A stretch of DNA of 64,000 bases from Roseateles sp. SL47. Lineage in GTDB: Bacteria; Pseudomonadota; Gammaproteobacteria; Burkholderiales; Burkholderiaceae_C. The translations under genes and the position numbers were made by a program. Below are positions 1 through 64,000 of the stretch, piece after piece. The stretch is from NCBI RefSeq assembly GCF_026625885.1, contig NZ_CP113068.1:6200001-6264000 (forward strand). The letters are read 5' to 3'. The notes under the pieces are model-generated. The model made no database searches and was not told the origin of the DNA. It saw only the letters and a list, made by a program, of their open reading frames with translations. How positions within the stretch are numbered: the stretch's first letter is position 1; every line of letters begins with the position of its first letter.

Positions 1-1335
1 TGGACTCAGGCTTTGAAGGCCCTGGCGCACGAACGCGGACTGCATGACGAGGCCTACCTCATCAAGGAAGATCAGTTCAAGGGAGCGTCGCTGCGCTTCC
101 TGGAATACCTGACCCACCTCTCCAGCAGGTACAACGCCGATCGCACGGTGGTGATCAACACGCAGATTCGACAAGAGGCCGGGTATAGCGAGACCATGGC
201 GCTTCTATTTGGCGCCATCAACCAGATGGCGGTCGCTCTGCGCCACCGGAGTGAGGCCGATCCCAAGCAGGCCGGGCTGTCCATCCATCAATGGGCGGAT
301 GGCGGCGAAATCAGGGACATGGATGCCGCTACGGCGCTGACGGCCATTGAACGAGGGGCTTGGGTGGTGCTGCCCAGCACACCCACCACCCACTATTCGG
401 GAGGCCTCAGGCTGTCGCACGGGCTCACGTCGACATTTGGCGCTTTCCTGAGAGACAAGGTGTACGGCCCAGGCACTGCGCCAGACGTCATTGGCATCAC
501 CCATACCGGGCAGGAGGAAGATGGACAGCCTCTGATTGAGTCGGCCATGCTCAACAACCGCTTCGCGTTGAACACCGCCCACCATGAACACGTCCTCTCG
601 GTCGCAGCCCGATTGATCTATGAGCAATTGATGCTTCCCCGGCTCGTTGAGCAGCCGGACCTGCTGGATCGATGGCCCTCCGGGTTGGTCCGGCGTGATG
701 AAGACGGGCATCCGTTGAATCAGGATGGAACCCTCGCCTCCCGGCTGAGCTTTCAGGCACTGGAGGCCCTGCGCAACGTCAGGTTCCTGGCACACAGTTC
801 AGGCATCGCCACCATTCAGCAGATCGACACCGGCATGCGGCGCGACCTCCCGAAATTGGGTTACTCCGCCGTGGAGCAGGAGGAGATCTTTGGACGCGCC
901 GTGGTGATCTCATTGGCTTCGGCATGTGATGTTCAACTCGGCGTATCCGGCACCGGCACGGTAGACATCACCGCGTACAACGACATCCGAAGTGTCGGCG
1001 GAACCACAACACCCGACTATGTGGCGATTCCGCCTTCTCTCCGCCAAACGCTGGCGCAACTGATGGCGACGCAGGTGCCTGCAACCTACCGGTATGGCGA
1101 TTCGCACTGGTCGCTGCAGCGCGGGCCGAAACGGAAGCTTCTCTTGCGCCGCCTGCATGTCCTGCTGCGGGAGGACCCGGTCCGGCTTCATGACGGTCAC
1201 TCCATTCGACGCTACCTTGAGGGCGCGCCGGATGAGGTTCTGGCGCTGCTGACTGAACTGGCAGCCGCGCACCCCACGGCCAGGCTGGATCTATTGATTC
1301 GGCATCACATCGGCAGGCTCGGATCCGCTGTCTGA
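1..1335 (+). CDS. Unrecognised protein, 5' end cut off by the window edge
   Basis: The frame is open from the first base, so the true start lies upstream and only the last 444 codons are seen. The first start-like codon inside (TTG at 13) has no ribosome binding site in view. I recognise no family. The visible part is soluble-looking, with no membrane segments, and ends in a basic, Leu/Arg-rich region (residues about 365-440 of the visible part). Its stop lies 35 nt before the FAD/NAD(P)-binding gene, which has its own strong Shine-Dalgarno, so the two are probably co-transcribed. The coding frame is well supported by its length and lack of stops; the function is unknown. Confidence 0.75.
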   Translation, partial: WTQALKALAHERGLHDEAYLIKEDQFKGASLRFLEYLTHLSSRYNADRTVVINTQIRQEAGYSETMALLFGAINQMAVALRHRSEADPKQAGLSIHQWADGGEIRDMDAATALTAIERGAWVVLPSTPTTHYSGGLRLSHGLTSTFGAFLRDKVYGPGTAPDVIGITHTGQEEDGQPLIESAMLNNRFALNTAHHEHVLSVAARLIYEQLMLPRLVEQPDLLDRWPSGLVRRDEDGHPLNQDGTLASRLSFQALEALRNVRFLAHSSGIATIQQIDTGMRRDLPKLGYSAVEQEEIFGRAVVISLASACDVQLGVSGTGTVDITAYNDIRSVGGTTTPDYVAIPPSLRQTLAQLMATQVPATYRYGDSHWSLQRGPKRKLLLRRLHVLLREDPVRLHDGHSIRRYLEGAPDEVLALLTELAAAHPTARLDLLIRHHIGRLGSAV

Positions 1336-1370
1336 GCGCCCCTTCCTGAATTGTCGACACAGGAGGTGTC

Positions 1371-2852
1371 ATGCAGAGCATTGCCGTGATTGGTGCCGGG
1401 TGCAGCGGCACCCTGGTGGTCCAGCAACTCATCCGTCGACTGGACCCGGGTCGACGTGTGAAGATCCTTTGGTTCGGGGATGAGGAGCGCTTTGGTCCGG
1501 GTCTCCCTTACGGGGCCAGGACCAATGACGAGGCATTTCTTTTGAACATGAAGTCCACCTTGCTGGGTGTGGAGAAAGACGGCCCTCTGAGCTTCGACCC
1601 CTGGTTGCTCCGCTGCGGTGACGCGCCAGCGCACCAGGGGCCCGGTGCTCCCTCAGAAAGATATGTTCCACGGCTCAAGATGGGTGACTATCTCGCCGAG
1701 ATAGCGGCGGAACTGCAGGCCGCATGCCGACGGTCTGGCCATGAGCTTTTGACGATCAGCGCGTCGGTATCGCGGGTGCGACGCCAGGGCCAAGGATTCA
1801 GGGTGGAAGCCACCGTGTCCGGTCGGCCTCAGCAATGGATGGCCGACAAGATCGTGCTCGCGCTGGGGCATCCCAGAAAGGCGACGCCATTCGACGCCCC
1901 CGGTCGTTACTTCGCCAATCCGTATCACGACCTTGCCGCTCTGAAAGCGGCTGTTCAGCCGGGCGATCGCATCGGCATTCTGGGGACCAAACTGACTGGC
2001 GTGGATATGGCGCTCCTGATGGATCGATTGGGGGCGGGGCACATTGCGATGTATTCCAACTCCGGGCGGCTTCCTCTGGTCAGGGGTTTCATTCCGACGG
2101 AGGACGATGCACCTGGGCTGGACCGCCCTCCTCACCTGCGCTCCCTGCGGGACTTTCTGGCCTGGTTCCGGCGCGCGCGCGCATGGGAGCACGACTACGT
2201 GGGACTCTTCTCGGAAGGCGATCCCATCAAGCGCCTTGAATTGGAGCTGGCAGCCGCACAAGGTGCGCGACCGTGGCAAATGCTGCTCGATAGCACCAAA
2301 CACTGGATTGATGCCTTCTGGTCCGACCTGCACGACACACAGAAGCGGAAGTTCCTGCGGAAGTACCAAGGGATGTGGATGAGCTATCGGCACCCCATGC
2401 CCAGGGAGAATGCTATGCGACTCCTCGCCCTGCTCAAGAGCGGTCGCCTGACCGTTCACCGTGGCTATAAATCGACCACGCCTAACAAAACGACGGGCGT
2501 GGAGGGGTTCCGGATTCATTTGTCCCAAGGCGACCTGGACGTGGATCGGGTCATTGACGCGACGGGCCATGCGGGAAACCTCGCTCGCCTGGACTGCCCG
2601 CTGCTCGAAAGCCTCATTGATGAGGGGTTCGTTCGTCAACACCCGGCAGGAGGGTTGAGCATCCAGCCCCACACCATGGAGCTCACCGGTCAGCGCGATT
2701 TGTATGCGCTGGGCCCGCTGACCCAGGGCCCGCTGTTTTACGTTTCCGCGATCGAGCGTCTTGCGTCCCATGCCGATACGATTGCCGTCCAATTGCTGGC
2801 AGAACCCGAGTCGCCCCCCATTCACAGGGCTGGGCTCCCGGCGCTGGCATGA
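1371..2852 (+). CDS. FAD/NAD(P)-binding oxidoreductase-like protein (NAD_binding_9 type)
   Basis: A 493-residue protein that opens with a dinucleotide-binding motif, GAGCSG at residues 8-13. A second Rossmann-like glycine cluster (GILGTKLTG) lies near residue 200, and ATGHAGN occurs near residue 396. This layout is that of the FAD-NAD(P)-binding proteins of pfam13454, a group related to lysine/ornithine N-monooxygenase-type flavoproteins but mostly without known substrates. The start is secure: AGGAGGT at 1361-1367 sits 3 nt before the ATG. The preceding unrecognised gene is probably its operon partner. What is inferred is only a flavin- and NAD(P)H-dependent redox role in the cytoplasm; the substrate cannot be read. 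Confidence 0.8.
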   Translation: MQSIAVIGAGCSGTLVVQQLIRRLDPGRRVKILWFGDEERFGPGLPYGARTNDEAFLLNMKSTLLGVEKDGPLSFDPWLLRCGDAPAHQGPGAPSERYVPRLKMGDYLAEIAAELQAACRRSGHELLTISASVSRVRRQGQGFRVEATVSGRPQQWMADKIVLALGHPRKATPFDAPGRYFANPYHDLAALKAAVQPGDRIGILGTKLTGVDMALLMDRLGAGHIAMYSNSGRLPLVRGFIPTEDDAPGLDRPPHLRSLRDFLAWFRRARAWEHDYVGLFSEGDPIKRLELELAAAQGARPWQMLLDSTKHWIDAFWSDLHDTQKRKFLRKYQGMWMSYRHPMPRENAMRLLALLKSGRLTVHRGYKSTTPNKTTGVEGFRIHLSQGDLDVDRVIDATGHAGNLARLDCPLLESLIDEGFVRQHPAGGLSIQPHTMELTGQRDLYALGPLTQGPLFYVSAIERLASHADTIAVQLLAEPESPPIHRAGLPALA

Positions 2853-2945
2853 GCAGGGGCTTCATGCAGGCCGCGTGGCATGTTCGGTTTGGTAGTGCGG
2901 TTTCGTGATGCGGTTTAACTGCCGCGTCCTCAAAGAAGAGAAGGT

Positions 2946-3689
2946 ATGGATCAACTCACCGTTGTTGTGATTGGCGCCATCTGCGCCGGTTTTGTTCAAG
3001 GGCTGTCGGGCTTTGCATTCGGCCTCACCGCCATGTCGTTCTGGGCATGGTCGCTGGATCCAAAGACTGCGGCCACGCTGGCGGTCTTCGGCGCGCTGAC
3101 AGGTCAGCTCATTGCCGCCGTGACCGTGCGCCGCGGATTCGACTGGAAGCGCCTGGCCCCGTTTCTGATGGGTGGGCTGGTCGGCATCCCGATTGGCGTG
3201 GCGATCCTGCCGGCGATCAATATCCAGGTCTTTAAAGCCATCCTCGGCGGTTTTCTGGTGATCTGGTGCCCAGCGATGCTGCTGGCGCAGCGGCTGCCCC
3301 GGATCACCCATGGCGGACGCCTCGCTGATGCAGTGATTGGCGGTATTGGGGGGGTGATGGGCGGGTTGGGCGGCTTCACGGGCACGGTGCCCACCCTCTG
3401 GTGCACGCTGCGTGGACTCCCAAAAGACGAGCAGCGCTCCATCATCCAGAATTTCAATTTGTCGGCGCTCCTGGTGACCATGGCGGTCTACCTGTCCCAG
3501 GGCCTCGTGACACGTGAGGTGGTGCCGCTGTTTGCCATCGTTGCGCCTGCGATGGTGGTGCCGACGCTGCTGGGAAACAAGCTCTATATCGGGATCTCCG
3601 AGGCGCGCTTTCGCCAGCTGGTGCTGGCCTTGCTGACCTGCTCAGGCGTGGCGTTGCTGGTGTCGTCGATTCCTGTATTGGTGCGGTAG
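2946..3689 (+). CDS. TauE/SafE-family membrane permease
   Basis: A 247-residue, strongly hydrophobic protein with about seven or eight membrane segments. It has the two glycine-rich repeats typical of the TauE/SafE (DUF81) family: GFVQGLSGFAFG near residues 18-29 and GGIGGVMGGLGGFTGTVP near residues 132-150. Family members move sulfur-containing anions or small organic acids across the inner membrane; the cargo here is unknown. A purine-rich stretch (AAGAAGAGAAGG) just upstream supports the ATG start. It stands 93 nt after the flavoprotein gene on the same strand and may belong to that transcript. Confidence 0.85.
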   Translation: MDQLTVVVIGAICAGFVQGLSGFAFGLTAMSFWAWSLDPKTAATLAVFGALTGQLIAAVTVRRGFDWKRLAPFLMGGLVGIPIGVAILPAINIQVFKAILGGFLVIWCPAMLLAQRLPRITHGGRLADAVIGGIGGVMGGLGGFTGTVPTLWCTLRGLPKDEQRSIIQNFNLSALLVTMAVYLSQGLVTREVVPLFAIVAPAMVVPTLLGNKLYIGISEARFRQLVLALLTCSGVALLVSSIPVLVR

Positions 3690-3721
3690 TGGGCGCCACA
3701 GGTCAGCATGTGGCCCGCAGG

Positions 3722-3743
3722 CCATTGATCCTCCATTGATCCT
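3722..3743 (+). repeat. Two perfect 11-bp tandem copies
   Basis: The unit CCATTGATCCT occurs twice in direct contact in the short gap after the permease gene. No function is evident; it is probably a slippage duplication. Confidence 0.6.
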
Positions 3744-3979
3744 GCAAGCCACCGCTTTTCATGGCCCGCTGAGCCGCGGAGAACCTGCTGGGGGCTGAAC
3801 CGTGAACAGGCGCACTCAAGCGACGCAACAGAGTGTGTCCTTTGTATTCAAACGGCAGGGAAACGCCCGTGAAACGCCTTGCTCAGGCATCATCCGGGCA
3901 ACTTCCGTGCCTGAGCCCAATTCCGGGACCCACAGACGTCGCGCGGAGCCTCTTTATCCCGACCGCTCGCGGCGTAGTC

Positions 3980-6061
3980 ATGAACACCGACCCTCTTCTT
4001 ACCGACCCTGCAACCCGCTCACGACGAGCGGGTCGCAAGCGCTCGCCCAGGAAGACGGAAGCGGTCGCCCCACACCGGGCCAGACTGCTGCCCGTTGGTG
4101 CGCAGCCCGTTCTGGCGGCCAGCCTGGTGGTGGAAGTGTCGGGCCGCGGCCATGGTGACCAGCCCGCCACGGGCTGGGTCATGCTCCGGTTCTCTCTGGC
4201 CCGCTGCCTGGTGCTGACCGGCGCACTGGAAGGCGATGCGCGCGAGGTGGCCCTGCGTTCCGGCGTCAAGCAGGTCAGCGCCTCGCTGACGCGCCGCGTC
4301 CGCTGGGTCCTGCGGCGCTTGAATGGCGGCCTGCTGACCCTCACGGCCCTGTCGGTCCGTGGCGGGCACCCCCTGTATCGCTCGCTCCCCATGCCCGAGG
4401 ACCGCTTCAAGGCCATGATGCGCCCCGGTTGCGTGTCGTCTGGCCCCTTGGAGCAGGTCATCAACGAGAGCGTCTTTTATGGGCGCTCGCCCGCCGAGTT
4501 GCACGCCCTCTTCCAGCGCGACATGACTCGGCGCTCGGCGCCGGTGTCGCGCGAGATGCCTCCGGCCATTGGTCGACGGGTCTCCGCCGTTCGCAACAGC
4601 CGGCCCATGACGGTCCGCGCATCCGCGTCACGGGGGCAGCGCCCGCTGCGCGCCCGCGAGCTGCGGCGCTCGGCCATTTCCCTGTCCGTCTGCGCCGCTA
4701 TTGCCACCACGGCGCCGGTGCATTACGCCTCCGCAGCCGCGTACGCCAGCACCGTCACTCGCAGCGGCCCGACCGACGGCGTCTTTGCCCCCAGCACAGA
4801 CGCTGAGGGCCGGCTGGTTTACACGCTGCAGCGGAGCGACAAGCTCTTCTCCTCGTCGGGCCCTTGGCCCAAGCTTCCCGGCGTGACGCTCAACGGTGCC
4901 ACCCTGCCGGTCATTCCGCATGCGGCCAGCCAATCCGGCGCGCTGCAGAACGATCGTGGCCGCATAGGGCTCAACGGCCAGGAGACCCGGTCCAACAGGG
5001 CCAGCCATTGGGCCATGACGGATACCGACGGTCAGACGCCAGCGGAATCAGGCGCTTCGGAAGGGTTGTCGCCAGATTCACTCGTGTTGTCGGGCTCACC
5101 GGCCACAGCCGCTGCGGACGCCTCGCCTGCCGAGGTCGTACTGACCGCCGGCGAAGCCCTGGACGCCATGCGCAATCTCGTGTTGAGAACCTCCAATTGG
5201 ACGGCGGGCAACGTCTCGAACTCGGCCAGTCGCACCGATGAAGCAGCCCGCCATGTCTGGGCCACGCCGATGGCCAGCCACGACCGGACCCACACCAGTG
5301 GTGGCCGTCAATACCGTCAGAACGTCACGGCGGTCAATGTGGGCGGAGACTGGCAGGTCGGACAAGTGGGCAACGGGACCGTCCGTGCTGGCGTCAGCCT
5401 GACGCAGGGCCATGTGGAAGACGCCTATGCGCGCGGGAATGGCATGGCGAATCTGACGTCGGTGAACGGACATGTCAGCGTCAGGACGAAGACGGGCGCC
5501 TATCTCGCCGGCAGCGTCGGCGCTGCCTCGGTGCGCGCCGTCTACGACGCCTCCAGCCTGGAGCAGAGCGTCAGCAGCGGCAAGTTCCGCATGAGTGCCG
5601 CGACCGCCAGCCTGGAAGGCGGGAAGCCGTTTGAACTGGCGCGGGGACTGACACTGGAACCTTCCGCCTCGGTGGTGGGCGCGGTGCTGTTCAAGGACAG
5701 CGACGTCACGACAGCGGGGGTTCTGATCGAGACCCGCCGCACGTCGTTTGGCCAGGCCAAGGCCGGCCTGACGCTGCGGCACATGGGCACGAATGACACG
5801 CTGACCCATCAGGTGTATGTACGCGCCTCGGCATTAAAGGGCTTCGGAACGAATCCCTCGGTGCATGCCAGCAAGGACGGCGACGTGATAGGTACCCAGG
5901 CGGTGGTGGGGCGGCACGCCGGCCACGAAGAGGCGCTAGGCGCCTCCATCGGCTTGGGCCGTCGCAAGGCACTGGCCCTCAGCCTGGAAGCCGGCCATCA
6001 AAAGATCAGCGGCTCCACCTCCGGGTGGTCCGGAATGGTGAACGTGTCCTTCCGTTGGTAG
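3980..6061 (+). CDS. Autotransporter-like protein with long N-terminal extension and internal signal sequence
   Basis: The last ~250 residues (from about residue 441) alternate short amphipathic strands and end in VSFRW, an aromatic C-terminus typical of outer-membrane β-barrels, so this is probably an autotransporter β-domain. The only good signal-peptide-like stretch (basic RRS, then a hydrophobic core ending near ASAAA) lies at residues 228-250, far from the start. Before it are ~225 basic residues, including a helix-rich stretch (REVALRSGV, then TRRVRWVLRRL). The region from 250 to 440 is Ser/Thr/Ala-rich passenger-like sequence. I chose the first in-frame ATG (3980). The open frame also allows a GTG at 3833, and a late ATG at 4607 would place the signal near the N-terminus; none has a clear ribosome binding site. 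Confidence 0.6.
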   Translation: MNTDPLLTDPATRSRRAGRKRSPRKTEAVAPHRARLLPVGAQPVLAASLVVEVSGRGHGDQPATGWVMLRFSLARCLVLTGALEGDAREVALRSGVKQVSASLTRRVRWVLRRLNGGLLTLTALSVRGGHPLYRSLPMPEDRFKAMMRPGCVSSGPLEQVINESVFYGRSPAELHALFQRDMTRRSAPVSREMPPAIGRRVSAVRNSRPMTVRASASRGQRPLRARELRRSAISLSVCAAIATTAPVHYASAAAYASTVTRSGPTDGVFAPSTDAEGRLVYTLQRSDKLFSSSGPWPKLPGVTLNGATLPVIPHAASQSGALQNDRGRIGLNGQETRSNRASHWAMTDTDGQTPAESGASEGLSPDSLVLSGSPATAAADASPAEVVLTAGEALDAMRNLVLRTSNWTAGNVSNSASRTDEAARHVWATPMASHDRTHTSGGRQYRQNVTAVNVGGDWQVGQVGNGTVRAGVSLTQGHVEDAYARGNGMANLTSVNGHVSVRTKTGAYLAGSVGAASVRAVYDASSLEQSVSSGKFRMSAATASLEGGKPFELARGLTLEPSASVVGAVLFKDSDVTTAGVLIETRRTSFGQAKAGLTLRHMGTNDTLTHQVYVRASALKGFGTNPSVHASKDGDVIGTQAVVGRHAGHEEALGASIGLGRRKALALSLEAGHQKISGSTSGWSGMVNVSFRW

Positions 6062-6644
6062 GGAAAGAGCGGCTCTTTCAGCCCTCGTGGCAGGCGTCGT
6101 GTCAGCCACTGTCATCGCCCGCCCCAACGTCGGCTCTACAGCCTCGGCCGACCATCGCCAACCGCAGCGACCCAAGCCATTGATACCGAGGCATTAACGC
6201 CCCGCATTCAATGCAGAGTCGTCCGTCTTTCGAAGCCGTTCGAATGGATGGGCTTGCTGCCTGAGTGGATCAGCTTTCTACCTGAGGCCGTGGCGACCAC
6301 CTCAAGACTGCCCGGCCACGCAAATCGATTAACAGCGATTCAATTGCACGTCAACTGAAACTGTTTACATATTTGCAGTCATTGTGCGATCACCATAATC
6401 GATCGTTCAGGGAAGGAAGCAGCACCAGACGTAGTGCACGCTCGCTCGGCAACAACGCCGGGGACCACCGCCACGACGCTACACAACAGCATCGTGGCAC
6501 ACGGTGCATTGACTGCACCTCCCGTTTTCGTGACGTGATCGTCCTCGCAGAGGCTGCTCAGGCAGCCCGGGCATTTGCCCCTATGCCGAGCGCAGGACGA
6601 ACCCCCTCGTTTCCGACAGTGTGCACAACGGTTGTGACGATTCG
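6062..6644. other. 583-nt non-coding leader of the PKS/NRPS cluster
   Basis: No convincing gene. The middle (about 6320-6410) is clearly more AT-rich than its surroundings and is the likely promoter zone. A short His/Arg-rich frame ending at 6648 overlaps the PKS start by 4 nt, but it begins at TTG without a ribosome binding site and looks like non-coding sequence. I saw no tRNA, regulator gene or strong terminator hairpin here. Confidence 0.6.
6373..6401 (+). promoter_or_regulatory. Possible sigma-70 promoter for the PKS/NRPS cluster
   Basis: TTGCAG (6373-6378) and TAATCG (6396-6401) are 17 nt apart in the AT-rich part of the leader. An overlapping alternative is TTGCAC (6344-6349) with TACATA (6366-6371). 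Both are moderate matches. A purine-rich GGAAGGAAG follows at 6411. Without start-site mapping this is only a candidate. Confidence 0.3.
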
Positions 6645-9600
6645 ATGACGGTTTCCTTTCAAGACCAGCCAGATCAAAAAATTGCCGTGGTGGCCATGTC
6701 TGGCCGATTTCCGGAGGCCGACTCGGTTGACGCGCTTTGGGAGCTTCTCAAGTCCGGTCATGAAGCCGGTCAGGAGTTCTCGGTCGACCAGCTCGAAGCT
6801 GTCGGCTTCCCCAGAGCCGTGGCCGAACGCGCGGACTTCGTGCGGCGCCGTCCCCTCCTGAACCACTTCGACCAGTTTGATGCCGGCTTCTTTGGCTTCA
6901 CCCCGCTGGAGGCCGAGGCGCTGGACCCTCAATTGCGCCTGCTTTTGCAATCCGGCTATCACGCGCTGGAAGAGGCGGGGGGCCTGGGTCGCGTCCAGCG
7001 ACTGCGCACCGGGACGTTTGTGGGGCTGCGACAAAGCCGCTATCTCGATGAGCATCTGATGGCCAGCCCTCGGCACGGCAACGCGCTGGGTTATGACTAC
7101 ATGCAGATGATCAACCGCAAGGATTCAGCTGCCACCTTACTGTCCTACAAGCTGGATCTCGGCGGCCCTGCGATCAGCGTCAATACGGCCTGCTCCACCT
7201 CACTGCTCGCCGTCCATTTGGCTTGCGGCCAGCTCTTGTCCTATGAGTGCGACCTCGCACTGGCGGGAGGCGCGGCCATTGCGGCTTTTGGCCCCGACGG
7301 CATCCCTTACGTGCCGGGTGGCATCTTGTCCAAGGACGGCAGGTGCCGTCCATTCAGTGCAGATGCGGACGGCACCATTGACGGTTCTGCTGTGGCCATC
7401 GTTGCTCTGAAACGATATGAAGACGCCCTGCGGGACGGCAATCGCATTCATGCCGTGATCCTGGCCAGCGCTGCCAATAATGACGGTGCCGACAAAGTGG
7501 GCTACACCGCCCCCAGCGTTGGCGGCCAGGCGCGGGTCATTACCGAAGCCCTGGGCCTCTCCGGTATTTCACCGGACACCATCGGCTACCTCGAAGCGCA
7601 CGGCACTGGCACCCGCCTGGGCGACCCCATCGAAATCCGCGCACTCACGCAGGTCTATCGCAACCATACCGAGCGGCGTGCCTATTGCCACCTCGGGTCC
7701 ATCAAGGCGAATGTCGGTCACCTCGGCGCGGCCGCCGGTGTGACGGGTCTCATCAAGGCCGCCCTGGTGGTCCGCGAGGGTGTGATCCCCCCGCTGGTGA
7801 ATTTCACGAAGGCCAACCCTGCATTGAATCTCGACAGCTCGCCTTTCGTGATTCCAACCGAAGCGACCCTCTGGCCGCCACAGGGCACCCCGCGCCGAGC
7901 GGCGGTCAGCAGCTTCGGCATTGGTGGCACCAACGTGCATGCCATCCTGGAAGCAGGCCCCGCCCCCACTCCTGCAGCTCCGGCATCCGCACTGTCGGGC
8001 ACCATCGAACTCTGCCTGCTGTCGGCCAGGAGCCGCGAAGCGGTCCAGGCCAATGCCGAATCCGTGGCCGCACATTTGAAGGGGACATCGTCCACTCGCC
8101 TGGACGATCTCGCCGTGACGCTCGCCGAGAGCCGCAGCCACATGCCTTGGCGTCGCTTCGACGTGGTGGACAGTGTGGATGCGCTGTCCGATCGATGGGC
8201 CCACGCCGCCCCGCTGCTGTGCGAGCCGCCGCGCACAAGGCGCAGACTGGCCTTCCTGTTTCCCGGGCAAGGCTCGCAGCACGGGGCCATGGCCATGGGT
8301 CTGTACGCCCGTTGGCAACCCTTCCGAAAGAACTTCGACGAGATCTCGGCGCTGATATCGCGCCATGCCGGCATTGACCTGGCAGCGATGATCCGCACCA
8401 ACGACGATGCCGCCCTCAGGCAGACAGCGGTGGCACAGCCCGCCCTGTTCGCGGTCAGCGTGGCCCTGGCGCGTACCTGGCAGGCGCTCGGTGTGACGCC
8501 GGATGTGTTGCTGGGTCACAGCGTGGGTGAAATCGCTGCCGGCTGCGTGGCGGGCATCTTCTCCCTGGAGGACGCAGCCCGCCTCGTCTGCGCACGTGGC
8601 CGTCTGATGCAGGCGGCGGCCCCCGGCACCATGCTGGCTGTCAGCCTGGACGCCACCGCCCTGGCCCGACATCTCTCCGGAGACGGCGATTTCACCCACA
8701 TCGAGACGGCGGTCGTCAACGGTCGCACAGCGTGTGTCGCGGCCGGGCCAGCGGCCGAGGTGGAGCGGCTGCAACAGCATCTCTCCCGCGCAGGCGTGCA
8801 CACCCGAGCCCTGCACACCTCACATGCCTTCCACACCCAAGCGATGGACGCGGCTGCCCAGGCCCTGGCCGAAGTCGCTCGCGCGATTGACCTGCAGCCC
8901 TGCCGCATCCCGGTCATCTCCAGCGTCACGGGAACGGTATTGACCGATGAGCAGGCCTGCTCGCCGCTCTACTGGGCACAAGCCGTTCGCCAGCCTGTCA
9001 ATTTTCTGGGCGGTCTCGAGGCGCTTCAGGCCCAGGGCATCGACCTTTCACTGGAAGTCGGCCCCGGAAATACCTTGTCTTCGCTGGTCCGCCAGGATGG
9101 CTGGCCTTGGCATGCGGTCACTTCGCTTCCCCATCCGTCGATGGCGGCGAAAGAACCCTCCGGACACGCCGACGTCCGCACCTTTCTGCGAGCTGCCGGT
9201 GAGCTCTGGGCCCACGCCATACCCATTGATACCGACGTCTTGATGTCACGCCGTGAGGGCTATCGCCAAGCGCACCTGCCGGGGTATGCCTTCGACAGGC
9301 ATCGGCACTGGGTCGAGGCCGGTCGTCCGGCTGGCGCCGGAACGGCAGCGGCGTCCGAGTCGCATCAGGCCCAGACGCCCTGGCGACGGGCCCTGCTCAG
9401 CCCGATCACGCTTACCACAGTGACGCCACCCGCTGGCTCGGTGCATCTGCACTGGAATGGCACGCCCACGGCGGACATGACCGCGATCCCCAACGTCGAG
9501 GGGGTGGCCGATGCACAGCTGGCCGACTGGGTGGCTCACCATACCGACCAGCCCGTCGAGGCAGCCGTATTGGCCCCCCCGGCGCCCTCCGAACCGCCAG

Positions 9601-10649
9601 GCGTGCCCCACCTGTGGGCGGACTTCGACTGCCCCGCCAATCGCCAGGCGTTATCCCGGATCGTGGGCAAAGCGGGTCTGCCGCGCAAGCTCCTCCTGCT
9701 CGACGGCAAGCCGTTCACCCTCCTGCTGGACCGCGTCCCCCACCTTGGTGGAGCCCCACGCCTGCGCGTGAGTCAGGTCGCGGGAATTCCCCCGCAATGG
9801 TGGCCAGCCGACGAAGGCGCACCGCTCGCGCCCGAGACCCCAACCCCAGGATCGACACCATTGAACCTGGTCAGGCTCTTCGGCCCTGCCTCGATGGTCG
9901 CCACCACCCTGCAAGGACTGATACCCAACGACGCTGCCTGGCTGCTGCTGGACGAGCCCGATCTACCGCCGGTGGAGCGACTGCAACGGCTCAGCACCGC
10001 ACGCAGCGCCCTGGCCGCAGCCGGCATCACGCAGACGACCTGGCTTGTGCTCCAAGGGGATGGCCTCACCCTCACGTCGGAAGCGCTGGCCCGCCTGCTG
10101 GCCACCTGTGCGGCCCCGCTCGATGGGAGCACCTACGTGGCTGCCATGTCGATGTTGGCCTCCGCCGACTCGTCTTGCCCACGCACCGAAGACCTATCCA
10201 AGGACCTCAAGATGAATGAAGCCTCCGTGACCGGGACTGAACTGGAAGACACCAAGAGCGACGTCAGCTCGACGATTCGTTCAATCTGGGCCCGCGTACT
10301 GGGCAAGTCCGACATCGGCCTGGACGACAACTTCTTCGAGCTCGGTGGCAATTCGCTCTGGGCCCTCCAGATCGTGAGTCAGGTCAACACCGAGTTCGGC
10401 TGCGACCTCCACCTGTCTGAACTCCTGAACTCGGCCACCGTGAACACGTTGTCCGCGCTGGTCGAACAACGCCTGCTGGGCACGGTGGATGACGCGGAGC
10501 TGCAGGCCTTGTTGAGTGAATTGGGCGATGTGTCGGAGGAAGACGTCCGCCGCATGTTGGCCGACATGGCGGCTGCCCCGGCAGACGGCAGCGCCGACGT
10601 CCCGGTTCGCGGCGAGCACGCCGACACCGCAGCAACGCTCAAGGCCTGA
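6645..10649 (+). CDS. Type I polyketide synthase module, KS-AT-(unassigned)-ACP
   Basis: A 1334-residue PKS module. The ketosynthase spans about residues 12-435, with catalytic Cys in NTACSTSL (~183) and the two His motifs HGTGT (~318) and NVGHL (~356). The acyltransferase runs from FPGQGSQ (~538) through GHSVGE (~625) to HAFHT (~727); HAFH is the malonyl-CoA-type signature. About 240 residues (915-1160) have no recognisable reductive domain and no GxGxxG. The ACP has its phosphopantetheine Ser in GGNSL (~1236), followed by a ~95-residue acidic tail that may dock to the next protein. ATG 6645 is chosen over GTG 6621; neither has a good ribosome binding site. It would add one malonyl unit without processing its β-keto group, unless the free-standing enzymes next door act on it. 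Confidence 0.9.
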   Translation: MTVSFQDQPDQKIAVVAMSGRFPEADSVDALWELLKSGHEAGQEFSVDQLEAVGFPRAVAERADFVRRRPLLNHFDQFDAGFFGFTPLEAEALDPQLRLLLQSGYHALEEAGGLGRVQRLRTGTFVGLRQSRYLDEHLMASPRHGNALGYDYMQMINRKDSAATLLSYKLDLGGPAISVNTACSTSLLAVHLACGQLLSYECDLALAGGAAIAAFGPDGIPYVPGGILSKDGRCRPFSADADGTIDGSAVAIVALKRYEDALRDGNRIHAVILASAANNDGADKVGYTAPSVGGQARVITEALGLSGISPDTIGYLEAHGTGTRLGDPIEIRALTQVYRNHTERRAYCHLGSIKANVGHLGAAAGVTGLIKAALVVREGVIPPLVNFTKANPALNLDSSPFVIPTEATLWPPQGTPRRAAVSSFGIGGTNVHAILEAGPAPTPAAPASALSGTIELCLLSARSREAVQANAESVAAHLKGTSSTRLDDLAVTLAESRSHMPWRRFDVVDSVDALSDRWAHAAPLLCEPPRTRRRLAFLFPGQGSQHGAMAMGLYARWQPFRKNFDEISALISRHAGIDLAAMIRTNDDAALRQTAVAQPALFAVSVALARTWQALGVTPDVLLGHSVGEIAAGCVAGIFSLEDAARLVCARGRLMQAAAPGTMLAVSLDATALARHLSGDGDFTHIETAVVNGRTACVAAGPAAEVERLQQHLSRAGVHTRALHTSHAFHTQAMDAAAQALAEVARAIDLQPCRIPVISSVTGTVLTDEQACSPLYWAQAVRQPVNFLGGLEALQAQGIDLSLEVGPGNTLSSLVRQDGWPWHAVTSLPHPSMAAKEPSGHADVRTFLRAAGELWAHAIPIDTDVLMSRREGYRQAHLPGYAFDRHRHWVEAGRPAGAGTAAASESHQAQTPWRRALLSPITLTTVTPPAGSVHLHWNGTPTADMTAIPNVEGVADAQLADWVAHHTDQPVEAAVLAPPAPSEPPGVPHLWADFDCPANRQALSRIVGKAGLPRKLLLLDGKPFTLLLDRVPHLGGAPRLRVSQVAGIPPQWWPADEGAPLAPETPTPGSTPLNLVRLFGPASMVATTLQGLIPNDAAWLLLDEPDLPPVERLQRLSTARSALAAAGITQTTWLVLQGDGLTLTSEALARLLATCAAPLDGSTYVAAMSMLASADSSCPRTEDLSKDLKMNEASVTGTELEDTKSDVSSTIRSIWARVLGKSDIGLDDNFFELGGNSLWALQIVSQVNTEFGCDLHLSELLNSATVNTLSALVEQRLLGTVDDAELQALLSELGDVSEEDVRRMLADMAAAPADGSADVPVRGEHADTAATLKA

Positions 10650-10689
10650 TCGACACCATCCGTTCGGCCCACGCCGGGAGATCACCCAG

Positions 10690-11901
10690 ATGCCAGAACT
10701 GAAGCGCCAATTGGCTGCGCTCACCCCTGACCAGCGAGCCAAGCTCAAGGCCCGCCTGGCCGGAGAAGCCGCGCCCCCCAAGGTCGCACCAAGCGCCTCC
10801 GAATCCGTGGTGCCCAATGGGCGGCCCATCGATTTCACCCTGTTCTTCTTCTCCGCCAATGGCGCCAGCCAATCGTTGGGCAAGTATGAGCTTCTGCTGC
10901 GCTGTGCCGAATTCGGCGACACCCACGGCTTCAAAGCCATTTGGACACCGGAGCGCCACTTCTCGCAGTTTGGCGGCCTCTATCCCAACCCGGCGGTGTT
11001 GGGAGCAGCATTGGCCGCACGGACGTCACAGCTGGAGATCCGCGCAGGCAGTGTGGTGCTGCCGTTGCACAACCCACTGGCGGTGGCGGAGGACTGGGCC
11101 GTCGTCGACAACCTGTCCGGCGGGCGTGTCGGCCTCGCCTTTGCCACGGGCTGGCACAAGACGGACTTCGTCCTGAGGCCGGAAGCATTCGCCACGCGGC
11201 GCGAGTCCATGGCCGCGAGCATCGAGCTGCTGCAAAAGCTGTGGCGTGGTGAGCAGGTGAGCATGCCAGGTGTCGACGGCGAACCGACCGCTATCGTCAC
11301 CTTTCCCCGCCCCACGCAACCCGCATTGAAATTCTGGCTCACCTGCAAGAGCGAAGAGGGTTGGGCCGCTGCGGGTCGCATGGGCGCGAATGTGCTGGCC
11401 ATGATGGGAGCCTCAAAAACGGCGCTGGCGCAATGCATCGCCACCTACCGCCGGGCACGCGCGGAGGTGGGTCTGCCCGCCGACAGCGGCACGGTGAGCG
11501 TGATGCTGCACACCTACATCGACAACGATGCAACGCGCGCCAAGGCCAAGACACGTGAGCCGCTGCAGTCCTACCTCGAGGACTACATCCAGCAATACCG
11601 GACGCTGGCGGACCCGGCCATTCAGCAGCAGGTCCTGAGCCACAAGAACGACTTCCTTGATTTCGCCTTCGAGCGCTATTTCGAACAGGCCTCGCTGCTG
11701 GGTCCGCAGAGCAAGTGCCAGGGCCTCCTCAACGAACTCGGCGATATGGGTGTGAATGAAATCGCCTGCCTGATCGACTTCGGCATTGATGACAACGACG
11801 TCATCGCGAGCCTCGCCCTTCTGGCCGACATGGCGAACGAGCGTCGCCGCGCCCACGCCCCATCACCCGCCCACCACGCCTCTTTTCCGGAACCCGCATG
11901 A
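10690..11901 (+). CDS. Luciferase-like FMN-dependent monooxygenase of natural-product clusters
   Basis: A 403-residue enzyme of the bacterial luciferase fold. It belongs to the subgroup found inside PKS/NRPS clusters (MupA-like, 'seco_metab_LLM'). Diagnostic stretches are FTLFFFSANG (~50-59), IWTPERHFSQFGGLYPNP (~83-100), VVLPLHNP (~123-130) and the GRVGLAFATGWH motif (~146-157). Such enzymes use FMNH2 and O2 to oxidise carrier-bound chains. The first ~30 residues (KRQLAALTPDQRAKLKARL) are a charged helix like the linkers in front of NRPS domains and may bind a carrier protein. The open frame extends further upstream, but ATG 10690 has GGGAG 9 nt ahead. The stop overlaps the next start by 4 nt (ATGA). 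Confidence 0.88.
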   Translation: MPELKRQLAALTPDQRAKLKARLAGEAAPPKVAPSASESVVPNGRPIDFTLFFFSANGASQSLGKYELLLRCAEFGDTHGFKAIWTPERHFSQFGGLYPNPAVLGAALAARTSQLEIRAGSVVLPLHNPLAVAEDWAVVDNLSGGRVGLAFATGWHKTDFVLRPEAFATRRESMAASIELLQKLWRGEQVSMPGVDGEPTAIVTFPRPTQPALKFWLTCKSEEGWAAAGRMGANVLAMMGASKTALAQCIATYRRARAEVGLPADSGTVSVMLHTYIDNDATRAKAKTREPLQSYLEDYIQQYRTLADPAIQQQVLSHKNDFLDFAFERYFEQASLLGPQSKCQGLLNELGDMGVNEIACLIDFGIDDNDVIASLALLADMANERRRAHAPSPAHHASFPEPA

Positions 11902-13271
11902 CGACGCCCAACGCCCCCAGCACTCCAAGCGCCCTCACCCAGATCGACCGCCTGGCGCCGCATGCCCGCGAATTGCTGCTCGCCAAGCTGAGTGAGCGTG
12001 CCCGAGGCGCATCTCAGCGCCAGATCGAACTCGTGCGCCGCCCCGCAGACTGGCTCTCCCTCGACAAACGGCCGCTGCTGAGCCTCTTTGCTGCGGCCGA
12101 GGAAGCCCCCGTGGACGCCGTCTCCATTACGTGCATGAGCGACCGTGTGGTCGGCAATGGTTACTCCCTCACCGACATCACACATGGGGTATGCGGCGAT
12201 ATGCCCTTGCTCACCAATGTGCGGGACCTGTCGATTGGCCGCATCGCCACGCTGACGCTGCCGCGCACCTACAGCCAGATCTATACCCAGCGCGGTGACA
12301 TCGTTCGGCTGGTTCAGCAAAGCCTCCACATGGCAGCGGTACTGGGGGCCAAGGCGGTGTCGCTCACCGGCCTCATTCCTTCCGCCACGGACTATGGTCG
12401 CGCCGTGACCCATGGTCCCCAACTCCCCCAGATGACCACCGGCCACGCCACCACCATTTCCTCGGTGGTGCTCGCGTTGCAGCGCCTGCTGCGTGAAACC
12501 GGGCGGCGACTCGCAGACGAAGACCTCAGCTTCATCGGCCTGGGCTCCATCGGCGGTTCGACCTTGCGCCTCATGCTGGCCACGATGGAACACCCCAAAA
12601 GCCTGACGCTGTGTGATGTGTATGCCAAGCGCGCCGATGTCGACCAGCTGATGCAGGAGATCCGCAACACCTACGGTTTTGAGGGCCAACTTCGCTTTGT
12701 GGTGTCTCAACGGGTATGCCCGGACGAGGTCTACACCGCCAGTGTGGTGGTGGGCGCCACCAACGCGCCCAATGTGCTGGACGTGGCCAAGCTGCGGCCG
12801 GGCACGCTCATCGTCGATGACTCCGACCCGCATTGTTTCGACGCGGAGGCAGCCATCCAGCGTTTTGAGCAGGCGGGCGACATTCTCTTCACCGAGGGCG
12901 GCGCATTGCGCGCACCGGACGTGATCCGGCACCGCATCTACCTGCCCGAGCAATTCGAGTGGGCGCTGCAATACCCCGTCGATGATGACAATGCCCACCA
13001 CATCACCGGCTGCATCTTCTCCAGCCTGCTGACGGCCCGCTACGGCTACCCCGCCACGCTGGGTTATGTCGACCAGGAGGACGCCCAGGTGCACCTGTCA
13101 GGGCTGGTGAAGTATGGCTACACCGCCGCCAACCTGCATTGCGGCACTTACCGGCTGGCGCCGGAGCGCATCGCTGCCTTCCGCAGGACCCACGGACGGA
13201 CCGACACCGAGGCGGTCGAACTTCGCTTTGACGACGCGCTGTTGAAGCGCCGCATTTCCGCTCCCGCGTAA
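11898..13271 (+). CDS. Acyl-ACP-reductase-like Rossmann enzyme
   Basis: A 457-residue protein with a central dinucleotide-binding motif GLGSIGGS (~215-222). By eye the order of motifs follows cyanobacterial long-chain acyl-ACP reductase (AAR): a helix with SLTGLIPSA before it, TTGHATTIS (~180), the Rossmann loop, a FTEGGALR turn (~334) and a C-terminal CIFSSLLTARYGY stretch (~378). AAR reduces acyl-ACP thioesters to aldehydes with NADPH. If the resemblance holds, this enzyme would reduce a carrier-bound thioester in trans. The N-terminus (IDRLAPHARELLLAKL) resembles that of the preceding monooxygenase. It overlaps that gene by 4 nt. The alternative is a generic dehydrogenase of the shikimate/glutamyl-tRNA-reductase-like fold. 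Confidence 0.6.
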   Translation: MTTPNAPSTPSALTQIDRLAPHARELLLAKLSERARGASQRQIELVRRPADWLSLDKRPLLSLFAAAEEAPVDAVSITCMSDRVVGNGYSLTDITHGVCGDMPLLTNVRDLSIGRIATLTLPRTYSQIYTQRGDIVRLVQQSLHMAAVLGAKAVSLTGLIPSATDYGRAVTHGPQLPQMTTGHATTISSVVLALQRLLRETGRRLADEDLSFIGLGSIGGSTLRLMLATMEHPKSLTLCDVYAKRADVDQLMQEIRNTYGFEGQLRFVVSQRVCPDEVYTASVVVGATNAPNVLDVAKLRPGTLIVDDSDPHCFDAEAAIQRFEQAGDILFTEGGALRAPDVIRHRIYLPEQFEWALQYPVDDDNAHHITGCIFSSLLTARYGYPATLGYVDQEDAQVHLSGLVKYGYTAANLHCGTYRLAPERIAAFRRTHGRTDTEAVELRFDDALLKRRISAPA

Positions 13272-13368
13272 CCCCGACGCCTGACGAGCCCCTGTTGACC
13301 TTGCCGCCACGCTCCGCGCAACACGATGGCGTTGGCGGCAAGAACGCCTCATCAACCACCGCCGCCGC

Positions 13369-18677
<5,309 letters not shown>

Positions 18678-18681
<4 letters not shown>

Positions 18682-21600
18682 AGATCGACCTGCTTGCCTT
18701 GATTCGCCGCCTTCGGGCCGAGGGTGTGAAGCTCAGCGCGACGGATGGCCAGCTCAGGCTGACCGCGCCAAAGGGTCGGTTGGACGCCGACACCATCCAG
18801 ACCCTGCGGGACCACAAGGCCGATGTCCTGGCCTGGCTGGAGGTGCTGGACCACCAGGGCGCCCAGCGTCTTCCCCACTTCCCCACGCCGGCCGGCGCCG
18901 TTCCTGCCACCACTGGGCAAGTCGGCATGTGGCTGCTGTCCGGTCGAGGCCTCGGCGATGCCTACCATGTCGCTGCCGGTCTTCAGCTGGAGGGCGAACT
19001 GGATGTGGCCGCGCTGCAGCGGGCCTGGTCGTCCGTGGTGCAACGCCATGCGGGCTTGCGCACACGGTTGGTGGAGCGAGACGGTTTCATCTGGCAGGAA
19101 GTGGATGAGCAAGGGGTGGCACTGCCCCCGGCCGACGCAATGGCAGGAGAGGACCACCTGACGGACGAACAGCTCCTGCAGCGGCATGCCACCCCGAACT
19201 TCGCTCTGGACCGGGAGGTTCCGGTACGTGTGCGGCTGCTGCGGCGCCGACCACAACAACATCTGCTGATGTTGTGCTTTCACCATGCATCGATCGACGG
19301 TTGGAGCCTGCGGCAACTACTCGCCGAACTTGCCCAGGCTTATGCGCTTGCACGTCACGACGAGGCGATTTCATGGGCCGCCCCATCGCGTACGCTGGCA
19401 GACCTGGCGCTGTGGCAACAGCAGCGCGGCAAAGACACTGCAGAGGCAACAAGCCTTGCCTACTGGCTCGAGCAACTGGGCACGCTGGAATCTCCGCTAC
19501 GCCTGAGTGACCCGAGCCGCCCCGAAGCGGGCCTGCGTGCGGGGCACCAGCTGCTGGAGCTTCCCCCTGACGTGGTTCAAGGCCTGCACCGGCTCGCGTC
19601 GTCCAGCGGCATCACGCTGCACCACTGGTTGCTGGCCTGCTTCAAATTGCTGCTGGCCAAGTACGGCGGCGCTCGTGAAGTGGCGCTGCTGGTGCCCGTG
19701 GCCCAGCGCGAGATGCCCGGCACCGAGGACCTGGTGGGCATGCTCGCCAACACGGTCCCCAGCGTGAGCCGCATTCACAGTGAGCAGACGCTGAGAGAGC
19801 TCGCCACCAGCGAATCCCAAGCTACGCGACGTGGCCTGCCGCACCATGCCGTACCCTTCGAGCGTGTGATGCGGGAGGCACGCGCGCAAGGCATCGATGT
19901 GCCGGCCCAGGTCATGTTCGGCCTGCAGGCCGTATCGGAAGAGGACATTGCGCTGGGTGCCGTGCGCGCCACCCTGGTTCGCCACCGCCCTGAGACCGCC
20001 AAGTTCGAACTCACTCTGACGATCGAACAGCGGCAGGACCGGCTGACCTGTCTGATGGAGTATCGACAGGCGACGTTCGAAGCCTGGGAAGTGGACGCGC
20101 TTCTTGCGGCCTATGCGCATGTATTGACACAGGCGCTGCTGTCGCCCGACCAGCCACTGAGCCTCTTCGCCTTGCTGCCCCCAAGGACCGACCCTTATGT
20201 CCCTGCCGCAGAAGGCCAGCCGCACACCCTCCAGCAGATCGCAGCCCAGGTGGCGCGTACACCAACCGCCATCGCGCTCGCACAAGGTCATCGCCATCTC
20301 AGCTACGCGGAGATGTGGCGCCGGGTCGAACACGCTGCAGCGCAACTGACCCATGCGGGTGTGCAGCCGGGTGACCATGTGGGGGTGCTGCTGCCCCCGG
20401 GCCCGGCCATCGCGATTGGTGCGCTGGCAGCGCTGGCGGTCGGCGCGGCCTATGCGCCCCTGGACATTCACCAACCGCAAGAGCGGACCGCACACATGGT
20501 GTCGGATGCCGGCTTGAAGGTGGTCTTCGTGGCGCCGGACTTTCCGCCCCCCGACACCATCCCCGGCCCTGCCGTCTGGTTGCCCCTGAGCATCGAGAGT
20601 CAACTGCCCTGCGCCACCGACGCCAGTTGGGCCCCTCGCGACACCGACCCGCTCGCGGCCGCCTATCTGATCTTTACCTCGGGGTCCACCGGCCTGCCCA
20701 AGGCTGCCCGTGTGCATCAACGCGGTCTCAACCAATTGCTGCATTGGTACCGCGAGGCCGCAGTGGACAGCCACACGACGGCCTTGATCATCAGCAACCC
20801 AAGCTTCGACCTCACGCAGAAGAACATGCTGGCGCCACTCACCGTGGGCGCCCGAGTCGCCTGGCCGGATGCAGCGCGCTTCGAGCCGCATGCCATTGCG
20901 GACGCCATGCGGACCTGGCGGGACACCCTGGTGAATTGCACCCCCACCGCGTTCCAGGCCCTGCTGGCGTCCGCCGAGGACGAAGGCTATGCCGCCCTGT
21001 CCAGCCTGCGCACCGTGGTGCTGGGTGGCGAGCCCATTGCACTCGACCCGTTACGGCGCTGGCAGCGGGCACGTCCCGCTGGCGCCCCGATTCGCGTCAT
21101 CAACAGCTATGGACCCACGGAATGCGCCGACGTGGTGGCCTGGGAGACGCTCGCGGCCGATCTGGAGGCCGCCACCTCACCGGTCGCCCTGGGGCATGCC
21201 GTACCAGGTTGCCGTCTTGATGTGCTGGACCTCGACGGCCAGCCCTTGCCCGACGGTGCCGTGGGGCAACTGTGGATCGATGGCGACTGTGTGGGCCTGG
21301 GTTATCTGAACCGCGACGACCTGACTCAGCGCGTCTTTCAGCCCGGCGGCGTGGGCATCTCCGGGCGACGCTATGCAAGCGGGGATCTGGTGCGGCGCCT
21401 GCCCGACGGCCGCCTGCACTACCTGGGCCGGCGCGACCAGCAGGTCAAGTTCCACGGCCACCGGATCGAGTTGGGAGAAATCGAATCGGCCCTGCTGGCC
21501 CTGCCCCTCATCGTGCAGGCGGCCGTGGCACTGCGTCACGATGCCCGGGGCCAGGCGCTGCTCGTCGCGTTTTATGCCCTGCGAGAAGGTAGCGCTGTCT

Positions 21601-24600
21601 TGCCGGAAGCGGACATTCGTCGTGCGCTGGCCCGCACGCTGGCGCCCTACCAGTTGCCCAGCCGGTACGTCTGCCTGCCGCAACTGCCGCTCACCCGCAG
21701 CGGAAAAATCGACCGGCAGGCCTTGCCCGCATCCCTGCCCGAGCTGCCGCCCGCCTCGCCGGGGAGCGGTCGTCTCCCCTCGGCCCCGCTCAGTGCCTTG
21801 GAGCAGCCACTGGCCGAACTCTGGCAGTCCCTTCTGGGCTGCCCCAGCCTCCCGGGTCCCGAGGACAACTTCTTCGATCTGGGCGGCCATTCGCTGCTGG
21901 CCCTCCAGATGATGGCTCAGGCCCGGCGCACCCTGGGCGTGGATTGGTCGGTTCAACAGGTGTTCGATACACCTACGCTGGCCGCGCTGGCGGCGCTTGC
22001 AGCGCAGGACCAGCGCCCGGGTGCTGCGATCACGGACACCCACAAAATCGTTCCGGTGCTGCATGAAGGTCCGATCCCGCTGTCGCTGGCGCAACGACGT
22101 CTGTGGTTCCTGGATCAGCTGGACGAGGGCAATGCGGCCTATCACATTGCTGGCGCCTTGCGGTTGACCGGCGATTTGCAGGTCGACGCGCTGGAACGCG
22201 CGCTGCATGCGGTCGTGGCGCGGCATGCGACCCTCCGCACCCGCTTTGAAGCAGCGGGCGCACCCGGGGTGGTGCAGCGGGTCCTCCCGGCGGAAGCCTC
22301 CGGCATCGCGCTGGAATGGGTCGACCTTCGCCATCTGGGCGAGGGCACACCGGAGCAGGAGTCCGCGTGGCGGCTTCAGGCGGACGAACTGTCGACCCGT
22401 CCCTTCGACCTGACGCACGGTGCCCCTCTGTACGCACGACTGCTGGCCCTCGGCCCGCACACGCAGATGTTGCTGGTCAGCATGCATCACATCGTGTCGG
22501 ACGGCTGGTCGATCGGCGTGTTGATGCGCGAACTCGGTGAGTTCTATGGTGCGTTCACGCGCCAATCAACGGTGGCCCCTGAGGCGCTGCCGGCGCTGCC
22601 GTCGCTACCGCCGCTGCCCATCCAATATTCCGATTACGCCCACTGGCAACACCAAGCTGCCCAGCTGGCGCAGGCCGAACAGCAGCTCGCCTATTGGCGC
22701 CTGCAGCTGGCCGACTTGCCCGAGGTGCATCAGCTGCCCACCGACTTCCCACGGCCAGCGAAGCAGCGCTATGTGGGTGCGCTGCACCGAAGCCATTGGG
22801 ATGCGGCACTGACGGATCGCCTGCGCCAGCATTGCCGCAGCCGTGGAGCGACGCTCTTCATGGGGCTTCACGCCGCATTCAGTGCTCTGCTGTCGCGTTT
22901 TAGCGGCGAGACCGACATCGTGCTGGGGACACCCGTCGCCAACCGCGAACAGGTGGAAGTGGCCGGACTGATCGGCTGCTTTGTGAACACCCTGGTGCTG
23001 CGCGCCGACCTGTCGGCCCGGCCCAGCTTCGACACCCTGCTGGATCAGTGCCGGCAAACGGGCTTGCAGGCGCTGGCTCATCAGCAGTTGCCTTTTGACC
23101 GGTTGGTCGAGGCCTTGCAGCCCCCGCGTTCGCTCAGCCACACGCCGCTGTTCCAGGTGATGCTGTCGCTACAACCCGGAACGGACAGTGATCTGAAGCT
23201 GCCGGGCCTGGCGGTTCAACCCGTGGCGCTCGCCCGGAGGCAGGCGCAGTTTGATCTGACGCTGGACGTGACCGACGGCGCCGACGGGCTGCGACTCGTC
23301 TGGGAGTACAGCACGGATCTGTGGGAAGCCGCTTCAGTGGCCCGAATGGCTCAGGCCCTGGAGCGGCTGGTGATCCACATGCTCAGTGAGGTCACGCGCC
23401 CGATTGACCAACTGCCCCTGCTGGATGCCTCCGCCCAGCAGCAGATGCTCCAACTGGGCTGCGGCGAGACCTTGCAGGTGCCGGACACCTGCTTGCACAC
23501 GCTGTTTGACGCAGAGGCTGCCGCCCGCCCCACCGCCCCCGCCGTCATCGACAGCGAAGGCAGCATGGACTACGCCACCCTGGCGCAACGCTCCCACCGC
23601 CTGGCGCATCAGCTGCTGGCCGCTGGCGTGAAGCCGGGGGAGCGAGTGGGCATTTTTCTGCCGCGTCAGAGCGCGCTGATGGTCAGCCTGCTGGCGGTCT
23701 GGAAAGTCGGCGCCGTGTCCCTGCCGCTGTCTCCCGACCACCCGGAGGAAAGGCTTCGACAGATCACGGACGACGCCGACGTTCGTCACGTCATCACCCT
23801 CGACAGCCAGCGACCGATGCTGACCTGGCTGCCATCGGCGCCCAGTGTGAACGTGCTGTGGATGGATGCCGCCCTGCCGGGCTCCACAGCGGACATCAGC
23901 GCCCCGCTGCCCCAGGTCCAGCCGGAACAGGCGGCCCACCAGATCTACCCGGCTGATTCGGCCGGTGTTCTCAAGGGTGTTGTGATCAGCCACCGCAACG
24001 CGGTCGCCCACCTGACTGCAGCCCGGGCGGTCTATGCCCCGCCCCCGGCAGCTCGGGTGCTGCAATTCGCGGATATCAGCTCCGACGGATTGATCGAGGA
24101 AGTCTGCCTTTCGGTGCTCAGCGGCGGCAGCCTGCACCTGCGGGCTGCCCCCCAAATGCCCACGCCGGACGCCTTCTGGAGACACGTGGCTTCCGAGGCC
24201 GTGCAGGTGGTCTCGCTGCCCACGGCTTATTGGCATGGCCTGTGCGATGCACTCACCGAAGCCGAGGCGGCCACGGCCGCCCGACACCTCACCACCTGCC
24301 TGGTGCGCGGGGAGTCCATGCGCACCGATGCCTGGCAGCGCTGGCGGACCTTTGTGTCCACTGGGGTGGCGCTGTTCCATACATATGGCGTTGCCGAAAC
24401 AACGATCGCCGCCATGGCCGACCGGCTTGACGATGCAGCCTGCGCCCCGACCCTGGGCCGCCCCTTGCCTGGCTATCGCTGCCAGGTGCTGGACGAGGCT
24501 GGGCAGCCGGTTCCCTTGGGCGTACGGGGAGAGCTCTATATCGCCGGGCCTGCGGTGTCGCCGGGCTATTGGCGACGGGACAGCCTGACCCAGCAGCACT

Positions 24601-27600
24601 TCGTGGCCGCGCCGTTCGAGGCGCCCGCAGGCAGCCGCTGCTACCGCACAGGTGATCGGGTGAGCTGGCGGGCCGACGGCCGGCTGCGCTTTCACGGCCG
24701 TGCCGACCAGCAAGTCAAGCTGCGGGGCTTCCGCGTCGAGCTGGGTGAGATCGAATCGGCCCTGCGCTCGCTGGACGAGGTGCATGACGCCTGCGTACAA
24801 GCCTTGGCTCATCCGGACGGCAACCAGCGCCTCGCCGCCTACGTGGTGATGGACGGCTCCGGCACGGAGACCGCCACGGTGCAGAGAAAACTGGCCGCCT
24901 TGTTGCCGCATTACATGCTGCCCGGTGCCTGGATGCGGCTGGATGCACTCCCCCGCACACCGAACGGTGAGGTGGACCGCATGGCCCTGCCAGAACCGGC
25001 GTTCGCCGTCGCCGACCCAGCCGCTGGGCCAGTGCTGCCGACCACTCAACACGAGCGCCAGATCGCAGCCCTCTGGGACTCCCTGCTGTCACCGGGTCGG
25101 CCGATTTCCGCCCACGACAACTTCTTCTCGCTCGGCGGACATTCGCTGCTGGCACTGGAACTGGTGCGATCTCTGCGCCAGCAATTGAATTGCCATGTAC
25201 CCGTAGACCTGATCTTTCGGCACCCGACCTTGGCGGCGCTGGCCCAGGCCGTGGCCGAGCAGTCCACGACAGGCACGGGCGCGTCCGTCTCGCTTGCCCC
25301 GCCTCGCCTCGCGGAGACGGACCCAGTCCCGCTCACGCCGATGCAGCGGCGCCAGTGGTTTCTGTTCCGGCTGGAGGGACCCAGTGCAGCCTACAACATG
25401 GCCTGCGCCTACCGCCTGCACGGGCACCTGGATGAAGCGGCCTTGCAAGGCGCGATCCGGGACGTCACCCAGCAGCACTGGATTCTGCGTAGCCGGCTGG
25501 TCCAGCATGAGGGGCATGACCTGCCGGTGCTGATGACCGCGCCCGCCGACGAAGTGCCCATCCGCTCCACCGCCTGCACCGCCGCCGAGGCATCGGCCCG
25601 CATGGCGGAGTTCCTCGGCCACCGCTACGACCTGTCCACCGAGTTGCTGTCCCGCTTCGAATGCCTGAGCGTGGACAACGGCCGTCACTACCTGCTTGCC
25701 AACATTCACCATATCGGCTGCGACGGGCTCTCGCTACGCACGCTGCTGCGCGACATCGCTCTGGCTTATGAGTGCCGCGTCCATCAACGCGCGCCTTGGC
25801 AGCCCGCACGCGCCGTCCAGTTCGCGGAATTGGCCTCCTGGCAGCGTCGGCTTCGCGATGACGAACACCAGCGGCAGGCGCTGACTGAGCTCACGGCTCA
25901 CCTGCGTGGCGCCCCCAACGTCTCCACCTTGCCCTTGGACTGGCCCCGGGAGGGCGCGCGCCGCGCGGACACTGTCCGCACCGCCCAGCGGCTCAGCTTC
26001 GATTGGGATGCCTCACTGAGCCACGGCATCCACCGCCTGGCCAGCCGGCAGGGCACCACGCCGTTTCATGTACTGCTGGCCAGTTGGGCCTGGGTGCTGT
26101 CGCGGCTGAGCCGCCTGGACGACATCGTGATCGGTGTCCCCATGGCCTGCCGAGACCTTCCGGGCAGTGACGACGTGATTGGCCCTCTGCTCAATACCCT
26201 GGCGGTCCGCGTGGACTGTAGCGAGGTCACCGACTTCAACGCACTGTTGGCGCGCACCACCGATGCATTGGCCTTTGCACGCGACCGACGCGAGGTGCCA
26301 TTGGAAGATCTGGTCGACGCGCTCAACCCGCCGCGCAGCATCGACCTGTCGCCCCTGTTCCAGGTGCAGTTCGTGCTCGACCCCATCGGGGGCGAGGTGC
26401 TGAAGCTCGGGGAGCTTGAGGCCCACCCTCTCAGCCCGGAGGACAGCGGCGTCCACCCTGGCGCCAAGTACGACATCAACATCCATGTGCTGGATGGTGC
26501 TGAGCGACTGCAGGGCTACATCGACTACCGCCCGTCCCTCTACCACGCAGCCTCGATGGGCGCCGCCCTTGACGCCTGGAAGCAATTGCTGGCCCGTGTC
26601 GCCGCCCAGCCCGATGCCCCTCTGCGCACGTTTGGCCTGGTGAACGCAGAAGGCGCCCGCGCCCTGGCGTCCCAGGTCGGCCGCACCGACTCCAGCCTGC
26701 CACTCGACCTTCCGGTGCACCGCCTGTTTGAACGGCAGGTCGACCGGACCCCGGACGCCCCGGCGGTGGACGGCGGGGAGACGGTGCTCACGTATCGGGA
26801 GCTTGACCAGCGCGCCAACCAACTGGCGCACCGGCTGGTCGAGTCGGGCGTGAAGATCGGCGAACGGGTGGCCGTGGCGCAAGGCCGTGGCGTATCCCGC
26901 ACGATCACGCTGCTGGCGATTCTGAAAGCCGGTGCCGCCTATGTGCCGGTGGATCCCGACTGGCCCCTCTCACGCCGGGCCATGGTGTTGGACAGCGTGA
27001 ACTGCCGATTCATGGTGGTGGCTGCCGACCAGGACGCCGCAATGGAAGCCTCGGGCCCGCACAGCGCCGCCTTGCGGCGAATTGCTCCCCACGGGGTCGC
27101 TGATGAGACTCGCCCGGCGGCCCGCCTGGACCATGAGGTGCCGGCGAGTGGCCCCTGCTACCAGATGTTCACGTCGGGATCGACCGGCACACCCAAGGGC
27201 GTCATCATCCCTCACGCGGGCGTGACGCATGACTTGCTGTTTCTCATCCGGAAGCTTGGCCTCGGCCCGGGTCACCGCGTACTTCAGCTCACCGCCTTCA
27301 GTTTTGATCCGTCGGTGCGTGACCTGTTCGCGACGCTGGGTTGCGGCGCCTGCGCGGTCCTGGTGGATGACCACTCGGCGCGCCACCCGGCTCGCATCCT
27401 GGAACGACTGCACCACGGCCGTGTCAGTCATGTGCTGTCGATGGTGCCGACGCTGCTTCGTGCCTTGCTCACCGAGGCCGAAAGCGGCGAGCCTGCGACG
27501 CCCCTCGGCCCCCTGCTTCAGGTGCTCATGTTGAACGGTGAGCGGCTGCGCGGCGATGACTGCAGCCGAGCCCGTTGCCTGTTGGGTCCGGCGCTGCGAC

Positions 27601-28658
27601 TGATCAATCAATATGGCCCGACCGAGGCCACGATGACCAGCGCCACCCATGAGGTGGAGGCGCGCGACCTGCACACCCTCACCGTGCCGCTGGGGCAGCC
27701 CAATCCGAACACGTCGCTGTGGGTGATGGACTCGGACGGTCACCCCTTGCCTGCGGGCGCGATCGGTGAGATCTGGATCACCGGGCCCGGCCTGGCAGCA
27801 GGTTATGAGGGCCTGCCCGATCAGACCAACGCCGTCTTTGTTCAGGCCCAACTGCCGCATGAGCAGGCACCGACGCGCTTCTATCGGACTGGTGACCTGG
27901 GGCGGTGGCGAAGCGATGGTGTCCTGGAGTTCCACGGTCGTATCGACTTCCAGATCAAACTGCGAGGCTTGCGCATCGAGCTGGGTGAGATCGACAGTTG
28001 CCTGGGCCAGCAAGCGGGCATCGGCCATTGCGCCACCGCGCTGCATGAAGACGAGAACGGTCTGCAATGGCTGTGCGCGTTTTATATGGTTCGTGGCACG
28101 CCGCCCGATGTCGAAACCCTGAAGAAGGCGATGGCCCAGCGACTGCCCGCTGCCATGGTGCCGGCTCTGTTCGTTTTACAGGACTCGCTGCCGCTGACGG
28201 CAACCGGCAAGGTGGACCGGCGGCGCCTGCCCGACGTGGCACCGTATATCGCCCGTCTGGCGCAAGCCGCCGAGGAATCGCTCGACGACGTCGAGCAGCA
28301 GGTGGCGGCGACCTGGTCCACCCTGCTTCAACTCCGCAGGGCGCCCAGCCGTCATGCCAACTTCTTCGAACTGGGCGCCAACTCCCTGCTGATGGTGCAG
28401 GCGCGCGACCGGCTGGCCGCACGGTTTGGCAGTCACCTGGATGTGGTGGATCTGTTTGAGCATCCGACCATTGCCGCGCTAGCCGCCCATCTGCGCGCGA
28501 ACTCAGGAGACACCCGCGCGGCAACGGCTGTCAGCCCAAGCGCGCCACCGGTGCCGATGGACAGGCAGCTCGGACAGCGCCGGGCCCACCTGCAGCAACG
28601 GGCCGCCCGTCATGCCGCCGCACAAGCGGATCGGCTGGATATCAAGGAACCATCATGA
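18678..28658 (+). CDS. Three-module NRPS: C-A-PCP-C-A*-PCP-C-A-PCP
   Basis: A 3326-residue NRPS starting at GTG. Residues 1-53 (IDLLALIRRLRAEGVKL) are a TubC-type N-terminal docking domain, suited to receive the chain from the preceding protein. Module 1 has C (HHASIDG ~201), A (FTSGSTGLPKA ~670, YGPTE ~812, SGKIDR ~1010) and PCP (GGHSL ~1070). Module 2 has C (HHIVSDGW ~1270), a damaged A domain (A3 loop reads YPADSAGVLKG ~1756, YGVAE replaces YGPTE, and A10 reads NGEVDR with Glu for the catalytic Lys ~2094) and PCP (GGHSL ~2153). Module 3 has C (HHIGCDG ~2342), A (FTSGSTGTPKG ~2831, YGPTE, TGKVDR) and PCP (GANSL ~3234). There is no epimerase, methyltransferase or terminal thioesterase; the chain ends in a ~60-residue basic tail. 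It would add three residues. Confidence 0.93.
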
Positions 28659-29119
28659 GCCTGACGAACATACTCCCTTCCGCTTCGGAAGCCCCGACTG
28701 CGACAGTGACGGCGACAGAGACTGCGACCGCTGCCACCACCGGCACCCGGCTGGAGCGCGGACTCCAGGTGCTGGGCCGGATTGAACTGGACCTGGGCAA
28801 CCCGCACGGTTTGCTGCACGGCATGCGCGTCCATGCACCTCGTTTCAAGCAACACACCATCGAGCACTTTGGTGACCGCTTCGCTGACGACCAGCGCCTG
28901 GAGGTTCGCACCAAGTTGCTGGTGGCCCTGGCGCTGTCGGCCACGCAGCCCGGACATGACGATTTGCTGGAGTTCCATATCGGCGCCGCCCTGAAAGCGG
29001 GATGGGACCGGGAGCAGATCATCGAAACATTCGAACTGGTCGGCGCCTATGCAGGTCAGCCCGCTGCCCTGCGCGCTGTGAAAGTGGCGATTGCCACCTT
29101 TGAGAAGGTGGATGCATGA
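28655..29119 (+). CDS. Carboxymuconolactone decarboxylase / AhpD-like protein
   Basis: A 154-residue protein whose second half (KLLVALALSATQPGHDDLLEFHI, then GWDREQIIETF) has the helical pattern of the carboxymuconolactone decarboxylase family (AhpD fold). The usual CxxC of peroxidase-active AhpD is absent, so a disulfide-reductase role is unlikely. The first ~30 residues are a Thr/Ala-rich disordered lead. It overlaps both neighbours by 4 nt and is therefore a fixed part of the PKS/NRPS operon. In such clusters these proteins may act as small cyclases, decarboxylases or chaperone-like partners; nothing in the sequence decides this. Confidence 0.75.
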   Translation: MSLTNILPSASEAPTATVTATETATAATTGTRLERGLQVLGRIELDLGNPHGLLHGMRVHAPRFKQHTIEHFGDRFADDQRLEVRTKLLVALALSATQPGHDDLLEFHIGAALKAGWDREQIIETFELVGAYAGQPAALRAVKVAIATFEKVDA

Positions 29120-29979
29120 GTAACGTTGCAGTCGCCGATGCCTCACCCGGCATGCGTTCCTTGATCCGCCCCATGGGCTCCTTCCATCCAGTGGATGGGG
29201 ACGGATGGCTGGTCAACGACACACGCGCAGACCATGTGCCCGTCGCCCTGCGCGACAGGCTGATCGACTTTTTTGATGACTGCTTCGGAGCGGCCCTGGT
29301 GGCGGTGTATGTCAGGGGTTCGGTGGCGCGTGGAACGGCCGTGGCGGGTGTGTCCGATCTCGACGCATTCGCCGTCGTGGCGGACGGCACGGAGCCCGTC
29401 TGCCCGCACCTTCCAAGCGATACGCTGGCGCAGTTCCAGGCGTCCGCACCCGGCCTGATCGACTTCGAGCTGAATGTCTGCCGCCGCGATGATGTGGTGC
29501 GGAACTATTTCAGCACCTGGGCCTTCCTGGTGAAGACGCAGTCCGCCCGCATTCACGGCGAAGATCTGGCCGCCGGGCTGCAGCCCTACCGGGTGGGTCC
29601 TCATCTGATGGCAGAGGCCATGTACCTTCCGCTTCGCATGCGCGACTATGCGGCACGTATTGCCTCGGACAACAGCCCTGCGCAGGCCACGGCCACCTGC
29701 CAATGGATGATGAAGGCGGTGGTGCGAGCCGCGTTTGACCTCACCATGGATCGGGCCGGGCTTTACACGCGGGACCTCTACCCCTGCTGGCAGACCTTCT
29801 CCCAGTTCTACCCCACCCGGGCGGACGACTGCGAGCGCGCCTTGCGCTGGGCCATCGCCCCCGACCACAACACCACCGCCCATCGCGCCCTCGTGGACGA
29901 CTTCGCCACCTGGATTGGCCAGGAAGGTGTGCGCCTCGTGCAGGCGCACGGCATCGACCTGTCGAGGTATGAACTGTGA
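29116..29979 (+). CDS. Nucleotidyltransferase-fold protein
   Basis: A 287-residue protein with the minimal nucleotidyltransferase signature: GSVARGT followed by SDLDAF (residues ~66-82), i.e. GS...DxD for metal and NTP binding. A third acidic residue is plausible in IDFELNV (~115). The C-terminal half is helical and resembles the substrate-binding domain of aminoglycoside-type nucleotidyltransferases. The 4-nt overlaps with the AhpD-like and MFS genes place it inside the biosynthetic operon. Family knowledge suggests transfer of an AMP/NMP group onto a small molecule or protein. It could be self-protection by modifying the product, or a true biosynthetic step. Confidence 0.75.
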   Translation: MSNVAVADASPGMRSLIRPMGSFHPVDGDGWLVNDTRADHVPVALRDRLIDFFDDCFGAALVAVYVRGSVARGTAVAGVSDLDAFAVVADGTEPVCPHLPSDTLAQFQASAPGLIDFELNVCRRDDVVRNYFSTWAFLVKTQSARIHGEDLAAGLQPYRVGPHLMAEAMYLPLRMRDYAARIASDNSPAQATATCQWMMKAVVRAAFDLTMDRAGLYTRDLYPCWQTFSQFYPTRADDCERALRWAIAPDHNTTAHRALVDDFATWIGQEGVRLVQAHGIDLSRYEL

Positions 29980-31187
29980 ACAGCTTGTTGCGCAGCACCG
30001 CATTCACGCGGTTATGGTTGGCCATCTTCGTCAGCACCACCGGCAACTTCCTGCTGATGCTGTCGTTATCGGTCTATGTCTATCGCCAGACCGGCGACAA
30101 CTTTGCAGCCGCCGGGGTGTTTGCCACCCAGTGGCTGGCCACCGTCGCTTCGGCGCCGTTGAGTGGATGGCTCGGTGGCCGATTCGATACGTCCCGGCTC
30201 GCGGCAGCGTGTGAGCTCACCGGGGGGGTGGTGTCCGTGCTGGTGGGTCTGTTCGTCCACGCCTTGCCGGCGGTCTATCTGTTGTTGCTGGTTCGCGGAT
30301 TGGCCGAAAGCATCGGCAAATCGGCTCGCGTCCTGGCCATGCGGGACCACGTGGAGGACGACCACATCGAACGTGCCGCCTCCATGATCGGCACAGCCAC
30401 CTTCATCGGCATCTCGGTGGGGTCGCTGGTCGGTGCGGTACTGATCCATCACCTGGCGCTGTTGCACATCGCGCTGCTGGACGCCGCCAGCTTCCTGCTG
30501 TCCGCCGGCCTTTATCTCTCCCTGGGCCGCGCGCCTGCACGCACCACAGCGGCTGCTCGACCCGCCTTCAACGCGGTGCTGCGCGACGGCTGGCGGGCCG
30601 TGCGTGCCGACCCGCTGCTGGGGCGACAGGTGGCCTACATGATTGTCTCCACGGCCTTTTTCCAAGGCTTCCACAACATCGCACGCACCCTCCTCCCCAT
30701 CACGCGGCTGGACATGGGGGAACGCGGCGTCATGTTGCTCCAGGCGCTGGCCAGCGTGTCCTTCTTCCTGGGGGCCGTGATCGTCACCCTCCTGATGCAG
30801 AAGCGGCAAATCGCGGGCCGCGTTGAACCTTGGGGCATCAGTGCAGCGGCCGCTGCACTGATGCTGCTGTCGATCCTGGCCTCGCAACCGGCCTGGAGCC
30901 TGCTCGCTTATGCAGTGTTCCTCATGCTGTCTGAAGTGACGTATGTGTTCTGCCAGAAAAACATCGTGACCCACTGCCCCCGTGAACAGCTCGGCCTGGT
31001 CTCCCCGCTGGCGCTCTCGGCCGCCACCTTGGGACTGGTGGTGGTGATCTATGCCGGTGGCTGGCTCTCGGACCAGGTGGGCCTGGTGACCACCGCCGTG
31101 GTCGTCGCACTTGCCACGGCCGGCTGCCTGGTGGCCATCGAACTTCGCTCGCCCCGGCCTTTCCGCCTGTTTGCGCCCCTTCCCTGA
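29976..31187 (+). CDS. MFS exporter
   Basis: A 403-residue membrane protein with about twelve hydrophobic segments, of the MFS_3/EntS-like drug- and siderophore-exporter type. The cytoplasmic loop after helix 2 contains GGRFDTSR (near residues 67-74), a variant of the family's loop 2-3 motif. It starts at GTG, overlapping the nucleotidyltransferase stop by 4 nt, and is followed after 17 nt by the next gene. Given its place in the cluster it most likely exports the PKS/NRPS product across the inner membrane. Confidence 0.85.
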   Translation: MNSLLRSTAFTRLWLAIFVSTTGNFLLMLSLSVYVYRQTGDNFAAAGVFATQWLATVASAPLSGWLGGRFDTSRLAAACELTGGVVSVLVGLFVHALPAVYLLLLVRGLAESIGKSARVLAMRDHVEDDHIERAASMIGTATFIGISVGSLVGAVLIHHLALLHIALLDAASFLLSAGLYLSLGRAPARTTAAARPAFNAVLRDGWRAVRADPLLGRQVAYMIVSTAFFQGFHNIARTLLPITRLDMGERGVMLLQALASVSFFLGAVIVTLLMQKRQIAGRVEPWGISAAAAALMLLSILASQPAWSLLAYAVFLMLSEVTYVFCQKNIVTHCPREQLGLVSPLALSAATLGLVVVIYAGGWLSDQVGLVTTAVVVALATAGCLVAIELRSPRPFRLFAPLP

Positions 31188-31204
31188 ATCAAGCACGCCA
31201 CATC

Positions 31205-31753
31205 ATGGACAGAAGACTTCGCCTCGATCTCACCGATTCATTGACCTACTGGGTCAAACCCGGCCCGGATATGGAGCGTGATTTCCTGGATCTGCTGAGC
31301 CGCGCCCGTATCGGTGGCGACAAGCCGCCGTACGTGCTCGGCGACAGCCCCATCGTGGGCTTCACCGAGGTTCCGCTGGCGCTCTCCGCCAAGCTCTTGT
31401 CCGGCGCCAAGGACTTCGGCATCAACTACGCCCCGGTGGGCCTTCTGTTTGAGCGCCGATGGGTGTACGAACACGGGGGCCGCCCCGTCATCTACCAGCG
31501 CGCCGAGGAGGCGGCCCTTTTGCCTGCGGCTCTGCTGTACCGGCATGTGACGCTGGACTTCGACCAGCAGATCGACTTCACCTGGAAGCGCGAATGGCGC
31601 ATTCCCACATCCGCGCTCGACCTGCAACAGGCGCCCTGCCGGCCGGTCCTGCCGACGGCCGCCTGGCTGGATCGCGCCCGGGAGGCGCTGGTCCATGAGC
31701 CTGCGGCGCTGGCGCTGCTGGACCGAACCGTGGTCCTTGAACACTTTCTCTGA
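31205..31753 (+). CDS. Conserved-looking protein of unknown function in the biosynthetic operon
   Basis: A 182-residue soluble protein I cannot name. It contains FTEVPLALSAKLLSGAK (~54-70), NYAPVGLLF (~74-82), GGRPVIYQ (~90-97) and TWKREWRIP (~124-132). An N-terminal strand, a GRPV(I/F)Y motif and a WRI motif with nearby acidic residues recall small enzymes from phage-defence settings, but this is a loose impression. It lies 17 nt after the exporter gene and 22 nt before the ligase gene, so it is co-transcribed with both. Confidence 0.7.
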   Translation: MDRRLRLDLTDSLTYWVKPGPDMERDFLDLLSRARIGGDKPPYVLGDSPIVGFTEVPLALSAKLLSGAKDFGINYAPVGLLFERRWVYEHGGRPVIYQRAEEAALLPAALLYRHVTLDFDQQIDFTWKREWRIPTSALDLQQAPCRPVLPTAAWLDRAREALVHEPAALALLDRTVVLEHFL

Positions 31754-31775
31754 TGCCATCGGAAGCCATCAACGC

Positions 31776-33476
31776 ATGAACATGTTGTCCCAGAATGTCG
31801 ACCTCCAGCAGCGCCGCGCCGCGTTGGTGGTGGCGCCTCCCATCGAACATGCCATTGCCCAGCGCACCAGCCTTGCCGACGCCCTGGCTCATGCTGCGCG
31901 CGTCCGTGGCGACGGGCGTCTGACCTGCATCGACAGCAGCGGCCGGGAACGTCATTGGACTTATCGCACCCTGTATGAGGCGGCAAGCCGTGCCGCCGCA
32001 GGCCTGATCCGGCAGGGTGTGACGCCTGGCAGCCACGTCGTTCTGCGCCTGGCCGACCCGTACGAATGGGTGCTGGCGCTGTGGGCGTGTTTCCTGGCGC
32101 GGGCGGTGGCGATTCCCACCTACGCGCTGGAGCCCCTGCCGGCGGACGCCTCTGGCGGTCAGCGGCTCGCGGGCGCCCTGCAGGTGCTGGCTCCGACGGC
32201 GCTGCTGGTCTCCACGGCCGAACAGACACGCGCCACAGCGCTTAAAGATGAGCATGGCTGGCCGCAACTGCTGGTGCTCACCCCCGATGCGCTGTTGGCG
32301 GAGGATGGCGCCGACGGCGTGTCCACAGCGGTGGCGTCGCAGGCCACGCCCCCCGACCCTGACCGATTGGCGGTGATCTTCCCCACTTCCGGATCGAGCG
32401 GCACACCCAAACCCGCCACACAGACCGAATCGGCGTTGTTGGGCATGTGTGCCGGCAGCGCGCAGATGAATGCCTTCAATGAACGTGACGTGTTCATGAA
32501 CTGGATGCCGATGGACCATGTGGGCGCCGTCGTGTTCCTGTGCGTGCTTCCGGTTTGCGTGGCCGCAGACCAGGTGCTGGTTGCCTACCCGTACGTCCGG
32601 GCGGACCTCTTCCGCTGGTTGGATCTGATGGCACGCTGGCGCACCAGCGTGGGCTGGGTGCCCAACCATGTCTTCAACCAGGTGGCCAAACGGCTGGAGC
32701 ACGAGGCCCCGCGCGCCTGGGACCTCTCGGCGCTGCGCTTCCTCGTCAACGCCGGCGAAAGTATCAGCCCCGGCTTCGTGCGACAGTTTGCCGAACAGTT
32801 GCAGGGGTGTGGTCTGCGCGCTGATGCAGTGCGGCCGGCCTTCGGCATGTCGGAGACCTGTTCCGGTATCACCTGGGCGCAGGGGCTCCAGGTTGCGGGC
32901 GACCGATTCGTGGACCTGGGAGCGCCCATCCCGGGCGCGGCCATGCGGGTGGTCGGTCCGGACAATGAGGTGCTCGCCGAAGGCGAGGTGGGACGCTTGC
33001 ACCTCCGTGGCCCATCGGTCACGCGCAGCTATTTCCGTCTGGTCCGGGATGACGTCTTCCTGCCGGACGGTTGGTTCGACACCGGCGACAGCGCCTTCAT
33101 CAGGGACGGACATCTCTATCTCACCGATCGAGAGGGAGACGCGGTGGCCGGCCTGCCCATCCATGGCTATGAGCTCGAAGAGGCCATCGAGCGTCTGGAG
33201 GGTGTGCTGGGTGGCCACACTGCGGTGTGCGATGGCAAGGGGGAAGAGGGGCCGGTGGTGGTGGTGTTTTACTGCGCCGACCCGGACCATCCCAACCCTG
33301 AGTTAACGGCGCACATCGACGCGACGCTGCGGCGCCTCGCCCCGGAGACCCCCATCATCGCCACCGCTGTGGCCCCCCACCAATTGCCGCGCACGTCGAT
33401 TGGCAAGATTCAGCGCAAAGTGCTGCGGCGCCAGGTCGAACGCGTGGCGCAGCAGGCAGCGCAGAGGCGGACTTGA
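31776..33476 (+). CDS. Free-standing adenylate-forming ligase
   Basis: A 566-residue AMP-forming ligase with the P-loop-like TSGSSGTPK (~204-212), MPMDHVGAV (~245-253), FGMSET (~361), WFDTGD (~428) and an intact A10 Lys in SIGKIQRK (~547). The MDHVG stretch and the following VAYPYVR resemble acyl-ligase (AL) loading domains of PKS lines more than standard amino-acid A domains. No carrier domain is attached, so it must act in trans. ATG 31776 is chosen because GGAAG lies 10 nt upstream; the open frame reaches back to 31695 inside the previous gene. A likely job is charging a carrier that its own module cannot load. Confidence 0.85.
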   Translation: MNMLSQNVDLQQRRAALVVAPPIEHAIAQRTSLADALAHAARVRGDGRLTCIDSSGRERHWTYRTLYEAASRAAAGLIRQGVTPGSHVVLRLADPYEWVLALWACFLARAVAIPTYALEPLPADASGGQRLAGALQVLAPTALLVSTAEQTRATALKDEHGWPQLLVLTPDALLAEDGADGVSTAVASQATPPDPDRLAVIFPTSGSSGTPKPATQTESALLGMCAGSAQMNAFNERDVFMNWMPMDHVGAVVFLCVLPVCVAADQVLVAYPYVRADLFRWLDLMARWRTSVGWVPNHVFNQVAKRLEHEAPRAWDLSALRFLVNAGESISPGFVRQFAEQLQGCGLRADAVRPAFGMSETCSGITWAQGLQVAGDRFVDLGAPIPGAAMRVVGPDNEVLAEGEVGRLHLRGPSVTRSYFRLVRDDVFLPDGWFDTGDSAFIRDGHLYLTDREGDAVAGLPIHGYELEEAIERLEGVLGGHTAVCDGKGEEGPVVVVFYCADPDHPNPELTAHIDATLRRLAPETPIIATAVAPHQLPRTSIGKIQRKVLRRQVERVAQQAAQRRT

Positions 33477-34234
33477 GGGACATGCTGAACGCGCAACGCT
33501 TTGATGTGCATCGCCCGGGTCTGCTGGTTCATGGTTTCGGCTTCGCAGGGGCAGGCGCGGGCGCTCTGAAACCGCTGCTCGCGCATTTGCCGATCGGCCT
33601 GGGCCTGGCGGAGTTCGTCATGCCGGGACGCGGCCGGCGTGTGCGCGAAACGCCGGTGACCCAGCTGGATCGCCTCTGCCAGCAGGCCAGCGAGGCGTTG
33701 GCGGAAACCGATCAACCGCTGATCTTGCTGGGTTACAGCCTGGGTGCCCTGCTGGCCTTCGAAACCGCCCATCTGCTTCAGTCCGCGGGACGCCCGCCGG
33801 CTGCGCTGGTGGTGTGTGCGCTCAACGCGCCGCAGCATCTTGCCGCCGGTGGGGAGGTCCATCGACTGCCATTGCCGGCATTACGTGATCATCTGGCGGC
33901 CCTTGGCGGCACACCCGACGTGGTGTTGCGCGACCTTGATGTACTGGCCTGCTTTGCCCCGGGGATCCGCGCCGACTACGAGCTGATCGAGACCTACCGA
34001 TATGTCCCTCGGGAGCGCTTGCGCTGCCCCATCGTGACACTGGCAGGCACTCGTGATGCGCTCACCGGCATGGACGAGGTGCATGCCTGGTCCGCCCTGA
34101 CCACGCAGCACTGCACGACGCTGTGGGTCGATGACACTCACTTCTTCCTCGACCGCCACACCGACCGTTGGCACCGTGCTTTTCAAATGGCCGCCAGTGC
34201 GGCGAATGCATCCACCCTGTTCCACACGACTTGA
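33473..34234 (+). CDS. Type II (editing) thioesterase
   Basis: A 253-residue α/β-hydrolase of the PKS/NRPS type II thioesterase family. It has the oxyanion stretch LLVHGFGFAGAGA (~16-28), the nucleophile elbow GYSLGA (Ser ~89) and the catalytic His in DDTHFFLD (~223). Such enzymes remove stalled or wrong acyl groups from carriers and, more rarely, release product. It starts at TTG 33473, overlapping the ligase stop by 4 nt, with GAGG 5 nt ahead. ATG 33482 is a possible alternative with a ribosome binding site that is too close. It is the only thioesterase seen for the whole line. Confidence 0.88.
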   Translation: MRDMLNAQRFDVHRPGLLVHGFGFAGAGAGALKPLLAHLPIGLGLAEFVMPGRGRRVRETPVTQLDRLCQQASEALAETDQPLILLGYSLGALLAFETAHLLQSAGRPPAALVVCALNAPQHLAAGGEVHRLPLPALRDHLAALGGTPDVVLRDLDVLACFAPGIRADYELIETYRYVPRERLRCPIVTLAGTRDALTGMDEVHAWSALTTQHCTTLWVDDTHFFLDRHTDRWHRAFQMAASAANASTLFHTT

Positions 34235-34252
34235 CCCGTTTGAGAAATCCGA

Positions 34253-34714
34253 ATGACGATTCAATTGATTGAGACCTACCCCGACACCTCGGACGCCATC
34301 AGCCTGATCGATGAGCTCTCGCAGCGGTTGAAGTCCATCACTGGCAGCAGCGGCGCCAAAAATTTCACCGCAGAGAGTGTGCAGGAGCGGGGCATCTTCG
34401 TGGTGGCCTATCGGGACGGCCAGGCCTGCGGCTGCGGGGCCATCCGGTTGCTGGATGCAGCCGGCCGGCCGGATGTCTGCGAGGTCAAACGCATGTACAG
34501 CCGTGTGGCGGGTGCCGGCATCGGCAGTGCCATCCTGAAGCACCTGGAACAACGCGCCGTGGCGCTGGATTACCGTGAAGCCTGGCTGGAGACCCGTCGG
34601 GTGAACACCGTGGCGGTGGAGTTTTACAAGCACCACGGCTATGTGGAACGTGAGAACTTCGGTGTTTATGTGGGCCGCCCGGAAGCTGTGTGCTTTGAAC
34701 GGAGGCTGGCATGA
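34253..34714 (+). CDS. GNAT-family N-acetyltransferase
   Basis: A 153-residue GNAT protein. The acetyl-CoA-binding motif A is VKRMYSRVAGAGIGSAIL (~82-99), with the R-x-x-G-x-G/A loop partly altered to RVAGAGIG. Motif B-like residues EFYKHHGY lie at ~123-130. It could acetylate an amine of the product or an unrelated substrate. It lies 18 nt after the thioesterase and overlaps the TonB receptor start by 4 nt, so it belongs to the same operon. Confidence 0.85.
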   Translation: MTIQLIETYPDTSDAISLIDELSQRLKSITGSSGAKNFTAESVQERGIFVVAYRDGQACGCGAIRLLDAAGRPDVCEVKRMYSRVAGAGIGSAILKHLEQRAVALDYREAWLETRRVNTVAVEFYKHHGYVERENFGVYVGRPEAVCFERRLA

Positions 34715-36903
34715 CGGTCCGGGTCCGGCGCGCGCGGCTCACGTGGGTCGCCAACGCTTGTTTGACTCTGTGCCCCCTGGGGGCGATGGCGCAACAAGCG
34801 CCCGCCGCCGCTGCATCGGCACCGAAGACGGTGCTGGAGGCGGTCACGGTGAACGGCACCAAAGAGGCCGACGACCGCCGTGACGCCACTGCCGCAAAGA
34901 CGGTCATCAGCCGCGAGACCATTACCCGTTATGGCGATACCAACCTTGCCGATGTTCTGCGGCGAGTCCCCGGCATCACGGTCACGAAGTCACGCGGCGA
35001 CGGATCGTCCATACGGATGCGAGGGCTGGGCGAGGGCTACACGCAGCTCATGATCAATGGGGAGCCAGCACTGCCCGGCGTGACACTGGATTCCATCTCG
35101 CCCGACCTCATCGAACGCATCGAGGTGATCCGGACGGCCACTGCGGACCAGAGTACCCAGGCCATTGCCGGCACCATCAATGTGATCCTGCGGCGCAGTG
35201 CCAAGCGGCGGGACCACGGCATGAAGGTCGGGCTGAGCACCAAGGAAGGGCTGGTGTCGGGTCAGGCCAGCACCGAATACGGCGAGCAGAACGACGCAGG
35301 GAGTTGGTCGCTCGCGGCGAATGTGGGGGTGAACCGTGACCGCTGGTCGAGCACCACCGAACAGATCGGGCGAGATGCTGCCGACACCCTCCTCTACAGG
35401 CGCATGACCAACACCGACGACACGCTGACCAAGAGCACCGCTGGCCTCACCGCCAACTCATTGTGGAAATGGGGAGAGGGTGATTCGGTCAATCTCAACG
35501 GTTTTGTGCAGGCCCAGCACTCCCGCCTGCAGGAGACCGAAGTCCGATACGCCACATTCGGCACCCCTTCGGAATTTGCGGGAGACAGTCTTCATTTGCC
35601 CAGCCACTCCTTGCTGGCACGGCTGACGGGTGCTCTCAAGTTGAATTGGGACGACGCAGGGCAGTTGGATCAGCGGGTGACAACGGCCCTGACGGACGTG
35701 GACGCCGATGGATTGCGTGCCTTCTACGAAGACCCGGCTCAGCACATTGTCGACCGGCGGGTGGTGGGTCATCTGAAGGACACCACGGGGACCTGGACCG
35801 GCAAGTACAGCAAGGCCTTCCGGGAGAACCAGGTCATTGACGCGGGCTGGGATGGGCAACTGACCCAGCGTAATGAACAGCGCACGCAGACGGAGACCAG
35901 CCCGGTGGGGCATGCCACGCAGAGCTTTGATCAGCGTTATGAGGCCCGGGTGACTCGCCTGGCTTTATATGTGCAAGATGAAATCTCCCTGGGCAAGGGA
36001 CTGGCGCTCTATGGCGGCATGCGATGGGAGGGCCTGCACACCAAGGTGACGGGCAACGACGACACGGACATCGCGCAGCGGTCCAGCGTGTTCAGCCCGA
36101 CCATGCAGTTGCTGTGGAAGATTCCGGACAGCAAATCTGACCAACTCCGTCTGTCGCTGGGCCGCACGTACCGCGCGCCGGCCACCAAGGATCTCATTCC
36201 ACGCCGGTGGCAGACGGCCGACAACTCACCCACCACGTCTGACTTTCAGGGCAATCCCGCGCTTCGACCTGAACTGGCATGGGCGCTTGATCTGGGGTAT
36301 GAGCACTACTTGTCTGGCGGCGGCCTGCTCAGCGTGAACGTCTACACCAAGCGTATTCAAGGCGTGATCCTCCAGCAGCTGTTTCAGGCGGCAGACGGCC
36401 ATTGGGTGACCTCGCCTTACAACGGTGGAGATGCAAGCGCCAGTGGCGTTGAGTTCGAAGGCAAGGCCAAGCTGAAAGATTTGCTGGGGAACGCGCCGGA
36501 TGCGGATGTGCGCTTGAGCGTGGGACGTAATTGGTCCCGGGTGGACAGCCTGCCGGGGCCAGGCAACCGGCTGAGCCAGCAGGCGCCGTTGACCGTCAGC
36601 ACGGGCGTTGACTACCGACCGACGACCGACTTCACGGTGGGCCTGGGCTACACGTACAGCCAGGGGGCCTACACCCAAAGCTCTCTGACGCGCTCGACGA
36701 CGACGCACGATAGCCACAGTGCGGATCTGTACGGACTGTGGAAGGTGGCGAAAGATCTGCAGGTGCATGCCAGCGTCAGCGTGACCCCGGGCCCGGATGA
36801 CGGCTTGCGGGATGGCTACGCCGATGCCAATGGCAGCGTGCAGCAGGTGGTGCGCTCTGCAAGGCAATGGACGGCCAAGATTCAGGTGCAGAAGACGTTT
36901 TGA
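34711..36903 (+). CDS. TonB-dependent outer-membrane receptor at the end of the biosynthetic operon
   Basis: A 730-residue receptor. A signal peptide ends near AMA-QQ (~28). A TonB-box-like LEAVTVNGT (~42-50) and a plug domain with LADVLRRVPGITV (~75-87), IRMRGLGEG (~97) and LIERIEVIR (~128) follow. The β-barrel ends in QVQKTF with a C-terminal Phe. It overlaps the GNAT gene by 4 nt (ATGA). Receptors of this kind import ferric siderophores or similar ligands. Sitting as last gene after an exporter and NRPS genes, it probably takes back the metal-loaded product, which would make the product a metallophore. Confidence 0.9.
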   Translation: MTVRVRRARLTWVANACLTLCPLGAMAQQAPAAAASAPKTVLEAVTVNGTKEADDRRDATAAKTVISRETITRYGDTNLADVLRRVPGITVTKSRGDGSSIRMRGLGEGYTQLMINGEPALPGVTLDSISPDLIERIEVIRTATADQSTQAIAGTINVILRRSAKRRDHGMKVGLSTKEGLVSGQASTEYGEQNDAGSWSLAANVGVNRDRWSSTTEQIGRDAADTLLYRRMTNTDDTLTKSTAGLTANSLWKWGEGDSVNLNGFVQAQHSRLQETEVRYATFGTPSEFAGDSLHLPSHSLLARLTGALKLNWDDAGQLDQRVTTALTDVDADGLRAFYEDPAQHIVDRRVVGHLKDTTGTWTGKYSKAFRENQVIDAGWDGQLTQRNEQRTQTETSPVGHATQSFDQRYEARVTRLALYVQDEISLGKGLALYGGMRWEGLHTKVTGNDDTDIAQRSSVFSPTMQLLWKIPDSKSDQLRLSLGRTYRAPATKDLIPRRWQTADNSPTTSDFQGNPALRPELAWALDLGYEHYLSGGGLLSVNVYTKRIQGVILQQLFQAADGHWVTSPYNGGDASASGVEFEGKAKLKDLLGNAPDADVRLSVGRNWSRVDSLPGPGNRLSQQAPLTVSTGVDYRPTTDFTVGLGYTYSQGAYTQSSLTRSTTTHDSHSADLYGLWKVAKDLQVHASVSVTPGPDDGLRDGYADANGSVQQVVRSARQWTAKIQVQKTF

Positions 36904-36996
36904 CGCACGGACTTTCAGTTTCACCACCGCCCGCAGTGCAGTGGTGGAAGTGATGTACCGAAGCCATCGGCACCTGCCGGTCACGGGCTGGGCCAT

Positions 36997-37013
36997 GCCC
37001 CCACGGTGGGGGC
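36997..37013. terminator. GC-rich hairpin after the biosynthetic operon
   Basis: GCCCCC, 5 nt (ACGGT), GGGGGC makes a strong stem about 95 nt after the receptor stop. There is no T-run, so it is at best a weak or Rho-assisted terminator. A second, weaker pair (CACCAC at 36922, GTGGTG at 36941) lies just upstream. Confidence 0.3.
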
Positions 37014-37131
37014 CTGCGTCCGCCCCGGAGCAGTTCCCGCCGGCCCTGATCAACAACACGTAGCGCCCGTCTCCGAGCCGATCTTCAACTCAGACCCACG
37101 GTCTTTCGGCCGCCAGGTCAGTGCATGACGC

Positions 37132-37158
37132 GCGGGCTATGCGGGCTATGCAGGCTAT
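37132..37158. repeat. Three 9-bp tandem copies overlapping a stop codon
   Basis: GCGGGCTAT, GCGGGCTAT and GCAGGCTAT follow each other. The stop codon of the minus-strand SDR gene lies inside the third copy, so unit loss or gain could change the C-terminus of that protein. Confidence 0.7.
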
Positions 37159-37919
37159 GCGGACGCCGCAGACTCGGCGGACGCGGCAGCGGGGGCCAGG
37201 CGCCAGGCCGGGGACCAGCCCAGTTCGCGTTTGGCCTTTTCGCTGCTGACATCCGGGTTGTCTTCGGTGATGTTGAAGATGCCACCCGGCGACTTCTGCA
37301 GCGCCAGCAACGCTGCGTAGGCGGCGGCTTCCACATGCAGCGGGCTCGCGCCGGTCGGTTTTTCGCTGCCAGTTCCGGGGCCGTAGATATGGCCGTAGCG
37401 CAGCACCGTGCCATGCAGGGAAGCTTCGCCCAGCACCTGGCGCTCCAGCGCCGCCACGCCTCGCACGCTGGTGCGACGGGGCCCTTCGGCCAACAGGTCC
37501 AGGGGCTGGCTCTCGAGATAGGGCTTGGCCCCTGGCTGATAGGCCCAGGCGATGCTTTGCGCAACGAGGCGCGTGGCACCACTGGCCAGCGCCGCAGCGA
37601 CCAGATGACGCGTACCTTCTTCACGGATGCGGGCGTTGGCGACCACGGCCTGTGCCATCAAGCTGGGATCCAGCCCGCGCGGCAGGTCGGTCAGTTGGTG
37701 GACGACCGCCCACGGCTGGATGCCCACAAGCGCGTCCTTCAGCGCCTTGGCGTCGTAGACATCAAGCAGCACGGGGGTGGCCCCCAGCGCCTCGAGTGCC
37801 TGCGCGTGCTCGGGGCGGCGGGTGCCGCCGTAGACGCAATAGCCCGCCCCGAGCAGCAGCGGAACAAGGGATTTGCCGATTGCGCCGCTGGCGCCGGCGA
37901 CAAAGACCTTCTGCGACAT
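37155..37919 (-). CDS. NAD(P)-dependent epimerase/dehydratase-family protein (extended SDR)
   Basis: A 254-residue extended short-chain dehydrogenase. The N-terminal dinucleotide motif is GASGAIG (residues 9-15). A Ser in VAQSIAWAY (~121-129) occupies the usual catalytic region, and LRYGHIYGPG (~176-185) marks the substrate side. The expected YxxxK is not clear: AYQPGAK is the nearest match, so activity is uncertain. An AGGAGA sequence just upstream of the ATG supports the start. The C-terminus is Ala-rich and runs into a tandem repeat. It is transcribed towards the biosynthetic operon and seems unrelated to it. Confidence 0.8.
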   Translation of the reverse strand: MSQKVFVAGASGAIGKSLVPLLLGAGYCVYGGTRRPEHAQALEALGATPVLLDVYDAKALKDALVGIQPWAVVHQLTDLPRGLDPSLMAQAVVANARIREEGTRHLVAAALASGATRLVAQSIAWAYQPGAKPYLESQPLDLLAEGPRRTSVRGVAALERQVLGEASLHGTVLRYGHIYGPGTGSEKPTGASPLHVEAAAYAALLALQKSPGGIFNITEDNPDVSSEKAKRELGWSPAWRLAPAAASAESAASA

Positions 37920-38064
37920 GGGATCTCCTGTTGGACTTGGATGGGTGAGCCATGGACGATGGGTCGGTAGACGGTCCAGCCGCCTTGGGCCGACACACGT
38001 CCGCCACGTGCGCGAACTCTACGCCTCACTGTCATTGCCCTGAAGAGACAAGAAGCGCAAAGCG

Positions 38065-38110
38065 GACCAGGACATGTGGGCCCGGGCCCATCGCGACTCA
38101 TGTCCTGGTC
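38065..38110. repeat. Perfect 12-bp inverted repeat with a palindromic core
   Basis: GACCAGGACATG (38065-38076) and CATGTCCTGGTC (38099-38110) are perfect complements separated by 22 nt. Inside the loop GGGCCCGGGCCC (38078-38089) is itself a palindrome. It lies in the 321-nt gap between the divergent SDR and DUF2946 genes, which otherwise shows nothing. It may be a bidirectional terminator, a protein-binding site, or a remnant of a small mobile repeat. Confidence 0.7.
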
Positions 38111-38228
38111 GATCCGCGCAATCTTGGCCCTTCAGCGCACCACGTGCTGCCGCTTGCAAGTCCGCCCCGTGGGCGGCCTAGGACAATTCGTCCAATGCTG
38201 CGGTGAGGCATTGCAGCGGCACGCCTCC

Positions 38229-38234
38229 TACAAT
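38229..38234 (+). promoter_or_regulatory. -10-like TACAAT, 6 nt before a DUF2946 start
   Basis: TACAAT ends 6 nt before the ATG at 38241 and no Shine-Dalgarno is present. This fits a transcript that starts at or next to the ATG (leaderless). Confidence 0.4.
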
Positions 38235-38240
38235 GCCCCC

Positions 38241-38636
38241 ATGCTCGCCAACAGGGTCACTGTCACGCGCTTTGCGTGGATCGTCTCATTGACGATTCTG
38301 CTGGGCGCATGGCTGCCCGGCTTTGTTCATGTCTGGACAAGCGCGACCGGGAGCGAGTGGTCGGAGATCTGCTCCGCGAACGGCACCGTCAGGGTGAAGC
38401 TGCCGACGGCGTCCGAGGACCAGACCGGCAAGAGCCCGGTGTCCAAGACGGCCTCTTCGATGGACTGCCCATGCTGCTCCATCCATCACGGCACGCCGTC
38501 CCTGCCCCCCTCCGAACTGCTGTGGACCGTGCGCACCACGCTGCAATTCGAGTGGCCTTCGCTCTTCCTGCAGGCACCGTATCTGCTATTGCCCTGGGCG
38601 CCCTCCCTGGCGCGGGGTCCCCCGCTGTTGACCTGA
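38241..38636 (+). CDS. DUF2946-family protein (copy 1)
   Basis: A 131-residue secreted or membrane-anchored protein. It has one N-terminal hydrophobic segment (FAWIVSLTILLGAWLPGF, ~11-28), a short WSEICSANG stretch (~40-48), then DCPCCSIHH (~74-82) with closely spaced Cys and His, a Pro-rich middle and a second hydrophobic patch. This is the DUF2946 plan, a family often found beside TonB receptors and copper genes; the Cys/His group suggests metal handling in the periplasm. The open frame extends upstream to 38076, but the ATG at 38241 starts the signal-like segment and sits just after a -10-like box. It is the first of four copies in this window. Confidence 0.75.
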   Translation: MLANRVTVTRFAWIVSLTILLGAWLPGFVHVWTSATGSEWSEICSANGTVRVKLPTASEDQTGKSPVSKTASSMDCPCCSIHHGTPSLPPSELLWTVRTTLQFEWPSLFLQAPYLLLPWAPSLARGPPLLT

Positions 38637-38867
38637 ACGCGTCACCGCGACGCGCTCGTTCAGTGCTGCTCACCTGAGGGGCTTGGCCCGCTTCGGGCTG
38701 ATCACGCCACGACCGACCTCCTGCTTCGTTCTGCCCTCCGCTCTGTGGGCGCCCCCACAGGCCGCCCCATGCGCGACCCGATACGGTACGCCGAGCGCGA
38801 TGCAGGTTCGAGGCCTTCACCCGCCCCATGAAAAGGCGGTGGCAGATATGCCGCTGCGCGTCCTTCG

Positions 38868-39131
38868 ATGACCCATAAGCCTTCAACCCTGAAGCTTGCT
38901 CCCCTGTCGCTCACGCCGACAGATCGTGATGAAACCGGCGCTGTCTACCTTCAGGACCAGGCCACCTACGGCCCCATTCCTCTGACCGGATCCCTGCGCT
39001 ACACGCTGTCGCTATCCGTGGTGAACGTAACCGGAAGACAAGGTTTTGAGACCTATCAGTACTTTGCATTCCCAGTGGTCATGCCGACGCCGCTGCGGTT
39101 GGGCTATGTGACTTTGTCTCCGCGCCTGTAA
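38868..39131 (+). pseudogene. TonB-receptor remnant (two barrel pieces fused)
   Basis: An 87-codon frame in which RDETGAVYLQDQATYGP and LTGSLRY (~20-45) look like a mid-barrel stretch of a siderophore receptor. This is followed at once by LSLSVVNVTGRQGFETYQYF and a C-terminal-strand-like LRLGYVTLSPRL (~47-87). A functional receptor has several hundred residues between those parts, plus a plug domain and signal peptide. I read it as the leftover of a large internal and 5' deletion. It lies between the DUF2946 gene and the SCO1 gene, in keeping with the DUF2946-TonB pairing seen elsewhere in the window. Confidence 0.5.
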
Positions 39132-39159
39132 GAGCAACGCCAATCAACAGGATGGAATC

Positions 39160-39756
39160 ATGACCCCTATCAACCTCAATCGCCGCACGGTGGTGACAGC
39201 CTCAGCACTGCTGATCAGCGGGCTTACCGGCTGCGAAGCCAGCGAGCCGCCCTTTCACGGCACCAGCCTCAAGGGCGCCCAATATGGACAGGACTTCAAG
39301 CTGCGGGACCCGCAAGGCCGCGAACGGCAGCTCGCCGACTTCCGCGGCAAGGTGGTGCTGCTGTTCTTCGGATTCACTCAATGCCCGGATGTCTGCCCCA
39401 CGGCCTTGAGCCGCGCTGCTGCCGTCCGGCAACTGCTAGGCAAAGATGCAGACCTGTTGCAGGTCTTGTTTGTCACGCTGGATCCGGAGCGCGATACACC
39501 GCAGGTGCTGACCCAATACACAACTGCGTTTGATCCGTCCTTCCTGGGCCTGTGGTCCGATGAAGCCGGTACCGCTGCGGCCGCCAAGAACTTCAAGGTG
39601 TTCTTCCACAAGGTGTCGACGGGCTCCAGCTACACCCTGGATCACTCCACCATCAGCTACCTGTTCGACCCCAAGGGGCGTCTTCGTGTGGCGGTCGCCC
39701 ATGGCATGAGTGCGGCGGATCTGGCTGCCGATGTGCGCATGCTGATGGTGCCGTGA
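39160..39756 (+). CDS. SCO1/SenC-family copper chaperone
   Basis: A 198-residue thioredoxin-fold protein with the copper-binding CPDVCP motif (~73-78) in FFGFTQCPDVCP. The conserved distal His of SCO proteins is probably in YTLDHSTISYLFD (~163). The N-terminus has a lipoprotein signal ending LTGC (Cys ~25), so it is likely anchored to a membrane facing the periplasm. SCO proteins deliver copper to, or reduce, the CuA site of cytochrome oxidases. It lies 58 nt before the PCu(A)C gene; the two commonly work together on copper insertion. Confidence 0.92.
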   Translation: MTPINLNRRTVVTASALLISGLTGCEASEPPFHGTSLKGAQYGQDFKLRDPQGRERQLADFRGKVVLLFFGFTQCPDVCPTALSRAAAVRQLLGKDADLLQVLFVTLDPERDTPQVLTQYTTAFDPSFLGLWSDEAGTAAAAKNFKVFFHKVSTGSSYTLDHSTISYLFDPKGRLRVAVAHGMSAADLAADVRMLMVP

Positions 39757-39814
39757 TTGCGATTGTTTTCCCATCCGCGGCGCTGCCATGCCGCAATTTC
39801 TTAAGGAGACTTTG

Positions 39815-40300
39815 ATGCACAAGCTTCGAATCCATTGGCTCGCACCTGTTGTCGCTGCGCTGATGACCGTGTCGGTCCAGGCCCAGGCCCAGGTCGCCGT
39901 CAAGGACCCATGGGTCCGCGCGACAGTACCCAATCAAAAGGCCACCGGTGCCTTCATGCAGTTGACGTCCCCCAGCGGCACACGGCTCGTTGCAGTCAAG
40001 ACCCCACTGACTCCAAAGGCCGAAGTGCATGAAATGCTCATGGAAGACAACATCATGCGGATGCGGCAAGTGGCCGGCATCGATTTGCCGGCAGGCAAGG
40101 TGGTGGAGCTCAAATCCGGCGGCTACCACCTGATGCTGCTGGACCTGCCCTCCCAGGTGAAGGCCGGCGATTCGGTGCCCCTGACGCTGATCTTCGAGGA
40201 CAAGAGCGGGCGCCGGCAGACCCAGGACGTCATCGCTCCGGTGCGCGAGATCAACACCATGTTGGCGCCCAAGGACGAACACAGCGGTCATCAGCATTGA
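39815..40300 (+). CDS. PCu(A)C-type periplasmic copper chaperone
   Basis: A 161-residue secreted protein. The signal peptide ends near VQAQA (~25). The copper site follows the family pattern H(M)x10MxnHxM: EVHEMLMEDNIMRM (~71-84) and GGYHLMLLD (~103-111). An extra His-rich tail, DEHSGHQH, ends the protein. It takes part in building the CuA centre of cytochrome c oxidase with SCO1. ATG 39815 is chosen because AAGGAG ends 6 nt upstream; an earlier in-frame ATG at 39788 lacks one. It is convergent with the cyd operon across a repeat block. Confidence 0.9.
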   Translation: MHKLRIHWLAPVVAALMTVSVQAQAQVAVKDPWVRATVPNQKATGAFMQLTSPSGTRLVAVKTPLTPKAEVHEMLMEDNIMRMRQVAGIDLPAGKVVELKSGGYHLMLLDLPSQVKAGDSVPLTLIFEDKSGRRQTQDVIAPVREINTMLAPKDEHSGHQH

Positions 40301-40310
40301 TGGGCCACTG

Positions 40311-40442
40311 GCCCGGCTGAAGGCGGGCCAGGCTCAACGGATGGCCCGGCTGAAGGCGGGCCAGGCTCAACGGACGGCCCGGCTGAAGGCGGTCCAGGCT
40401 CAACCGACGGCCCGCCGGGAGGCGGGCCAGGCTTGCCTGCCC
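40311..40442. repeat. Four 33-bp tandem repeats, each able to form a hairpin
   Basis: Copies start at 40311, 40344, 40377 and 40410. Each begins GCCCGGCTGAAGGCGGGCC or a close variant, and the first three continue with AGGCTCAACGG or a close variant. Within each unit GGCCCG and CGGGCC pair around an 8-nt loop. In copy 4 the arm reads GGCCCGCC, still pairing. The block fills the gap between the convergent PCu(A)C and cydX genes and could end transcription from both sides, although there is no T-run. Confidence 0.8.
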
Positions 40443-40500
40443 CATGGCGATCACCCGCTACCGGGGCGACAGAGGCTTCCCCCCGCAGGCAGCCAGGCGA

Positions 40501-40519
40501 GCCGCCCTTGCCGGGCGGC
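40501..40519. terminator. GC hairpin downstream of cydX
   Basis: GCCGCCC, loop TTGCC, GGGCGGC forms a 7-bp stem just past the cydX stop on the minus strand. No U-tract follows, so Rho-independent function is doubtful. Together with the adjacent hairpin repeats it may insulate the convergent genes. Confidence 0.35.
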
Positions 40520-40532
40520 GATCCCCCCACGC

Positions 40533-40691
40533 TCAGACAGGGGAGTCCCCGTCCTCCCCTGTCTGGAGCTGTCCGGACGCAGCCTTTTGCTTCTTGAGGG
40601 TTTCTTCCTCCATCAGCTCAAACCAGATCCCATTCAGGACCGCAAAACCGGCCGCCAGCGGCAGGCCGAGAATCCAAGCAAAGTACCACAT
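40533..40691 (-). CDS. cydX: Cytochrome bd oxidase small subunit CydX
   Basis: A 52-residue single-pass protein beginning MWYFAWILGLPLAAGFAVLN, followed by the signature WFE (GIWFELMEE) after the membrane segment. CydX packs against CydA and stabilises the haem groups of cytochrome bd. The open frame runs 16 codons further upstream, but MWYFAW is the family's N-terminus. It is the last gene of the minus-strand cyd operon, 28 nt after cydB. The C-terminal ~25 residues are a charged, dispensable-looking tail. Confidence 0.92.
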   Translation of the reverse strand: MWYFAWILGLPLAAGFAVLNGIWFELMEEETLKKQKAASGQLQTGEDGDSPV

Positions 40692-40719
40692 TGAAGTTCC
40701 TTTCGCGGGTCGGTCGCGT

Positions 40720-41874
40720 TCAGTAGGCGTGGTCGCCATGGGTGATGTCGTGCGGGCTGACCTTGCCCCACATCACTCGGTAGACCCAGGTGGTGTAGGC
40801 CAGAATCACCGGCAGGAAGATCACCGTGCACACCAGCATGATGAACAGCGTCATATGGCTGGACGATGCATCCCAGACCATCAATGAAGAGCGCGGATCG
40901 ATCGAGGACGGCACGATGAAGGGGAACATGGACGCCCCCACGCTCAGCACAATCCCGGCAATCGACAGCCCGCTGAACACCAGCGTCAGGCCTTCCCATC
41001 GGGCCCGCAGGCCCACCACGGCCAGCACGGCGCCGACGAATCCGAAGGCTGGCGCCAACAGCGTCCAAGGGTGTTGCGCATAGTTGCTGAACCAGCCCTG
41101 CGCGATGTCCTTGATCACGACCTTTGCCAACGGGTTGGAAGGGGCATCGGCCATTCGCAAGGTGATCGACTGATAGCCACCAATGCGCCACCACAGCCAA
41201 AGCCCCGCGATGCCGTACAGGACAACGGTGAATGCGGCAGCAACACTGGCGTAACGACGCGCCCGGTCCGCCACCGTGCCCTGGGTCTTGAGCGCCAGCC
41301 ATGCGCCGCCGTGCATCACCAGCATGGAGACGGACACCAGGCCGCACAGCAATGCGAACGGGTTGAGCAGTCCGAAGAAGCTGCCTGCGTAGATCATTCG
41401 CAGATCGTCATTGAAGCGGAAGGGCACCCCTTGAATCACGTTGCCCAGCGCCACGCCGAAGATCAATGCCGGCACGAAACCGCCCACAAACAGCGCCCAG
41501 TCCCAGGTGTTTCTCCATCGCGGGCTTTCGCGCTTGCTTCTGTACTTGAATCCCACCGGCCTCAGGATCAGCGCCAACAGCACGGCGAACATGGCCAGAT
41601 AAAAGCCGGAGAAGGACATGGCATAGATGTGCGGCCACGCCGCGAAGATGGCGCCACCGCCCAGCACCAGCCAGACCTGGTTGCCCTCCCAGACCGGACC
41701 GACCGTGTTGATCACCACGCGCCGCTCCAGATCATCACGGGCCACGAAGGGCAACAGCGTGCCCACGCCCAGGTCGAATCCGTCCGTCACGGCAAATCCC
41801 ACCAGCAGCACGCCGAGCAGCAGCCACCAGATCACGCGCAGAACGTCGTACTCGAGAAGTGTGTGAAGAATCAT
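40720..41874 (-). CDS. cydB: Cytochrome bd ubiquinol oxidase subunit II
   Basis: A 384-residue membrane protein with about nine helices and characteristic motifs: WWLLLGVLLVGFAVTDGFDLGVG near the N-terminus (~15-37) and RRVVINTVGPVWEGNQVWLV (~50-70). CydB pairs with CydA in the inner membrane to oxidise ubiquinol and reduce O2 with high affinity. Its length matches the Escherichia-type subunit. The start ATG overlaps the cydA stop by 4 nt, so translation is coupled. Confidence 0.97.
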   Translation of the reverse strand: MILHTLLEYDVLRVIWWLLLGVLLVGFAVTDGFDLGVGTLLPFVARDDLERRVVINTVGPVWEGNQVWLVLGGGAIFAAWPHIYAMSFSGFYLAMFAVLLALILRPVGFKYRSKRESPRWRNTWDWALFVGGFVPALIFGVALGNVIQGVPFRFNDDLRMIYAGSFFGLLNPFALLCGLVSVSMLVMHGGAWLALKTQGTVADRARRYASVAAAFTVVLYGIAGLWLWWRIGGYQSITLRMADAPSNPLAKVVIKDIAQGWFSNYAQHPWTLLAPAFGFVGAVLAVVGLRARWEGLTLVFSGLSIAGIVLSVGASMFPFIVPSSIDPRSSLMVWDASSSHMTLFIMLVCTVIFLPVILAYTTWVYRVMWGKVSPHDITHGDHAY

Positions 41875-43496
41875 GCTGCGTCTCCGCTGGCTTCAAAGGT
41901 GGTGGGTTGTGAGAGGCTCGGGGGCACCTTGCCCACCAGCGGCGCGGCGGCGCCATGCGAGCGCTGCCCTTCCTCGACCGGCCCTTTCCGGATCGCCTTG
42001 ATCATCAGCTTCATCTCCACCACGATCAGCCCCGTGTACAGGCCAGCAAACGCCAGCAAGGTCGCCAGGACAGTGCCCGCTCCCAGTTCGGAGACCGCAA
42101 CGACCGTGGGCAACACCCCCTCCACCGCCCACGGCTGGCGACCCAGTTCGGCAACGATCCAACCGCACTCCGCAGCGATCCACGGCAGCGGAATCGCCCA
42201 CACGGCCAGCTTGAGCAGTCGGGGATGTCGCGTCAGGCGCCGCTTGGCCGACAGCCAGACAAAGGTGGCGGTCAGCACAATGAAGAACATCCCCAGCCCG
42301 ACCATCACCCGGAAGGACCAGTACAGCGGGGCCACCTGAGGCACGGTGTCCCAAGCGGCTTGAGCGATCTGCGCCTCGCTGGCATCACGGGGATCGTCCA
42401 CGTAGCGCTTGAGCAGCAGCGCATAACCCAGCTTGTTGCTGTGCTCGTTGAACTGCGCCAGCACGGCAGGTGGCACCTGCGTGGCGGCGCCGGCAGCACG
42501 GATCTTTTGCAAGGCGTCATAGGCCAGCAGGCCTTCCCGGATCCGAAGCTGCGACAACTGCGTCAGCGCTTGAATTCCCGGGATTTCCTTGTCCAGCGAA
42601 CGGGTGCCAATCAGCCCCATGACCCACGGAATTTCCACAGCAAAGTGCGTCTTGCGAGCTTCCTGGTCGGGGAATCCGAAGGCAGTGAATGGGGCCGGTG
42701 CGGCATGGGTTTCCCACATGGCTTCAATGGCGGCCATCTTCATTTTCTGGTGCTCGCTGGTCGCATAACCGCTCTCGTCCCCCAGCACCACCACCGATAG
42801 CGACGCAGCCAGGCCAAAGGACGCGGCCACGGTCATGGAGCGCTTGGCCAGATCCACATGCCGCCCCTTGAGCAGGTACCAGGCCGAGACGCCCAGCACA
42901 AAGAGCGCGGCCACGGTGTAGCCCGCCGAGACGGTATGGACAAACTTGGCCTGGGCCACCGGATTGAACACCACGTCATAGAAGCTGGTCACCTCCATCC
43001 GCAGGGTGTCGGGGTTCAGCCGCGCCCCCACCGGGTTCTGCATCCAGCCATTGGCCACCAGAATCCACAGCGCCGAAAAGTTGGTGCCCAGCGCCACCAG
43101 CCAGGTCACCACGCAGTGCGCCAGACGTGACATGCGTTCCCAGCCGAAAAAGAACATGCCGACAAAGGTCGCTTCGAGAAAGAAGGCCATGAGCCCTTCA
43201 ATCGCCAGCGGCGCGCCGAACACATCCCCGACGAAGTGGCTGTAGTAGCTCCAGTTCATGCCGAACTGGAACTCCATGACGATGCCTGTGGACACGCCCA
43301 GCGCGAAGTTGATGCCAAACAAGACGCCCCAGAATTTCGTCATCTGGCGCCAGATCGGTCGGCCGGTCATCACGTAGATGGTCTCCATGATGGCCAGCAG
43401 CACCGCCAGACCGATGGTCAGCGGGACGAAGAGAAAGTGATAGAGCGCTGTCATCGCGAACTGGAGTCGCGATAACCCGACGAGATCAAGCTCCAT
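41871..43496 (-). CDS. cydA: Cytochrome bd ubiquinol oxidase subunit I
   Basis: A 541-residue integral membrane protein that carries the quinol site and the haems b558, b595 and d. It begins MELDLVGLSRLQFAMTALYHFLFVPLTIG, with the conserved N-terminal His in ALYHFLF (~19). FGMNWSYYSHFVGDVFG (~78-94) and the signature GRQPW (~456, in ELGRQPWAVEG) are present. The long loop before GRQPW fits the long-Q-loop, Escherichia-like class. It lies 35 nt after cydC on the same strand. Confidence 0.97.
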   Translation of the reverse strand: MELDLVGLSRLQFAMTALYHFLFVPLTIGLAVLLAIMETIYVMTGRPIWRQMTKFWGVLFGINFALGVSTGIVMEFQFGMNWSYYSHFVGDVFGAPLAIEGLMAFFLEATFVGMFFFGWERMSRLAHCVVTWLVALGTNFSALWILVANGWMQNPVGARLNPDTLRMEVTSFYDVVFNPVAQAKFVHTVSAGYTVAALFVLGVSAWYLLKGRHVDLAKRSMTVAASFGLAASLSVVVLGDESGYATSEHQKMKMAAIEAMWETHAAPAPFTAFGFPDQEARKTHFAVEIPWVMGLIGTRSLDKEIPGIQALTQLSQLRIREGLLAYDALQKIRAAGAATQVPPAVLAQFNEHSNKLGYALLLKRYVDDPRDASEAQIAQAAWDTVPQVAPLYWSFRVMVGLGMFFIVLTATFVWLSAKRRLTRHPRLLKLAVWAIPLPWIAAECGWIVAELGRQPWAVEGVLPTVVAVSELGAGTVLATLLAFAGLYTGLIVVEMKLMIKAIRKGPVEEGQRSHGAAAPLVGKVPPSLSQPTTFEASGDAA

Positions 43497-43531
43497 GTCA
43501 TGGTCCTTTCAGGATGAAATTCGTTGCAAGT

Positions 43532-45247
43532 TCAATCAGGGCGAAGCGATGCAAGCACCGCGTCGAATTCGGAAGATCCCCGGCGATGCAGGGCCTGCAG
43601 CCGCCCCTGATGCATCACGGCGACGGCGTCGGCCCACTCGGCCTCCCGTCGCAGATGGGTGGCGATCAACAGGGTCCTGTCGCGGCCCCGCTGCCGCAGC
43701 CGGGCCAACACATCGCGGGCGGTGGGCGCGTCCAATCCATCCGTCGGTTCGTCCAGCAGCCACAGTTCGCAGGGATGGAGAAACAGTCGAGCCAGCGCCA
43801 GACGCCGCGCCTGGCCGCCTGAAAGTCCGAGCCCGCCCTCCCCGAGCTGCAGGTCCAGCGCGGATCGCTGGCGCTGCGGGTCCGACTCCAGGCCACTGGC
43901 CTGCAATGCGGCCACCAGCTGAGCCTCGGAGGCCTCTGAATGGGCGAGCAGGAGGTTCTCTCGCAAAGTGTCCTGAAACACCTCGCTGCGCTGCGTCATC
44001 CAGCTGCTCCGAGCGGCTCGCACACAGCCCTGCAAAATCGGGATCTCTCCGGCCACTGCCGCCAGCAGCGCAGACTTGCCAGCGCCGCTGGGGCCCACCA
44101 CCGCCAGGTGTTCACCAGGGGCCAGACAGAGATGAATGCCTTGCAGGACGCAGGCCTGGCCAGGGTCATAAGCGGCGTCCACGCCTGAAAGCAGGACCGC
44201 GCTGCGGGCCCCGCCAGGGGGGTCATGGGCAACATGCGGAGACGGCTTGTCAGGCGTGCCTCCCAGCGCTGCGCCGAGACGGCGAAGCGGAGGCTGGCAA
44301 CGCCCTGCCTCCATCGCACTGCGCCGAAGTGCGGCAACCGACTCCAGGGCGGCCCAGAAACTGAACAGGGCCAAGGCTGCCATGGGGGCACTGATAGGGC
44401 CGCCCTCTGCCAGCATGGCCAGGCTCACCAGCAGGGCGGCCGCAGCGATCTGACCGCTCACGGATTGCCACCAGGCGCTGCGGCAGTCCAGCCGATGCAA
44501 GCGATCTTCCACGGCCGCCAGCCTGGCATCGGTCCTCGCCAGACGCTGGCAGTGCGCCTCGCATCGCTGCGCCATGACCAGGTCGACCTGCCCCGCCACC
44601 AGATCCACCGTGTGCGCCCGCAGACGTTCCAGCAGCACGGTGCGACGCATGGATTCCATGCGGGAACGCTTGGCCACCGCCCACCACACACCTGCGCCCG
44701 AGGCCCACAGGAACAGTGTCACCGCAGCCCCCAGCCAGACGGACAGACAGCCCAGCAAGACACCTGTCAGCAAGGAGGTGGTGAATGCCACGACCACGGG
44801 CAGCCAGACGCGCAGGTAGAGCGATTCCAGGCCGTCGAGATCCTGGGTCAGCCGGAACAGCACACGGGCGGGGTGTCTCTGGAGTGTCCGCACCGCAGTC
44901 GTCGAGGCCCAGGCCCTGAACAACTGCTCGCGCCAGGACGCCAGCACAGCGAAGGTGGCATCGTGCGTGACCACACGTTCGGCATACCGTCCAGCCGTGC
45001 GTCCCAGGGCCAACAGCCGGATCGCGGCACTGGGCAGAAATACATTCAGACTGGCGCCGGCTGCGGCGGACATCCCCGCCAGTGCCGTGGCGGTGATGAA
45101 CCAGCCCGAGAGGCCCAACAGCGCCAGTCCTGCCGCCGCTGTGACGCAGGCCAGGCCCGCTCCCAAGGCCATGCGGCGCCTGATTGCGGGAGTCAGGCGC
45201 CGCCACAGTGCCGTGCCCAGCGCTGTGGATCGAGGCTTTTCGCTCAT
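43532..45247 (-). CDS. cydC: Thiol exporter subunit CydC (ABC ATPase/permease half)
   Basis: A 571-residue ABC half-transporter: six hydrophobic segments, then a nucleotide-binding domain with Walker A GPSGAGKS (~388), signature LSGGQ (~476) and Walker B LWLLDEPTDGLD (~495). With CydD it exports cysteine and glutathione to the periplasm, which is needed for haem insertion into cytochrome bd. The start ATG overlaps the cydD stop by 4 nt. The order cydDC before cydAB on one transcript ties this transporter to oxidase assembly. Confidence 0.9.
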   Translation of the reverse strand: MSEKPRSTALGTALWRRLTPAIRRRMALGAGLACVTAAAGLALLGLSGWFITATALAGMSAAAGASLNVFLPSAAIRLLALGRTAGRYAERVVTHDATFAVLASWREQLFRAWASTTAVRTLQRHPARVLFRLTQDLDGLESLYLRVWLPVVVAFTTSLLTGVLLGCLSVWLGAAVTLFLWASGAGVWWAVAKRSRMESMRRTVLLERLRAHTVDLVAGQVDLVMAQRCEAHCQRLARTDARLAAVEDRLHRLDCRSAWWQSVSGQIAAAALLVSLAMLAEGGPISAPMAALALFSFWAALESVAALRRSAMEAGRCQPPLRRLGAALGGTPDKPSPHVAHDPPGGARSAVLLSGVDAAYDPGQACVLQGIHLCLAPGEHLAVVGPSGAGKSALLAAVAGEIPILQGCVRAARSSWMTQRSEVFQDTLRENLLLAHSEASEAQLVAALQASGLESDPQRQRSALDLQLGEGGLGLSGGQARRLALARLFLHPCELWLLDEPTDGLDAPTARDVLARLRQRGRDRTLLIATHLRREAEWADAVAVMHQGRLQALHRRGSSEFDAVLASLRPD

Positions 45248-47043
45248 GCCAGCACCTCGCTGTTGGCGACAGGGCCCTTCTGCGCTGCGTCTGCCTGGCC
45301 CGGTAGAGGCGAGCAGCGATCGAGGTCGATCACCCGATCCAGCCGCGCCATCAAGGCGGGGTCATGGGTGGCCACAATCAGCGTGCGGCCGTCAGACGCT
45401 TCCAACAGCGCATGGATGACGGCGCTGGCTGTGGCCCCATCCAGATGGGCCGTCGGCTCATCCACCAGCCAGAGATCCGCAGAAGGCGACACCATGGCGC
45501 GAGCCACCCCCACCCGCCGCAGTTCTCCCCCGGACAGACCGATGCCCCCCTCCCCCAGCAAGCGCTTGGAGATGTCTCCCTCGGGCGTCACGAGACCCAC
45601 CTTCTTGAGCGCCGCGTTGATGGCATCGCGGCTCACCGCCGAGCGTTGCAGCCCCACGTTGTCACCCACGGTCTGGCTGAACAGATGTGGTGCCTGGCCC
45701 AGCCAGGCAATCCGGCGACGCAAGGCGGGGGCGGACACTTGTGTCATCGCTTCGTCGCCAATGGTGAGGCCGCCGGCGGCCGCAGGCACCAGGCCGGCCA
45801 AAGTGGCGAGCAACATCGACTTGCCGGATCCGCTGGCGCCGACCAGAGCCACCCGCTCACCGGCAGCAACCTGAAAGCTCACGGCCCTGGATGATGCGCG
45901 GTCCAGCCCTTGTCCGACCCTCAGTCCCCGAACCTCCACAGCCGGGGGCCCCTCCCTGAAGCTCCATGCCGATGCACCCGACGGCGATTGCCCCGCGCCG
46001 GGGATCGAAGGCGCAGCCTTGGCCGGTTGCACGAGGCTGCGGATGGCCGCCAGCGCGGCCTGCCCTGCGGCCCGGTCATGCCAAGCCGCGGAGAGTTCAC
46101 GCAGAGGCTCGAAGAATGCTGGCGCCATCAGCAGAATGAACAGGCCTTGCCCCAGGCTGAGGGACGCGCCCCAACTGCCAAACGGCAATTGCCCCAGCAG
46201 ATGAAAGCCCACATAGACCGCCACCATGGCCACGGCCAGCGAGGCCAGCAGCTCCAGCGCTGCAGACGACAGGAAGGCGATGCGCAAGACCCGCAGGGTG
46301 CGCGCACGCAGATCTTCAGACGAATCGCGCACACGCCGCGCAGTCCTATCAACAGCGCCGAGTGCCCGCAGGGTGGAGAGGCCGCGCAGTCGATCCATCA
46401 GGAAGGCATTCATGCCGCCGATCGCACCCAGATGCGCTTCGCTGGCGGCTTGCGCCCTCCATCCGATGAGCGCCATGGCGACCGGCATGACGGGCGCCGT
46501 CAGCAGCAGGACCAGGGCCGCCATCCAGGACAGCCCACCGACCGTAAGCGCAATAACGCCGGGGACCACCATCACGCGCCAGCGCGCCGGCTCATACCGC
46601 AGTTGCCAGGGCAGCAGCAGTTCCGCCTGTTCGGCGATGACACTGGCGGCGGCGCCGGAGGTGATGGCGGCTCCATCCAGGGGCGCACGCTGCGCGAGTG
46701 CGGCCACCGCTTCGGTTCTGATGTCATGCACATAACGACGGGCCACCTGAAACGCGCGTCGAGAGGCCCACGCCTCCAGACTGGCACGGACCAGGCCCAG
46801 CAGAGCGAAGGTCAGCACCAGCATCAGCACCGCACGCCAGGTCTGTCCCGCAGCGATCTGCTGCACGGAACCCGCCAATGCGGCCGCCTGCGGAATCCAC
46901 ACCAAAGGCGCCGAACAGTGCAACAACCCTGCCCATCGGCTCTGCGACTGCGAGCACAGACCGATGCTTCGGTCTGACAAGGACCGAATGGCTTTCGGGT
47001 GAGCCGCAGGCGAGTCGCGGCCTGCCGCTTCTGAATCAGGCAT
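45244..47043 (-). CDS. cydD: Thiol exporter subunit CydD (ABC ATPase/permease half)
   Basis: A 599-residue ABC half-transporter that forms a heterodimer with CydC. The membrane domain occupies ~45-330. The ATPase domain has Walker A GASGSGKS (~415), signature LSGGE (~502) and Walker B DLWLVDEPTAHLD (~519). The first ~40 residues are an unusually long Ser/Arg-rich lead that could mean the true start is internal, but no better start with a ribosome binding site is obvious. It lies 125 nt after a DUF2946 gene on the same strand. Confidence 0.9.
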   Translation of the reverse strand: MPDSEAAGRDSPAAHPKAIRSLSDRSIGLCSQSQSRWAGLLHCSAPLVWIPQAAALAGSVQQIAAGQTWRAVLMLVLTFALLGLVRASLEAWASRRAFQVARRYVHDIRTEAVAALAQRAPLDGAAITSGAAASVIAEQAELLLPWQLRYEPARWRVMVVPGVIALTVGGLSWMAALVLLLTAPVMPVAMALIGWRAQAASEAHLGAIGGMNAFLMDRLRGLSTLRALGAVDRTARRVRDSSEDLRARTLRVLRIAFLSSAALELLASLAVAMVAVYVGFHLLGQLPFGSWGASLSLGQGLFILLMAPAFFEPLRELSAAWHDRAAGQAALAAIRSLVQPAKAAPSIPGAGQSPSGASAWSFREGPPAVEVRGLRVGQGLDRASSRAVSFQVAAGERVALVGASGSGKSMLLATLAGLVPAAAGGLTIGDEAMTQVSAPALRRRIAWLGQAPHLFSQTVGDNVGLQRSAVSRDAINAALKKVGLVTPEGDISKRLLGEGGIGLSGGELRRVGVARAMVSPSADLWLVDEPTAHLDGATASAVIHALLEASDGRTLIVATHDPALMARLDRVIDLDRCSPLPGQADAAQKGPVANSEVLA

Positions 47044-47168
47044 GAAATGTCTTTCGACCAGAGGGAGTCCGATGCGACGCGCGCAGCCACCAGCCTCTGC
47101 GGAAGCGCCTCAGGAAGACAGCCGCAGACTTGGCCAGGCGTCACGCACGCCGAGACGATGAGGGAGAC

Positions 47169-47561
47169 TCAGGCGCGCGCGGGAGGGCCGCGACTGAAGT
47201 GCGCGGGCCAGTTGTGGCGCGCAGGGATGCGGCCCCCGCCAGCAGGCGGGAGTGCGTCATCCGCAGGAAGGGACACCAGCATTCCAGAATGCGATGCTGG
47301 GTCAATGGGAGGGAGGTGATGCTGGAATCTGCAATACCCGCAGTCCGACATCGCTCGGCGGCTATTTTCGGTGCTGGGCGACGGATCGTCGTCATTGACG
47401 GCGATCCGCTGGGTGCCCATGGAGGTGCAGACTTCAATCCAGACCGTGCCGGTGGATCGGGCCAACCCTGATGTCAGGGACGGCGCCATGACGCCCCACA
47501 GGATGGCCAGCATGGCCAACCAGAGAATGCGAGTGCGTGGGGTGTGAGGGAGCCGGTACAT
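47169..47561 (-). CDS. DUF2946-family protein (copy 2), upstream of cydD
   Basis: A 130-residue protein with a hydrophobic N-terminus (ILWLAMLAILWGVMAPSL, ~12-29), WIEVCTSMGTQRI (~42-54) and DCGYCRFQHH (~73-82), the Cys/His pattern of DUF2946. Copies 3 and 4 share the ILW.A.APSL and E(I/V)C(S/T)..G words. ATG 47561 is the first ATG in frame; a TTG at 47615 is possible. A -10-like TACACT (minus strand, 47634-47629) lies about 67 nt upstream, unlike the other copies, where it nearly touches the ATG. It may be the first gene of the cyd transcript. Confidence 0.75.
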   Translation of the reverse strand: MYRLPHTPRTRILWLAMLAILWGVMAPSLTSGLARSTGTVWIEVCTSMGTQRIAVNDDDPSPSTENSRRAMSDCGYCRFQHHLPPIDPASHSGMLVSLPADDALPPAGGGRIPARHNWPAHFSRGPPARA

Positions 47562-47762
47562 CAGGACTGTGAGCGGCAGCGGTATTGCATCCGCTGTGTC
47601 ACTCGCCTCGATCAAGGGGACGGCGCGTAGTGTAGTGGCAGCACCCTTCCATAGAAGGGATCTCCCTCAAAGGGAAGCGTGGACATTGAGAAAACACAAC
47701 AATGCTATCCGTCGCATGCCTGATCAGTGCTGCAGTCCGCGCCGGGGTTTCAAAAATGGCGC

Positions 47763-47827
47763 TGAGGAATTGAGAAATTGAGGAATTGAGGAATTGAGAA
47801 ATTGAGAGATTGAGAGATTGAGAAATG
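47763..47827. repeat. 8-bp tandem repeat, about seven units
   Basis: ATTGA followed by GAA, GGA or GAG repeats every 8 bp without interruption. It is AT-rich in a GC-rich surround and lies in the divergent region between two DUF2946 genes. Such arrays can change copy number by slippage and may affect promoter spacing. Confidence 0.75.
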
Positions 47828-48061
47828 GGCACGAGCGAGGCCGCACAGGCATTGCGCCTGGAGTTCCTGGATGCGCACCTGTTTCCCGTTCAACCCCGCT
47901 GGCAAGCAGACGGCCGCAAAGGCGCGCGAGTGTATCGGGCGACCATTCGTTCAACAGCGTCCACGCCAGACAAATCTTTCCGGCTAGTGATCTGGACGCA
48001 ACGTGCGCACAACTCTTTGATGAGATCGCCCTGCCATCAAGCGGCAGTCGCGCCAGCCCTC

Positions 48062-48067
48062 TATACT
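48062..48067 (+). promoter_or_regulatory. -10-like TATACT, 6 nt before a DUF2946 start
   Basis: TATACT is followed by 6 nt and then the ATG at 48074, the same geometry as at copies 1 and 4. There is no Shine-Dalgarno, which suggests a leaderless mRNA. Confidence 0.45.
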
Positions 48068-48073
48068 TTTTCC

Positions 48074-48457
48074 ATGCTGCATCTCCGGCGCAAGAACGCA
48101 TTCACCGCATGGATGGCCTCGCTGGCCATCCTGTGGGCTGCGCTCGCGCCGAGCCTGTCCTGGGCCTTTGTGCCCGACATGAAGGGCGCGTGGGTAGAGG
48201 TCTGCAGTGTCACCGGCGCCAAGCTGGTGCGGGTGGGAACGGATGGCCAGCTTCCGGATTCCCCCAAAGCCTCTGGCATGAAGGGCTGCAGCTACTGCGC
48301 CTCCCACGTCCCTGACCTGGGGTTGCCGCCCGCGCCAGACGCCGGCTTGCCGGCGCGTCTCCTCGCTGACCCGTTGCCGCCGCTGTTCCTCAGCGCAGCG
48401 CGCACGCTATTCGCCTGGGCCGCCGTCCAGGCGCGCGCCCCACCCCTGAACGCTTGA
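48074..48457 (+). CDS. DUF2946-family protein (copy 3)
   Basis: A 127-residue protein with an N-terminal membrane segment or signal (WMASLAILWAALAPSLSWAF, ~13-32), WVEVCSVTGAKLV (~39-51), GCSYCASHVPDLGLPP (~70-85) and a C-terminal FLSAARTLFAWAAVQARAPP shared almost word for word with copy 4. It heads a plus-strand group with two small proteins and a TonB receptor. By family habit it probably works in the periplasm with the receptor on metal uptake; the Cys and His residues could bind copper or another soft metal. Confidence 0.8.
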   Translation: MLHLRRKNAFTAWMASLAILWAALAPSLSWAFVPDMKGAWVEVCSVTGAKLVRVGTDGQLPDSPKASGMKGCSYCASHVPDLGLPPAPDAGLPARLLADPLPPLFLSAARTLFAWAAVQARAPPLNA

Positions 48458-48560
48458 ACCTCCCGTACGGTCCGAGCACGGCCTGAACGGCCTTCGGTCC
48501 CGTCTTCGTGGATGGCGCCCGGCGACCTCACGTCCGTCGCGCCCAGTTCAGGAGTGAACC

Positions 48561-48665
48561 ATGTCACGGATCGAGCGCGCCTTGCGCGTGATGACGCTTT
48601 TTAATGCGGCGGCCATGGCTGCCTTGCTGGCCTGGTGGCTGAGCATTCCGGGGGGCCAGCCATGA
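48561..48665 (+). CDS. 34-residue single-pass membrane peptide
   Basis: A short frame with an AGGAG 6 nt ahead of its ATG. The product starts MSRIERALRVM, continues with a hydrophobic stretch ending LLAWWLSIPG, and stops after 34 codons with ATGA overlapping the next start. The good ribosome binding site, the coupling and the hydrophobic core argue that it is real. The function is unknown; it sits in a DUF2946-TonB-receptor group. Confidence 0.6.
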   Translation: MSRIERALRVMTLFNAAAMAALLAWWLSIPGGQP

Positions 48666-48940
48666 CAGTTCCCCATGACCTCGCAGAGACCGCATACGGG
48701 CGCGAGCTCGCAGTGGCGCTGCGCTCCCTGGCTGCGATCTTGGTGGTGCCCTTGGCAGCCACTGCCACCGCATTGACCCTGACAGGTCTTGCCCCGAACG
48801 GGCGGCCGCTTCACCAGTGCCTGTCGGTAGCGACTGCGCCCCGCTGGGCCGAGCCCAAGGATCAAAGTGCCGACGCATCGCCTCGCCGATCGAGCTCGGT
48901 GCCCTCCCACACCGCCGCCCATTCCAGCGCACCGCGCTGA
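48662..48940 (+). CDS. 92-residue protein with one membrane segment
   Basis: It starts at ATG 48662, overlapping the 34-residue frame by 4 nt. There is one hydrophobic segment (LAAILVVPLAATATALTLTG, ~23-42). The C-terminal half is Ser/Ala/Pro/Arg-rich and His-containing, outside or inside the membrane. I recognise no family. It is followed after 19 nt by the TonB receptor and is likely co-transcribed with it; an accessory role in the receptor system is inference. Confidence 0.55.
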   Translation: MTVPHDLAETAYGRELAVALRSLAAILVVPLAATATALTLTGLAPNGRPLHQCLSVATAPRWAEPKDQSADASPRRSSSVPSHTAAHSSAPR

Positions 48941-48959
48941 TCGATTCAAAAGGTCTCTC

Positions 48960-51080
48960 ATGTCCATCCCGGCCTCCTTGCCGTTCACCACCCTGAACCA
49001 GGCCTTGAAGCTGCTGCCAGCCGCCCTGTCCGCAGGGTTTCTGGTGCCCGCCCTGGCCCAAGACGCCGGCAAGCTGCCGGATGTCCTGGTGACGGGAACA
49101 GCCCCTGCTGCCAGCTATCTGCCGGATGCATCCGTCAGCGTCAGCCGCACCACCACGCCCCTGAGCGCCCAGGCTGCGGCCATCCAGGTCGTTCCCCAAG
49201 CGGTGCTGCGGGATCGCAATGTGACGCGCACCGACCAGTTGATTGAAAACGTCAGCGGCATCCTGCCGGAGTCCACTTACGGCGGAAACGGTGCCACCTT
49301 CTTCAACATCCGCGGCTTCAGCGAAAACAACGGCCTGCGCGACGGTTTCCGGAACTTCGGCTACCTCGCCTTCCGTGACGTCCAGAACATTGAGCGCGTG
49401 GAAGTGTTCAAGGGACCGTCGGGTGCCCTGTATGGGGGCGTCGGAGCGGTGGGTGGCTACGTCAACACCGTGTCCAAGCAAGCGCTGAGCAACGACTTCA
49501 CCGAGCTTCGCCTCACCGGCGGCTCTTACGATCAAGCGCGTACCGCAGAGGATGTGAACCGTTCGACCAGCCCCGCGCTGCGCGTGCGCCTGAATGCATC
49601 CGCCGAGCACAACAACATGGAGCGGGACCATGCCTTATTCAATAGTGTGTCCATCGCGCCTGCACTGAGCTGGTCGGTGGATGCCGACACCTCGGTCACG
49701 TTGCTGACCGAGTTCAATCTGCTGCGCCGTCAGGGCTTTGATTTTGGAGTCCCGAATATCCCGGATTACAAGAAGCTCGACACCAAACGTTATTACGGAC
49801 TGACTGACGGCATGGCCGCCGGCGTATCCGGGGACTTCGGTCGCAATGACACGCGCGCCGTCACCGCGCAGCTGGAGCATCGATTCAACGAGACGTGGAC
49901 CCTGCGCACCGCCGTTCAGTACACCTACGCACGTCAGCAATCCACCCAGACCTTCCCCAACACCACAACCGCCACGGACAAGCTACTGGACTTCACGGTC
50001 TATTCAGGCTCTGTGGAGGAATCCACGCAATACGGGCTGCGCTCTGAACTGCTGGGCACGGTGAATCTGGCCGGCTTCCAGCATCAAGTGCTGGCGGGGG
50101 GGGACTATGGCTATCTTGAACAAGGAAGCCGAGGGTCCCGGAGCTATGGATTGACCCTGGACCTGACCGCCCCCAGCGTGCAGTTCCCGCTCACCGATCT
50201 GGGCAGCAATGCCTCGCATCAGGGTCAAGGCCGAGACCTTGGGATCTTCATTCAAGATCAGGTGATCTTCAGTCCGGCCTGGCAAGCGTCATTGGCCCTG
50301 CGGGCAGACCACTTCCGCAACCGGGCCTTGGTGGCCGGCAGCGAAACCAGCCGTGAGAGCCAATCGGCCTGGTCGCCACGACTGGGACTGGTCTGGTTGC
50401 CGACCGCCCAGACCTCGGTCTTTGCCGACTGGAGCCGCAGCCACGCGCCGAACGTCGGTCATGGCGCCAATGAAAACACCTTCGAGGCCGAAGTCGCCAC
50501 CCAGTGGGAGGCGGGTGTAAAGCAGCAACTGTTCAACAACCGGCTGCTGCTGACACTGGCCGCGTTTCGCCTGGAACGCAGCAATATGCTCACGACCGAC
50601 CCCACCGATCCGACCCGTCAGGTGTTGACCGGCCAGCAGAACAGCCGGGGCCTGGAGCTGGACCTCGCCGGGGCGATCACCAACACCTGGAAAGTCATGG
50701 GCAGCTACAGCTATACCGATGCCTTCGTGAAGCGTGACGGCAGCTTGCCCACCGGCGATGCACTGACCAACGTGCCGCGCCATCACGCCAACCTGTGGTC
50801 CACCTGGGACCTTGCTTCGCTGCCGGGCTGGGGAATCGGGGCGGGCGTCTATTACGTGGGGGCCCGCGAGGCCACCTTGCCCAACAGCTACAAACTCAGC
50901 GCTTACGTCAGGAGCGATGTTGCGGTGTTCTACCGCCACAACGAGTGGCGCGTGCAGCTCAACGTAGACAACGTGTTGGACCGTTCCTACTACACCGGCG
51001 GCAGCGCCAGCACCTTCAACTACATGCTGCAGCCTGGCGCGGGACGCTCGGCCCGCCTGTCCGCCAGCTACCTGTTCTGA
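48960..51080 (+). CDS. TonB-dependent siderophore-type receptor
   Basis: A 706-residue outer-membrane receptor. A signal peptide ends near VPALAQ (~33). A TonB-box-like KLPDVLVTG (~37-45) and a plug with AIQVVPQAVL (~76-85), FFNIRGFSENNG (~115) and IERVEVFKGPSGALYGG (~144-160) follow. The barrel ends in LSASYLF with a C-terminal Phe. VFKGPSGALYG and the QVVPQ.VL words mark the siderophore (FhuA/FoxA-like) branch. ATG 48960 is chosen since it starts the signal-like region; the frame is open further up. It follows a DUF2946 protein and two small membrane proteins. Confidence 0.93.
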   Translation: MSIPASLPFTTLNQALKLLPAALSAGFLVPALAQDAGKLPDVLVTGTAPAASYLPDASVSVSRTTTPLSAQAAAIQVVPQAVLRDRNVTRTDQLIENVSGILPESTYGGNGATFFNIRGFSENNGLRDGFRNFGYLAFRDVQNIERVEVFKGPSGALYGGVGAVGGYVNTVSKQALSNDFTELRLTGGSYDQARTAEDVNRSTSPALRVRLNASAEHNNMERDHALFNSVSIAPALSWSVDADTSVTLLTEFNLLRRQGFDFGVPNIPDYKKLDTKRYYGLTDGMAAGVSGDFGRNDTRAVTAQLEHRFNETWTLRTAVQYTYARQQSTQTFPNTTTATDKLLDFTVYSGSVEESTQYGLRSELLGTVNLAGFQHQVLAGGDYGYLEQGSRGSRSYGLTLDLTAPSVQFPLTDLGSNASHQGQGRDLGIFIQDQVIFSPAWQASLALRADHFRNRALVAGSETSRESQSAWSPRLGLVWLPTAQTSVFADWSRSHAPNVGHGANENTFEAEVATQWEAGVKQQLFNNRLLLTLAAFRLERSNMLTTDPTDPTRQVLTGQQNSRGLELDLAGAITNTWKVMGSYSYTDAFVKRDGSLPTGDALTNVPRHHANLWSTWDLASLPGWGIGAGVYYVGAREATLPNSYKLSAYVRSDVAVFYRHNEWRVQLNVDNVLDRSYYTGGSASTFNYMLQPGAGRSARLSASYLF

Positions 51081-51180
51081 TTCCCGGGCCCCCTCATGAC
51101 ACCCACCTCACTCACGATCGCTTTGGCCCTCGTGCTGGGGATCAAGTCCGCGCTGCGGCAAGCGCCGTTCTCGATCCCTA

Positions 51181-51648
51181 GCGTCTCAGCCGACCAGCAG
51201 CGAATGGCGCCATGTGCCGGACGAACGCAATGGCGTCAAGGTGGGCATCGCCAAGAGGGGTGGGTCGCTCTACCACCTGCGCGCCAGTGTCGAAGCCACG
51301 AATCAGACGTACCAGCCCGACGATGGCTTGCCATCACTCAACGGCCGCCCGGTCGCCGTACCGCTGGACCGGCAACTGAGTGATCCCTTCGGTGACTCCA
51401 CCACCCGCAATCGGATTGCTGACCTCGCGGGTGATGTCGCGTTGGACGCCTTCACCCGCGCAAGCCTTCAACTGACCCACCTGGAAGCAGATTCCACGTC
51501 GATCAAGAACGTATTAAACGGCTCCCCCTTGGCCAATCAGCCCGCTGGCACCTGGGCGCGTGTCTCTTCTTGGGAACCGGGCACCACGCGGCGTATCAAT
51601 GCCGTCACCAGCTCGGTCAGCCGCGATCAGGCACTGGCTGGCGTGACG
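51181..51648 (+). pseudogene. Mid-barrel remnant of a TonB-dependent receptor
   Basis: In the frame of 51214 the text SLYHLRASVEATNQTYQP, then GLPSLNGRPVAVPLDRQLSDPFGD, and ASLQLTHLEADSTS follows the central region of siderophore receptors, where NGRP.AVP..R.L.DPFG is typical. There is no signal peptide, plug or C-terminal strand, and the frame degrades after about 51650, where the convergent DJ-1/PfpI gene begins. A short signal-like MTPTSLTIALALVLG at 51096 in another frame may be its broken start. Exact limits are uncertain. Confidence 0.5.
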
Positions 51649-51710
51649 CACGAAAGATCAGCCCCCACGCCTTGCGGGGACGCTCGGAGTGGGAGGCTGC
51701 TGAGTGCAGC

Positions 51711-52547
51711 TCAGGAGCGACGACGCCCCTCGGTGCGCCCGATCAAGGCGGCACGGGCCTTGCGGTTGAACTCGGGGAACATCGCCTCGGTCATCGCCCG
51801 CACCGCAGGGGACGCGGTTTGCGGTGACCCGGCGTGGTACGGAGGCTCCGGGGCGTATTCGGCCAGCAATTGCACCGTCTCCGCATAGGATTGATCGCGC
51901 AGCAGGCCCACCAGCGTGAGGCCCAGATCCAAGCCTGCGCTGACACCCGCCCCGGTGATGCGATTGCGGTCCCGAACGACTCGGCCTTCCGTCTCGATGG
52001 CACCGGCGTCTTTGAGCACCGCACGGGTGGCCCAATGCGAGGTCGCACGATAGCCCTTCAACAGACCGGCGGCGCCAAGGATCAACGAGCCTGTGCAGAC
52101 GCTGGTCACCCACTTCGCGCGCGCCCCGCGATCAGCGAGGAACGCCAGCAATGCGGCGTCCTGCATGGCGGCCAAGGTGCCGTCGCCGCCACCGGGAACG
52201 AACAGGATGTCCAGATCGCGTGGCGCCCGCTTCAAGGTCGTGGTGGGCACGAGGCTGAGGTTCGAGTCGCTGGTCACCGGCGCCATGGTCTTGGCAATGT
52301 GATGCACCTTGGCGCCCATCAGCGAAGAAAACATGTGCTGCGGGCCGACAAAGTCCAGCGAGGTCATGCCGGGGTAGAGCAGCATGCCGATCTGCTCCGT
52401 TCCGGTCCAGTCGGCAGGCAGGTTCTGCATGCCGTCGCTGGCGGTGTGCGTCGCTGTCGGCGGGACGGCGGCCTGCGCCAGCCAGGGTGAGGCGGCCATC
52501 GCCGCCGCAGCCGCGCGGAGAAAGTGTCGACGGGGGTTGGGTGTCAT
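51711..52547 (-). CDS. DJ-1/PfpI-family protein with Tat-like signal
   Basis: A 278-residue protein. The N-terminus PRRHFLRAAAAAMAASPWLAQA carries a twin-arginine-like motif followed by a hydrophobic run and an AQA cleavage site, suggesting export in folded form. The body is the DJ-1/PfpI (GATase1-like) fold: LLYPGMTSLDFVGP (~56-69), ILFVPGGG (~114-121) and the nucleophile elbow SVCTGSLILGAAGLL (Cys ~151). This is the N-terminal domain type of GlxA-like regulators, but no AraC DNA-binding domain follows, so it is not a regulator. It ends a minus-strand group with the PepSY and TonB genes. Confidence 0.85.
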   Translation of the reverse strand: MTPNPRRHFLRAAAAAMAASPWLAQAAVPPTATHTASDGMQNLPADWTGTEQIGMLLYPGMTSLDFVGPQHMFSSLMGAKVHHIAKTMAPVTSDSNLSLVPTTTLKRAPRDLDILFVPGGGDGTLAAMQDAALLAFLADRGARAKWVTSVCTGSLILGAAGLLKGYRATSHWATRAVLKDAGAIETEGRVVRDRNRITGAGVSAGLDLGLTLVGLLRDQSYAETVQLLAEYAPEPPYHAGSPQTASPAVRAMTEAMFPEFNRKARAALIGRTEGRRRS

Positions 52548-52572
52548 CAAGGATCTCGTGTAATGAAGAGGC

Positions 52573-54102
52573 CTACAGACCGAACCGCTGCCGCCAGCGG
52601 CCCGGCAGCAGCGTATCGACCAGCAGCGCCACCAGCATGGAGGCGCCGAGCAAGGGATAGAGCAGGCCCAGCAAGGCAGCGACCACCACCGCGCCCACGG
52701 CGGCCTGGTCCCCGGCACGACGCGGCGGCGCCGCCAGGCGCCCACGGGGGCGGCGCTTCCACCACATCACCACGCTGGACACTGCCAACACCACGATGGA
52801 CAGGCACCCCGCCAGCATCAGCAGCTGGTTCAACAGCCCGAACTGACGGCCGGTATGCAGGCTGATGCCCCATTCGGTGAGCCGCCCCGCTGCTCCGTAA
52901 TCCTTCAGACCGATGTCAGCCAGAACGGCGCCGCTGTATCGATCCAGATGCACCACCCGCACGTCCCGCACGTCGTCCGGAAAGCGCATGGCCGAATAGA
53001 CGCCTTGAGGCCCGCTGGGCAGACGCACCGGCGTGCCGGCCGGCAGCCCCATGCGGGCGAAGATCTGCAAGGCCTGATCCAAGTTGAGAGACCGGGCAGC
53101 GCCCGCAGCGCCTGCAGAGGCCGGCGGGGCCGCCACCGGCACTTGTTGCTCTTGTCCTTGATGGGCTTCGTGGCCCTCATGATGCTCATGGCCCTCATGC
53201 CCGCCCGAGGTGGACCTGGGCAGTGCTGCCTGGCTCGATGACCAGGGCACCTCCGGCAATCCTGCCAGCGGCAGCGTGGAGGGCGGTGCACCGCCCCAGA
53301 CGTAGCGCGGAGTTCCCACGCCCCAGGTGCTGGTGAGCCGGCCAAACTGCTCGCCCCAGAATGCGGACCAAGGCATTCCCGTCACCGCCAGAAACAGGAT
53401 GGCGGCTGCAGCCACACAGCCGGTGACCGCATGCAGGTCGCGCCACCAGAGCCGCTGCCGGGGCTGTCCACGGACGCTCAGCACACCGCCGGAGCGGCCC
53501 CGCGGCCACCACAGGAACAGGCCCGAGACGACCAGCACCATCGCCCAGCCCGCCACCACCTCGATCCACAGATTGGCGATCTTTCCAGCGAGGGCCAGAG
53601 AATGAAGGTGCTTGATGACGGTCATTAGGCGCGAGGCATCGGCCACTTCTCCCAACACGCGGCCGTCAATGGGATCCATGTACACCGCCACCACAGTCTT
53701 GGACGAGGTCTGAATGCCCACCTCTGCACTGCGGCCCGGCGCGGCCGGTGAGACGAATCGCACGGCGGTGCCAGGTTGGGCCGCCATGGCACGATCCACC
53801 AGCGCCTCGGCACTCAACGGCTGGCCGGGTTTGACGTCCACGGTCAACAGGGGCCGATAGATCCAGTGCTCGATCGGGTCCTTGAACAGATAGAGCCCGC
53901 CGGTGACCGCCAGCAGAATCAGGAAAGGCAGGCAGACCAAGCCTGCATAGAAATGCCAGCGCCAGACTCGGCGGTACAGCGCGGATTCATTGTTGTTGCT
54001 GCTGCTGCCGTTGCCGTTGCCGTCGCTGCCGTGTCCAGGGCCGCCGCGGCGGCTGTTCTTGCTGCCATCGTCCTGCGCATTCAGAGGCGCGTGGGTGTTC
54101 AT
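52573..54102 (-). CDS. PepSY-associated membrane protein with His-rich loop
   Basis: A 509-residue inner-membrane protein of the PepSY_TM family, with hydrophobic segments at ~48-72 (FYAGLVCLPFLILLAVTGGLYLF), ~180-200, ~230-250 and ~425-500. PepSY-type repeats lie between. These proteins accompany TonB receptors and often act in ferric-siderophore reduction or metal transfer. The N-terminal ~40 residues are low complexity (Gly/Asn/Ser). A periplasmic loop at ~298-318 reads GGHEGHEHHEGHEAHQG, a likely metal-binding insert. It lies 13 nt after the TonB receptor stop and 25 nt before the DJ-1/PfpI gene. Confidence 0.85.
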   Translation of the reverse strand: MNTHAPLNAQDDGSKNSRRGGPGHGSDGNGNGSSSNNNESALYRRVWRWHFYAGLVCLPFLILLAVTGGLYLFKDPIEHWIYRPLLTVDVKPGQPLSAEALVDRAMAAQPGTAVRFVSPAAPGRSAEVGIQTSSKTVVAVYMDPIDGRVLGEVADASRLMTVIKHLHSLALAGKIANLWIEVVAGWAMVLVVSGLFLWWPRGRSGGVLSVRGQPRQRLWWRDLHAVTGCVAAAAILFLAVTGMPWSAFWGEQFGRLTSTWGVGTPRYVWGGAPPSTLPLAGLPEVPWSSSQAALPRSTSGGHEGHEHHEGHEAHQGQEQQVPVAAPPASAGAAGAARSLNLDQALQIFARMGLPAGTPVRLPSGPQGVYSAMRFPDDVRDVRVVHLDRYSGAVLADIGLKDYGAAGRLTEWGISLHTGRQFGLLNQLLMLAGCLSIVVLAVSSVVMWWKRRPRGRLAAPPRRAGDQAAVGAVVVAALLGLLYPLLGASMLVALLVDTLLPGRWRQRFGL

Positions 54103-54115
54103 TCAGGCCTCCCGT

Positions 54116-56263
54116 TTAATAGTCCAGCCGCAGGGTGGCGCGGGCTGCGCGCGGCGAGCCGAGCTTGATCCAGTCCTGGGACCAGGGGTGGCTGGCGGTG
54201 TAGTACTTCTTGTCGAACAGGTTGTCGACGTTGAGCTGGAGGGAAGCCTTGGCGCCGGCCCAGCCAAACCGATAGGCAAGCATTGCATCCACCCGTGCGT
54301 AGCCCGGCAGCTGGAAGGTGTTGCCGAGATCGCCTTCGCGCTGGCCCTGCGCAAACACACCCGCGCCGGTGCTCCATTGACTGTCAATGGCGTAGCGCGC
54401 CCAGACGCTGCCGGCGTGACGGGCCACATTGGTCAGCCTCTTGCCCTCATAGCTCGGGTCCTCGAGCACGCGGGTGTCGGTGTATGCATACGACGCGATG
54501 ACCGAGACGCTCCGGCTGACTTGGCCCGACAGGTCCCATTCCAAGCCGCGCGAACGTGCCTTGCCCACGGTGACGATGTTGTAGTAGGGGGCCTCGTCAA
54601 TGGGTACCTGCCCCGAGCGGTTGCGCTTGGTCAGCTCGTAGACCGCAAGCGTTGAAGAGAGCTTGCCGTCCAACAGCTCCACCTTGTGGCCGACTTCAAA
54701 CTGACGTCCCCGCTCCGCCGGCAGCGCCGCCCCCGTCACAGTGTCCCGGCCGTTGTTGGTGGACACGGCGTCCTGATACTGCGCATAGATCGATTGGTTG
54801 GGAGCGAACTGCCACACCGCCCCCAGTCGTGGCGTCGTGAACGATGCCTTGTTGGGCTCCGTGCCCGGTGCCGCGTAGATGGCGCTGGTGCGATCATGGC
54901 GCAAGGCACCGGTCAGGAACACGCCATGGCCCAGAGCCACCTGGTCCTGCACATAGACGCTGGTCCAGCGGGTGCTGTCGTCAAGATCGGGCACCCGCGA
55001 GGACGGGTCCAGCGGCGCCGTATGCCCCAGCGCCGGCTCGTAGATGTCCACCGCGCTGACCTGCTGGAAATACAACGCGCCGGTCTTGCGCGCACTGTAG
55101 ACATCCACGCCGAAGAGCAGGGTGTGATCCAGGCCGGCCGCTTCCAGCCTGCCGATCAGGTCCACATTGAATTGATCCAGCTTGTAACGGCCATCCGGTC
55201 GGACGTTGAAGTAGTAGCGGCAGATCGGATTGCCGGTTCCGGGGCAGCTGTCGTCCGCGGTCGTGCCCGCGCCGAGGTCGACGCGGTAGGGGGCGATGTC
55301 CACTTCCGAGGTGTCACTGCGCAGGCTCAGCAGCTTGCTCTTGATCTGCCACTGGCTGGAGAGACGGTGCTCCAGCTCCAGCCGCAGGCTGGTGGTCTTG
55401 CTGGAGGACAGCTCGGGGGAATCGTTGAACTGGCGCGACCACGGCAGGTCCGCCGGGCGGTTGCCCGCTGCAGGCACGCCGTAGTCGGTGCGATAACGCT
55501 GGTCGCTGTAGTCCAGCGTGGCGGTCAATGTGGTCTGGCTGCTGGGCTGCCAGGCCAGCGCTGCGCTGAAGGCGCCCAGCTTGTCGCGGACAAAATCGCG
55601 GACCGAATCTGCGGTGGAGTACGACCCCGATACACGGCCGCGCAGGCTGCGATCGTCGTTGAGCGCACCGGAGGCCTCCACGGCGGTGCGGGACAGCCCG
55701 TACTGGCCCACCGTCTGCTCCAGGCTCCAACTGGCCACTGAACTGATGGGTTTGCTGATCACATTGACCAAACCGCCCGGCTCGGCGCGCCCGTAAAGCA
55801 CGCTCGCGGGGCCCTTGACCACCTCCACCGATTGCACATTGGCCATGTTGATGGGTACTCCGGTGACTTTGGTGCCATCCAGGTAATAGGTCGAGCCGCC
55901 CGACATCGCCCCCATGGCGGTCATCGACACGCTGGGGAAACCGCGCAGGATGGTCAGCGGCATGGCGCTGCCGTTGAAACCGAAGTCAAACTGCACGCCG
56001 GACACGTTCCGCAGCGCATCGCTGAGTTGCAGCGTGTTTTGATCGTCCAGCACGGCCCGAGAAATCACCTGAACACTCTGCGGGCTTTGGAGGGATGGTG
56101 TCAGGGTGCGATTGCCCGTGGCCGTATCGGGCGCCTTGTAGGTGTCGCGCTGGCCGTCCACCTTGACAGTGGGCAGGGTCTGGGAGGGAGTTTCCGACTG
56201 GGCGTGGGCGGTCAGGGTCAGGCAGGCCAACGCGAGCGTCGTCAGAGGAGGAAGCTTGTTCAT
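54116..56263 (-). CDS. TonB-dependent siderophore receptor
   Basis: A 715-residue receptor. The signal peptide is TLALACLTLTAHAQS (~9-23), followed by a TonB-box-like LPTVKVDGQ (~30-38). The plug has SPQSVQVISRAVLDDQ (~59), LTILRGFP (~104) and VEVVKGPASVLYGRAEPGGLVN (~145-166), the classic wording of FhuA-like siderophore receptors. The barrel ends in ARATLRLDY (aromatic C-terminus Tyr). MNKL at 56263 is chosen because it begins the signal peptide; the frame is open 42 codons further. It forms a minus-strand operon with the PepSY and DJ-1/PfpI genes, headed by DUF2946 copy 4. Confidence 0.94.
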   Translation of the reverse strand: MNKLPPLTTLALACLTLTAHAQSETPSQTLPTVKVDGQRDTYKAPDTATGNRTLTPSLQSPQSVQVISRAVLDDQNTLQLSDALRNVSGVQFDFGFNGSAMPLTILRGFPSVSMTAMGAMSGGSTYYLDGTKVTGVPINMANVQSVEVVKGPASVLYGRAEPGGLVNVISKPISSVASWSLEQTVGQYGLSRTAVEASGALNDDRSLRGRVSGSYSTADSVRDFVRDKLGAFSAALAWQPSSQTTLTATLDYSDQRYRTDYGVPAAGNRPADLPWSRQFNDSPELSSSKTTSLRLELEHRLSSQWQIKSKLLSLRSDTSEVDIAPYRVDLGAGTTADDSCPGTGNPICRYYFNVRPDGRYKLDQFNVDLIGRLEAAGLDHTLLFGVDVYSARKTGALYFQQVSAVDIYEPALGHTAPLDPSSRVPDLDDSTRWTSVYVQDQVALGHGVFLTGALRHDRTSAIYAAPGTEPNKASFTTPRLGAVWQFAPNQSIYAQYQDAVSTNNGRDTVTGAALPAERGRQFEVGHKVELLDGKLSSTLAVYELTKRNRSGQVPIDEAPYYNIVTVGKARSRGLEWDLSGQVSRSVSVIASYAYTDTRVLEDPSYEGKRLTNVARHAGSVWARYAIDSQWSTGAGVFAQGQREGDLGNTFQLPGYARVDAMLAYRFGWAGAKASLQLNVDNLFDKKYYTASHPWSQDWIKLGSPRAARATLRLDY

Positions 56264-56392
56264 ACAGTGAGGTCTTGGGCCGGTCTTCTCGCTGGCGAGA
56301 ACCGGCGAATGCGCGGTGGGGCAGGCCGCGTGGCGGCTGCCGGCATCTTGCTGAGCCGGCGCCATCTGCCAAGGCTCAGCCGTCTCCAAAGC

Positions 56393-56800
56393 TCAGGCTT
56401 GGAAGGGCGGCGCGCGAGGCTGGGCAGCGGCCCAGGCGAACAAGGTTCGAGGCGCTGTGAGGAACAGCGCAGGGCAATAGGCTGCCCTAGGTTTGATTGG
56501 CAGGGCCGTGGACACGGTTGGAGGCAATCCCAATACGGGGGAATGGGTCGAGCAGTAAGGGCATTGCTTCAGCCCGTGCTTCGAACCACCCTCGTCGGTG
56601 GAGCCGGACTTGTCAGTCCCGGTCTGGCGGCTGCCATCCACCTTTACCCACTGCATGCCAGTGACGCTGCAGATCTCCGTCCAGCTTGCCGACACGTCAT
56701 GTCGAAGGGTTTGCGCCATCGCCGGTGCCAATGCACTCATCAGTATCGCGACGGACGCAATCCACGCGATGAGAGCTTTGAGGGAACGGCCAAAGGACAT
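56393..56800 (-). CDS. DUF2946-family protein (copy 4)
   Basis: A 135-residue protein: membrane/signal segment LIAWIASVAILMSALAPAMA (~10-29), SWTEICSVTGMQWVKVDG (~39-56), QCPYCSTHSPVLGLPP (~81-96) and FLTAPRTLFAWAAAQPRAPP near the end. The last part and EICSVTG closely match copy 3, so these two are recent relatives. It precedes the TonB receptor by 130 nt on the same strand. Starts at 56833 or 56851 are possible; 56800 is preferred because a -10-like box lies 6 nt ahead as in copies 1 and 3. Confidence 0.8.
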   Translation of the reverse strand: MSFGRSLKALIAWIASVAILMSALAPAMAQTLRHDVSASWTEICSVTGMQWVKVDGSRQTGTDKSGSTDEGGSKHGLKQCPYCSTHSPVLGLPPTVSTALPIKPRAAYCPALFLTAPRTLFAWAAAQPRAPPFQA

Positions 56801-56806
56801 TTGGAG

Positions 56807-56812
56807 AGTGTA
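56807..56812 (-). promoter_or_regulatory. -10-like TACACT, 6 nt before a DUF2946 start
   Basis: On the minus strand TACACT, then CTCCAA, then ATG. The spacing is the same as at the other two DUF2946 starts, again without a Shine-Dalgarno. Confidence 0.4.
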
Positions 56813-56958
56813 AGAGAACGGAAGCCTCGCCATTTGCAACTGCTCCACCAAGTCGAATCAGCCTCAATGGCGCGCCGCCACCTCTTCTGGCGTGGGCCCC
56901 AGGATGTGGCGTCCATCGATGAAGCAAGCCAGGAACTTCGGGGCCGCCCCGGGCAACG

Positions 56959-57079
56959 CGGCGCAGCGAAGACACTGCAAAGCTGCGCCAGTGGCAGGTC
57001 TTCCTGAACAAGAACCGCATCGAAGCCGCGAGCCTGGGTGACACCATTGCACTGCTGGGTGACCTGCTGTGGCCGCCCA
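56959..57079 (+). pseudogene. C-terminal scrap of an AbiEii-type nucleotidyltransferase toxin
   Basis: In one frame the text reads KLRQWQVFLNKNRIEA followed by SLGDTIALLGDLLWPP. The WQ.FL.(K/R)NR(L/I) word and the helix ending in a (L/W)P motif resemble the very end of AbiEii/AbiGii family toxin proteins, the kinase-like partner of AbiEi antitoxins. Nothing upstream in the frame continues the match, so only the tail survives. The match is by eye and moderate. Confidence 0.45.
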
Positions 57080-57242
57080 ACGGAAGTCGCCGCTGCGGGT
57101 CGTCAGGCAACGGCCACTTGCCACTTGGCGCCCTGATGCGCGGCGCTGGATCTGGGAAATTCGAGGTGAATCAGCCGAAGTGGCTGGGCTGCAAACCAAT
57201 CAGCCTATTGAGGCTAAGCGCTTGGATATTGCGAGGAATTTT

Positions 57243-57267
57243 TGGTAGGCCGTGCAGGACTTGAACC
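57243..57267 (-). other. Orphan tRNA 3'-end fragment (att-like)
   Basis: The minus strand reads GGTTCAAGTCCTGC then ACGGCCTACCA. This is a T-loop (TTCAAGT), the 3' side of its stem, an acceptor half, and an encoded CCA. Upstream bases do not complete the T-stem (CTC instead of the needed GCA) and no 5' acceptor half (AGGCCGT) occurs ~70 nt away, so this is not a whole tRNA. Such 3'-end copies are left where integrases use tRNA genes as attachment sites. Confidence 0.55.
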
Positions 57268-57708
57268 GAGCGTACTGGAGCCTTGCGGGGCGAAGAAGAG
57301 CTGAAAGTACTTTGCTGACTGCAATTTAGTGGATTCGTCCGGAATCGCCCCAAGCTGATGACTGTACGTTGGTGTACCGAAAATCAGCTGTACAGCGTTC
57401 TACCTTTCGTACCCCAAGCCAGCGCCATCACACACCCTGCCGCTCACTTCTTGGCAGGCTTGGACTGACCTTGGTAGCTGCTTCCAACGCACGCACATTG
57501 AGCTCGGCGCCTTCCGCCTCAACTGGAACTCGGGGTTGCGCAGCATAAATCTCGTATCGAAATCTCGCGTGGGCGTCGGCATGCTTCTTTGAGCCTCCCG
57601 AGCAGCTTGGGAAGATCTTTTGCAATCGGGCGAATGGGTGGCTCATCTGGTGAGCTAGTTTGTCGCCAACAATCCGACGTGCACAGCTTGGCCAGGGAGT
57701 ACAACAAC

Positions 57709-60447
57709 ATGGGTCCTACTTATTTCAACTATTGGGGGAAAGCCCGGCCAGTCGCTGATGGCCGGGCTGAATGGCATTTGCTGCCCTTTCACTGCCTTGA
57801 CGTCGCGGCTGTCGGCGTGGTTTACCTCCAGAGAGCCCCACATCTTTGCCGCCGGCTGCAAGAGCAACTGCAGATGTCGGACGCGCAGCTTCTGGATTGG
57901 ATGGCTTTCTGGTTGGCCATTCACGACCTCGGGAAGTTCGCCTCGGCGTTTCAAGCGCAGCGATCCGACATCGTGAAGCGCTTGCAGGAGCGAGCGATCA
58001 ATACCAGTTACACGGTTCGACATGACTCCCTGGGCATGATGTTCTGGCGAGAGCGCTTGTCCACGCGAGTGATGCAGGAAACATGGTTTGGGCCTGATAC
58101 CGAAGGCCTGATGTACGGCCTGGATTTTTGGGCCCGTGCAGTCACCGGGCATCACGGCCAGCCACCGGAGGAGTCGCGCCGCGATCTGGGACCGCATTTC
58201 CATAGTGACCACGATCTGCCAGCGGCGACCGAGTTTGCCGTTCAGATGAAGAACACCTTTCTTCGCGGCTTTGATTTCAACCAAGGGTGTTTTTCAAACC
58301 CGAAAGCCTTTCTGCGTGAGAGCAGACGCCTGTCTTGGTGGGTTGCCGGGTTGGCCGTGTTGGCTGATTGGGTCGGGTCGAACCAGGACTACTTCAACTA
58401 TCACGATGAGCCGCTGCCCTTGAAGGACTACTGGGCCAGCGCCTTGATCAAGGCGGAACGCGCGGTTGGCGCGGTTGGCATTCTGCCAGTTGCCACGAAG
58501 TGCCAGCTTGGTTTCGACCAGTTGTTCCCTGATATTTCCGTGCCTTCCCCCTTGCAGGCTTGGGCAGAGGACGTGCAGTTGGTGACCGGCCCTCAAATCC
58601 ATTTGCTCGAAGACGTCACTGGTGCCGGCAAGACAGAAGCTGCCATGGCTTTGACACATCGCTTGATGGGTGAGGGTTCAGCGGATGGTTTCTTCATTGG
58701 CCTGCCCACCATGGCCACTGCCAATGCCATGTACGGTCGGCTGAGTACCTTCTACATGCGGCTGTACGACGGCCTTGCCAGCATGACCCTCGCCAACGGC
58801 CAGCGTGATTTGGTGTCTGCCTTCGCCCAGTCGGTGTTGGAGCCGGGCGAACCGGAAGCTGACGTTGACCAGCAGGATGAAACTGCGACCGCGCGTTGCA
58901 CTGCTTGGCTGGCAGATCACAACAAGCGCGCGCTGCTCGCGCCGACCGGAGTGGGCACCATCGACCAGGCTCTGATGGCTGCCTTGCAAGGGAAGCATCA
59001 ATCTTTGCGTTTGCTGGGCTTGTTCCGAAAAGTCTTGGTGGTCGACGAAGTGCACGCCTGCGACCCCTATATGCAAGGCGTACTTGAACGCCTGCTGGAG
59101 TGCCATGCGCAGGCGGGCGGGAGTGCCATCCTGTTGTCGGCCACTTTGCCGCAAGTCATGAAGCAAAGCCTGCTGGACGCATTCGCAACCGGGGCCGGGT
59201 CACAAGCGCCGGAGGCATGTGGTTCGGGCTATCCATTGGTCACCAGTTGGTCTGCCGCCCGACCTGATCAACTGCTTGAGGCCGAGGTGGCTACTCGGGC
59301 CGATGTGTCTCGCAAGGTAATGACGCGTTACTGCGCGGACGTTGGCGATGTTGTGACCGGCATCAAGGAGGCACTGGAAAAGGGGCAGTGCGTTTGCTGG
59401 ATGCGCAACACGGTGATTGACGCCTTGGACGCACACGCCATGTTTGCTAACCACATGCCGGCAGATAACTTGACGTTGTTTCATGCGCGCTTTTCTCTCA
59501 GTGATCGCCTGGGCTCAGAGCAACTCATTCTGGAGCGCTTTGGCAAACACAGCACGCCCGAGCAACGGCGTGGCCGCCTCGTTATTGCAACCCAGGTGGC
59601 CGAGCAGTCGCTTGATGCAGATTGGGATCTGGTAGTCAGTGACCTCGCCCCCATTGATCGATTGATTCAGCGAGCCGGCCGCTTGCAGCGCCATCGCCGT
59701 GATGCTCAAGGTCGGCGCCTCTTTGACGCTGCGCAAGCAGATGGCCGCGGTGCCCCGACCCTATGGGTATTGGGGCCTGCCTGGAATCGTGAGCCGACGC
59801 GTGATTGGTTCAAGGCCGCCTTTCCCAAATCCGCGAAGGTGTATCGGCATCACGGGCAACTGTGGCTGACGGCGCAGCTGTTGCAGGCGGGCAGCTTCGC
59901 GATGCCGGCGGACGCACGCACGCTCATTGAGGGTGTGTTCGGTGCGAGCCAAACCTTTCCACCAGGCTTGCAGCCCTTGGCTGACGGCGTGGAGGGCGAG
60001 GAAATGAGTGAGGCCTCCTTGGCCAAACAGAATTCCATCAAGCTGGGCGTTGGCTACCAGCGCGGCAGCGTGGACTGGTGGGCTGATGCCAAAACGCCCT
60101 CCCGCATTGGCGAGCCCAGCGTGAGCGTGCTGCTTGCCCGCTGGCGCAATGGCCGTTTGGTGCCGTGGGTTGATCACGCTGAGGTTCGCTACGCCTGGGC
60201 TTACAGCACCGTGCGCGTGCCACAACGGTTGATCGCAGCCACCGCTGATCTGGATGACGCCGATCAGCAAGCAGAGTTGTTGCGGGTCCAGGAAACCCTG
60301 CCGGATAAGGGCAAGTGGTCGGTGCTCTTGCCGCTTGAGGAGCTTGAGCAGCGTCATGAAGGCGTTGCGCTGGCTCAGCAGGGTGCTCGTCAGGTGAAGC
60401 GTCGATGGACCTACGACCCGCAGTTTGGACTGAAGGCCGTAGGGTGA
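57709..60447 (+). CDS. cas3: Type I-E CRISPR nuclease-helicase Cas3
   Basis: A 912-residue HD nuclease plus superfamily 2 helicase. The HD part has FHCLD (~28), IHDLGKFA (~71) and GHHGQP (~148). The helicase part has Walker A VTGAGKTEAA (~303), the DEVH box (~447), SAT in LLSATLP (~477), IATQVAEQSLD (~627) and QRAGRLQRH (~655). Cas3 is recruited by target-bound Cascade and degrades the DNA. ATG 57709 is chosen since AGGGAG lies 10 nt upstream and MGPTYFNYWGK is the usual beginning; the frame is open 40 codons further. It is first in the operon, 183 nt before casA, and that gap carries repeat-like regulatory sequence. Confidence 0.97.
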   Translation: MGPTYFNYWGKARPVADGRAEWHLLPFHCLDVAAVGVVYLQRAPHLCRRLQEQLQMSDAQLLDWMAFWLAIHDLGKFASAFQAQRSDIVKRLQERAINTSYTVRHDSLGMMFWRERLSTRVMQETWFGPDTEGLMYGLDFWARAVTGHHGQPPEESRRDLGPHFHSDHDLPAATEFAVQMKNTFLRGFDFNQGCFSNPKAFLRESRRLSWWVAGLAVLADWVGSNQDYFNYHDEPLPLKDYWASALIKAERAVGAVGILPVATKCQLGFDQLFPDISVPSPLQAWAEDVQLVTGPQIHLLEDVTGAGKTEAAMALTHRLMGEGSADGFFIGLPTMATANAMYGRLSTFYMRLYDGLASMTLANGQRDLVSAFAQSVLEPGEPEADVDQQDETATARCTAWLADHNKRALLAPTGVGTIDQALMAALQGKHQSLRLLGLFRKVLVVDEVHACDPYMQGVLERLLECHAQAGGSAILLSATLPQVMKQSLLDAFATGAGSQAPEACGSGYPLVTSWSAARPDQLLEAEVATRADVSRKVMTRYCADVGDVVTGIKEALEKGQCVCWMRNTVIDALDAHAMFANHMPADNLTLFHARFSLSDRLGSEQLILERFGKHSTPEQRRGRLVIATQVAEQSLDADWDLVVSDLAPIDRLIQRAGRLQRHRRDAQGRRLFDAAQADGRGAPTLWVLGPAWNREPTRDWFKAAFPKSAKVYRHHGQLWLTAQLLQAGSFAMPADARTLIEGVFGASQTFPPGLQPLADGVEGEEMSEASLAKQNSIKLGVGYQRGSVDWWADAKTPSRIGEPSVSVLLARWRNGRLVPWVDHAEVRYAWAYSTVRVPQRLIAATADLDDADQQAELLRVQETLPDKGKWSVLLPLEELEQRHEGVALAQQGARQVKRRWTYDPQFGLKAVG

Positions 60448-60458
60448 GACTTGTCATA

Positions 60459-60487
60459 CGGTCATCCCCACCATGGTGGGGAACGAG
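60459..60487 (-). CRISPR. Degenerate I-E repeat A (3' repeat of a mini-array)
   Basis: On the minus strand: prefix (C)TCGTT, 16-nt hairpin CCCCACCATGGTGGGG, then ATGACCG. This is the I-E repeat plan (5-nt prefix, 6-bp stem with 4-nt loop, 8-nt handle), with one A lost from the handle. It lies 11 nt after the cas3 stop. As the downstream repeat it would supply the 3' hairpin of a crRNA-like transcript. Confidence 0.8.
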
Positions 60488-60506
60488 GTCCGAACGTTAG
60501 ACGGCT
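60488..60506 (-). CRISPR. Short spacer of the mini-array, matching the casA promoter
   Basis: Read on the minus strand directly after the repeat-B handle, its first 18 nt are AGCCGTCTAACGTTCGGA. The stretch at 60580-60563 (minus strand) is AGCCGACTAACCTTCGGA. Only positions 6 and 12 differ. With 19-20 nt instead of the usual 32, it is far shorter than an immunity spacer of this type. Confidence 0.8.
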
Positions 60507-60535
60507 CGGTTCATCTTCAACACGTTGAAGAAGCC
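60507..60535 (-). CRISPR. Degenerate I-E repeat B (5' repeat, canonical handle)
   Basis: On the minus strand: GGCTT, hairpin CTTCAACGTGTTGAAG, then ATGAACCG, giving 5+16+8 = 29 nt, the exact I-E repeat geometry. The stem keeps pairing although its sequence differs completely from repeat A. The 8-nt handle ATGAACCG is the form I recall from typical GGGGATGAACCG-ending I-E repeats. Cas6e cleavage at the stem base would leave this handle on the short guide. Confidence 0.75.
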
Positions 60536-60558
60536 AACACTATCGCAAAATAAAAAAT

Positions 60559-60588
60559 TTTATCCGAAGGTTAGTCGGCTCTTATCAT
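60559..60588 (+). promoter_or_regulatory. casA promoter overlapping the Cascade self-target and AAG PAM
   Basis: A -10-like TATCAT (60583-60588) with a weak -35-like TTATCC (60560-60565) 17 nt upstream would drive casA. The self-target of the mini-array spacer (60563-60580) occupies the -35/-10 spacer. Its PAM, 5'-AAG on the minus strand (60583-60581), touches the -10 box. Cascade bound here should block RNA polymerase. The AT-rich stretch at 60546-60562 could also serve a minus-strand promoter for the guide itself. Confidence 0.6.
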
Positions 60589-60630
60589 TTTCTGCTAGTG
60601 TTCGGCCACAACGATGCAGGGAGAACTGTC

Positions 60631-62247
60631 ATGCAATTGTTTGAAGAAAATTGGATGCCCGTGCGGACACGCACGGGAGAGCGCCGCTGGATTGCGCCTG
60701 ATCAGCTGTCTGACCCCGACCTGGTTGCGTTCGACTCTGAGCGGGCCGATTTCAACGGTGCCTTGATGCAGTTCGGCATCGGGCTTCTGACGACCACCAT
60801 TCCGTTGGAAGACGGCCTGGATTGGCGTGGCCTGTTCCAGTCGCCGCCTGATCGGAGTTCATTGCGCCGTTGGTTTCAACCACACGCCACAGCGTTCAAG
60901 TGCGACGGCGACGGTCCGCGATTTTTGCAGGACTTTTCGTTGACCAACCCGCCTGATGTCGGCATCGCCTCGCTGCTGATCGACTCGCCGGGTGAAAACG
61001 CCATCAAGAACAACAGCGACCATTTCGTGAAGCGAGGGCGCATCGAACATCTCTGCCCGCATTGCGCGATTACCGCCTTGCTGACGCTGCAGATCAACGC
61101 GCCAGCAGGTGGGGCCGGCAATCGCACTGGTTTGCGTGGCGGTGGCCCCTTGACCACTTTGTTGGCTTGCCAGCCGACGCAGTCACTTTGGCATGACCTC
61201 TGGCTCAACGTGATGGAGTTGCCTGCGAGCCATGCGTATGGCGGCGACCCGAAGAAGACGGCGGCGCACTTCACCTTCCCCTGGCTGGCAGACATCACTG
61301 GCATCCAGAAGGAGGGTGGCGAAACTTCGCCACTGCAAACGCATCCGTTCCATGTCTTTTGGGGCATGCCTCGCCGAATCCGTCTTGATTTTCAAGCCAC
61401 CCAACCTGGCGAATGCGATCTCTGCCATCGCTTTCATGAGCAGTTGATTCATCAATACGCCACAAGGCCGTACGGCTTGAACTACAAGGGCCCCTGGGAC
61501 CATGTCTTGTCGCCTTATTACGAAACCAAGGAGGGTTGGTTACCGCTACACCCACAGCCCGGAGGCTTCGGCTATCGGCACTGGCTGGCCTGGGTGCTTG
61601 GCGCTGGTGATGACAAACAGCGTCAGCGGCCCGCACGGGTTCTAGAGCATTACCGGACCACCCGTCGTGCCAATCATGCCGGTACGCAGTTGAAGCTATG
61701 GGCCTTTGGCTACGACATGGAGAACATGAAACCGAGGTGCTGGTATGAGTCCACCTTGCCGCTTTATGGATTGGAAGGCTGTGACACCCAGGACGTTGTG
61801 CGGATTGAGGCCATGGTTGGCACTTGGCTAGAAGCAGCCAAGTTCAGCCTCTATGCCTTGCGCAGTGCCGTCAAATCAGCCTGGTTTGGTGGTGATGCCC
61901 GCGGCGACTACAGCGCCGTAGACGCAGCGTTCTGGACCCAGACCGAGTCAGCGTTCTACGAGTACTTGAAGCTGTTGATCAGCTCAGCTCGTGAGGGTCG
62001 CCTCATCGATGGCCCGCAACTCGGGCAGCTTTGGCTTCAGGCCTTGAGCCGCGCCTGCTTGCGCCTGTTTGACGAGGTGTTTGTGGGTGCCGGCCAAATT
62101 GGCAGGCAGAACCCGCAGCGCGTAGCTGCCGCACACAAGCTGCTTCGAAACACACTGTACGGCAACAAGCTCCGTGCCATGTTGAATCTGCCCGTCACAG
62201 AGCCCGCAGGCAAGGGTTCCAAGCGGCTCGTAACCAAATCCAATTGA
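60631..62247 (+). CDS. casA: Cascade large subunit CasA (Cse1/Cas8e)
   Basis: A 538-residue protein beginning MQLFEENWMPVRTRTGERRWIAP, the usual Cse1 opening (LF...W(I/M)PV). It has the typical Cys pairs LCPHCAITALL (~140) and ECDLCHRFH (~265). CasA recognises the PAM and recruits Cas3. ATG 60631 is chosen: AGGGAG lies 7 nt ahead; the frame is open 11 codons upstream to 60598. It is followed 10 nt later by casB. The promoter in front appears to be a Cascade target. Confidence 0.95.
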   Translation: MQLFEENWMPVRTRTGERRWIAPDQLSDPDLVAFDSERADFNGALMQFGIGLLTTTIPLEDGLDWRGLFQSPPDRSSLRRWFQPHATAFKCDGDGPRFLQDFSLTNPPDVGIASLLIDSPGENAIKNNSDHFVKRGRIEHLCPHCAITALLTLQINAPAGGAGNRTGLRGGGPLTTLLACQPTQSLWHDLWLNVMELPASHAYGGDPKKTAAHFTFPWLADITGIQKEGGETSPLQTHPFHVFWGMPRRIRLDFQATQPGECDLCHRFHEQLIHQYATRPYGLNYKGPWDHVLSPYYETKEGWLPLHPQPGGFGYRHWLAWVLGAGDDKQRQRPARVLEHYRTTRRANHAGTQLKLWAFGYDMENMKPRCWYESTLPLYGLEGCDTQDVVRIEAMVGTWLEAAKFSLYALRSAVKSAWFGGDARGDYSAVDAAFWTQTESAFYEYLKLLISSAREGRLIDGPQLGQLWLQALSRACLRLFDEVFVGAGQIGRQNPQRVAAAHKLLRNTLYGNKLRAMLNLPVTEPAGKGSKRLVTKSN

Positions 62248-62257
62248 GGAGGGACGC

Positions 62258-62752
62258 ATGTCCAGAAAACTGACTGAAGACACCCCGGTCGGCAAAGCCT
62301 TGATCGACTGGTGGAAACATCTTGATGATGACAAAGGCGGCCGGGCGCAGTTGCGGCGCGCGTCAAGCGTGTTCGAGGCGCTGATGTGCCCCGCATTCCA
62401 GCGTTTGCAGAGCCGCCTGGTTGCAATCAGCCCAGAGATGTTCAGCAAGGGACATCAGCTCGACCGGCTGGCCATGGCCTGCGCGTTGATGGCGCACGTC
62501 AAGGTCACGAGCGAACTCACATTGCCAAAGGCCATGAGTGCTCGGCCCAAGGGCGCAGAGCGCAATCCAGTCAGTGAGCTGCGATTCAAGCGTTTGCTTG
62601 AGTCACCCGACGACGAGGCCTTGTTCTCCGGATTGCGCCGTGCTCTGCCCCTGATCGAGCAAAAAGTAGATTTGCTGAGCCTGGCCAGCGCCGTTCTGTA
62701 CTGGGGCAACGATGTCAAACGTGCCTGGGCTTATGACTACGACTGGCTTTGA
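62258..62752 (+). CDS. casB: Cascade small subunit CasB (Cse2/Cas11e)
   Basis: A 164-residue, helix-rich protein of the Cse2 family: AL.DWW..L (~14-22, ALIDWWKHL) at the start, RAQLRRASS (~29-37), and RFKRLLES (~107) near the middle, plus the C-terminal WGNDVKRAWAYDY. Two copies of CasB form the belly of Cascade and stabilise the R-loop. GGAGG 5 nt before the ATG supports the start. It lies between casA and casC as usual. Confidence 0.95.
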   Translation: MSRKLTEDTPVGKALIDWWKHLDDDKGGRAQLRRASSVFEALMCPAFQRLQSRLVAISPEMFSKGHQLDRLAMACALMAHVKVTSELTLPKAMSARPKGAERNPVSELRFKRLLESPDDEALFSGLRRALPLIEQKVDLLSLASAVLYWGNDVKRAWAYDYDWL

Positions 62753-62803
62753 AGCGGGTCGCACCTCAACTGAACTTTCACCATCACTGTCAGGGAGATA
62801 AAA

Positions 62804-63856
62804 ATGTCCACTTTCCTTCAACTGCACGTTCTCACCAGCCACGCACCGTCTAATCTCAACCGTGATGACACCGGTCGTCCGAAGACTGCCTTGATGGGTG
62901 ACGCGCTGCGTTTGCGGATCTCATCGCAAAGCCAGAAGCGGGCATGGCGGACTTCAGATGTATTTGAAGAAGCGTTGGGTGAGCATCTCGGCAAGCGGAC
63001 ACGCATGCTGGGCAAGGAAGCCTATGACCTGATCAAGGCAGCAGGCGTTGATGACAAGAAGGCGCGCGAATGGGCCCGTCAGATCGCCGCCTGTTTCGGC
63101 AAGATCAAATCTGACAAGAAAACCGAGCAAGACGAAGACTTGCAGATCGAACAGCTTGCCCACGTGAGCCCTGCTGAGCGCGCTGCCGTGCTAGCTTTGG
63201 CCCAAGCCTGTGGCGAGCGCAAGGCCGGTCCAGACGAGTCCGAACTCAAGTTGCTCACCAGCGAAGCTGGCGCTGTCGACATCGCGATGTTTGGCCGCAT
63301 GTTGGCTGATTCGCCGGCATTCAACGTCGAAGCGGCAGTGCAGGTTGCGCACGCTATCACCGTGCACCGCGCCGCAGTTGAAGACGACTATTTCAGTGCC
63401 GTCGATGACCTGAACCCCCGTGGCGCAGGACATATCGGCGAGCGTGGCTACGGCGCCGGTTTGTTCTACCTTTACGTGTGTATCAATCGCGACCTGCTCA
63501 AAGCCAACCTCAATGGGGACGATGCCTTGGTCAGCAAAGCGCTGGATGCGTTGCTGCAGGCCATCACCAAGGTCAGCCCGACGGGGATGCAGAACAGCTT
63601 TGCGTCTCGCGCTTATGCCAGCTATGTGCTGGCGGAAAAAGGGTCGCAACAGCCCCGCAGTTTGTCCCAGGCGTACATCAAGCCGGTCAAGCCCTACGGC
63701 AACCAGTCGATGCTGAGTGAGGCCATCGCCGCACTGTCTAAGCAGCGTGACGGCTTTGACAAAGTGTACGGCCAGTGTTCCGACGCCCACCGCGAGATTA
63801 ATGCAGAGGAAGGCACGGGTTCGCTTTCGGAGATTGCCGCTTTCTTGCAGGGCTGA
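62804..63856 (+). CDS. casC: Cascade backbone subunit CasC (Cse4/Cas7e)
   Basis: A 350-residue RAMP-type protein starting MSTFLQLHVLTSHAPSNLNRDDTGRPKTA, the near-invariant opening of Cas7e. RISSQSQKRAWRTS (~38-51) is the crRNA-binding region, and a thumb-like basic part follows. Six copies make the backbone of Cascade and insert a thumb at every sixth guide base, which leaves that base unpaired. AGGGAG 9 nt before the ATG supports the start. The next gene begins 3 nt after the stop. Confidence 0.96.
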   Translation: MSTFLQLHVLTSHAPSNLNRDDTGRPKTALMGDALRLRISSQSQKRAWRTSDVFEEALGEHLGKRTRMLGKEAYDLIKAAGVDDKKAREWARQIAACFGKIKSDKKTEQDEDLQIEQLAHVSPAERAAVLALAQACGERKAGPDESELKLLTSEAGAVDIAMFGRMLADSPAFNVEAAVQVAHAITVHRAAVEDDYFSAVDDLNPRGAGHIGERGYGAGLFYLYVCINRDLLKANLNGDDALVSKALDALLQAITKVSPTGMQNSFASRAYASYVLAEKGSQQPRSLSQAYIKPVKPYGNQSMLSEAIAALSKQRDGFDKVYGQCSDAHREINAEEGTGSLSEIAAFLQG

Positions 63857-63859
63857 GAG

Positions 63860-64000
63860 ATGGACTACCTCGTATTCCAACTACGTGGTGCGATGGCGTC
63901 TTGGGGTGAGGCTGCAGTGGGTGAATACCGCGGCAGCCATGACTACCCCACGGCATCTGCACTTGCCGGCTTGCTCGGGGCCGCGCTGGGTTTGCGACGT
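63860..64000 (+). CDS. casD: Cascade subunit CasD (Cas5e), cut by the window edge
   Basis: The first 47 residues are visible. They read DYLVFQLRGAMASWGE, then VGEYRGSHDYPTASALAGLLGAALGLRR, matching the Cas5e N-terminus (GPM.SWG....GE.R....P..S...GLL.AALG). CasD binds the 5' handle of the crRNA. It starts 3 nt after casC. The rest of the operon (expected casE, cas1, cas2 and an array) lies outside the window. Confidence 0.93.
   Translation, partial: MDYLVFQLRGAMASWGEAAVGEYRGSHDYPTASALAGLLGAALGLRR

Follow-up and report, generated by a model that had tools for sequence, protein, structure and literature searches.

A two-repeat mini-CRISPR upstream of casA in Roseateles sp. SL47 is predicted to encode a CreR-type guide RNA directed at its own type I-E operon

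Introduction

Between cas3 and casA of Roseateles sp. SL47 the minus strand carries two repeat-like units flanking a spacer that resembles a stretch just upstream of casA, raising the question of whether this CRISPR system may direct its own Cascade to its own operon. Guides of this kind have reportedly been described as CreR, including a type I-E form, by Liu et al. in Cell Host Microbe in 2023. As far as the excerpts of the CreR papers used here extend, the type I-E form is a mini-CRISPR in the cas locus that has partial complementarity to a cas promoter and uses the effector as a repressor. In those excerpts CreR (Cas-regulating RNA) is reported for types I-B, I-E and V-A (PMC13131331, PMC12737573, PMC12948488) and acts on type I-E Cas promoters (PMC13131331). 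In the CreA guides of type I-B the repeats yield handles of 8 nt (5') and 22 nt (3'), and in the experiments covered by the excerpt seed pairing at positions 1-5 and 7-11 was needed while changes at 6 and 12 were tolerated (PMC8501985).

Materials and Methods

The window is the whole 64,000-nt stretch of DNA that was analysed, positions 6200001-6264000 of a 6.39-Mb single-contig genome. The start of R2, and with it the spacer length, was placed two bases before GTTCCCC, as in the array repeat GTGTTCCCCACGGGCGTGGGGATGAACCG.

Loci with casA were taken from 15 named contigs and from searches through genome sets drawn from relatives, the order, the class, the family and the phylum, in which 2 of 60, 16 of 399, 31 of 369, 7 of 200 and 20 of 398 genomes, respectively, had casA matches; the search sets overlap, and each includes the window's own genome. 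Weak or partial casA matches were left out (G667, G698, two further places in G795 and one in G1193), as was L150, which is on the same contig as L010; the partly similar pairs L101/L102 and L120/L132 were retained. The survey comprised 82 distinct type I-E casA loci, for which wide flanks were fetched. A first detector used strict seeds, and chance matches without repeat structure (e.g. L006, L040 and L067) were dropped by eye. A second required a 16-nt hairpin, with chance pairs again dropped by eye; the units of L002, L004, L008, L012, L103, L121 and L125, which it missed, were taken from other scans and re-measured.

For the position-blind analysis of mismatches, selection was on at least 8 matches within positions 1-12. 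Of 28 strong units tested, 25 entered the count. L135 was left out because it nearly duplicates L128, and the second unit of L117 and that of L144 scored below 8 of 12; the second unit of L106 and that of L161 passed and were kept, although they resemble chance pairs. One ordinary-array member in each of L012 and L103 was removed by hand.

Results

The window contains the following cas genes:

57589..60447, plus strand: cas3 (Cas3e), an open frame with PADLOC Cas3e E 5.5e-199, whose end is 11 nt short of R2; its stated start, at the earliest start codon in the frame, may be too early
60631..62247, plus strand: casA (Cas8e), PADLOC Cas8e E 5.1e-103, opening the Cascade operon
62258..62752, plus strand: casB (Cas11e), assigned by PADLOC
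62804..63856, plus strand: casC (Cas7e), assigned by PADLOC

As the PADLOC models assign Cas3e, Cas8e, Cas11e and Cas7e, the system is of type I-E. The genome's ordinary array starts about 11 kb downstream of the mini-array, beyond the window; its repeat pattern has 115 matches in the genome, and in the stretch read all 65 of 65 were identical. This long array repeats one spacer (G000:C1:6276178-6276231 and 6276608-6276661), a sign of array duplication.

The gap between cas3 and casA is 183 nt long, and its minus strand carries the mini-array:

60507..60535, minus strand: R1, the 5' repeat, GGCTTCTTCAACGTGTTGAAGATGAACCG, recognised from sequence, fold and stem covariation
60514-60507, minus strand: the 8-nt handle of R1, ATGAACCG, exact
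60487..60506, minus strand: the spacer (guide), 20 nt, AGCCGTCTAACGTTCGGACC
60459..60486, minus strand: R2, the 3' repeat, with the stem-loop CCCCACC/GGTGGGG retained and the handle decayed (ATGACCG, one base short)

R1 lies at 60535-60507, where the original prediction had it as repeat B. The 18-nt spacer (60506-60489) and repeat A (60487-60459) of that prediction had to be adjusted: counted up to where R2 begins, the spacer has 20 nt (60506-60487), and R2 spans 60486-60459. Two repeat-like units forming a mini-CRISPR inside or beside a cas operon are a feature that the unit shares with CreR. The repeat hairpin and handle are of one family with those of the genome's type I-E array; the latter, however, has the near-identical repeats and 32-33-nt spacers of a canonical array, whereas the mini-array has two divergent, non-identical repeats, one 20-nt spacer and a self target. 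R1 is identical to the array repeat at 18 of 29 positions and R2 at 20 of 29 (11 and 9 differing positions). In R1 both arms of the stem have changed in sequence, to CTTCAAC/GTTGAAG from CCCCACG/CGTGGGG in the array, with seven pairs and the exact handle retained.

Fold energies of the guide RNA pieces were modestly better than those of shuffled sequences (z -1.35 to -1.79). The predicted free guide RNA (60466-60514) folds back on itself, with spacer bases 12-17 paired to the last three bases of the handle (6-8) and the first three of the spacer (1-3), which according to this fold model might slow loading. Rfam gave zero matches at E 1 for 60300-60700.

Upstream of casA lie the target and its surroundings:

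60561..60580, minus strand: protospacer, of which positions 1-18 (60580-60563) pair with the spacer except at 6 and 12
60581..60583, minus strand: AAG protospacer-adjacent motif
60560..60588, plus strand: predicted casA promoter, read by eye as TTATCC (60560-60565), 17 nt and TATCAT (60583-60588)
60539..60544, minus strand: GATAGT, a -10-like hexamer predicted for the guide gene and placed 9 nt upstream of R1

The target stretch AGCCGACTAACCTTCGGA at 60580-60563 is identical to the spacer at 16 of 18 positions with mismatches only at 6 and 12, and it is preceded by AAG, all as first claimed from the sequence; the site is 51 nt upstream of casA. When the guide was fixed and the remainder of the 183-nt gap was dinucleotide-shuffled 2000 times, no shuffle equalled this match (best 14; with AAG, 12), and with the guide free none of 500 gap shuffles contained any same-strand pair at 16 of 18 (best 14).

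The pattern AAGAGCCGNCTAAC, seed plus AAG, has a single site at up to one mismatch in the 6.39-Mb genome, the target itself, versus 10 sites for the reversed control pattern. One reason for the difference may be base composition, CTAA probably being rare in this genome; another may be avoidance of off-target sites. The single site bears on the possibility of a CreTA or CrePA addiction unit, in which the guide would repress a toxin and not the cas genes; CreT toxins can be tiny RNAs. As described in the available part of the CreTA report, CreA guides share with the window unit the two-repeat layout (two divergent repeats giving the 5' handle from the first and the 3' handle from the second) as well as the seed at 1-5 and 7-11, the motif beside the target and free positions 6 and 12 (PMC8501985). 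However, CreA represses a toxin (PMC8501985), whereas the window unit's only target is upstream of casA and its pairing continues to position 18. Just 47 nt separate the motif from casA, and no separate gene was seen there at the 80-amino-acid cut-off of the frame list, which would pass over a very small frame. With the sole genomic target directly before casA and no separate toxin target, the addiction reading was rejected as highly improbable.

A mini-array with a nearby target was found in 26 of the 82 casA loci, the window included. Named hosts include Aquabacterium, Accumulibacter, Pseudoxanthomonas, two Pigmentiphaga and Paucibacter. The target is flanked by AAG in 23 of the units and by AAA, AAT and ATG in L120 (G554), L140 (G602) and L156 (G1224), respectively; the guide of L156 is on the same strand as casA. 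Among the 23 AAG units, a spacer is common to two loci only for L128 and L135. In L122 (G737) and L153 (G961) the target is on the strand opposite to the usual one, so that Cascade would face the other way, and in L153 18 bases are matched with zero mismatches.

Where casA has a free upstream gap of 100 nt or more, 22 of 33 loci have a unit, the other 11 showing none within the 5 kb searched. Where the gap is below 100 nt, 2 of 43 loci have a unit (L014, upstream of cas3, and L103), and where no upstream frame was detected, 2 of 6. The same-genus relative G007, in which cas3 overlaps casA, has no unit. In this sequence survey, placement by gap size fits a brake at the promoter of the operon. 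In L014 cas3 also overlaps casA, and unit and target lie upstream of cas3, about 3.1 kb upstream of casA.

According to the original prediction, the target sits between the -35 and -10 boxes of casA, but these boxes are weak. By eye two hexamers fit, TTATCC and TATCAT, with the target between and partly over them, whereas a sigma-70 consensus scan of the gap found no promoter of at least 9 of 12 for casA or for the guide. Partial spacer complementarity next to a motif in a cas promoter region is again as in CreR, the casA promoter itself being predicted. Across loci, the interval 7-14 nt upstream of R1 is enriched in TATAAT-like hexamers: 15 of 22 loci score at least 4 of 6 and none of 300 shuffles reaches the mean; a second bin, 55-62 nt upstream, includes 13 of the 22 loci as well. 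Given the enrichment just upstream of R1, the guide transcript may start at R1.

In a variant, and not an opposite, of the autorepression reading, the target region would serve as a divergent promoter, with Cascade chiefly holding down the guide gene itself, or both directions at once. The window's target begins 45 nt upstream of R1, and in 10 of 20 non-redundant same-strand pairs the target is 26-55 nt upstream of R1, close to the expected position of a guide promoter; the enrichment of -10-like hexamers at 7-14 nt also counts in favour. In the other 10 pairs, however, the distance is 63-227 nt, and the consensus scan found no promoter of either direction in the gap. We regard this variant as conceivable but rather unlikely.

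Covariation of spacer and promoter among related operons, proposed as a check along with the original prediction, was borne out. When mini-array candidates were chosen blind to the target, 22 of 63 matched their own flanks (at least 8 of 10 seed positions plus AAG), versus 39 of 3860 combinations with guides and flanks swapped between loci (at least 8 of 10 seed positions). The 22 comprise 21 real units and one chance match, most of the remaining candidates being chance hairpins; the test misses L008, with an 18-nt loop in R1, and L112, which is cut by a contig end. In two Pigmentiphaga loci, whose Cas8e proteins are 79% identical, guide and target changed together at positions 1, 3, 5 and 10; at position 6 the guides agree and one target differs, as read from the letters, the alignment lining up guides and not targets. 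Guide and target are therefore retained as a pair across relatives, as in CreR. Chance similarity, or a recent functionless duplication of a promoter fragment, is accordingly of negligible probability: capture of a promoter fragment could explain how such a spacer originated, but no shuffle reached the observed match, and guide and target agree within loci while differing between them.

In the 22 non-redundant AAG pairs, positions 1-5 and 7-11 are identical in 210 of 220 cells, a height biased upward because the pairs were found partly by their seed. Positions 6, 12 and 18 are identical in 7, 5 and 4 of 22 pairs, with 5.5 expected by chance, position 18 already sitting in the falling part of the profile. 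Matches at positions 1-10 number 22, 22, 20, 22, 21, 7, 22, 22, 19 and 20, and at positions 11-20 they number 20, 5, 19, 13, 14, 12, 11, 4, 7 and 3; over positions 13-17, 69 of 110 cells are identical. Under the position-blind selection, 34 of 51 mismatches within positions 1-12 fall at 6 or 12. The earlier suggestion of drift at only the unpaired positions thus extends beyond the window, with 6 and 12 drifting freely and the other ten seed positions held.

The two repeats have diverged asymmetrically across loci. The R1 handle agrees with ATGAACCG at 6-8 of 8 positions (22 loci), and the corresponding place in R2 at 0-6 of 8 (21 loci, one being cut by a contig end). Conversely, the start of R2 retains GTTCCCC at 5-7 of 7 positions, R2 having been located by that motif, versus 1-7 for the start of R1. 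In the stem alignment of 23 R1 sequences, 79.5% of the cells are paired and the covariation score is 0.592, versus 0.282 when shuffled and at most 0.252 when slid; these 23 of 26 exclude L135, a duplicate, and the irregular hairpins of L008 and L012, a choice that favours structure. The R1 stem of L008 has 5 bp and a loop of 18 nt.

These patterns bear on whether the unit is a defunct relic, the remnant of an array end that has a self-targeting spacer and has ceased to make RNA. The divergence of R1 and R2 from the array repeat, 18 and 20 of 29, and the lack of a consensus promoter in the gap would fit such a relic. The asymmetry of the decay, however, fits a single use, the handle being kept in R1 and the stem-loop in R2, the stem pairs covary, and the seeds stay matched in those 210 of 220 cells across genera whose spacers differ. 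A relic is therefore very unlikely.

Spacers of the units measured 20 nt (5), 21 nt (3), 22 nt (1), 30 nt (1), 32 nt (8) and 33 nt (4), the R2 start being uncertain by about one base, and so fall into two classes of 20-22 nt (n=9) and 30-33 nt (n=13) with none between. By comparison, the 2455 ordinary-array spacers from 55 of the 82 loci, in a count that covered 6 to 61 nt and left out L150, were 29-42 nt long, 2281 of them 32 nt and 165 of them 33 nt. In the long class, positions 19-32 are identical in 49 of 180 cells, which is the chance level (p 0.49). Both classes thus avoid full pairing, the long one by sequence and the short one by length.

Discussion

The two-repeat mini-CRISPR in Roseateles sp. 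SL47 very probably encodes a CreR-type guide RNA that would lead the system's own Cascade to a site upstream of casA and likely lower expression of the operon. The idea that a built-in guide makes Cascade a repressor, put forward from this one locus, gains support from the covariation across loci; it is not new in kind, as CreR already embodies it. No difference in kind between CreR and the window unit is apparent from the available excerpts of the CreR reports. On sequence grounds the unit is, with high confidence, most likely a further member of that kind. CreR also involves a Cas6-processed, Cascade-bound RNA, for which the unit has an intact handle and intact stems, and effector-dependent repression of cas genes that crRNA excess or anti-CRISPRs relieve. 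An analogy outside type I is reportedly the natural single-guide RNA by which Cas9 represses its own expression (Workman 2021); it is alike in that an RNA encoded in the locus makes the effector an autorepressor and unlike in effector, RNA and origin, so that it implies no membership.

Under the preferred CreR-type reading, a minus-strand transcript would begin about at R1, and Cas6e cleavage just after the two repeat stems would give a guide RNA of 49 nt, versus 61 for an array crRNA, made up of the 8-nt handle from R1, the 20-nt spacer and a 21-nt stem-loop from R2. The number of Cas7-type subunits follows guide length (PMC6828817, in the part available), and the Cascade formed on this guide would be expected to lack two of the usual Cas7 subunits. 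At the AAG-flanked site, such a complex would pair through positions 1-5, 7-11 and 13-18, with bases 6 and 12 flipped out, and its binding would block transcription, much as E. coli type I-E Cascade placed on a promoter silences it in the available part of that report (PMC12235044).

The short guide would also keep Cas3 from cutting the chromosome. Shortened E. coli guides, however, can reportedly still allow interference (Kuznedelov 2016), and a short guide alone may therefore not prevent self-cutting. For type I-B, the excerpted report describes a spacer cut from 36 to 24 nt that still represses and no longer cuts or primes, and a 20-bp spacer that represses less well than one of 21-24 bp (PMC10989794).

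If the CreR-type reading is true, a CRISPR system sets its own dose, with a home-made guide turning Cascade into a brake on its own operon. With array crRNAs as competitors for Cascade, the brake would be expected to loosen whenever crRNAs are abundant or inhibitors occupy Cascade. The 26 loci amount to a natural mutagenesis, which suggests that a repressing type I-E Cascade needs positions 1-5, 7-11 and partly 13-17 of the guide and not 6, 12 and 18.

The comparative pairing profile and the 12-nt step in spacer length may add something to the known picture of CreR. It is possible that the autorepressor guides of type I-E exist as two builds of quantised length, 12 nt or two Cas7 footprints apart: a full-length build of 30-33 nt in which pairing has stopped by about position 18, and a short build of 20-22 nt forming a four-Cas7 mini-Cascade that would bind without cutting. 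The window would then hold the short build, a natural counterpart of engineered type I-B silencing with short guides. We consider this proposal evenly poised between right and wrong; the two length classes make the question of safe self-targeting directly testable.

Elsewhere in the window, the frames 48867-51080 and 54116-56389 resemble, by eye only, TonB-dependent receptors, with a PepSY-like membrane protein between them.
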